Translations under genes and position numbers: made by a program
Shown here: positions 1 through 31,570 of the stretch, one piece after another
Position numbering within the stretch: the stretch's first letter is position 1
Layout of the letters: each line of letters begins with the position of its first letter
Notes under the pieces: generated by a model
Told to the model about the DNA's origin: nothing
The model's database searches: none
The model's input: the letters and a program-made list of their open reading frames with translations, nothing else
Source: a virus
Length of the DNA stretch: 31,570 bases
Direction: 5' to 3' (one strand)
IMG/VR virus record: IMGVR_UViG_3300044846_001718
Location: 1-31,570 of that record

Positions 1-127
1 AACAGAGCTAGATGAAATCATTGATTTGATAAAATTGAAAAAAATTAAATTTAATGAAATAACTAGAAACTTTGAAATGAAAGGCCAGGAAATGACAGAT
101 AGAGAAATGGCGCAATTTTATTCATTA
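1..127. repeat. Terminal direct repeat, left copy (contig overlap)
   Basis: These 127 bases are identical to the last 127 bases of the window (31444-31570). The repeat lies inside the coding frame of the primase-helicase, which continues through the join without a frame change. That fits a circular or circularly permuted genome cut at an arbitrary point. The length equals a common maximum assembler k-mer, so this is probably an assembly overlap and not a physical terminal repeat. Confidence 0.95.
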
Positions 128-1132
128 GTTTGGCATAAAATAGATGAAAAAATATCTAAAGATAAAGTTTGGACTTTAATACAATCAAAAGAAAATACAC
201 CTAGTTTCAATCCTATTCATGACTTCTTTTTAAACAATCAAAATATCATTCCGGAAAATGAATTTGATAAACTAAAATCATGTTTTACAATAGACGCGCA
301 AATTTTCAAAGATGAGGAGTTTTGGAATATTGAAGACTATTTGGATATCTATTTAAAAAAATGGTTGCTTGGTATTATCGGTTCTAGTTTTGGGACTTAT
401 TCGCTTATGATTTTGGTATTGGTAGGAGAACAAGGAGTAAGAAAAACAGAATTTTTTAGGAATTTACTACCAAAGGAACTTCGTAAATATTACGCTGAAT
501 CAAATTTGGATGAGGGTAAAGATTCTGAAATTTTAATGTGTAAAAAATTGTTAATTGTAGATGATGAATTTGGAGGAAAATCAAAAAAAGATGCTACAAA
601 ATTGAAGCGTTTATCTTCACAACAAACATTTTCTATTCGCGCGCCTTATGGTAGAATAACGGAAGATTTAAACCGTTTAGCAGTGCTTGGTGGAACTTCA
701 AATGATAGCGAAGTAATAAACGATCCAACCGGAAACAGACGTATAATTCCAATTAACTTAATTGCTTTTGATATTGATAAATTTAAAGATATTGATAAGA
801 CAAAATTATTTATTGAATTGTACAACGAATGGAAAATTGATCCTCAAGGTTGGTTTTTAGAAAAAGGAGAAATAGACTTTTTAAATCAATCAACTTTAAA
901 AAATACTGAGGTTTGGCAAGAAGAGGATTTAATTTCTAGGTACTGCAAATTTGACCAATATAATTACATGACTTCAACGGATATCAAATTGGGCCTTGAA
1001 AAGCAATTTCCATCACTTCGCACAAACACAAAAAGAATTGGCCAGGCACTTAAAAAAGTTGGAATAGAACAAGAAATGAAAAAAATAAATGGAAAATTAA
1101 TGCGCGTTTACCGTTTACAAATCGATTTATAA
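1..1132 (+). CDS. Primase-helicase, C-terminal VapE-like helicase part (continues from 30494)
   Basis: This is the 3' part of a gene that starts at 30494 and crosses the contig junction; the joined protein would be 693 aa. This part carries a virulence-associated-E/D5-like SF3-type helicase. The Walker A-like GEQGVRKT is at residues 459-466 of the joined protein. Walker B LLIVDDEF is at about 500-507, followed by RAPYGR (about 530) and the signature GGTSND...DPTGNRR (about 547-564). Such enzymes unwind DNA at phage or island origins and are often fused to a primase, as here. The P-loop has Arg where Gly usually precedes the Lys. Position 1 is not a gene start; the TTG at 26 is internal. A candidate origin follows directly at 1137-1363. 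Confidence 0.9.
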   Translation, partial: TELDEIIDLIKLKKIKFNEITRNFEMKGQEMTDREMAQFYSLVWHKIDEKISKDKVWTLIQSKENTPSFNPIHDFFLNNQNIIPENEFDKLKSCFTIDAQIFKDEEFWNIEDYLDIYLKKWLLGIIGSSFGTYSLMILVLVGEQGVRKTEFFRNLLPKELRKYYAESNLDEGKDSEILMCKKLLIVDDEFGGKSKKDATKLKRLSSQQTFSIRAPYGRITEDLNRLAVLGGTSNDSEVINDPTGNRRIIPINLIAFDIDKFKDIDKTKLFIELYNEWKIDPQGWFLEKGEIDFLNQSTLKNTEVWQEEDLISRYCKFDQYNYMTSTDIKLGLEKQFPSLRTNTKRIGQALKKVGIEQEMKKINGKLMRVYRLQIDL

Positions 1133-1136
1133 CAAC

Positions 1137-1147
1137 ATCTGTAAACC
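1137..1147 (-). repeat. Iteron, inverted copy
   Basis: ATCTGTAAACC is the exact reverse complement of the iteron GGTTTACAGAT found at 1331-1341. Degenerate plus-strand copies follow at 1171-1188 (GAGTTTACAG then TTACAGAT). Confidence 0.75.
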
Positions 1148-1286
1148 TTAACTATTTAAATATCAGTATGGAGTTTACAGTTACAGATAAAATGAGTTTT
1201 TTTGTTAGGATAGCCAACGTGAAAAAAAAATTAAAAAAAAAATTAAAAATATTTTCATGTAGGTAAATATGTAAAATAATGTGTTA

Positions 1287-1306
1287 ATCTGTAAATCTGT
1301 AAACTC
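1287..1306 (-). repeat. Two adjacent inverted iterons
   Basis: ATCTGTAA (1287-1294) is followed at once by ATCTGTAAACTC (1295-1306), two minus-strand copies of the same motif in tandem. They face the plus-strand array at 1331-1363. Confidence 0.75.
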
Positions 1307-1330
1307 GGCATTGTGGCACAGATAGTTAGA

Positions 1331-1363
1331 GGTTTACAGATGGTATACAGATGGTATACAGAT
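1331..1363 (+). repeat. Three tandem 11-bp iterons
   Basis: GGTTTACAGAT, GGTATACAGAT and GGTATACAGAT follow each other without gaps. The 11-bp period is about one helical turn, so proteins bound to each copy would sit on the same DNA face. The array ends 13 bp before the helicase start codon, so bound protein could also affect that gene. Confidence 0.85.
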
Positions 1364-1376
1364 AAAAATTAAAAAT

Positions 1377-2888
1377 ATGCTTAGAAATTATCAAAATTTG
1401 GCAATTGACCAAATAGAAAAAATAAACGGAAATGTAATGTTACAGATGCCAACAGGAAGCGGAAAAACATTTACATTTTGTGAATTGGCAAAAAGACACT
1501 TTGCTGAAAATATTCAAAAAGTACTAATCGTTGTACATAGGCAAGAACTTTTGCAACAAGCGTTTTTATCACTTGGAGAAAAATGTTTTAAAATTGAAAA
1601 AGGAATAAAAGTAATTCCGCATGATTACGATTTTTATGTGGCAATGGTTGAAACATTAAACAGACGAATAGATAAACTTCCTGGTTTTGGTTTGGTTATT
1701 ATTGACGAAGCTCACATAGGAAATTTCAGAAAGTTACCATTTTTTGACAAGGTCGAAACAAAAGTTGTTGGAGTTTCTGCAACACCGGTAAGCGAAAAAC
1801 CATTAATAGAGTATTTTCATAATTTAATAATGCCTACAAATATTCCTTATTTGATAGAAAATAAATTTCTTTTGAATTGTGAAGTTTATGGTTTTGCAAG
1901 TGATCTCGTTTCAAAGCAAAAATTTAAAATAAGAGGTGGAGATTTTGACGAAAAAGAAATGGAAGATTTTTATTCGTCTGAAAAAATGGTTAAGAATGTA
2001 ATTAATGCGTATTGGTCCAAAATAGCTGGTAAAAAGACAATCATTTTTAATGTAAATGTAAATCACAATTTAGCTGTTTTTAACGCATTTAAAAATGAAG
2101 GTCTTAATGTGTATTCAATTACTGGAGAAACGCCCACAAATGAAAGGAAAAAGGCAATAGAGGATTTTAAAAACGATGCGCATGGAATAATGTGTAATGT
2201 AGGAGTATTAACAACAGGTTACGATGAGCCAACAGTTGAGGCTATTGTTTTAAATCGTGCTACAAAATCTTTGCCTTTGTATTTACAGATGATTGGTCGA
2301 GGTTCGAGGTTAAGTCAAAATAAAGATAAATTCTTTGTTATTGATTTGGGTAAAAATACAACTAGACATGGTTTTTATGATGATTTTTTTGATTGGAAAA
2401 CTATGTTTGAAAAAGGCACTAAAAAAGAAAAGAAAGGAAACAAAGAAAGCGCAGCACCAATTAAGGAGTGTCCAGGTTGTGGATTTATGCAACATACAAG
2501 AAAAGTTGTTTGTGAAAATTGTGGGCATGATTTTGAAGAAGAAAGAGAAAAGCAAGCTAAAGAAGAAAAGGACCAACAGTTATTTTTATTGACTAGAGAT
2601 AGACCAATAAACATTCCGACAGATAAACTTTATCAATTAGCTGAAGAACGTTCCTGGAAACCATACGCAGTACTTCACAAAATTGCAGAACACATTGTCA
2701 ACTATCAAATAAAATATGAAAGCGTTGTAACAAATGAATATAGCAATAGTATGGGAATTATTGAACTAGAAAAATGGTGCAAGAAATACGATAAAAAAAA
2801 TAACGGTTGGCATAAAGAATTTATAATAAATTTACTAGATGAAAAAAGACGAATCAAAAATACAGCAAGAAATAGTAATGTGGTTTAA
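1377..2888 (+). CDS. SF2 DEAH-box DNA helicase with C-terminal zinc ribbon
   Basis: This 503-aa protein is a superfamily 2 helicase of the restriction-R-subunit/UvsW-like type. It carries motif I PTGSGKT (residues 25-31), motif II DEAH (110-113), motif III SAT (134-136), a motif V region LTTGYDEP (278-285) and motif VI QMIGRGSR (304-311). A lysine-rich linker follows, then a zinc ribbon with CPGC (365-368) and CENC (379-382). The likely job is DNA unwinding or branch migration during replication and recombination; the zinc ribbon probably aids DNA binding. Its last 50 bp overlap the start of the VRR-NUC nuclease, which suggests coupled expression and shared work on DNA. Confidence 0.9.
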   Translation: MLRNYQNLAIDQIEKINGNVMLQMPTGSGKTFTFCELAKRHFAENIQKVLIVVHRQELLQQAFLSLGEKCFKIEKGIKVIPHDYDFYVAMVETLNRRIDKLPGFGLVIIDEAHIGNFRKLPFFDKVETKVVGVSATPVSEKPLIEYFHNLIMPTNIPYLIENKFLLNCEVYGFASDLVSKQKFKIRGGDFDEKEMEDFYSSEKMVKNVINAYWSKIAGKKTIIFNVNVNHNLAVFNAFKNEGLNVYSITGETPTNERKKAIEDFKNDAHGIMCNVGVLTTGYDEPTVEAIVLNRATKSLPLYLQMIGRGSRLSQNKDKFFVIDLGKNTTRHGFYDDFFDWKTMFEKGTKKEKKGNKESAAPIKECPGCGFMQHTRKVVCENCGHDFEEEREKQAKEEKDQQLFLLTRDRPINIPTDKLYQLAEERSWKPYAVLHKIAEHIVNYQIKYESVVTNEYSNSMGIIELEKWCKKYDKKNNGWHKEFIINLLDEKRRIKNTARNSNVV

Positions 2889-3183
2889 TAACACTTATTG
2901 TTTAAAAAATAGTGATCCACAATGTTTAATTTTTAGCGTTCCCAACGAGGGAAAAAACGCCAGGGAACAAATGTATAAAAAAGCATTAGGCATGAAATCC
3001 GGAGTAAGTGATTTAATTGTTGTTATTCCAAATAAAATTTTATTCATTGAGTGTAAAGATGAAAAAGGAAAGCAAAGAGAAACACAAATTGAGTTTGAAA
3101 ATAGCGTTAAAAAATTAGGTTTTGAATATCATTTAGTTAGAACGCTTGCAGAATTTCAGGATATAGTTAAAGAATATTTATAA
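2839..3183 (+). CDS. VRR-NUC domain nuclease
   Basis: This 114-aa protein consists almost entirely of a VRR-NUC domain, a PD-(D/E)XK-fold nuclease. It shows the early Glu (E11), GVSDL with D58, FIECKDEKGKQ with E71 and K73, and the C-terminal LVRTLAEF corresponding to the family's valine-arginine region. Stand-alone phage VRR-NUC proteins are thought to cleave branched or structured DNA. The start at 2839 lies inside the upstream helicase gene in another frame, which points to translational coupling. Helicase and nuclease together form a probable recombination or branch-processing pair. Confidence 0.88.
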   Translation: MKKDESKIQQEIVMWFNNTYCLKNSDPQCLIFSVPNEGKNAREQMYKKALGMKSGVSDLIVVIPNKILFIECKDEKGKQRETQIEFENSVKKLGFEYHLVRTLAEFQDIVKEYL

Positions 3184-3191
3184 AATATTAG

Positions 3192-3218
3192 TTTATTAAA
3201 ATAATAGTGTTATATTTG
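3192..3218 (+). promoter_or_regulatory. Promoter P1, TTTATTAAAA-N9-TATATTTG
   Basis: TTTATTAAAA (3192-3201) is followed after exactly nine bases by TATATTTG (3211-3218), a perfect Bacteroidetes -7 box (TAnnTTTG). The same layout recurs at 26137, 26959 and 28527. The start codon at 3223 is only four bases downstream, so transcripts are probably leaderless. Confidence 0.75.
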
Positions 3219-3222
3219 ACGT

Positions 3223-3375
3223 ATGAAAAAGAATGAACGTAACGCGGGACGTAAGGCAATCAAAGACGGCGTCCAGGTACAAGTTAGGATAACACGAAAA
3301 AACGTGCCTACATTAAAAGAATTTGCAAAGACATTGCAAGAGTTTGAAACGAAAAAAACGAAAAAAGATGAGTGA
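3223..3375 (+). CDS. Small basic protein, 50 aa
   Basis: ATG at 3223 opens a 50-aa frame beginning MKKNERNAGRK and ending in a lysine-rich tail. The 'NAGRK...KDGV.VQVRI' start resembles small DNA-associated phage proteins of the ribbon-helix-helix kind, but this is only a resemblance. It sits directly under promoter P1 and overlaps the next start at 3368. It is the first gene of the small early operon, so a regulatory role is possible; the function is unknown. Confidence 0.7.
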   Translation: MKKNERNAGRKAIKDGVQVQVRITRKNVPTLKEFAKTLQEFETKKTKKDE

Positions 3376-3580
3376 TTCATTATTATTTACGGCAATTTCT
3401 TTTATGTTTGTAGCATTAGCAATTACGATTATCAAAGCTGATAGAAAGCCAAAGTGGGAAATTAGGTACATTAACGGTTGGTTTGTTATTCAGCACAGTA
3501 AAAGTAAAGAGCCAATTCAGAGATTCAGAAATCAAGAACAAGCAGAAATTTGGTTTAACGAAAATTGTAATCAATTATGA
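3368..3580 (+). CDS. Small membrane-anchored protein, 70 aa
   Basis: The start ATG at 3368 overlaps the end of the preceding gene by 8 bp. Residues about 5-23 form one hydrophobic membrane segment. The rest (WEIRYINGWFVIQH...AEIWFNEN) looks like a small beta-beta-alpha domain. The likely topology is a membrane anchor with a cytoplasmic tail. Function unknown; it could act at the host envelope, for instance in superinfection exclusion, but nothing in the sequence proves this. Confidence 0.65.
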   Translation: MSDSLLFTAISFMFVALAITIIKADRKPKWEIRYINGWFVIQHSKSKEPIQRFRNQEQAEIWFNENCNQL

Positions 3581-3777
3581 AAACTGGTATTTATTGGTTT
3601 GCTTTTCTAAGCGAACAAGAACAAAGGGAGTTTAGGATAAATTGTGATGATTTTTACGAATACATGGGTTCAGAAATAGAAAGTTTTGAAGATTTTATAG
3701 ACTTTGCTTTTGATTGGATTGATACACCTCAAGGAACTTCAAATTGGCGTGAAATATCTAAACGCAAAGTACAATGA
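3577..3777 (+). CDS. Hypothetical acidic protein, 66 aa
   Basis: The start overlaps the preceding stop as ATGA. The protein is acidic and rich in aromatic residues (EQEQREFRINCDDFYEYMG, FEDFIDFAFDWI), without membrane segments. Similar small acidic proteins occur in early operons of Bacteroidetes phages. Its own stop again overlaps the next start, which supports a translated operon. Function not recognised. Confidence 0.65.
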   Translation: MKTGIYWFAFLSEQEQREFRINCDDFYEYMGSEIESFEDFIDFAFDWIDTPQGTSNWREISKRKVQ

Positions 3778-3965
3778 TTAGCGCTACACAATTACAGTCT
3801 TTGGAGTTTGAGTTTAATGAACGTTTTGAAAGATACGAATTAATTGATATTACCGTTGAATTTTTTACAGATGAAACAGTAATTAAACTTTTTGATTTTC
3901 AGTTGTACGGAATAAGAGATGTTAGGGATTTAACAAAATTAATTGAATTGGTTTATGGAAGCTAA
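3774..3965 (+). CDS. Hypothetical protein, 63 aa
   Basis: ATGA coupling to the gene before and an 11-bp overlap with the gene after support expression. The 63-aa product alternates charged and hydrophobic residues (ELIDITVEFFTDETVIKLFDF), suggesting a small alpha/beta fold. No recognised motif. Confidence 0.6.
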   Translation: MISATQLQSLEFEFNERFERYELIDITVEFFTDETVIKLFDFQLYGIRDVRDLTKLIELVYGS

Positions 3966-4176
3966 AGATATAAAAGTAAAATTTGAATATTGGGATTATC
4001 ATTGTAGTGACGGATGTTGTAGTGATTACGGCATAAAACTATATGTAAATGATGTAGAGTTAGAGCACCCTGATGAAAAACAACATAACAATGGCTATCT
4101 AGGAGATGACGCTAGGACTGGCATTCATGCTGTATTAAAGCATTTAGGTTATAACGTTATAATTGAAGAGATATGA
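3955..4176 (+). CDS. Small Cys-rich conserved phage protein, 73 aa
   Basis: ATG at 3955 is preferred to the upstream ATG at 3943 because it gives the usual short operon overlap. The core DYHCSDGCCSDYG (C17, C21, C22) followed by a short 'VNDVELEHPDE' strand is a recurring pattern in small flavobacterial phage proteins. The cysteines could bind a metal. The function is unknown; it lies in the small early operon and its stop overlaps the next start. Confidence 0.65.
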   Translation: MEAKDIKVKFEYWDYHCSDGCCSDYGIKLYVNDVELEHPDEKQHNNGYLGDDARTGIHAVLKHLGYNVIIEEI

Positions 4177-4427
4177 AACCAGGAGAAAAAGCACTAGAGT
4201 TAATGAAAAGGTTTAATGAGCCTACTATGCAATGGGACGAACTAGACGGATTTATAGCAAACAGATACGCTGCTAAAACGTGCGCATTAATTTTATGCGA
4301 TGAGTTAATAGAATTTGAAAAACAAATCATTTTGCAATTAGAAAAAGACACACATTTAAAAGGTGGGGTATTAATAGTTAAAAATTTACTTTGGGAACAA
4401 GTTAAACAAGAAATCGAGAAATTATGA
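4173..4427 (+). CDS. Small helical phage protein, paralogue 1 of 3
   Basis: This 84-aa, mostly helical protein shares a scheme with the products of 4424-4642 and 5005-5280. Each has an N-terminal E-K-A-x-E/L helix, a middle CALI-like hydrophobic helix and a C-terminal W-x-x-V-K-x-E-I-E-K-L helix (LLWEQVKQEIEKL here). The DNA at its end (GAAATCGAGAAATTATGA) is very like the end of the next gene. Such proteins are common in Bacteroidetes phages; the function is unknown. Confidence 0.7.
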   Translation: MKPGEKALELMKRFNEPTMQWDELDGFIANRYAAKTCALILCDELIEFEKQIILQLEKDTHLKGGVLIVKNLLWEQVKQEIEKL

Positions 4428-4642
4428 ATGAAGCTAAAGAGAAAGAAAAAGCGAAAGAATTAGTGAATAAATATTATGATTCTTTGCCACAATGGGTAAA
4501 TGGTAACGATGCCAAACAATGCGCTTTAATTGCAGTTCAGGAAATACTATGTTCAAATCCGCACAGCAACCCATTAACAACTGAAGTTTATTCAACCATG
4601 TTATTTTGGAATAAAGTTAAAAATGAAATCGAAAAGTTATGA
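4424..4642 (+). CDS. Small helical phage protein, paralogue 2 of 3
   Basis: The 72-aa product starts with KEKEKAKELVNKYYD and has a central AKQCALIAVQEIL helix. It ends FWNKVKNEIEKL, matching its neighbour at 4173 in order and end motif. It is coupled by ATGA at both ends. Tandem duplication is the simplest origin. Function unknown. Confidence 0.7.
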   Translation: MNEAKEKEKAKELVNKYYDSLPQWVNGNDAKQCALIAVQEILCSNPHSNPLTTEVYSTMLFWNKVKNEIEKL

Positions 4643-4758
4643 GAAAATTTAACAGAAACGAACCGCTTGGTAAAAACTTTGAACGAATGATTTACGGAGT
4701 TGCAATAGTTGTTATTTTTGCAATAGTTGCTAAATGTAGCGGAGTAATGCCGAAATGA
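4639..4758 (+). CDS. Single-span membrane microprotein, 39 aa
   Basis: ATG at 4639 overlaps the preceding stop. The 39-aa product has a basic N-terminus (MRKFNRNEPLGKNFERM) and one hydrophobic span at about residues 18-31 (IYGVAIVVIFAIVA). It ends one base before the next start codon, at 4760. The layout fits a real microgene embedded in the operon. Role unknown; an inner membrane location is likely. Confidence 0.6.
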   Translation: MRKFNRNEPLGKNFERMIYGVAIVVIFAIVAKCSGVMPK

Positions 4759-4759
4759 T

Positions 4760-4981
4760 ATGAACGATAAAAAAGAATTGATTAAAGCTTGGCTTGAGAT
4801 ATTCGGGACTGCATACCTAGATTCTGACAATATCACATGGAAAATTATTGACGGTAAATTAATCGGTAAACGAAGCGTTTTGACTTTTGATTTACACACC
4901 TGTTGGCTTGAAGAAACCGATATTAAAAATGTGAGATCCTGGTGGTGTGGTAAAGATTCTGACTATTCAGAGATATTTTAA
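4760..4981 (+). CDS. Hypothetical protein, 73 aa
   Basis: This 73-aa soluble protein has a tryptophan- and acid-rich C-terminal part (ETDIKNVRSWWCGKDSDYSE). The start is one base after the preceding stop. No motif is recognised. A possible promoter (TAAATTTG) begins 11 bp after its stop codon, so it may end a transcription unit. Confidence 0.6.
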   Translation: MNDKKELIKAWLEIFGTAYLDSDNITWKIIDGKLIGKRSVLTFDLHTCWLEETDIKNVRSWWCGKDSDYSEIF

Positions 4982-4991
4982 AAATAAATTG

Positions 4992-4999
4992 TAAATTTG
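4992..4999 (+). promoter_or_regulatory. Possible promoter -7 box TAAATTTG
   Basis: TAAATTTG matches the Bacteroidetes TAnnTTTG box. The start codon of the next gene is five bases downstream, again suggesting a leaderless mRNA as at P1. The upstream box at 4973-4982 (ATATTTTAAA) matches the P1-P4 box only partly. Confidence 0.45.
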
Positions 5000-5004
5000 A
5001 TAAT

Positions 5005-5280
5005 ATGTTAGTATTTGAATTTTCAACAGATCCAAATGGTATTCAGTCACCAAAAGAAAAAGCAACTGAAATTTTGTGTAGGTTAGTATCTTTGTTTGAA
5101 TACGATGAAATGATTTATTTTATTGGTAATGAAATGGAAATGCAAAAATCAATCAAACCTTTTGCACTAACTATTGTATGGCAATTGAAAAATGAAATTA
5201 AAAAAGTAGGAGTAAATTCTGATGAATATTGGAACGAAGTAGAACGGGAAATAGATGAAATAATTGATTTGATAATATGA
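5005..5280 (+). CDS. Small helical phage protein, paralogue 3 of 3
   Basis: The 91-aa product repeats the scheme of 4173 and 4424: SPKEKATEIL at the start, KPFALTIVWQLKNEI in the middle and YWNEVEREIDEI near the end. It is the most diverged of the three and lies behind its own possible promoter. The next gene starts inside its stop codon (ATGA). Function unknown. Confidence 0.65.
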   Translation: MLVFEFSTDPNGIQSPKEKATEILCRLVSLFEYDEMIYFIGNEMEMQKSIKPFALTIVWQLKNEIKKVGVNSDEYWNEVEREIDEIIDLII

Positions 5281-5543
5281 AAAGAAAGGAACTTAAAAAA
5301 TTGCCAGAGGTATCAGACGAAAAAATGATTCGTGTTGCTAAAGATTTCTTATCTGAATTTAACAACAACAAAGAAATGGCATTGATTTCATTAAAACAAA
5401 TTCAAAGGTATGGAGCTTCAAATCTTTGTTTTATTATCGGTTGGATTGATTTTGATAACGGTTATAAAAAAGGTTATTTTACTGAACAAATGTATGCTTT
5501 TGAATATTACCACAGAATACAAAAAATAATAATTGATTTATGA
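5277..5543 (+). CDS. Hypothetical protein, 88 aa
   Basis: This 88-aa protein has a basic start (MKRKELKKL) and a helical body with several aromatic residues (FIIGWIDFDNGY, YAFEYYHRI). It is coupled by ATGA to both neighbours. No membrane segment or recognised motif. Confidence 0.6.
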   Translation: MKRKELKKLPEVSDEKMIRVAKDFLSEFNNNKEMALISLKQIQRYGASNLCFIIGWIDFDNGYKKGYFTEQMYAFEYYHRIQKIIIDL

Positions 5544-5776
5544 TTTTAGCTCTTAAAGTATTCTTAATAGCGTGGCTTATTACGCATTTTGAGCCACTAC
5601 AAGAAAGGATTCAACGTTTATACTTAATTAAACGTCTTGAATTAGTAATCGACATTGTAACGTGTTTTAAGTGCTTATCTTTTTGGAGTGTGCTAATTGT
5701 TACGTGGAATGTTTATTATGCTATCTTTGCATCGTTAACGGCTTATTTATATGATTCTATCACAGAGCGAGATTGA
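5540..5776 (+). CDS. Small membrane protein with CxxC motif
   Basis: The 78-aa product has an N-terminal hydrophobic segment (about residues 2-15) and a second one (about 49-70) preceded by C42-x-x-C45 (CFKCLSFWS). The 'C..CLSFWS' pattern before a membrane span recurs in small phage and prophage membrane proteins of this phylum. It probably sits in the inner membrane. Whether the cysteines bind a metal or act in redox cannot be told. The next gene overlaps its end by 26 bp. Confidence 0.65.
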   Translation: MILALKVFLIAWLITHFEPLQERIQRLYLIKRLELVIDIVTCFKCLSFWSVLIVTWNVYYAIFASLTAYLYDSITERD

Positions 5777-5942
5777 AACTTGGACGACGCACCCGAGTGA
5801 CAGTAAAAAGGATATGTTGACCTGTCAGCGTATCTTTTTGTCTTATAACAATTCGGCAGTTTATTACTGCATGTGTGCAAAGACCAGGCGTAAAATGAAG
5901 CGTGTTGAATTTAATGAATGGTATGAACAAGCAACAAATTGA
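5751..5942 (+). CDS. Hypothetical protein, 63 aa
   Basis: ATG at 5751 lies inside the preceding gene. The soluble 63-aa product has three central cysteines (LTCQRIF, YYCMCAKTRRK) and ends in 'FNEWYEQATN'. It overlaps the sigma-like gene by 20 bp. Function not recognised. Confidence 0.55.
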   Translation: MILSQSEIETWTTHPSDSKKDMLTCQRIFLSYNNSAVYYCMCAKTRRKMKRVEFNEWYEQATN

Positions 5943-6447
5943 CACCTACATAAATGAAAATTATACACTACTTCAAAAGGTAGCCAGTGACTTTGTGCGA
6001 CGAAAAAAACGAAACTACGATCCTGAAATAGTTATTTCCGAAGCCTATATTTACATTCTAAAAATCAAAGATAGGATTACTACAGTCGGACAACTGCAAT
6101 CGTATTTTATTAGCAAAATAAATCTAGAAGTAAGCAAACAAAACAGCTCAATTAACTACTTATTCAAAGAGCGTACAAGCGAACTGATAGGTATAGAAAG
6201 ACAGGAAGATAACGATATCCTATTACAGATAGAACACGACATCAAAAGAAACAGCCAAAAGGCACAGATTGAAAGTTACAAATTAAAGATTAACGATCAG
6301 TTTGATAAAATCATTTTTGATGCGTATTTTTACAAAAGGAAAAGAACAGTAAGGGACTTCGCTAGTTACTTTAATCTAAGTAAGCAAACAGCAAACGACC
6401 TAATAAACGAGTTAAAATTTAAAATTAAAAATCATGGCAAAATTTAA
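5923..6447 (+). CDS. Divergent sigma-factor-like transcription regulator
   Basis: The 174-aa product has the plan of a minimal sigma-70/ECF-like protein. An N-terminal helical part (VASDFVRRKKRNYDPEIVI, residues 20-38, then SEAYIYIL) resembles region 2. A C-terminal helix-turn-helix at about 142-168 (TVRDFASYFNLSKQTANDLI) resembles region 4. Start 5923 is chosen over GTG 5902 for its short overlap. Its place directly before the terminase and virion genes suits a late-gene activator. The alternative is a plain HTH DNA-binding protein. Confidence 0.55.
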   Translation: MNKQQIDTYINENYTLLQKVASDFVRRKKRNYDPEIVISEAYIYILKIKDRITTVGQLQSYFISKINLEVSKQNSSINYLFKERTSELIGIERQEDNDILLQIEHDIKRNSQKAQIESYKLKINDQFDKIIFDAYFYKRKRTVRDFASYFNLSKQTANDLINELKFKIKNHGKI

Positions 6448-6724
6448 AACAGAATTTGAAAATTGTACGGTAACAGTTAATTCACCTGCAGTGGGTAAAA
6501 TCACAATTAACACCGCAACGGTAAACCCTAATCACTGGGTAAGCATCAAAGAATTTGCGTTTATGTTTGAGGATGAAACAGCACCCGAACCAATATTTTT
6601 TGAAGTAAACGAAAATTTAATTGCTGACAGTTATTCAGATTTTACATTGAATGAACTTCGTGAACGTTTTCCGGATATTAAAGCGACTTCAAAGAAAGCG
6701 TTTATTGAACAAATCACTGAGTAA
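6434..6724 (+). CDS. SAP/HeH-like small phage protein
   Basis: This 96-aa protein has a beta-rich N-terminal half (KTEFENCTVTV...ITINTATVNP). The C-terminal helix pair TLNELRERFPDIKATSKKAF (about residues 72-91) resembles HeH/SAP or Rho-N helix-extended-helix domains. Proteins of this plan often lie next to terminase or head genes. It overlaps the sigma-like gene by 14 bp and its stop overlaps the terminase start (TAATG). A role in DNA packaging or head-tail joining is a guess. Confidence 0.6.
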   Translation: MAKFKTEFENCTVTVNSPAVGKITINTATVNPNHWVSIKEFAFMFEDETAPEPIFFEVNENLIADSYSDFTLNELRERFPDIKATSKKAFIEQITE

Positions 6725-7110
6725 TGGACGCCGAAGTCTTTGAGAAAATATGTTCAGATTTGGAGAGAACTCACTTAGGGTTGCTCTCCATTTGTCGTAA
6801 TAATGGACAAGCCACAGAGAATGGATTTAGAAATCATTTGAAAAAAAGTGAACTGAACGAGCAGAGATACACGCGTGCGCGCGAGAAACAACTCGATTAC
6901 CTTGAAGATTTACTTCGTGAGGTTTCATTTGATAATGGCAAAGATTCACTTGTAGATGGAAATGTTAATCTAGGCAGTAATTCAATTGCCAGAGATAGGC
7001 TCAAAACCGACACGCTTAAATTCATACTCTCTAAACTTAGACCGCAGAAATACGGCACTAAAATAGAACACACAATCAAATCAGAACCTAGAGTATTTAA
7101 AATCGATTAA
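6724..7110 (+). CDS. terS: Terminase small subunit
   Basis: The 128-aa product matches the Sf6-like small terminase layout. An N-terminal HTH-like region (HLGLLSICRNNGQATENGFR) comes first. YTRAREKQLDYLEDLL follows in the middle (about residues 49-64). The end has DRLKTDTLKFILSKLRPQKYG (about 92-112), the conserved 'asKl.PkkYG' stretch. The subunit recognises phage DNA and loads the large subunit. It is one base upstream of the large terminase gene. Confidence 0.85.
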   Translation: MDAEVFEKICSDLERTHLGLLSICRNNGQATENGFRNHLKKSELNEQRYTRAREKQLDYLEDLLREVSFDNGKDSLVDGNVNLGSNSIARDRLKTDTLKFILSKLRPQKYGTKIEHTIKSEPRVFKID

Positions 7111-7111
7111 C

Positions 7112-8302
7112 ATGGCTTTTGAGGTTACAACCGCGCTCCGTAAAATGTTAGCCTTAAAACAGCCTATTAAGATAATACAAGGCTCAACGAGTAGTGGTAA
7201 AACGTTTGGCATCGTTCCAATACTTTACGATAAAGGACTAGAAACACCACGAATAAGAATCACAATAGTTGCCGAAACATTAACAGCAGTAAAAGAGGGC
7301 GCCTTAGATATTTTCATTAATTTCCTAATTGACGAGGGACGGTGGAACGATACAAGTTGGAACGCATCAAGTTTAATTTACACGCTAAGCAACGGATCAA
7401 AAATACAGTTCAAATCATTCGACACGGTAGGTAAAGCCAAAGCTAGTGGCAAGCGCCAAATCTTATTCCTGAATGAAGCTAATCACATTGACTACGAGAT
7501 AGCGGATGCGTTAATGATTAGGAGCGAGGAAGTTTGGATGGACTTCAACGCTGATATGGAATTTTGGGCGCACACGGAAATCCTACCACAAAAAGAGGTG
7601 GACTTCATAAAACTTACCTACCTAGATAACGAGGCTATACCACAAAGGATATTTAAAGATTTGATGCTACGTAAGGCCAAAGCGGAAAAGGAAGAGAAAA
7701 GCGGAAATAAGGGGTATTGGTGGAACTGGTGGCAAGTGTACGGACTAGGGGAAATCGGTCAACTTCAAGAAAGTATCTTTGAGGTTTGGGAACAATTAGA
7801 AACAAAGCCAGAGCGCTTTCAACAATTTTGCTATGGATTGGATTTTGGGTTTGTACACCCTACGGCACTATGCCGTGTTTGGTATTTTGAGGATGAAATC
7901 TTTGTTGAAGAAATTATTTACCGTGAGGGTTTAACAAGTGGTCAACTCGTTAGCTTAATGCAAAGCAAAGGCATTGAGAATAGCATCGAGATAATTGCAG
8001 ACTACGCGCGCCCCGAAATGATACAAGATATTAGAAATGCTGGTTACTATGTTTTAAACGCGAATAAGAATGTTAAAAGCGGACTAGACAAACTCAAGCA
8101 AAAGAAAGTGTTTGTACATTCTGACAGTAACAATATCATTCGAGAAAATAAGAAATACCGATATCGTAAAATTAACGGGGTGCAAACAGAGGAACCACTC
8201 AAACAGTTTGACGACGCAATGGATGCTATTAGATACGCTAATTTGTGGGTGGACTCTTATTCAAGTACCGACATTGGCGAATCATTCTCGATGGACATGT
8301 AA
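7112..8302 (+). CDS. terL: Terminase large subunit (packaging ATPase/nuclease)
   Basis: The 396-aa product has both terminase domains. The ATPase carries Walker A GSTSSGKT (residues 24-31) and the Terminase_3-type Walker B LFLNEAN (118-124). The RNase-H-like nuclease carries D244 in YGLDFG, D297 in IIADYARPE and the FDDAMDAIRYA end motif (D367, D368, D371). It pumps DNA into the prohead through the portal. The portal lies 11.7 kb downstream instead of next to it, because tail genes intervene. Confidence 0.95.
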   Translation: MAFEVTTALRKMLALKQPIKIIQGSTSSGKTFGIVPILYDKGLETPRIRITIVAETLTAVKEGALDIFINFLIDEGRWNDTSWNASSLIYTLSNGSKIQFKSFDTVGKAKASGKRQILFLNEANHIDYEIADALMIRSEEVWMDFNADMEFWAHTEILPQKEVDFIKLTYLDNEAIPQRIFKDLMLRKAKAEKEEKSGNKGYWWNWWQVYGLGEIGQLQESIFEVWEQLETKPERFQQFCYGLDFGFVHPTALCRVWYFEDEIFVEEIIYREGLTSGQLVSLMQSKGIENSIEIIADYARPEMIQDIRNAGYYVLNANKNVKSGLDKLKQKKVFVHSDSNNIIRENKKYRYRKINGVQTEEPLKQFDDAMDAIRYANLWVDSYSSTDIGESFSMDM

Positions 8303-8323
8303 AAATCAAATCCTATTTTAAGT

Positions 8324-9763
8324 ATGGCAATTACAATTATTAGCACTAATCAAGATGTATTAAGCGCGGGGTACAATCCTTTGCGTTGGTACCTTAGTTC
8401 GACCAACGTCAACGAGAAAGCATTTAGATTTATAGTTGAGGTATACGCTGCGGGAACGGCGACTAAACTTTTTGAGAAAAAATACGCGCCTAGACCGTCG
8501 GACGGTTACGCCGAAATAGATATTTCTAGGGACGTACAAAACTTTTTAAGCGCACATACACCGTTCCCAAATTCAGATTATCAAAATGCACCCGAACATT
8601 ATTTAAAATACGATATCAAGTTTGGTGAAGAGTATATTGTAGCATGGAACTTTAGCGACTATGTTTTTGATAGTGGATTGACGGGTTTCAATCAAACGCC
8701 AAATGTAACAGTACACCCATTTGTTATTGGTGACCAAGTTAGGGTTGAGCTAAATACTACTTACAACGATTTTCGTGATGTTTTAAACGGTTTGTTTACG
8801 ATTACAGATGTGCCAGATAATTACACGGTAGTAACGCAGTTGCCTTGGATTGGTTCGGGCGGTGCAACACCAGGGAAAATGTACTATGCTGACAATAGAA
8901 AGTCTCGTTTCTTAGACCTTACAAGCCAAACGAATAAGACAACTGCAAACTTAGCTATACCGTTAAGGCAAATGAATACTTTTACCGGTACGGAGTTTAT
9001 TTTAGATGACTTAGTTCAAGGTTTTTTTCTTACAAATATGCCAGGAATAGTTAGTCAAAATGAAAGCCAAGAAAATTGGTTAGCATTTTATAACAATTAC
9101 GTTTCACAAACTTTACGTCTTAATTTTCAGAATGATTTAGGCGATATTGGTTATAGAGAAATTAACTGTACAACGGCTAACGGAATTATTCAAGTGGCTA
9201 GCGGATTAGGCAACCAAGGGACATTAATAGTTGACTCAGGAACTTTGCCAATCGTAAAAGACGATGCAACGATAGTAACCGTTTATTTGACAAATACAAG
9301 TGGTGATAAACTAATAGAGTCAATCGCCTACCAAATTGATAGACGTTGTAATATTTCAGATTATGAAATTGTGTTTATGGATAGGCTAGGTACGTTTGCC
9401 AATTTCGCTATGCAGTTAAGAGCCTACCAAAAAGGAAATGTTAATCGACTTACATACAACAAACAGTTTGGTAATACAGTTGCTGGACTAGTAACGTTTA
9501 ACACTTGGGAAAGTGGAACTACTACCTACCATGTAGACGACACCAAAGAGATTAGTTTAAACACTAATTACATGACAGATGCTGAAAGTGTTTATTTCGA
9601 TGAATTATTGACAAGTGGATATACTTATTTGAAATACAGAGGTGAATATTTCGCGTGTCAAGTTCAGGAAACAAGCTACGAAACACAACGAGCAATAAAC
9701 AAGCCTTTGATTAGAAAATCAGTGACGGTACGTTACGCTGTACAAAATCCGATAAACGCATGA
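8324..9763 (+). CDS. Putative tail tip/distal tail structural protein
   Basis: This 479-aa beta-rich protein has no enzyme motif. The N-terminal part (NPLRWYLSSTNVNEKAFRF... then GYAEIDISRDVQNFL) resembles beta-sandwich tail proteins of Bacteroidetes siphophages. It overlaps the next gene (probable hub) by ATGA and shares the late operon with the tape measure. A distal tail or baseplate role is inferred from this context. It starts 21 bp after the large terminase. Confidence 0.6.
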   Translation: MAITIISTNQDVLSAGYNPLRWYLSSTNVNEKAFRFIVEVYAAGTATKLFEKKYAPRPSDGYAEIDISRDVQNFLSAHTPFPNSDYQNAPEHYLKYDIKFGEEYIVAWNFSDYVFDSGLTGFNQTPNVTVHPFVIGDQVRVELNTTYNDFRDVLNGLFTITDVPDNYTVVTQLPWIGSGGATPGKMYYADNRKSRFLDLTSQTNKTTANLAIPLRQMNTFTGTEFILDDLVQGFFLTNMPGIVSQNESQENWLAFYNNYVSQTLRLNFQNDLGDIGYREINCTTANGIIQVASGLGNQGTLIVDSGTLPIVKDDATIVTVYLTNTSGDKLIESIAYQIDRRCNISDYEIVFMDRLGTFANFAMQLRAYQKGNVNRLTYNKQFGNTVAGLVTFNTWESGTTTYHVDDTKEISLNTNYMTDAESVYFDELLTSGYTYLKYRGEYFACQVQETSYETQRAINKPLIRKSVTVRYAVQNPINA

Positions 9764-12543
9764 CGGTAACTAGAATTAGATTAATAGGGGATTTCTTTAA
9801 TGTTGGTATCAATGATTATTTAGAGGTTGCTGAAAATGTTGTAGTACCTTTGAACTTTGGCGTGTCAGACGTTAGGGATTTTACAAGCAAAACGGGATCG
9901 TTTAGCAAGTCAATTAAGATAGCGGGAACAAAACACAATAACTTGGTCTTTGATAATATCTTTGACGTAAACAATATAACCTTAGAATTCAATATCAATA
10001 CTAAACAACAATGTTTAATTGAACAAGACGGCGAAATAGTATTGGATAACGCTATAATGCAACTTATCGACGTGCAAAAGGTTTCGACTGGCATGGGTTA
10101 CGATGAACAAATCGAGTACACTATCACGGTAAAAGATACGGTTTCTGAGTTGTTCACGGACATAGGTAGTAAGTTATTGACTGACTTAGATTTTAGTGAC
10201 TTAAACCATACATACCAAGCAAGTGACGTTATAGCAAGTTTTGACCATGACAAAGAGGACGGTTATAAATACATTTTGCCTATTGCAGACGATGCAAGTT
10301 ACGACCTTACAGAAATGAAACCCGCCGTTTATGTTTGGCAATACTTAAATCGTATTTTCTCGAATGCTGGTTATTCGTATCAGTTTGATGAAATGGTGCA
10401 AATTGGTTTTGATAAATTGTTAATCCCTTACAACGGTGGCAAATCAAAGATTAGTACTTTAGTTCAAACTGAATCGGAAGTAATCGCAGAGGAAACCACA
10501 AGCCAAGAATTTATAAATGATAATTTTACAGACTTTTTTAAGCTAGATATTACAACCGAGATTGAAGATGTTAATGGATATTATAATCCAACGCTTTCAC
10601 AATATACAAGTCCATTTGATATTAGTGTACCTAATAATTTGGAATATCAATGTGAAATTGACTACGATTTAATTGTAAGAAATAATGAAGCTGTAAATGT
10701 ATTTCCTGATTCAATTATAAGAATTAGACCAGAACTAGAATGTAAAAATACAACATCAATTTTTGGTGGCGGTTTAAGTCCATTATTTGCTAATTTTTTA
10801 GACTCTAGGTTTTATTCAGATACTGATAGTTATGTTGTTTACGATACAAGTTTTGTTAATTACGGTACATTACCAAGTGGTGATACTGTAATAAGTTCGG
10901 GAAATAGTATTGTAAACGTAAACAGTACTAATATTTTAAATGGTGACATTTTAGAGCTTGGTGTTAACTTTGATTTTAACGGTACAAGTTTTCTTTATAA
11001 AGCTGGTCAAGTTGCACCCGCTGATGCTGACTTTGTTATTAGAGTAAATTCAATAAAAATTCGCATCGTGCCAAGTGGTGAAACTTTAGCTTTTAGTTTT
11101 CCCGTTTTAATGAACGATTTTATACCGGCTAACATCAAACAAAGTGATTTCTTAAAGTCATTATTTACGATGTTCAACTTGTTTGTTATTCCTAATATTG
11201 ACAATCCAAAGGATATTATAATACAGACTAGAGATTCTTATTACGATAGTGGCGCCGTTAAAGATTTCACGCAACTACTTTGCAAAGAGTTACCTCAAAC
11301 ACTTACATTCCTACCAGAGTTAACAGCCAAAAAATTGACGTTAAGCTATTCAGATGACACCGACGCATTAAACGTAGGGTATAAAAAGAACGTCAACGAA
11401 ACCTACGGACAAATTCAATACATATTCGACAACGAGTACATAAAGAATGAAGCGATTAACAAAGTAATTTTTGGCGCTAGTCCCTTTATCAAAGCTCCAT
11501 TTGGCGCGACTGTAATGGGCATAAACGGAAGCGAACCAAAGACACTACCAAGAATAGTTTACGACGGTGGAAAATTGCCGTGCGGGTACTATCAAATTAA
11601 TGACACCCCTACTCAATGGTTAAGTGTGAATGAATATCCATACGTTGGACATTTTAGCGCACCTGTTAACCCTGACAAAGATTTTAACTTTGGGACGTGT
11701 GACTATTACTTTGATAATACATACGGCGTTATTCCTTACAATAATCTTGGGAATACTTATTGGCGTCGCACAATGGCGCAAATTAATAGTGGTTCACTTT
11801 ACAGCGTTATGCTGAATGTTAATAGCTTTCAGGTTGCAAACCTTAGATTGAATGATAAAATCTATTTAGATAGAGCCTATTGGATAATAAACAAGGTTAT
11901 AGACTACGATGCAAACAGCAATGCACCTACAAAATTCGAGTTGCTTTCAGTTGATCCTGAAATAACACTACCAAGGTTTAAATTACCAAAACCTAAAAAG
12001 CCTAGTAAGTTTGATGCGGGTATTAGTACACCAATTAAGCAAGTTTTAAAACAGCGTTACGATTCGTTAACAAGCGACAGTTCGACGGGTGGCGTTATTC
12101 TATTGGGTAAAGGAAATCAAATACTAGGAACGGTTAAAAACGCGCTTATAATTGGTGATGGTAACGTCGTACAAAAAGACGGTATTTATACACCAAGCAT
12201 AACGATTAAAGGAACGGAAAACGTAATACCAACAGCAACGTTCAAAGCGTTGGTTACTCAAGTGGGCGTTGCAACTCCAACGATGGATATTGCAGTTGAC
12301 CAATTCGGGCTAACGATTACAAGAATAGGAATAGGACACTATCAATTAACATCGCCAAACGCTGTATTTTTAGGCCAGGTACTTTGCTTAGCACAATTTT
12401 CAAAATTAACTTTAGGATTGATTTCAATAGGCAGAATTGATAACTTCATAGTTGAAATAAAAACAATAAACGCATTAGGTGCCGTGACGGATGCCTTACT
12501 AGATAACACAACAATAATAATCGAATCATGGCAGACAAAGTAA
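9760..12543 (+). CDS. Putative tail hub (Tal-like) protein with C-terminal adhesin-like domain
   Basis: The 927-aa product is the largest in the window. The N-terminal region (SKTGSFSKSIKIAGTKHN at about residue 43, then FDVN...FNINTKQQCLIEQDG) is characteristic of hub-like tail proteins in Bacteroidetes phages. The middle is beta-rich. Near the C-terminus a glycine-rich stretch (ILLGKGNQILGTVKNALIIG) looks like a short beta-solenoid. It is followed by a domain (FKALVTQVGVATPT...) seen in tail fibre ends of these phages. The likely place is the tail tip beneath the tape measure, with the end domain possibly touching the host surface. Confidence 0.6.
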   Translation: MTVTRIRLIGDFFNVGINDYLEVAENVVVPLNFGVSDVRDFTSKTGSFSKSIKIAGTKHNNLVFDNIFDVNNITLEFNINTKQQCLIEQDGEIVLDNAIMQLIDVQKVSTGMGYDEQIEYTITVKDTVSELFTDIGSKLLTDLDFSDLNHTYQASDVIASFDHDKEDGYKYILPIADDASYDLTEMKPAVYVWQYLNRIFSNAGYSYQFDEMVQIGFDKLLIPYNGGKSKISTLVQTESEVIAEETTSQEFINDNFTDFFKLDITTEIEDVNGYYNPTLSQYTSPFDISVPNNLEYQCEIDYDLIVRNNEAVNVFPDSIIRIRPELECKNTTSIFGGGLSPLFANFLDSRFYSDTDSYVVYDTSFVNYGTLPSGDTVISSGNSIVNVNSTNILNGDILELGVNFDFNGTSFLYKAGQVAPADADFVIRVNSIKIRIVPSGETLAFSFPVLMNDFIPANIKQSDFLKSLFTMFNLFVIPNIDNPKDIIIQTRDSYYDSGAVKDFTQLLCKELPQTLTFLPELTAKKLTLSYSDDTDALNVGYKKNVNETYGQIQYIFDNEYIKNEAINKVIFGASPFIKAPFGATVMGINGSEPKTLPRIVYDGGKLPCGYYQINDTPTQWLSVNEYPYVGHFSAPVNPDKDFNFGTCDYYFDNTYGVIPYNNLGNTYWRRTMAQINSGSLYSVMLNVNSFQVANLRLNDKIYLDRAYWIINKVIDYDANSNAPTKFELLSVDPEITLPRFKLPKPKKPSKFDAGISTPIKQVLKQRYDSLTSDSSTGGVILLGKGNQILGTVKNALIIGDGNVVQKDGIYTPSITIKGTENVIPTATFKALVTQVGVATPTMDIAVDQFGLTITRIGIGHYQLTSPNAVFLGQVLCLAQFSKLTLGLISIGRIDNFIVEIKTINALGAVTDALLDNTTIIIESWQTK

Positions 12544-14717
12544 TAGACGTAGAGATAAGAACAAACACCACGGGGATAAAATCGCTCCGTCAAGAATTAC
12601 GCGAAACAACTATTGCACTGCAACAGGCAACCGATCCAAAATATATTGAGGAGTTACAGCAAAAAGCTGGTCAACTTAAAGATAGAATGATGGACGTTAA
12701 CGCGGAAATCAATGCAATGGCTTCGGGTTCTAAATTTGAGCGTGTCGCTAGCTCTTTAGGGTTGGTTGGTGAGTCACTTAGAAACATGGATTTTGCCGAA
12801 GCGTCCGAGCGTGCAATGCTATTTGCTAAGACTGCCAAAGCAATTACGTTTAAAGATGCAATAGGTAGCGTTAAAGATTTAGGTAAAACTTTCATGACTG
12901 TAGGTAAAGCAATACTTACAAATCCTTTATTTCTTATTGCTGGTATTATAGTTTTGATTGGTGTTGCTATTGTCAAACTACTTGACAAAATGGGTATCTT
13001 AAAGAAAATATTTGAGGCTATTGGCGCGGTTGTAGATTGGTTAATACAAGGATTGAAAGACTTTTTAGATTGGATTGGTTTAACAAACTTTGCAGTTGAA
13101 GACGCTGCACAAGCACAAGCCGACGCAGCTAAAAAAACAGCCGAAGCAATGGAGGCAAAAAGCGCTGCTGTTGTTCAAGGTTACGACCAAGAAATACGCA
13201 TGGCAGAACTTGACGGAAAAAATACTGAAGATGTCACCATGAAAAAACTTTGGTGGCTTCGGGAAGTTCAAAAAGCCAAGGCGCAACAACTTATTGACGA
13301 GTTAAGAATTGCCAAAATAACGGGTGATTTAGATGAAGCTGAATTAAAAACATTAGAACAAAAAATGTTTGCTGAAATTGCCTTAGTTAGAAAAGCAACC
13401 GATGACATTACATATCAAAGAAAATTAAACGCAAAAAATAAAGAAAAAGAAACAGAAGATGACGCTAAAAAAGATGCTGAAAATGCAAAAAAAGCAAGTG
13501 AAACAAGAAAAAGGAATCAGGAAAAAATAAATCAAGAAATTCAAAAAGCGGTTCAATTTAATAAAGACGCTCAAAAAGAAAATGAATTAAATTTACTTTC
13601 AGCGCAAGATCGTGAAATAAAAATTTCCAACGATAAATACCAAGCGCAAATTGACCAAGCGATTAAATACAAACAAGATTATTCTCAAATTGTAATTGCT
13701 CAAAAAAATGCTGAAAATGAAATTAATTTAAAATATGAAACTGAAAAGGTAGCAAAAGCAGAAGAAGCACAAGCCGTAATTGACCAACTTAATAAAGACT
13801 TTTTAAACGCTAAACTTTCAGATATTGACCAAGAGAAATTAGCGGTATCAAATAAGTACGCAAAAGCAATCGAGGATGCAACTAAAAACGGACTAGATAC
13901 AACGGTATTAAAAGCAAACCAAAAAGCCGAAGAGGATGCTATTGATTTGGCATACGATGAAAAGAAAAAAGCAAACATGATTGAGTTGGCTTCGTGGATA
14001 AATACGTTTAACACGGATGAAAGGGCTAAATATATTGCTGATTTAGATGCTAAACAACTTGAAGATGAAGCCAAATTAAAAGAGGCAAAGGACAATAAGT
14101 TACTAACAGAACAAGAATACCAAGACGCTTTAAAAGCTATTCAAATAAAGACAATAGATGATGTTGCTGAATACGATAAGAAAAAAGCAAAAGACAGTTT
14201 AAATTCTAAACTTGAAAATGTTCAAAAGTACGTAGATGCTAGTACTGGTTTAATGACTGCATTAGGTGATTTAGCTGTAGCAACAGCCAAAAAAGATGTA
14301 AAAAGTCAGGAAGCTGCAGCGCGTAAAAAATTCCAAATTGATAAGGCAGCCGCTTTACTTAGTGCTGCAATGGCTACAGCGGTTGGAATTGCTAAAGCTA
14401 CGCCAAACCCTGCTTTAATGGCTTTGGCCGGTTTAACGGGTGCGGCACAAATTGCAGTTATTGCAAGTAAACAATTTAATTCAGGCGCGGGTAGTCAAGC
14501 CCCTCCAAGTTTACCGAGTGCAAATGTAAGCGAACCACAAGCAAACGCTACACCAATATTTAATATGTTTGGAACGGGTGGCACTGCAAACAATCAAAAT
14601 GCAAGTGGAAATAGTACCAACGGGCAAAATATTACGGTAACAGCGGTTGTAAGTGAAACGGATATGACATACACTCAGGAACGTGTTAACGCTATGAAAT
14701 CAAGCGCTTCGTTATGA
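12528..14717 (+). CDS. Tail tape measure protein
   Basis: This 729-aa protein has a helical start (TTGIKSLRQELRETTIALQQ, residues about 14-33). A hydrophobic span sits at about 130-152 (ILTNPLFLIAGIIVLIGVAI), followed by a second amphipathic region. Long Ala/Lys/Glu coiled coil runs through the middle (about 190-570), and the end is small-residue-rich. This is the usual plan of tape measures, which set siphovirus tail length. At about 0.15 nm per residue the tail would be near 110 nm (inference). It overlaps the hub gene by 16 bp. Confidence 0.9.
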   Translation: MADKVIDVEIRTNTTGIKSLRQELRETTIALQQATDPKYIEELQQKAGQLKDRMMDVNAEINAMASGSKFERVASSLGLVGESLRNMDFAEASERAMLFAKTAKAITFKDAIGSVKDLGKTFMTVGKAILTNPLFLIAGIIVLIGVAIVKLLDKMGILKKIFEAIGAVVDWLIQGLKDFLDWIGLTNFAVEDAAQAQADAAKKTAEAMEAKSAAVVQGYDQEIRMAELDGKNTEDVTMKKLWWLREVQKAKAQQLIDELRIAKITGDLDEAELKTLEQKMFAEIALVRKATDDITYQRKLNAKNKEKETEDDAKKDAENAKKASETRKRNQEKINQEIQKAVQFNKDAQKENELNLLSAQDREIKISNDKYQAQIDQAIKYKQDYSQIVIAQKNAENEINLKYETEKVAKAEEAQAVIDQLNKDFLNAKLSDIDQEKLAVSNKYAKAIEDATKNGLDTTVLKANQKAEEDAIDLAYDEKKKANMIELASWINTFNTDERAKYIADLDAKQLEDEAKLKEAKDNKLLTEQEYQDALKAIQIKTIDDVAEYDKKKAKDSLNSKLENVQKYVDASTGLMTALGDLAVATAKKDVKSQEAAARKKFQIDKAAALLSAAMATAVGIAKATPNPALMALAGLTGAAQIAVIASKQFNSGAGSQAPPSLPSANVSEPQANATPIFNMFGTGGTANNQNASGNSTNGQNITVTAVVSETDMTYTQERVNAMKSSASL

Positions 14718-15073
14718 CATCAAAGGCAAGGTTCAACAGTCAATTAGGGGCGTGTACAAGAACGCTTAATGCTGAGATAAAGAAAACTATTATTGACGTT
14801 AAAGCGGTCGATACTGGGTTGATGAAAAACACTACAAAGGTTAAAGTTGACTTTAATTTCAATACTGAAACATTTACCATAAAAGGTATTAAAACAACTT
14901 TTTATTTTAAATTTGTAGACTTAGGAACGATTTATATTAAACCTAGAAATATAACACAAAAGACACTGGCTAAGGATAACGTAAAGAAAGCGTTTGATAA
15001 ACTTTACGATGTTTGGATAGATTACCAAGTGGATAGAGAATTTGAAGTTATAAAACCAAAGTATGGCATTTAA
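14714..15073 (+). CDS. Putative neck/tail-completion protein (gp10-like?)
   Basis: The 119-aa product has VDTGLMKNTTKVKV (about residues 32-45) and a later FKFVDLGT, a weak likeness to the HK97 gp10 family, where 'vdTG.l..s' and 'vE.Gt' frame the core. Such proteins join or finish the tail. It is coupled by ATGA to the tape measure gene. The following gene carries a related 'IDTRALYKSIDV' motif. Confidence in the function is low; the gene itself is clear. Confidence 0.5.
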   Translation: MTSKARFNSQLGACTRTLNAEIKKTIIDVKAVDTGLMKNTTKVKVDFNFNTETFTIKGIKTTFYFKFVDLGTIYIKPRNITQKTLAKDNVKKAFDKLYDVWIDYQVDREFEVIKPKYGI

Positions 15074-15476
15074 AACACCCCGAGATATAGACCGACGTTA
15101 CACCCGTAAATTCAAAGAGATAATTTTAAACGCTCCTTTGATTGACACTAGGGCGTTGTATAAATCCATTGACGTAACAGCCGAAATAGATTATTCATTT
15201 GGAACGTTTATGTCTAGTCAATATACTTTCACGGTAAAGATTTACGCGGAGCCTTATCTGTGCTATCACATTATTCCTATGCAACTATTAAGCTGGTTTA
15301 GAAAATCACGATCGTTTGATAATACGACTCAAAGATTCAGGATTTATTTCCGTGCTTACTTACAAAATCAATATCCTTTATTGAACTTTGACAATATCAC
15401 TTTTGAATTAGCAAATATTATAATAGTTAACCAACCTGAGGGCGGTGGGCTTTACAATTTCTTTTTAGAGGGTTAA
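15063..15476 (+). CDS. Putative tail-associated protein, 137 aa
   Basis: The protein has a basic N-terminus and the motif APLIDTRALYKSIDVTAEI (about residues 24-42), reminiscent of the gp10-like motif in the preceding gene. The rest is aromatic and beta-rich. It overlaps the upstream gene by 11 bp. Its stop codon overlaps the stop codon of the opposing chaperone gene inside the palindrome GGTTAACC (15471-15478). A structural tail role is inferred only from position. Confidence 0.5.
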   Translation: MAFKTPRDIDRRYTRKFKEIILNAPLIDTRALYKSIDVTAEIDYSFGTFMSSQYTFTVKIYAEPYLCYHIIPMQLLSWFRKSRSFDNTTQRFRIYFRAYLQNQYPLLNFDNITFELANIIIVNQPEGGGLYNFFLEG

Positions 15477-16120
15477 CCTTTAAGTTTTAATTCAGACTCC
15501 ATAGAAAGCCAGTTTAGCACTAATATATGACCTAAGCTGATAACGTCTTTTACTTTGGTAACGTCACCATTACAAAGACCATATATTAATCTTTGCCAAC
15601 CCCATTTAGTATTAGTTTGTTCGGGTTTTGTACGTTGTATTTCTTCGGGTTCTTCTTCGTCCGGTTCGGGATCATCGTCTTCAAGAAGCCCTTTATACTT
15701 TTCTAGTATTTCGGCTCTATACTCTACAAATGATTGAACAGTTGAATAGTGTTTTGTTATTGGTTCTTCGCGTATCTTTTCACATTCAAAGGTAAGCGAT
15801 TCGTAACCTTTAATAGTTGCGCAAATCTTATCAATATTCTCAATAGGTGCTTTATCGGTGCAATAGGTATTAAGGTCAATAAATGCTCCGAATGATAAGT
15901 GCCTAAATGATTGTTTAGTTTTGTTTGTAGGTAATGAATCGAGCCAACGGAACTCCTTAAGAATACCGTTTAACTCACTTTCATCAGTATCAAAATAATC
16001 TTTTCCCGTGACAATGGCAATTCGTTCTAAATGAAATTCCGTGGGCGATAGTTCCTGGGAATCTAGTTCAATGATTTCTAAAAATTGACCAACTGTAACG
16101 GCGTTCCAACTATTTTGCAT
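15473..16120 (-). CDS. Putative tail assembly chaperone, downstream member
   Basis: The 215-aa product starts WNAVTVGQFLEIIEL and is helical. It has an acidic linker (EDDDPEPDEEEPEEI, about 147-161) and ends with WGWQRLIYGLCNGDVTKVKD then a last helix. An N-terminal 'W..vTv.qf.ei' region with a C-terminal 'WGW..li..L..gD' region fits GT-type tail chaperones of Bacteroidetes phages. It would help the tape measure assemble into the tube. Its start overlaps the end of the upstream gene by 11 bp in another frame, like the G/GT arrangement. It runs against the tail and capsid genes. Confidence 0.55.
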   Translation of the reverse strand: MQNSWNAVTVGQFLEIIELDSQELSPTEFHLERIAIVTGKDYFDTDESELNGILKEFRWLDSLPTNKTKQSFRHLSFGAFIDLNTYCTDKAPIENIDKICATIKGYESLTFECEKIREEPITKHYSTVQSFVEYRAEILEKYKGLLEDDDPEPDEEEPEEIQRTKPEQTNTKWGWQRLIYGLCNGDVTKVKDVISLGHILVLNWLSMESELKLKG

Positions 16121-16658
16121 CTTCTAAACTTTTCAATGTACGTTTAGCAACTAAGGTAATGTAAGGAATAGCAAAGTCAGCGTTTACATTTTCCTCAAAT
16201 AATTTAGCTTTTAGGTTTAAATGCGATTGTTCGTAATGTTCATTTACGCTTAAATCCTCACGCTTAAAAATAATTGATAAAATGTAACTAGGAAAGTTAT
16301 CAATACCACGTTTGGCGCATTTTTCAATCTCAATTAAATCCTTTGTTTTAAACTTAAATTCATCACCACTATAAGCGACATAATTGTAACCTTTAATCTC
16401 AATGCTTTTCACTGGTAATTCACTACTAATTTCCATCGCATTGAATGATTTTATCAATTCAATAAAGGATTCATTTTCCATGTCGTAAATAATCGCCTCA
16501 GGAAGTCCAAGCGTTTTAAAAACCTCACAATATTGCTCTAATTTACCAAGCGTTTGGCTGTTTAGAATAGTGTAGATTTTGTTAAATTCTTTGAGCGTTA
16601 TTTCATTTGCTTCGTTGCGAAGTTCAAAAGTTTCATTCTCTAATTTTACCTTAATCAT
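16110..16658 (-). CDS. Putative tail assembly chaperone, upstream member (G-like)
   Basis: The 182-aa product starts with a short beta region (MIKVKLENETFELRNEANEI) and continues TLKEFNKIYTIL into a helical body, as expected of G-type tail chaperones. It overlaps the 215-aa gene by 11 bp, and the two may be made separately or joined by frameshift. Near the overlap the minus strand reads GATGCAAAATAG, where the downstream ATG lies one base off frame. It begins three bases after the 106-aa gene, so the three form one minus-strand operon. Confidence 0.5.
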   Translation of the reverse strand: MIKVKLENETFELRNEANEITLKEFNKIYTILNSQTLGKLEQYCEVFKTLGLPEAIIYDMENESFIELIKSFNAMEISSELPVKSIEIKGYNYVAYSGDEFKFKTKDLIEIEKCAKRGIDNFPSYILSIIFKREDLSVNEHYEQSHLNLKAKLFEENVNADFAIPYITLVAKRTLKSLEDAK

Positions 16659-16661
16659 AAT

Positions 16662-16982
16662 TTATTTATTTAAAATTGTTTGTAATTCTGCAATACTTAT
16701 TTCCGTTCTATTTAATTGCTTAACTTCATTTTCATATCTAAATAAAGATAAATCATTTGCGTTTATGAAAAACCATGACCATTGACTTTTTTCGTAAACT
16801 AGATATTGTTTGCCATCTACGAATTGTATTTTATTTCCCCAATATTCCTTTTGTTGTTCAACAGTTAAATCATTAGTATTCCAATCTAAATTTTTAGAAA
16901 ATCCCACATCAGTCAAAATTTCAATTACCTCTAATTTTTTGGCTTCATTATCAATTACAACATAAACGTTTTCAAGTTCCAT
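16662..16982 (-). CDS. Accessory phage protein, paralogue of the 29000 gene product
   Basis: The 106-aa product starts ENVYVVIDNEAKKLEVIEIL and ends RTEISIAELQTILNK. The 105-aa protein at 29000-29317 has EEIYVVIDSEEKRLRAIKIL and TELSLDQLEQLLSPK at the matching places, so the two are paralogues. It is the first gene of the minus-strand cassette. The family is common in Bacteroidetes phages; no function is known to me. It lacks the 'GDFGKFWD' C-terminal domain found after the other copy. Confidence 0.65.
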   Translation of the reverse strand: MELENVYVVIDNEAKKLEVIEILTDVGFSKNLDWNTNDLTVEQQKEYWGNKIQFVDGKQYLVYEKSQWSWFFINANDLSLFRYENEVKQLNRTEISIAELQTILNK

Positions 16983-16998
16983 AATTTCTCTTTTAGGA

Positions 16999-17006
16999 CA
17001 AAGATA
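16999..17006 (-). promoter_or_regulatory. Possible minus-strand -7 box TATCTTTG
   Basis: The plus strand reads CAAAGATA, so the minus strand carries TATCTTTG, a TAnnTTTG match 16 bp upstream of the 16982 start codon. A TTG lies 23 bp further upstream, near the edge of the range given for -33 boxes. It would drive the inverted cassette. The start of the protease gene (17027) lies within this promoter region. Confidence 0.45.
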
Positions 17007-17026
17007 AGAAATTACCTATTATCGAC

Positions 17027-18109
17027 ATGCAATTACCAGTTTATAATATTTCAATCGATGAATGCGACGCAGAAAATGGCGAGTATTTAGGCGTTTTGGA
17101 AATTGCAAACACGGCAAACCCCGCGATAATGATTAAGGGTATAGCGCTTAGCGAAATCAAACAAATGATTTTCAAAGACGATTTACTTTATAGAATTGCT
17201 AGTCCTGTTTTAATACCATCAAAGATTTACAGACGAGATGCTGAAACTGGCGAAGAGTATTATGTCAATGTAACTAGCGAAGTAGTCGAAAAAATGTTTA
17301 TGAAGTTCCAAAAAGATAGGAGCGGTCAAGACATTTTTAACGACGAACACGACGAAGCCAAACGAGTACCTAGTTACATCTTAGAAACGTGGTTAGTTGA
17401 AACACCTAAAACCGATAAATCATTTATTACATACGGTATTGAGTGTCCCGAAAAAACATGGTTTGCAGTTCAACAGTTCACAGATAAGCAAGCGTATTTT
17501 GAATGCGTTGAAAGTGGTAAAATTGGATTTTCTATTCACGGAGAAAGTGCGTTAAAATTCACAAAACAAGAAATTATTAAACAAATAAATATGAGCAAAA
17601 AGAGAAAGTTTGTCGCTCAATTCACGGAAGCAGTCGGAACGGATAGTGGTGAAGTAATCGTAACAGCAGACGTACTGGAAGTAGGTGCAGACGTTGCTGT
17701 ATTAGATACTGAATTTACACCAATCGAAAACTTTACCGGAGAAATTACCATTGAAGATACACCCGTAGTAATTACAGATAATGTAATCACGTCAATGGGT
17801 GCTGAGGAAATGGAAATGAAAACCGACGAGGTTGTTGTTGAAGAGGTTGAAATGGCAAAAGAAGAAGAGGTTGTTGTTGAAACTGAAATGGCAGTTGAAA
17901 TGCCAACAGATGTTGCCGTTGAAGCGTACACCAAAGCAGAAATGGACGCGAAGTTCGACGAAATCTATGCAATGATTGCAGAATTAAAAACAGGAACTGC
18001 TACAGAAATGGCAGTTGAAGAGGTAGAAATGGCGGAGGCGCCAAAGTCAGGCATTGAGTTGAAAATGTCGAAAGTAGAAAAATTATCAAACTTTATAAAC
18101 AAGAAATAA
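17027..18109 (+). CDS. Prohead serine protease (XkdF-like) fused to scaffold
   Basis: The 360-aa product has an N-terminal protease domain of the XkdF type. Candidate catalytic residues are H108 in FNDEHD and S169 in GFSIHG, with the conserved ETWLVETPKTD stretch between them (about 120-130). The C-terminal part (about 255-350) is strongly acidic, Val/Glu-rich and repetitive (EVVVEEVEMA, then TEMAVEEVEMAEA), as expected of a scaffold that is cut away. It ends one base before the capsid gene. It would shape and mature the prohead. No plus-strand promoter box was found in the 44-bp gap upstream. Confidence 0.8.
   Translation: MQLPVYNISIDECDAENGEYLGVLEIANTANPAIMIKGIALSEIKQMIFKDDLLYRIASPVLIPSKIYRRDAETGEEYYVNVTSEVVEKMFMKFQKDRSGQDIFNDEHDEAKRVPSYILETWLVETPKTDKSFITYGIECPEKTWFAVQQFTDKQAYFECVESGKIGFSIHGESALKFTKQEIIKQINMSKKRKFVAQFTEAVGTDSGEVIVTADVLEVGADVAVLDTEFTPIENFTGEITIEDTPVVITDNVITSMGAEEMEMKTDEVVVEEVEMAKEEEVVVETEMAVEMPTDVAVEAYTKAEMDAKFDEIYAMIAELKTGTATEMAVEEVEMAEAPKSGIELKMSKVEKLSNFINKK
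17826..18045 (+). repeat. Acidic Val/Glu repeat region inside the scaffold
   Basis: The DNA repeats blocks such as GAGGTTGTTGTTGAA and GAAATGGCAGTTGAA, encoding reiterated EVVVE and EMAVE units. It is low-complexity coding repeat within the scaffold part of the protease gene, probably a flexible or coiled segment. Confidence 0.6.
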
Positions 18110-18110
18110 A

Positions 18111-19052
18111 ATGAGCAGAAAAGTACAATTTTCAATGGAGGTTACAAATAACGCTCTATTGCAAGTAAATCCTAAAGAGTTTTACACAAAAGCATTGCTT
18201 GAGAATCGTTCAAGCGCAGAATTCCGTCAATTGTTGGGAATTAAAGAATCAACAAAAATCGCAGCATTAGATTTCGGTACTTTATTGACTGAAGCGGATT
18301 GTGATTTCGTAGTTAACAACTCTACATTGTCAGCAAAAACAATGGACGTTTGCAAAATCGCTTTGAATACTGAGGTATGTCAATTCGAGGTTGAGCAATC
18401 TTTTTTAGCTGATTGGATGCGTCAAGGTTCTAACGGTGATTTTATGCCTGCAGAATTCGCTACACATTTTTATGCTGAATTAGGTCGTTCAGTTTCTAAT
18501 CAATTGGAGTACCTTACATGGCAAGGTGACACAGAGGGTGAAACTGATACTTACTTAGACCTTTGCGACGGTTTGGAAAAACAATTAGGTGGTGCAACTA
18601 TTCCAGTAGCACAAAGAATTGCGGGTACTGCTATTACATCAACAAACGTAATCGCTCAAATGACTTTGGTATACAACCAAATCCCAAGAGCATTGAGAAA
18701 CCGTAAAGCAGACGTTAAATGGTTTGTCGCTTCAAACGTTGCAGATGCTTACAGATTGGCAGTTGCAGTTCAATCAGCTGAGGCGTATACAACAAAAGAC
18801 GCTCCTTTGAATTTCTTAGGTTACACTTTGTCTATTGGTGAGGGTATGTCTGACAACGCAATGACTTTGTCTTTGCAGTCTAACTACATTTTCCTTGCTG
18901 ACTTGATTAGTGATCCAACAGATATCACTACAATCAACATGAAAGAAACAACTGGGGATAGAAAAATCCGTGTTATTTCTGACTTCAAAGTTGGTTTCAA
19001 CTACTTGAACGATGACGAGTGGGTTACTTACAGTATTCCTGCAAACGCATAA
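18111..19052 (+). CDS. Major capsid protein (HK97 fold)
   Basis: The 313-aa product lies directly after the protease/scaffold gene and before a terminator. Its features fit an HK97-fold capsid protein. These are a helical N-terminus, a central E-loop-like part with TEVCQFEVEQSFLADWMRQG (about 85-104), a spine-like AELGRSVSNQLEYLTWQGD region, and the late IRVISDFKVGFNYLND stretch (P-domain-like). Codon use is more regular than in neighbours, as is common in highly expressed genes. No dedicated decoration protein was recognised. Confidence 0.85.
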   Translation: MSRKVQFSMEVTNNALLQVNPKEFYTKALLENRSSAEFRQLLGIKESTKIAALDFGTLLTEADCDFVVNNSTLSAKTMDVCKIALNTEVCQFEVEQSFLADWMRQGSNGDFMPAEFATHFYAELGRSVSNQLEYLTWQGDTEGETDTYLDLCDGLEKQLGGATIPVAQRIAGTAITSTNVIAQMTLVYNQIPRALRNRKADVKWFVASNVADAYRLAVAVQSAEAYTTKDAPLNFLGYTLSIGEGMSDNAMTLSLQSNYIFLADLISDPTDITTINMKETTGDRKIRVISDFKVGFNYLNDDEWVTYSIPANA

Positions 19053-19060
19053 CATTAACG

Positions 19061-19085
19061 AGGGGTGTTAATTCACCCCTTTTTA
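19061..19085 (+). terminator. Rho-independent terminator after the capsid gene
   Basis: AGGGGTG (19061-19067) and CACCCCT (19074-19080) form a perfect 7-bp stem with loop TTAATT, followed by TTTTATT. It probably sets a high capsid-to-downstream ratio by partial termination, as no promoter box is seen before the next gene. Confidence 0.85.
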
Positions 19086-19108
19086 TTCACTTTTAAAAAA
19101 TATAAATT

Positions 19109-19615
19109 ATGCCTTGTGAAATATTAGAGGGTATTGAGTTAGGATGTGATAGAAACAGCGGAGGGATTCACCAAATTTTGGTTGGTGACATGACCGATAT
19201 TTCAACGCAAACAACTAACAATGCTACATGGACAATTACAGCGATGACAGTGGCAACAGAGCCTATTGAAATTGAAGTAAAACGTAAAGTTTCAAACTAC
19301 GTAGAAGACGAGCAAAACGATTTCGTTAACGGTTCGGTTGTTGTTACTTCTACAATTACAACAATGTTGCACAGACGCGACGCTGACAAATCAAGAAAAT
19401 TGAACTTGTTAGGTGCTGGTCAAAGATACCTTTATGTTATCTGCAAAGATGCAAACGGTAAATATTGGTTTTTCCCAAATGTTCAACTTCAATCAGTTGG
19501 TGAGGGTTCAGGTCAAGAACGTGCTGACGGTTCAAAATATGCGGTTGTCTTTGTTGGAGAAGATGACCAACTTGCATATGAAATTGATGCTGCGGTTGTC
19601 GCTTCATTACTGTAA
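19109..19615 (+). CDS. Putative major tail tube protein
   Basis: The 168-aa beta-rich acidic protein starts after an AT-rich TATAAATTATG context. Its plan (GGIHQILVGD near the N-terminus, middle EIEVKRKVSNYVEDEQNDF, later VICKDANGKYWFFPNVQLQS) matches tail tube proteins of Bacteroidetes siphophages. It is bracketed by two strong terminators, so it is probably made in large amount as a single-gene unit, as expected of a tube subunit. A head decoration role is the main alternative. Confidence 0.7.
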   Translation: MPCEILEGIELGCDRNSGGIHQILVGDMTDISTQTTNNATWTITAMTVATEPIEIEVKRKVSNYVEDEQNDFVNGSVVVTSTITTMLHRRDADKSRKLNLLGAGQRYLYVICKDANGKYWFFPNVQLQSVGEGSGQERADGSKYAVVFVGEDDQLAYEIDAAVVASLL

Positions 19616-19636
19616 ATTAGATTTATTTTTAGTATT

Positions 19637-19667
19637 AAGGGCTGTTCAATTTGGACAGCCTTTTTTT
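19637..19667 (+). terminator. Rho-independent terminator after the tail tube gene
   Basis: AAGGGCTGTTC (19637-19647) pairs with GGACAGCCTTT (19653-19663), with two G-U wobbles and loop AATTT, then a run of T. It lies 17 bp before the next start codon, so portal and connector genes depend on readthrough or an unseen promoter. Confidence 0.85.
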
Positions 19668-19683
19668 ATGTCCTATTATTTGC

Positions 19684-20016
19684 ATGATTTACATTGAGAA
19701 AAACATACTTACAAATATAGCATTGACGTTAACTGAAAGTTCACAACTTGCAAACCCCTATTATTTGTTTCATTTTGTAAACGAGATTAACGATTCAGAA
19801 TTCTTTGAAACATTTACTGATATTAGCGGATATCCTGATCGCTTTAATTTGTTTGAGATGCAATTAGATTACGTAGCAGGCCAATATACCTATACAGTAT
19901 ATGAAAGTGCAACACCAAACCCTACAACGATAGCAGAAACAACGGGTAGAATTATAGAAACAGGAATTATGATAGTACATTCTGCAGAAAATGTAGATAC
20001 AAATATTTATTTATGA
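19684..20016 (+). CDS. Small beta-rich virion-associated protein, 110 aa
   Basis: ATG at 19684 is chosen because the open frame further upstream falls in the terminator. The 110-aa product has PYYLFHFVNEIND, then YPDRFNLFEMQL and GQYTYTVYES, a beta-sandwich-like pattern I associate with Bacteroidetes phage virion genes. It ends by overlapping the portal start (ATGA). The exact role is unknown. Confidence 0.65.
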   Translation: MIYIEKNILTNIALTLTESSQLANPYYLFHFVNEINDSEFFETFTDISGYPDRFNLFEMQLDYVAGQYTYTVYESATPNPTTIAETTGRIIETGIMIVHSAENVDTNIYL

Positions 20017-21344
20017 AAATTTTAGGCATTAATTTTAGTAGGGGCGCGGTTGTAAGGACGGAGCAACAAGCATACAGCACACCGTTTGGCGTTATTGGTG
20101 ATGGTAACTTATCTTTACCGTTTATTCAATCTCAAGTACACAAAGCGGGTGTTATCTATTTCGGTTCGGATAACTTATTTCCTAGCGTATTAAATCAAAT
20201 GTATTACACGTCACCTATTCACGGCGCCGTTATTGATTTTACGGTAATGGCAGTTGTTGGCGGTGGATTTACTGTTGACGGATTGAAAGAGGGCAAAGAT
20301 AAAGTCGCGTTTGGCGTTTGGTCGCGAATGAATAAAGTTGACCGTAACTTAGAAACTATTGCAAGGGATTATAAAATACATTCACGCGTTCACTTTATAT
20401 TAAATTATTCAGATAGTGGGAAATTCCTGAAAATGGAACGTATCGAACCGGCAAGTATTCGTTATCGATTTGATGGTAACTACGAATTTAGTAGCGATTG
20501 GTCAACAGGTAAAGAGCGTAGATTTATTGAGGCCTTTCACCATGCTAAAATTGGGAAATTTACAGAGATGCTTTACACGTTTGGAGAAGTTGGCGCCGGT
20601 CAAGATATTTATCCGATACCTACTTATTCAAGTGCTTTAAATTGGTGCTATTTAGATGGCGAACAAAGTTACTTTCATAAATCAAACTTACAAAATTCTA
20701 TTTTCCCAAGTCTTATTATTAGACGCCCTAAGCGATTCGGTTCTAAAAAAGAGGTTGAGGATTTTAAAGACGGTTTAATGAATAACAAAGGCGCTAAAAA
20801 CGCTGGTAAAGTATTCGTGTTGACTGGCGACGGAATGGAAAATACACCTGAGGTTGTTGTTCCAGGTGCTCAACAAAATGATAGACTTTTTGAGGGTACT
20901 TCAAAGGAATTAAAAGATAATATTTGCTTTGCACACAAAATTAACCCCGCTATTATGGGCGTAAAAGTTGCGGGTTCTTTGGGGAACGCTCAGGAACTTG
21001 AGATGTCCTACGCTATTTTTGAGAAAAACGTAGTATTTCCAATGCGTAAACAGCTTGAAAATATGTTTAACGAGCTATTACAAATTGCAGGAGTTGACGG
21101 AATTTTCAATATTACTGGTTTCAAAATTATCGGTGAGGAAATTGTCGGCGGTGAGGAAAGTAAAATCAATAAAACTGGTGAATTACTTAACGCAATGTCG
21201 CCTTTACTTGCAAACAAAGTACTTGACAATCTTACAATCAATGAAATTAGAAGTATCGCAGGACTTGCAAATGTGCCAGACGGTGAGCAATTAGCAAACC
21301 CTAGCGCACCCGTTAATAATAACACAGAAACTATTGTACCATGA
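20013..21344 (+). CDS. Portal protein
   Basis: The 443-aa product has the expected portal size and plan: an N-terminal clip/wing region (VIYFGSDNLFPSVLNQMYYT, about residues 48-67), a central MERIEPASIRYRF, and a long C-terminal helix (MSYAIFEKNVVFPMRKQLEN, about 330-349). HKINPAIMGVKVAGSLGNAQE (about 309-329) is a typical portal segment before the crown. It forms the dodecameric DNA entry vertex. It follows the capsid and tube genes instead of preceding them. Confidence 0.85.
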   Translation: MKILGINFSRGAVVRTEQQAYSTPFGVIGDGNLSLPFIQSQVHKAGVIYFGSDNLFPSVLNQMYYTSPIHGAVIDFTVMAVVGGGFTVDGLKEGKDKVAFGVWSRMNKVDRNLETIARDYKIHSRVHFILNYSDSGKFLKMERIEPASIRYRFDGNYEFSSDWSTGKERRFIEAFHHAKIGKFTEMLYTFGEVGAGQDIYPIPTYSSALNWCYLDGEQSYFHKSNLQNSIFPSLIIRRPKRFGSKKEVEDFKDGLMNNKGAKNAGKVFVLTGDGMENTPEVVVPGAQQNDRLFEGTSKELKDNICFAHKINPAIMGVKVAGSLGNAQELEMSYAIFEKNVVFPMRKQLENMFNELLQIAGVDGIFNITGFKIIGEEIVGGEESKINKTGELLNAMSPLLANKVLDNLTINEIRSIAGLANVPDGEQLANPSAPVNNNTETIVP

Positions 21345-21844
21345 TTTACTTTGTAACAGAAAATTACTTAAAACAAAAGACACCGATAACGCAAAATGTC
21401 AGCGCAACTGACATAATGCCGTTTATTGAGCCGTCGGCAAGTTCATGGATGCAGTCAATTTTGGGTACTTACTTTTTTAACGATTTATTGGTAAAATACA
21501 ACGCGCAAACTTTAAATCCTGATGAAACTATTTTAGTAGAGAAAATTAAACCCGCGGTTGCTTGGCGCGCGACGGTGGATTGTGTTCTAGGTTTGACTTA
21601 TCAACTAAAAAATAAAGGACTGCAAAAACAAAACGGCGACAATTCAGAAAGTGTGGACCAAACAGAAACTACTTTTGTAATGCGCCACTACGAGCAGAAA
21701 GCTGAATTCTTTGAGATGATGACGCGTAAATATTTGAAGCTAAATAAAGACTTATTTCCTGAGTTTACAAGCAACTTAAACCGTGACTCAGAATTAGCCC
21801 CACAGCACGACGATAATTTCAACACTGATACAATGTTTATATGA
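21341..21844 (+). CDS. Putative head-tail connector
   Basis: The 167-aa helical protein directly follows the portal with ATGA overlap. It reads MIYFVTENYLKQKTPI, then DIMPFIEPSASSWMQSILGT, and later KIKPAVAWRATVDCVLGLTYQL, the helical-bundle plan of gp6-like adaptors found after Bacteroidetes portals. It probably docks under the portal ring. Function is inferred from family plan and place. Confidence 0.65.
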   Translation: MIYFVTENYLKQKTPITQNVSATDIMPFIEPSASSWMQSILGTYFFNDLLVKYNAQTLNPDETILVEKIKPAVAWRATVDCVLGLTYQLKNKGLQKQNGDNSESVDQTETTFVMRHYEQKAEFFEMMTRKYLKLNKDLFPEFTSNLNRDSELAPQHDDNFNTDTMFI

Positions 21845-22470
21845 TTAGTTATTTACAAGCAGTCAATGTAATAAAGACATTTGCGGACCAACATTTGCAA
21901 GTTAACAAGTTTGATTTTGAGTTTAAAGAGCAAATGCAGAATTTGGCTACATTAAACGAGGCGTATCCATTTGTTTATGTAGTGCCAGTTGCAAGCGATA
22001 CAATAGTAAATGTTAACGAGTTTGATGTGGAAATCTATTGCGTAGATAGGTTGCAAAAAGACCGTACAAATGTGAACTACGTTATTAGTGACTGTAATCA
22101 AATATTAAATGATTTGGTATTGTGGCTTGAAGAGGGGCAAAACGATATCGAGATAGTAGGAACGGCAACGCAAACACCGATTAATAACGACTTATTAGAT
22201 TACGTCGGGGGGTGGGTACTTCGTGTAAGATTGCAAGTTGAAAAAATCGGACTTTGTGAGATTCCTTTAAATGGTGAAACACCGCCCCCGCCCCCTGAGT
22301 GTTTAGATGCAAGTGTAACAAATTCAGATGGTACTTATTATGAAAGAGTACCGAGCGGTGGAGAATTAATTTTACCAGATACAACATATAATTTTATTAT
22401 AAACGGAGTTACAACTAGCGAAACAGTCCCTAGTTTAGCTGACAATACATTCAACATACTATGGCAATAA
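21841..22470 (+). CDS. Putative tail terminator/neck protein with extra C-terminal domain
   Basis: The N-terminal part (about residues 1-140) has the alpha/beta plan of tail terminator proteins (YPFVYVVPVAS, NEFDVEIYCVDR, DYVGGWVLRVRLQV). A proline linker (PPPPP, 148-152) leads to a roughly 55-aa domain beginning DASVTNSDGTYYERVPSGGE. That domain is found at the ends of several phage structural proteins in this phylum and may be exposed on the virion. The gene overlaps the tail fibre gene by 10 bp. Confidence 0.6.
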   Translation: MISYLQAVNVIKTFADQHLQVNKFDFEFKEQMQNLATLNEAYPFVYVVPVASDTIVNVNEFDVEIYCVDRLQKDRTNVNYVISDCNQILNDLVLWLEEGQNDIEIVGTATQTPINNDLLDYVGGWVLRVRLQVEKIGLCEIPLNGETPPPPPECLDASVTNSDGTYYERVPSGGELILPDTTYNFIINGVTTSETVPSLADNTFNILWQ

Positions 22471-23651
22471 TAGATATAAACATAGCAACGCCTACGTTGG
22501 ACGAAGTCACAACAAGCGGAAATACAACAAGCAACGATATTAATTTTGATGCTACTAAAGGTATTTTATTTAGTAACGATTCAAAACTTAGAGAGGGTAC
22601 AATAGATGCTCAAACTGGTGGAAGTAAAGGAATAGCTCAAATTTGTGCCGTTGGTTACGAATTAAAATGGGAAGCTGGCAGTTTGTATGTAATGGACGGT
22701 AACGGTACTTTAATTCGTGAAGTAAGTCATAAATTTAATATTATTCCTGATGAATTTCAAGATTCTAGTTTAGGTTTTTATGTTGGTTCGAGATGGATAT
22801 TAGACAACGGAGATATTTATGTTTGTACTGATAGCACTGTTGATACTGCTGTTTGGGAACAATTACCTAGATTATCTCAATTAGTGCCCTACACGGGCGC
22901 GACTGCAGACGTAAACTTAGGAAACCAGGATTTATACGCAAACAAAGTATGGCTTTACGACGCGCCAAACGATGGGTATGGTAGCATTCATTTAACTGAT
23001 AATAACTTTCACATTGAAGATTCGGAGGGACATAAAATGTTAGTGATTGAAGACGGTTTTATGCAAATTCATTTGACAGATGCAATTCAATCTAATCTTT
23101 TCACAACTTTATTAAGCCAAACTAGAGATCATTATTTACCAAATGCAAGTGGAACAATAGCCTTAACGAGTGATATTCCTACATTTACACCGATGCCGTT
23201 TAAACAGAATGTAAATGTTACGCACATGGGAACGACTGCAAATACAATCGTTGCAAGTTATTTAATTAATGCGGGGACTTTTGAGGTAAACGATTTTTTT
23301 AGGTTTGTTATTCAAACTATTCACGCAAATAACGCAAATGTTAAAACCTTGCGTGTTTATCTTAATTCAAGTATTTCATTAACCGGTGCAACTTTGATAG
23401 CAACTAGATTATTGACTTCGTCAGCTGGTGCTGCAATGGCAAGAGATTTAGTTTTTAAAAATAGTTTAACATCTCAGGAAATTGCATTAGTCACGAATAA
23501 CGTTGGAGATAATGAAAATAGTACAAACGTTGGAGCTACATCTTTATCGGTTAATTTTGGTGCAAATCAATATTTTATTGTTGCTGTAGAGTTAGCAAAT
23601 TCAGCTGATAGCGTTGTTTTAAGTAATTTACGAACAAATATTTTTAGATAA
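22461..23651 (+). CDS. Tail fibre / receptor-binding protein
   Basis: The 396-aa product has fibre hallmarks: VPYTGATADVNLGNQDL (residues 142-158), which is typical of phage fibre shafts, and HYLPNASGTIALTSD (224-238). The last 150 residues form a beta-rich, Thr/Ser/Asn-rich head (AGTFEVNDFFRF..., LRVYLNSSISLTGATL). It probably binds the host surface through that head. It lies next to connector genes, not the hub gene, which hints at modular exchange. Confidence 0.8.
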   Translation: MAIIDINIATPTLDEVTTSGNTTSNDINFDATKGILFSNDSKLREGTIDAQTGGSKGIAQICAVGYELKWEAGSLYVMDGNGTLIREVSHKFNIIPDEFQDSSLGFYVGSRWILDNGDIYVCTDSTVDTAVWEQLPRLSQLVPYTGATADVNLGNQDLYANKVWLYDAPNDGYGSIHLTDNNFHIEDSEGHKMLVIEDGFMQIHLTDAIQSNLFTTLLSQTRDHYLPNASGTIALTSDIPTFTPMPFKQNVNVTHMGTTANTIVASYLINAGTFEVNDFFRFVIQTIHANNANVKTLRVYLNSSISLTGATLIATRLLTSSAGAAMARDLVFKNSLTSQEIALVTNNVGDNENSTNVGATSLSVNFGANQYFIVAVELANSADSVVLSNLRTNIFR

Positions 23652-23800
23652 TGATAGTTATAAAAGCAATATTAGACAATGATTGTTTAAGACCTGAAAC
23701 GAGTTTAACTGTAGAGCAAATGCAAACGGTTACAAGCGTTTTAAGCAATGGCAACGAGTTTATTTATTATCAAGGCGATGAGCCACAAATTACAGAGTAA
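23651..23800 (+). CDS. Hypothetical protein, 49 aa
   Basis: ATG at 23651 overlaps the fibre stop (TAATG) and the frame ends by overlapping the next start at 23800. The 49-aa product is MIVIKAILDNDCLRPETS..., acidic at the end. Coupling on both sides supports expression. A fibre partner or small lysis-region protein is possible; nothing decides it. Confidence 0.6.
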   Translation: MIVIKAILDNDCLRPETSLTVEQMQTVTSVLSNGNEFIYYQGDEPQITE

Positions 23801-24036
23801 TGACAGAGATAGTAAAAATATTCAAGAATTACGGCAGTTTAGGGGTGCTTACTGTTTGGCTGTTAATTACTAATAATCGAGTTGATAAATTGGAGATGAA
23901 ATTAGAAGCTTGTAACGAGTCTAAAATAGATATTCTAAGAAATAAAGTTAGCAAACACAAAGAAAATAAATTGCCTTTATTAGCAATTATTACGCAACAA
24001 ATATCAATTAAAAACAATGAAGATGAAGAATGTTGA
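23800..24036 (+). CDS. Small membrane protein, holin-like candidate
   Basis: The 78-aa product has a short N-terminus, one hydrophobic span (about residues 11-23, YGSLGVLTVWLLI), and a charged helical tail. This BhlA/UviB-like plan is shared with some small phage holins. It lies at the start of the lysis block and overlaps the next membrane protein by 20 bp. Holin function is an inference. Confidence 0.55.
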   Translation: MTEIVKIFKNYGSLGVLTVWLLITNNRVDKLEMKLEACNESKIDILRNKVSKHKENKLPLLAIITQQISIKNNEDEEC

Positions 24037-24244
24037 AAAAATGGATTTATTGGAACGCTTAGAAGCTCCAACGCCAAAAAGAAACAAAAGAATTGGTCAA
24101 ATTTTTACAGCTATTGGAGTAATTGCAGGAACAATATTAACTGCAGGAGTTGTAACAGCTCCTTTAGGTATTACAATTTTAACAATAGTTACTGCAGTGA
24201 GCGGTGGAGTTGCAGTTTTTAATGGTCAAAAAGTCGAAGAGTAA
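24017..24244 (+). CDS. Two-span membrane protein, holin candidate
   Basis: The 75-aa product has a charged N-terminus (LLERLEAPTPKRNKRIG) and two hydrophobic spans (IFTAIGVIAGTILTAGVV and LGITILTIVTAVSGGVAVF) joined by a short turn. Small size and two spans fit a class II-type holin, and the endolysin candidate lies 1.2 kb downstream in the same direction. It pairs with the one-span protein before it, perhaps as holin and antiholin. Confidence 0.6.
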   Translation: MKMKNVEKMDLLERLEAPTPKRNKRIGQIFTAIGVIAGTILTAGVVTAPLGITILTIVTAVSGGVAVFNGQKVEE

Positions 24245-24279
24245 AACTCTTAATGTACATTGATACAAAAATCAAAATT

Positions 24280-25140
24280 ATGGTTGAGAAAATTGGTAAG
24301 AATGTACACAAAATTAGTTTATCGGGAGAGTACAACGAAGTAGCTTTACTTTCAGATTTACACTGGGATAATCCTAAATGCGATAGGGTACTATTAAAAA
24401 AACATTTAGACCATTGTCTAAAAAATAATATTCCTGTAGTTATTACTGGCGATTTATTTTGTTTGATGCAAGGACGAGGGGATAAACGCTCCAACAAATC
24501 GGACATCTTACCGGAGCATAATAATTTCAAGTATTTAGATTCAATCATTGAAACGGCTGTAGAATGGTTTACACCGTATGTAAGCGTCTTAACTGTTATT
24601 TCGTATGGTAACCATGAAACGAGTGTAATTAAATGGCAAGAAACGGATATTTTGCAACGCTTTGTTGACTTGTTAAACATGACTACTGGAGCTAACGTTC
24701 AAGTTGGTGGTTACGGTGGATGGATTGTTTATGAAATTACAAATAGAAGAAACTCAAAAGTAAGTTTTAAACACAAATATTTTCATGGCTCAGGCGGTGG
24801 AGGTATTGTAACAAAAGGTGCAATCAATTTAACTAGAGCTTTGGAAACTTACGAGGGTTTCGATTTATTCAGCATGGGACATATTCACGAAAATAGCTGC
24901 AGAAATGATAGCAGAGAAGTTTTACATATGAATACTACTGTTACTGAGATTCGACTTAAACAAATACACCATTGCATAACTGGCACTTATAAAGAGGAAT
25001 ATGGCGACGGTTCTAAAGGGTGGCACATTGAACGTGGCGCACCGCCAAAACCTTTGGGTGGTCGTATCTTAATGCTAAGCGTTAAACGCATAGGAGATAA
25101 ATCGCATAAAAATTTAGATTCAAAAGGTTTTCCGATTTAG
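24280..25140 (+). CDS. Calcineurin-like metallophosphoesterase
   Basis: All metal-binding motifs are present, numbered from ATG 24280: SDLHWD (D26, H28), GDLF (D58), GNHE (N111, H112), FHG (H169) and GHIH (H201, H203). The protein is therefore probably an active two-metal phosphoesterase of 286 aa. ATG 24280 follows the AAAATTATG context used elsewhere; ATG 24253 would add nine residues. The substrate is unknown: DNA ends, cyclic nucleotides or phosphoproteins are all possible. Its place between holin candidates and the lysis enzyme is unusual. Confidence 0.85.
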   Translation: MVEKIGKNVHKISLSGEYNEVALLSDLHWDNPKCDRVLLKKHLDHCLKNNIPVVITGDLFCLMQGRGDKRSNKSDILPEHNNFKYLDSIIETAVEWFTPYVSVLTVISYGNHETSVIKWQETDILQRFVDLLNMTTGANVQVGGYGGWIVYEITNRRNSKVSFKHKYFHGSGGGGIVTKGAINLTRALETYEGFDLFSMGHIHENSCRNDSREVLHMNTTVTEIRLKQIHHCITGTYKEEYGDGSKGWHIERGAPPKPLGGRILMLSVKRIGDKSHKNLDSKGFPI

Positions 25141-25200
25141 ACTAATATATTAGTCAAAAAGGGTTTATTTCATTAAATTAGCTAATATATTAATCAAAAA
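25141..25200 (+). repeat. Two 20-bp direct repeats with palindromic cores, operator-like
   Basis: ACTAATATATTAGTCAAAAA (25141-25160) and GCTAATATATTAATCAAAAA (25181-25200) match at 18 of 20 bases and are exactly 40 bp apart. The first contains the perfect 14-bp palindrome ACTAATATATTAGT. The second ends four bases before the next start codon. A dimeric DNA-binding protein site, controlling the downstream pair, is the best reading. Confidence 0.6.
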
Positions 25201-25203
25201 AAA

Positions 25204-25449
25204 ATGGCAAAAATAATTTTAGAATTCGATTCGTGTGAGGAGCAAGACGAAGCTAGGACGGCACTAGATGGTTATAAGTGGAAATTAGCCGTTTGGGACT
25301 TAGACCAAAAGTTGCGAGGCGTTGTAAAATATGAATCAAGTATTTTAGAGTATAGCGATAAAGCATCAAATGCAGAAATAGAAGTAGCTGATGCGGTACG
25401 TTTAGAAATTAGGGAAATTTTAAATAGTTACGGTTTAAATTTAGATTAA
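25204..25449 (+). CDS. Conserved hypothetical phage protein, 81 aa
   Basis: The 81-aa product has the recurring plan 'EFDS.EEQDEARTALDGYKW...VWDLDQKLRG.VKY', which I recognise from many unrelated phages but without a known function. The last part is helical (EIEVADAVRLEIREILNSYG). It starts just after the palindromic repeats and abuts the endolysin candidate. Confidence 0.75.
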   Translation: MAKIILEFDSCEEQDEARTALDGYKWKLAVWDLDQKLRGVVKYESSILEYSDKASNAEIEVADAVRLEIREILNSYGLNLD

Positions 25450-25998
25450 ATGAGCAACGTAAAAAATTACACCGATATTGATTTATTGGAAAAAGTTAAA
25501 ACATTAAAAGGTTTTAAAGGCATTCCAGGAACTTACTGGATTTTAGCGGTCCGGTCCAATGAAGATGAAACGGATAAATTTGATGACAAATTATATTTAT
25601 TTCGTGGATCAAAATTCGTCCTGGTTACTTCATGCACAACAAACAAAGGAAATAAAGGTACTGGCGTTGTTTGTGCGAATGTTTGGAACTATGGAGCGTA
25701 TGTAATTGGTAAGCATAAAGGCAAAGTTAAAGCGGGACTTCAAAGAGTAGGTTTTGAATATCAAAGGGACTTTACTGCAGACGGCAAAACGAATCCAACA
25801 ACTGAAGTAAAAACAGATATTCGGGGTTTCAATTTTCATCCTGCAGATCATGACATAAACCGTAAAATAGTAAAGAAAAACATAGGCGGTTGGAGCGAGG
25901 GTTGCATTGTCTTAAATGACATACCAACTTATTTGAAAGTTATCAATTTACTAGAGCCTCAAAAGATTTGGTCAATGGTTATAGTTGACGAATTTTAA
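25450..25998 (+). CDS. YkuD/L,D-transpeptidase-fold enzyme, candidate endolysin
   Basis: The 182-aa product carries H130 in GFNFHPADHD and the SEGC motif (S149-C152) in IGGWSEGCIVLND. This corresponds to the His...Ser-x-Gly-Cys active site of the YkuD fold, with Cys as nucleophile. No signal peptide is seen, so export would need the holin. Its place last in the late operon, before a terminator, supports a peptidoglycan-cutting lysis role. No muramidase or amidase was found, so this is the best endolysin candidate. Confidence 0.7.
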   Translation: MSNVKNYTDIDLLEKVKTLKGFKGIPGTYWILAVRSNEDETDKFDDKLYLFRGSKFVLVTSCTTNKGNKGTGVVCANVWNYGAYVIGKHKGKVKAGLQRVGFEYQRDFTADGKTNPTTEVKTDIRGFNFHPADHDINRKIVKKNIGGWSEGCIVLNDIPTYLKVINLLEPQKIWSMVIVDEF

Positions 25999-25999
25999 T

Positions 26000-26007
26000 T
26001 ATCTTTG
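26000..26007 (+). promoter_or_regulatory. Possible -7 box TATCTTTG before a terminator
   Basis: TATCTTTG matches TAnnTTTG and lies just after the endolysin stop. No good -33 box was found at the right spacing. If used, the transcript would run only about 75 bases to the terminator at 26059. Confidence 0.25.
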
Positions 26008-26058
26008 CCTTAAGTTTTTTCATAAATACTAAGTTTTTAGTTTTCGTTTAGGTACATT

Positions 26059-26087
26059 AAAGCACTTCGTAAAGAGGTGCTTTTTTA
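26059..26087 (+). terminator. Strong Rho-independent terminator closing the late operon
   Basis: AAAGCACTTC (26059-26068) pairs with GAGGTGCTTT (26074-26083) over 10 bp with one G-U pair and a GTAAA loop, followed by TTT. It marks the end of the virion and lysis unit. Confidence 0.9.
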
Positions 26088-26090
26088 GTT

Positions 26091-26124
26091 TTTACCGTTT
26101 ATCATTGATATTTACCGTTCATCA
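26091..26124 (+). repeat. Two 14-bp direct repeats upstream of promoter P2
   Basis: TTTACCGTTTATCA (26091-26104) and TTTACCGTTCATCA (26111-26124) match at 13 of 14 bases and are 20 bp apart, about two helical turns. They end 12 bp before promoter P2, an activator-like position. Confidence 0.65.
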
Positions 26125-26136
26125 CAATTATAGTAT

Positions 26137-26163
26137 TTTATCAAAATTGAGTTTGTAGATTTG
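26137..26163 (+). promoter_or_regulatory. Promoter P2, TTTATCAAAA-N9-TAGATTTG
   Basis: TTTATCAAAA (26137-26146) and TAGATTTG (26156-26163) are nine bases apart, as in P1, P3 and P4. It drives the small-gene region after the late terminator. The predicted start site near 26168 gives a leader of about 68 bases before the 24-aa gene. Confidence 0.75.
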
Positions 26164-26165
26164 TC

Positions 26166-26205
26166 TTATAGTTAGCCAAAACTATAAAATTATGCAAGTT
26201 TTGGC
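26166..26205 (+). other. Leader hairpins under P2, mutually exclusive
   Basis: TTATAGTT/AACTATAA (26166-26173, 26180-26187) and GCCAAAACT/AGTTTTGGC (26175-26183, 26197-26205) share bases 26180-26183, so only one can form. The loop of the second contains ATG 26192, start of a possible 12-residue peptide. The expected RNA start near 26168 would trim the first stem by two bases. Confidence 0.4.
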
Positions 26206-26230
26206 ACAGTTTAAATTAATTAAAAATTAA
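26192..26230 (+). CDS. Possible leader peptide, 12 aa
   Basis: ATG 26192 follows AAAATT, the start context used by neighbours, and encodes MQVLAQFKLIKN before TAA. It lies in the hairpin loop of the P2 leader, five bases before the next start. It could be a control peptide or chance. Confidence 0.25.
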   Translation: MQVLAQFKLIKN

Positions 26231-26235
26231 AAATT

Positions 26236-26310
26236 ATGAATGAAAAGAAAATCGCTCTAGTATTTTTCGGAGCTTATGTAGCAGTATTATTATTTTGGTT
26301 AATTGTTTGA
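26236..26310 (+). CDS. Single-span membrane microprotein, 24 aa
   Basis: ATG 26236 lies in a strong AAAAATTATG context. The product MNEKKIALVFFGAYVAVLLF then WLIV is nearly all membrane span with a charged start. It is the first good gene after P2. Function unknown; a membrane toxin or sensor is possible but unproven. Confidence 0.5.
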   Translation: MNEKKIALVFFGAYVAVLLFWLIV

Positions 26311-26313
26311 GTT

Positions 26314-26487
26314 ATGGACGATTTCCCAATATTAAAAATGAAAGACACGCTCAAAGAAATTGAGCGACGTTTAAGCGACAAAATCGAAGCAGACAATCCA
26401 CGCTTTGTAGATGAAATTCAGGAAGACGAATTAAAAGTAAAGCAGTTGAAAAGATCAATTGCTATTTTAGAATCAAATAAATATTAA
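26314..26487 (+). CDS. Hypothetical coiled-coil protein, 57 aa
   Basis: ATG 26314 opens a 57-aa frame three bases after the preceding stop. It is highly charged and helical (MKDTLKEIERRLSDKIEADN... ELKVKQLKRSIAILESNKY), probably a small coiled coil. Its last codons lie in a 22-bp direct repeat shared with 26675-26696. Confidence 0.6.
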   Translation: MDDFPILKMKDTLKEIERRLSDKIEADNPRFVDEIQEDELKVKQLKRSIAILESNKY

Positions 26488-26490
26488 GAT
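26469..26490 (+). repeat. 22-bp exact direct repeat, left copy
   Basis: This segment, which covers the last codons of the 57-aa gene, is identical to 26675-26696. The copies flank two tiny genes. Confidence 0.85.
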
Positions 26491-26497
26491 TAAAAAT

Positions 26498-26629
26498 ATG
26501 AAAAAGTTAATTTCAGGAGTTCATAATGAAATGGTTAAAGCATTTCACCCAATACATCCATTTCCTGTGTATTTATTTATGGTAATAGCTTTATTATCTC
26601 CAATTATATGTTATTATTTAAAACATTAA
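26498..26629 (+). CDS. Single-span membrane microprotein, 43 aa
   Basis: ATG 26498 follows TTAAAAAT. The 43-aa product has a His- and Pro-rich N-terminal half (FHPIHPFPVY) and one membrane span (LFMVIALLSPIICYYL). It lies between the two 22-bp repeats. Function unknown. Confidence 0.5.
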   Translation: MKKLISGVHNEMVKAFHPIHPFPVYLFMVIALLSPIICYYLKH

Positions 26630-26632
26630 GTT

Positions 26633-26686
26633 ATGAAAAAGAAAACAGCAGTTAAAACGATCATTAATTATGACAGAATCAAATAA
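26633..26686 (+). CDS. Very short basic frame, 17 aa, doubtful
   Basis: ATG 26633 encodes MKKKTAVKTIINYDRIK. It follows the preceding stop by three bases but is very short and partly overlaps the right 22-bp repeat. An overlapping frame at 26670-26693 encodes MTESNKY, ending like the 57-aa protein, so this stretch is perhaps a decayed duplicate. Confidence 0.2.
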   Translation: MKKKTAVKTIINYDRIK

Positions 26687-26696
26687 ATATTAAGAT
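26675..26696 (+). repeat. 22-bp exact direct repeat, right copy
   Basis: This is identical to 26469-26490. Its last two bases are the first two bases of the start codon of the 86-aa gene. Recombination between copies would delete 206 bp and place that gene directly after the 57-aa gene. Confidence 0.85.
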
Positions 26697-26955
26697 GGAC
26701 GAAAGAGATTATAAGGCAATGAATGCAGAAATAAAAAATCAAACAGCAGTTGAGTGGTTAAAAATACAAATAAAAAATTGTCCAAACGCAGAAAACTCAA
26801 TGAACAACATTGATGGATTTTTAAAGCAAGCCTTAGAAATGGAAAAGCAACAGATAATTGATGCACAATTAAGTGGACAACGTGCAGATATTGAATTTGC
26901 ACATGAAGCAAAAGAAGAGGCCGAAATTTATTATCAAGAAACATTTAAAAAATAG
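26695..26955 (+). CDS. Small helical phage protein, 86 aa
   Basis: The product has TAVEWLKIQI (about residues 17-26) and FLKQALEMEKQQIIDAQLSG (about 42-61), a scheme I recognise as common in early regions of Bacteroidetes phages. It is helical and acidic. Function unknown. Promoter P3 begins four bases after its stop. Confidence 0.7.
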   Translation: MDERDYKAMNAEIKNQTAVEWLKIQIKNCPNAENSMNNIDGFLKQALEMEKQQIIDAQLSGQRADIEFAHEAKEEAEIYYQETFKK

Positions 26956-26958
26956 TAT

Positions 26959-26985
26959 TTTATTAAAACTAATTTACTATATTTG
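26959..26985 (+). promoter_or_regulatory. Promoter P3, TTTATTAAAA-N9-TATATTTG
   Basis: TTTATTAAAA (26959-26968) and TATATTTG (26978-26985) are nine bases apart. The leader to the ATG at 27008 (GCACAAACGAAAA...) resembles that of P4 (CTGAAACGAAAA...). It drives the recombination genes. Confidence 0.8.
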
Positions 26986-27007
26986 CACAAACGAAAATTA
27001 ATTAATT

Positions 27008-27517
27008 ATGGAAAACAAGAAAGATCACTTTAGAAAAGTGTACAAGAGCGACCATTTAGGGGTTGCAGATTTAGAAGATTTTAGAGAAAATAATATTTCT
27101 TTGATTTTCACAATCAAACAAGTTAAGCAAGAACTTAATGTTTCTGTTGCTGGTAAAAAAGGCGATTTTAATATTGCTTATTTTAATGAAAGCATTAAAC
27201 CTTTAGTTTTAAATGCTACAAACTCAAAAATATTAAAGGGGTTTTCAGTTGGTAAAAGTCCATACGTTCAAGACTGGGTAAACATTCCTGTTGAATTGTA
27301 CATTGATTATTCAGTTAAGATGAAAGGCGATATAGTTGGGGGTGTACGAATTTCTCCAGTACAGCCAAAAATACAAGTAAAGGAAAAACCATTTTTTACT
27401 GAAGCTAATTTTGAAAAGGCAAAAATCGCAAATGCAACAATCGATAAAATCAAAGAGGTTTATCAAATAACAAATGAAGTTGAACAAAAATTTATTGAGT
27501 ATGTCAAAGGAAATTGA
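27008..27517 (+). CDS. Conserved phage recombination-associated protein, candidate ssDNA-binding
   Basis: The 169-aa product has a plan I associate with recombination loci of diverse phages: FRKVYKSDHLGVADLEDF, then KPLVLNATNSKILK, DWVNIPVELYIDYSVK and GVRISPVQPK. It is often encoded beside exonuclease genes, as here (17-bp overlap). A role in single-strand DNA handling is inferred from this linkage; no catalytic motif is visible. The C-terminal part (about 128-169) is helical. Confidence 0.65.
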   Translation: MENKKDHFRKVYKSDHLGVADLEDFRENNISLIFTIKQVKQELNVSVAGKKGDFNIAYFNESIKPLVLNATNSKILKGFSVGKSPYVQDWVNIPVELYIDYSVKMKGDIVGGVRISPVQPKIQVKEKPFFTEANFEKAKIANATIDKIKEVYQITNEVEQKFIEYVKGN

Positions 27518-28139
27518 ACAAAGAACAGACGAATGGTTTAATCAAAGATTGGGACGTTTTACAGCGTCCCGAATTGACGAACTGATGGGCGTTAAAGGAT
27601 TAGGATTAACTGGCGAAGATTACGCATTTCAGAATGCTTGTGAGGTTGTATTCGGACGTAATGAAGAGGAAAGTTTTACTTCATTTGACATGCAACGAGG
27701 AATCCAATTAGAGCCGTTAGCACTGGCAAAGTTTAATGAAGTAAATCAATTTAATTTCATCAAAGCAGAAACAGCTAGTTTTTTCCCATTTGGGGAACAT
27801 GCTGGGGCAAGTCCAGACGGTTTAATTGGTAGTGATGCGATTTTAGAAATCAAATGCCCACGCCCAAATAAATTTTTTAAGATCGTAGAAAAAGGAATTT
27901 CCGCAATAGATAGACTTTACATTAATCAGATGCAAATGCAAATGCTTTGCACAAATTCGCAAAGATGCCATTTCTTTAATTATATTATCTATAATGGTGT
28001 TGAGATGTGGCACGAACTAATAATCGAGCGTGACGAGGCTATAATCGACAAAATAAAAGAACGTATTGAAATAGCAGTTGAATTAAAATTGCAATTTATC
28101 GAATCATTAAAAACTAACATTCAATTTGAATTAAATTAA
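27501..28139 (+). CDS. YqaJ/lambda-exonuclease-like recombinase
   Basis: From ATG 27501 the product is 212 aa; the in-frame ATG at 27474 would add nine residues and is less likely. It carries TDEWFNQRLGRFTAS (9-23), RGIQLEP with E71, SPDG with D106, LEIKCP with E116 and K118, and YINQMQMQML (140-149). These are the catalytic marks of the PD-(D/E)XK YqaJ family, which resects double-stranded ends for annealing recombination. No RecT or Erf annealing protein was recognised; the upstream gene may fill that place. Confidence 0.9.
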   Translation: MSKEIEQRTDEWFNQRLGRFTASRIDELMGVKGLGLTGEDYAFQNACEVVFGRNEEESFTSFDMQRGIQLEPLALAKFNEVNQFNFIKAETASFFPFGEHAGASPDGLIGSDAILEIKCPRPNKFFKIVEKGISAIDRLYINQMQMQMLCTNSQRCHFFNYIIYNGVEMWHELIIERDEAIIDKIKERIEIAVELKLQFIESLKTNIQFELN

Positions 28140-28151
28140 AATAAAGTAAAT

Positions 28152-28445
28152 ATGAGTGCAATAATCCAAATGTCGATTGACGTAACAAAGATTGACAAAT
28201 CAAAACTTAAAGACGGGAAATATTTGAATGTAAGTATTTCAGTAAACAACGAAACGAAATTCGATAATAACGTTTCAATGTGCTACAATCAAAGCAAAGA
28301 GGAGCGTGAATCTGGCGCAAAGAAAACCTACTTTGCTAATGGTAGAGTAATTTGGACGGATGGCGTTATTAAAGTAGCTGAAAAGTCTATTCAGAATGAT
28401 TTGCCAAGTGGTAATGCAGTTGCTGAAACTGATATGCCATTTTAA
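28152..28445 (+). CDS. SSB-like small protein with DMPF tail
   Basis: The 97-aa product has a beta-rich body (YLNVSISVNNETKFDNNVSM, then SKEERESGAKKTYFANGRVI) and an acidic C-terminal end ETDMPF. That tail resembles the D-D-x-P-F tip by which bacterial SSB contacts partner proteins. The body is too diverged for me to confirm an OB fold. Location directly after the exonuclease and before a terminator supports a recombination role. Confidence 0.6.
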   Translation: MSAIIQMSIDVTKIDKSKLKDGKYLNVSISVNNETKFDNNVSMCYNQSKEERESGAKKTYFANGRVIWTDGVIKVAEKSIQNDLPSGNAVAETDMPF

Positions 28446-28465
28446 CCTAAAATAATTTCATTTTT

Positions 28466-28500
28466 AAAACCGTTAATTTCTAGTAAGTTAACGGTTTTTT
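28466..28500 (+). terminator. Rho-independent terminator after the recombination operon
   Basis: AAAACCGTTAA (28466-28476) and TTAACGGTTTT (28488-28498) form a perfect 11-bp stem with an 11-base loop, followed by further T. It closes the P3 unit before P4. Confidence 0.85.
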
Positions 28501-28526
28501 TAATTTATTATTTAAAAAAGTAGTGT

Positions 28527-28553
28527 TTTATTAAAATAGTATTAGTACATTTG
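28527..28553 (+). promoter_or_regulatory. Promoter P4, TTTATTAAAA-N9-TACATTTG
   Basis: TTTATTAAAA (28527-28536) and TACATTTG (28546-28553) are nine bases apart. The leader before ATG 28575 shares AAACGAAAA with the P3 leader at the same place. Confidence 0.8.
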
Positions 28554-28574
28554 CTGAAACGAAAACGATTTATT

Positions 28575-28757
28575 ATGAGAATTAAAGCAAAAATTACACC
28601 GAAAGAAAAAGCGACTAACAGACGTGAAACTCAAAAGTACGCTAAATGCGCTGCATCAGGAATGTTATTTGATGGTATTGCAATGAGAATTAGAAACGTT
28701 TATTTCAACGGGAAATTAAACGATGTTTTAACTTACGATTTCACTTATAACGATTAA
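28575..28757 (+). CDS. Small basic protein, 60 aa
   Basis: ATG 28575 (context TTTATTATG) is chosen over the TTG at 28551, which lies in the promoter box. The product is MRIKAKITPKEKATNRRE..., basic in its first half and beta-rich in the second (FNGKLNDVLTYDFTYND). Function unknown; the basic half could bind nucleic acid. Confidence 0.65.
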   Translation: MRIKAKITPKEKATNRRETQKYAKCAASGMLFDGIAMRIRNVYFNGKLNDVLTYDFTYND

Positions 28758-28759
28758 TC

Positions 28760-28957
28760 ATGGCATTCAATAATTTTAACTACGATCACGAGGGAATTAC
28801 TTTTGAAGTATTTTATAAAAAGAACCGTGAAGATGAACCCGAAATAGAAAGTATCATGTTAGGTAAACATGACGTAACCGACGAGATTCAAGACACTATT
28901 GTTTACGATTTCATCAATGATACGTTAACTGAGAAATTCCAAAACAACGATTTATAA
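28760..28957 (+). CDS. Small acidic protein, 65 aa
   Basis: The 65-aa acidic product starts two bases after the previous gene, which encodes a basic protein, so the two might pair. It has ITFEVFYKKNREDEPEIESI, then VTDEIQDTIVYDFI. No motif recognised. A hairpin follows its stop. Confidence 0.65.
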   Translation: MAFNNFNYDHEGITFEVFYKKNREDEPEIESIMLGKHDVTDEIQDTIVYDFINDTLTEKFQNNDL

Positions 28958-28961
28958 ACAT

Positions 28962-28987
28962 AGGGCGGTTTAATTACTGCCCTTTAA
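28962..28987 (+). terminator. Hairpin, weak terminator or processing site
   Basis: AGGGCGGT (28962-28969) and ACTGCCCT (28976-28983) form an 8-bp stem with one G-U pair and loop TTAATT. The T tract after it is very short, so termination may be weak. Confidence 0.5.
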
Positions 28988-28999
28988 AAAACTAGTAAT

Positions 29000-29317
29000 A
29001 TGAAAAAAGAAGAAATTTACGTTGTAATTGACAGCGAAGAAAAGAGATTAAGAGCGATTAAGATATTGAGTGATGCAAAAGAGAATATTTCAACATTTGA
29101 TTCATCATTTGAGTTTTCAGAAAGGTATAGGTACTTAAAACTTGATAGTAATAATCAATGGTTTATTTTTAGCCGCATGTTTAGTACAGATACAGAATTA
29201 AGTTTAGACCAACTAGAGCAACTTTTATCACCTAAACAAGAGGTAAAAATGGAACTAGATGCGCTTAAATTAATTGCTGAAAGTTACGGTTTTTATTTAG
29301 TCGAAAAACCTAGGTAA
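29000..29317 (+). CDS. Accessory phage protein, paralogue of the 16982 gene product
   Basis: The 105-aa product starts EEIYVVIDSEEKRLRAIKIL and has TELSLDQLEQLL in its middle, matching the 106-aa minus-strand protein at 16662-16982. Its end (KLIAESYGFYLVEKPR) is the usual linker to a further domain. The in-frame TAA at 29315 is followed by 58 open codons of that domain. The gene therefore looks cut by a stop codon. The family's function is unknown to me. Confidence 0.65.
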   Translation: MKKEEIYVVIDSEEKRLRAIKILSDAKENISTFDSSFEFSERYRYLKLDSNNQWFIFSRMFSTDTELSLDQLEQLLSPKQEVKMELDALKLIAESYGFYLVEKPR

Positions 29318-29494
29318 ATCAAAGTAGGGGATTTTGGCAAGTTTTGGGATTGTCCTACTACTTGTCCAGTGTACGGTTATTTACATTTAATATCAAAAGG
29401 TGTGTATTATTACAGCCCCGCCTCAGGAAGTTTATTTAGAAACTTTGCGCATTTAACAGACGAAGAAAAAGAAGAATTAATTAAAAACTTGTAA
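29318..29494 (+). pseudogene. Separated C-terminal domain of the 29000 gene
   Basis: The frame continues without shift after TAA 29315: IKVGDFGKFWDCPTTCPVYG... and HLTDEEKEELIKNL before TAA 29492. The 'GDFGKFWD...YG.L...HLT.EEK..I' pattern is a domain I know as fused to such upstream parts in related phages. No ATG occurs in frame, only GTG or TTG inside the domain. It is probably a nonsense-split remnant; readthrough is the alternative. Confidence 0.6.
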
Positions 29495-29495
29495 G

Positions 29496-29885
29496 ATGAA
29501 ACAAACATACGGAAGCAAAATAATGGATTTAATTTTGTATGCTGAAAAACTAGAATCAGTGCAATATCTGTACGATTATTTTATTCACTTAAAAAATAAT
29601 AGAAATTGTTTTGTGGTGGAAATGCGTAGACTAATTGCAAATGATTTAAAACAACAAGGTTTTAACGTTGTTGATATTGCTTTAATCTTATCTAAGCATC
29701 ATTCATCAATTATTTATATTAACGATACCTTAGCTAGTAATAATGTAGCGTTGGAAGTTAAAGAAAATTATAAAGATTGGATTGAACAAGGTGTTTATCC
29801 AAAGTCAGTGAGAGAAAAACAAGTATCTCACTTTCACAAAGACGGTATTAAAACCGTTATTGTTTATGAATTAATTAAAAAGTAA
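29496..29885 (+). CDS. DnaA-domain-IV-like DNA-binding protein
   Basis: The 129-aa product contains EMRRLIANDLKQQGFNVVDI followed by ALILSKHHSSIIYIND (about residues 42-76). This follows the pattern of the DnaA C-terminal domain, where a helix-turn-helix ends in DHST; here the signature is HHSS. No ATPase part is present. Such proteins may bind an origin or act as host DnaA competitors. Lying 1 kb before the primase gene, it is a candidate binder of the iterons at 1137-1363. Confidence 0.55.
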   Translation: MKQTYGSKIMDLILYAEKLESVQYLYDYFIHLKNNRNCFVVEMRRLIANDLKQQGFNVVDIALILSKHHSSIIYINDTLASNNVALEVKENYKDWIEQGVYPKSVREKQVSHFHKDGIKTVIVYELIKK

Positions 29886-29889
29886 AATT

Positions 29890-30072
29890 ATGGAAAAAGT
29901 AAAAGTAGGACAACGTTGGAGCAACACAACGAGAAATCAAATCATTGAAATCATATCAATAGACAATGATAAATGTTGGTACACAATTATTTCAGATGAC
30001 GGAAATAATACTATTCACGATCATAAAAAAAATGAAAAGCATATTAACAGACTTTACACTTTGATTAAATGA
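29890..30072 (+). CDS. Hypothetical protein, 60 aa
   Basis: It starts in an AAAATTATG context. The product has VGQRWSNTTRNQIIEIISI and later strands, suggesting a small SH3-like beta barrel. It overlaps the next gene by ATGA. Function unknown. Confidence 0.65.
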   Translation: MEKVKVGQRWSNTTRNQIIEIISIDNDKCWYTIISDDGNNTIHDHKKNEKHINRLYTLIK

Positions 30073-30356
30073 CAAAAACACAAAAAGACGATTTAGCGCA
30101 CATTGTTATGGCATCAATGCAACTTCAAAGCGCACTGCATACGCTTGACAATATCACTGGCGAGGGCAACAAGTTTAAGTTCAAAAAAAAGAAACAATGG
30201 AACGATTTTATAGACTATGTCAGACGTTTTGGAGAACGTGAGGGAATAGAACTTTACGATTTAACAGCGACAATGACAGAGCAAAGTCAAAATTATGTAG
30301 ATTGTGTCAACGAGTTTGACAAAGTTGCTGCAGAAATGAAAATATTTTTGCCTTAG
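30069..30356 (+). CDS. Hypothetical helical protein, 95 aa
   Basis: The 95-aa helical protein has a lysine-rich middle (KFKFKKKKQWNDF) and an acidic end. It is coupled by ATGA to the preceding gene. No recognised motif. It is the last gene before the primase leader. Confidence 0.6.
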   Translation: MTKTQKDDLAHIVMASMQLQSALHTLDNITGEGNKFKFKKKKQWNDFIDYVRRFGEREGIELYDLTATMTEQSQNYVDCVNEFDKVAAEMKIFLP

Positions 30357-30371
30357 TTTAGAAATAATTAT

Positions 30372-30379
30372 TATATTTG
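30372..30379 (+). promoter_or_regulatory. Primase promoter, TATATTTG
   Basis: TATATTTG matches TAnnTTTG, with TTTG at 30347-30350, 21 bp upstream, fitting a conventional -33 box. The predicted start near 30384 gives a leader of about 110 bases. Unlike P1-P4, the TTTATTAAAA box is not present at the nine-base spacing. Confidence 0.65.
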
Positions 30380-30391
30380 TAATTCACATAA

Positions 30392-30474
30392 AGTAACGAC
30401 CAATTACTAAGATTTTTTTTATTGAAACCTTGTTGATAGATGCCGTTTGGTCGTGGCTATATTGGCAAGGTTTC
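30392..30474 (+). ncRNA. Structured leader with possible kissing loops before the primase gene
   Basis: Hairpin 1 is AGTAA/TTACT (30392-30396, 30404-30408) with the 7-base loop CGACCAA, followed by eight T. Hairpin 2 is GAAACCTTG/CAAGGTTTC (30424-30432, 30466-30474). Its loop holds TTGGTCG (30447-30453), fully complementary to loop 1, extending to 8 bp (30396 with 30454). The order gives a kissing-loop or pseudoknot. Such leaders control replication genes in some plasmids by attenuation or translation. An ATG at 30440 is in frame with the primase and would make part of this coding; the family's usual start favours 30494. Confidence 0.45.
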
Positions 30475-30493
30475 TTCATTTTTATACATTTTT

Positions 30494-31570
30494 ATGGTAA
30501 GTATTTTTAAGCATGCAAAAGATTCAAACAGTGAACGAAATTTATCAATCGAAGCATTTTTTGATGGTATTAAAAACGGTCAGTGGCAAGATGAAATCCT
30601 GGATTATAGAACAGGAAAAAGAAAAAAAGAAACATTACATGCCGTAACAGCAAGCGGAGTTTTTAAAGAAAGGAAAGCAAATAATTTGCTTAAACATTCC
30701 GGATTAATTTGTATTGATGTTGATGCAAAGGACCAGATTTGTGAAATTGACATTGAATCACTGAAAAGCGATCAATTTGTGCATTGCATACACCGGTCAG
30801 CTGGAGGGTTTGGGTTTGCCGTTTATGTAAAGATTGATAGTGAGCGACATTTAGACGCGTTTCTAGGCCTTGAAGATTATTTCTTTGTAAATTATTCAAT
30901 CGTTGTAGATAAATCATGCAAAGACGTTTCAAGACTTAGATTTATTTCCTATGATCCTGAATTATTAATTAATGAAAAGTCAAAAGTTTTCAAAAAATAT
31001 CTTAAGAAAAAAGAAGTTGAACGCAAAAATTATAAACCATTTGTTGTAAAGTCAGATTTTGATGACATGGTTAACCAGGCAAGCTCAATGAATCTTTTTG
31101 ATGAATATTCAGATTACATAAAATTAGCCTTTGCTTTAGCTTCTGAATTTGGAGCAAATGGAGAAAATTATTTTCATTCACTTTGTAGAGCTTCGTCAAA
31201 ATACGATGAAGTAAAAGCATCAAAACATTATCAAAAAGCATGTGCAAGAAAAGAAACCGGCGTTTCTATTGCAACAGTTTATTGGAAGTTTAAAGATGCC
31301 GGAATTTCTTTGACATCTGAAAAAACAGAAACAATTAAATCCGTTATTAAACTTTCAGAAAATCCAAAGGAAACTTTAAAAGAATTAGGCATTGAAGACA
31401 ATGATAATATTGTTGAAAATTTAAAACAAGGTACAAAGGAAAAAACAGAGCTAGATGAAATCATTGATTTGATAAAATTGAAAAAAATTAAATTTAATGA
31501 AATAACTAGAAACTTTGAAATGAAAGGCCAGGAAATGACAGATAGAGAAATGGCGCAATTTTATTCATTA
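30494..31570 (+). CDS. Primase-helicase, N-terminal VirE_N/BT4734-like primase part (continues at 1)
   Basis: This is the 5' part of the 693-aa protein completed at 1-1132. Residues about 1-170 match the VirE_N/BT4734-like primase-polymerase domain: HSGLICIDVDAKD (68-80), HCIHRSAGGFGFAVYVKI (98-115) and SRLRFISYDPEL (146-157). Residues about 205-275 form a PriCT-2-like helical domain (IKLAFALASEFGANGENYFH). A charged linker then leads to the VapE-like helicase. ATG 30494 is chosen because the family begins near 'VS.FK..KD'; ATG 30440 would add 18 residues. Fusing primase and helicase gives a self-contained initiator that uses the host polymerase. Confidence 0.88.
   Translation, partial: MVSIFKHAKDSNSERNLSIEAFFDGIKNGQWQDEILDYRTGKRKKETLHAVTASGVFKERKANNLLKHSGLICIDVDAKDQICEIDIESLKSDQFVHCIHRSAGGFGFAVYVKIDSERHLDAFLGLEDYFFVNYSIVVDKSCKDVSRLRFISYDPELLINEKSKVFKKYLKKKEVERKNYKPFVVKSDFDDMVNQASSMNLFDEYSDYIKLAFALASEFGANGENYFHSLCRASSKYDEVKASKHYQKACARKETGVSIATVYWKFKDAGISLTSEKTETIKSVIKLSENPKETLKELGIEDNDNIVENLKQGTKEKTELDEIIDLIKLKKIKFNEITRNFEMKGQEMTDREMAQFYSL
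31444..31570. repeat. Terminal direct repeat, right copy (contig overlap)
   Basis: These bases are identical to 1-127 and lie in the same reading frame of the primase-helicase gene. See the left copy for interpretation. Confidence 0.95.

Follow-up and report, generated by a model that had tools for sequence, protein, structure and literature searches.

The repZ leaders of IncI-alpha and IncB plasmids and the repA leader of IncL/M plasmids contain a 5' hairpin whose loop, with letters that vary between plasmid types, pairs with a downstream element and thereby permits translation of the replication initiator; these leaders are also under the control of the antisense RNAI. Work on these leader pseudoknots is cited in PMC10724649. 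In the timP mRNA, a 7-bp pseudoknot between stem-loops SL1 and SL3 is essential for translation and favours mRNA stability (PMC11228461). Among phages, RNA structures have been described in the leader of T4 gene 32 and at the homing endonuclease genes I-TevI and Aeh1 mobE (PMC3014915), as well as in the early transcripts of HK022, as put RNA (PMC9378689). Translation initiation in Flavobacterium depends on how the mRNA folds locally and on the bases that immediately precede the AUG (PMC6847099). The leader described here joins two hairpins through their loops upstream of a phage primase-helicase gene, and leaders of the same design precede many other phage genes.

The leader locus and its relatives

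The locus was found in an IMG/VR viral record (IMGVR_UViG_3300044846_001718), of which the whole stretch analyzed, hereafter the window, comprises 31,570 nucleotides. All features of the leader lie on the plus strand, between the stop of the upstream gene (30356) and a primase-helicase gene (BT4734-like_N, PF08800; PriCT-2, PF08707) that occupies 30494-31570 and runs off the window end. Primase homologues all start at the ATG equivalent to 30494 (MVSIF, MISIF, or MISLF), so the interval from 30356 to 30494 is non-coding. Translation from 30440, which the initial annotation had named as the reading that would speak against an RNA element, is rejected on the same grounds.

A promoter box of the Bacteroidota -7 type (TAnnTTTG; TATATTTG, 30372-30379), which stands before hairpin 1 in relatives as well, precedes hairpin 1 (30392-30408), near the expected 5' end of the mRNA. 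Hairpin 1, recognized by its letters, by folding, and from relatives, consists of the P1 strands AGTAA (30392-30396) and TTACT (30404-30408) around the loop CGACCAA (30397-30403). Element A (ACGACCAA, 30396-30403), made up of this loop and one adjoining base of the stem, is perfectly complementary to element A' (TTGGTCGT, 30447-30454) in the apical loop of hairpin 2, a match of 7 bp within the loop and of 8 bp with the stem base counted. The spacer between the hairpins (30409-30423) holds a T8 run (30413-30420) that begins four bases 3' of the hairpin 1 stem and occurs in this phage only. In hairpin 2, stem B (GAAACCTTGTT, 30424-30434) pairs with stem B' (GGCAAGGTTTC, 30464-30474), and the upper stem, GCC (30442-30444) with GGC (30455-30457), closes the A' loop. 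Both hairpins are predicted by RNA folding; in hairpin 2, an internal loop separates 15 basal pairs from an upper stem of 4 pairs. An unstructured, A/T-rich stretch of 19 bases (30475-30493) lies between hairpin 2 and the start codon. The hairpin letters, their positions, and the perfect interleaved A-B-A'-B' pairing are all as first annotated. Elsewhere in the window, a strong inverted repeat (AAAACCGTTAATTT and AAGTTAACGGTTTT with a 5-base loop, 28466-28498) follows an ORF ending at 28445 and looks like a terminator.

The primase is encoded in ten viral contigs, nearly all of which show the matching upstream layout in different letters, in support of a conserved loop-loop leader at this gene. 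One contig (L002) is a near-identical copy of the window. The leader of L003 reads GAAG[GGTGAGAA]CTTC with TTCTCACC as the downstream partner, that of L004 GTG[AAGGGACG]CAC with CGTCCCT, and that of L010 GTTC[ATGCAG]GAAC with CTGCAT; these and other P1 stems replace AGTAA/TTACT. L003 and the window share 94% of the N-terminal residues of the primase, and their leaders are not aligned by BLAST. In L006, the leader precedes an HNH gene sited directly upstream of the primase, and in L003 the upstream gene and the primase leader are separated by a short NUMOD4/HNH-like ORF (4445-4654) that is probably a remnant; the primase start region looks like a repeated insertion site for homing endonucleases. 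Other repeats occur near the primase: CTGTAAC is present 8 times in L004 (about 1 expected), mostly just upstream of the leader (4550-4840), and ATCTGTAAC is repeated after the primase in L023-L025. Both are possible iterons of a replication origin; there is no such enrichment in the window.

The leader is not confined to primases. The 62 leaders retained (see below) precede BT4734-type primases, Lin1244_N and DUF6291 proteins, small proteins, and NUMOD4/HNH and GIY-YIG endonucleases, and, by our own reading, an SF3-like protein without a Pfam match and a DEAD-type helicase. Helicase operons are headed by it too, and some genomes carry two leaders. The promoter box lies a median 6 nt 5' of hairpin 1 in these 62 leaders; the box had been among the search terms for most of them, though not for the primase relatives. 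The start codon follows 9-50 nt 3' of hairpin 2 (median 20). The features that define membership, namely the TAnnTTTG box, hairpin 1, the loop-loop helix, hairpin 2, and an ATG 9-50 nt further on, were all found. The notion that the leader belongs to the primase was dropped because leaders also stand before HNH and GIY-YIG genes, and the notion that it moves only with homing endonucleases was dropped because replication genes carry the leader without one. The initially suggested leader of the primase-helicase is upheld, but as a reading it is too narrow, the leader also heading other replication genes, helicase operons, and homing endonucleases.

Several contigs carry more than one leader (L079 at 945 and 3815, L189 at 2664 and 4422, L283 at 772 and 3983, L359 at 1530 and 3483, and L200); the loop code word differs from leader to leader in these contigs, and A2, a third copy of A described below, is present in some and not in others. 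The leaders of L071, L307, L359, L325, and L185 precede short proteins with a common C-terminus like AIKFAKTLRTEINKI. L025 carries a promoter, a leader, and a NUMOD4/HNH gene together as a single insert (about 6340-7050) whose flanks are 91-99% identical to L023 and L024; at the insertion site, L023 has what we read as an acetyltransferase-like ORF, which looks shortened in L024.

Cultured phages of Flavobacterium also carry the leader: mymlan6-1 has two, one before the gp35 endonuclease and the other before the gp38-helicase-primase, sniff9-1 two, morran9-1 one, and FCV-1 two. The scanner described below detected no leader at a score of -29 or lower in phi46:1 or phi12:1. Queried with the window region and with three leaders, the annotated phages gave no nucleotide match. 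As for a host element, a single promoter-spacer-tail pattern occurred in 6 of 396 Bacteroidota genomes, with a leader at none of those loci; the pattern is narrow enough for rare prophage copies to escape it. A range within Bacteroidota is suggested by the promoter type, the cultured phages, and a contig from a Flavobacteriales MAG (L030).

Compensatory change and the search for leaders

Compensatory change conserves the leader structure, whose place between promoter and AUG is fixed. When 12 leaders from one subgroup were aligned with MAFFT by sequence only, five of the eight pairs of the loop-loop helix proved to have changed on both sides and none on one side only. In this alignment, 95.7% of the cells of the helix are paired, and a shift of the partner by one base lowers paired cells from 91.6% to 47-55%. 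In the four cultured Flavobacterium phages, the loop-loop helix is 100% paired, again with 5/8 pairs changed two-sidedly. For instance, a 799-base stretch around the gp38-type leader is 94.6% identical between mymlan6-1 and sniff9-1, whose loops differ by GA/AG in A and by TC/CT in A', by which the pairing is kept. The window's own group, where the alignment is weaker and some rows are misaligned, has 16 two-sided cells compared with 6.9 in shuffles. Stem B/B' also displays compensatory changes, in both the environmental and the cultured alignments, so that paired substitutions, on which the initial annotation had staked its proposal, occur in both helices.

Leaders were scored with a scanner that combines hairpin 1, the loop-loop helix, and hairpin 2 within bounded spacings by stacking energy; its bounds were chosen after the first examples had been seen. 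The window leader scores -38.4 and the next best site in the whole window, on either strand, -31.4. Among 3,000 dinucleotide shuffles of the window leader segment, one reached -30 and none reached -34. Pattern scans of viral contigs followed by the scanner yielded 66 distinct leaders at -31 or lower. As a control, 5,776 promoter-like sites were shuffled twice each, and none of these roughly 11,500 shuffled sites reached that score. A few of the 66 fail inspection, having no gene behind them or an odd spacing, and 62 leaders at -30 or lower with a gene behind were kept.

The pattern scans used the promoter box together with spacer and/or tail letters, and part of the leader set came from a T5 search pattern. 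Box, spacer, and tail are therefore over-represented in the set, while the hairpins and the loop-loop pairing were outside the search terms. Because relatives repeat both hairpins and the loop-loop pairing with different letters, we regard the reality of the leader as settled. The recurrence of one fold in more than 60 phage leaders with unrelated complementary letters points to a family of gene-control RNAs that has not been listed before.

Proposed role and competing explanations

About 15 leaders carry A2, a copy of A between hairpin 2 and the start codon that ends 0-6 nt before the ATG. Since A2 copies A, A' can pair either upstream with A or downstream with A2. Pairing of A' with A2 at -10 kcal/mol or lower was found in 14 leaders, whereas 1,000 permutations of the tails among leaders averaged 0.6 such leaders and never exceeded 3; A-A' is stronger than or equal to A'-A2 in 14 of the 15. 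A, A', and A2 could thus form a translational switch. A2 was looked for in the window leader and not found, and an explicit OFF state is therefore not available to it. Two leaders (L158 and L160) combine the window's A loop with an A2, and the window leader, lacking A2, precedes a different gene.

We judge these leaders to be a new family of phage RNAs acting in cis, which most likely control the translation or stability of replication and endonuclease mRNAs in the manner of the timP or IncI-alpha repZ pseudoknots. In the window, the leader would be a cis-acting 5' RNA of the replication operon whose kissing state is the translation-competent and/or stable form of the mRNA, a reading to which we assign a probability of roughly 0.5. 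An RNA that acts in cis is favoured by the location between promoter and AUG, by the sense orientation, and by the compensatory changes. The mRNA start, placed near hairpin 1 by the promoter box alone, the switch, and the effect on translation or stability are all things that we infer. Element A in the loop of hairpin 1 would kiss A' in the apical loop of hairpin 2. The resulting knot at the 5' end would be compact and end about 20 nt short of the start codon, and this kissing state is most likely the one that is translated and/or stable. In leaders with A2, loss of the A-A' contact would allow A' to capture A2, 0-6 nt from the AUG, and so block initiation, which would make hairpin 1 an activator in cis in these relatives. 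In leaders without A2, including that of the window, the more likely role of the knot is to hold the initiation region open or to shield the 5' end. Three points make control of translation or stability our first choice: A2 could directly block the initiation region, Flavobacterium initiation depends on mRNA structure and on the bases adjoining the AUG (PMC6847099), and the similar two-hairpin knot of timP is essential for translation (PMC11228461).

The main rival to control of translation or stability is attenuation or antitermination, in which hairpin 2 and its T-rich tail would act as an intrinsic terminator, with read-through decided by A-A' or by a contact with RNA polymerase, as for HK022 put. 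The T-rich tail would fit attenuation equally well: in 49 of 62 leaders, a set partly biased by the T5 pattern, the 8 bases that follow the last G/C of B' include at least 5 T. Like put (PMC9378689), the leader is also promoter-proximal in transcripts whose genes are unrelated. However, most A2 leaders have a T run of only 3-4 followed by a CATTTAA tail, and the A-A' and B-B' pairings are not mutually exclusive. A terminator scan made no call at hairpin 2 of the window, its loop limit of 8 making it blind to such hairpins. On balance, we consider attenuation unlikely. An operator at which a phage or host protein represses the operon, as gp32 does at its pseudoknot in T4, appears a little less likely again. 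Its appeal is that the unpaired parts hold a family consensus (the spacer AAGAAATTATTA, a purine-rich strand before A', and the tail CATTTAA) while the stems vary, and that many genes behind leaders encode DNA-acting proteins; yet spacer and tail letters also served as search terms, and the downstream genes (primases, Lin1244_N, DUF6291, HNH, and GIY-YIG) are unrelated, so that no one self-binding protein can explain all leaders.

RNA-based competition or immunity, with the loops of co-infecting phages acting in trans as in P4 immunity or plasmid incompatibility, would account for diversification of the loops, whose letters differ between close relatives and within genomes (L079, L189, L200, and mymlan6-1). 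Against this, neither an antisense promoter signal of the TAnnTTTG type nor a separate small-RNA gene was seen, and the A loop is identical in distinct phages (the window, L158, L160, and L242), which leaves competition or immunity an improbable role. Least probable is an element of the DNA itself, either a replication origin or a protein-binding inverted repeat. The leader adjoins a primase gene and inverted repeats are common at origins, but leaders, those of homing endonucleases included, follow the promoter box and precede the start codon in the sense direction, and the interleaved loop pairing, impossible in duplex cruciforms, is nevertheless kept by compensatory change.

Two mechanisms envisaged in the initial annotation find no support. 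Early termination at hairpin 1 with T8 would require a T run that is found in no relative, the spacers being A-rich, typically AAGAAATTATTA, and 11-27 nt long (median 17); as T8 is not conserved, the terminator is unsupported. Antisense control is equally unsupported, because minus-strand TAnnTTTG boxes, the only promoter type covered, number 0.77/kb in leaders (10 sites), hardly above the 0.60/kb of coding DNA. The analogy with plasmid rep leaders, of which antisense control was a part, accordingly stands for the pseudoknot resemblance only.

A wider proposal, which we hold as tentative and clearly less probable than the main reading, is that of a large phage RNA family in which A, A', and A2 share one private code word and would form an RNA-only on/off switch of translation, each leader having its own code word and several switches working side by side in a genome, with the promoter-leader-gene cassette spreading among Bacteroidota phages along with replication genes and homing endonucleases. 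Should the A/A'/A2 switch prove real, the leaders would constitute a natural library of orthogonal kissing-loop switches for hosts with Shine-Dalgarno-independent ribosomes, and phages may use it to time the expression of replication and homing endonuclease genes. The leader structure is kept despite rapid sequence turnover and is available in cultured Flavobacterium phages (mymlan, sniff, morran, and FCV-1).

Comparison with described leader RNAs

The window and five further loci gave no Rfam 15 match at the gathering threshold, and the leader region and four loci gave none at E ≤ 1; the pistol ribozyme was considered and dropped for want of an Rfam match. A literature search found no described leader of this kind in Bacteroidota phages, whose regulatory RNAs are, to our knowledge, little known. 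Compared by mechanism and not by sequence, the leader resembles those of the IncI-alpha/IncB type in the pairing of a 5' hairpin, through its loop, with an element further downstream, ahead of an initiator gene. The phage leader differs from repZ in showing no antisense signal among TAnnTTTG boxes and in standing before non-initiator genes as well.

The leader shares with timP two hairpins joined by a 7-bp covarying interaction upstream of the initiation site, as well as mutually exclusive conformations (PMC11228461). However, timP is an enterobacterial toxin gene with an antitoxin sRNA, not a phage leader, and is not known to have a start-proximal third copy like A2.

The initial annotation knew of no phage element like this one, but the gene 32 leaders of T4, T2, and RB69 likewise place a pseudoknot before a replication gene (PMC3014915). 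Topology and partner differ: the T4 pseudoknot is H-type, bound by its own gene product, and limited to one gene, with no kissing complex of two hairpins (PMC3014915), and a common self-binding product is unlikely across the leaders described here, given their downstream genes. The hairpins of I-TevI and Aeh1 mobE are alike in placing RNA structure at the initiation region of homing endonucleases, whereas they sequester or reduce initiation, are named without a loop-loop contact, and are not common to replication genes (PMC3014915). Finally, HK022 put RNA is similarly structured, acts in cis in phage early transcripts, and is independent of the gene that follows; put acts on RNA polymerase (PMC9378689), and the loop-loop covariation of the present leader is a separate feature.
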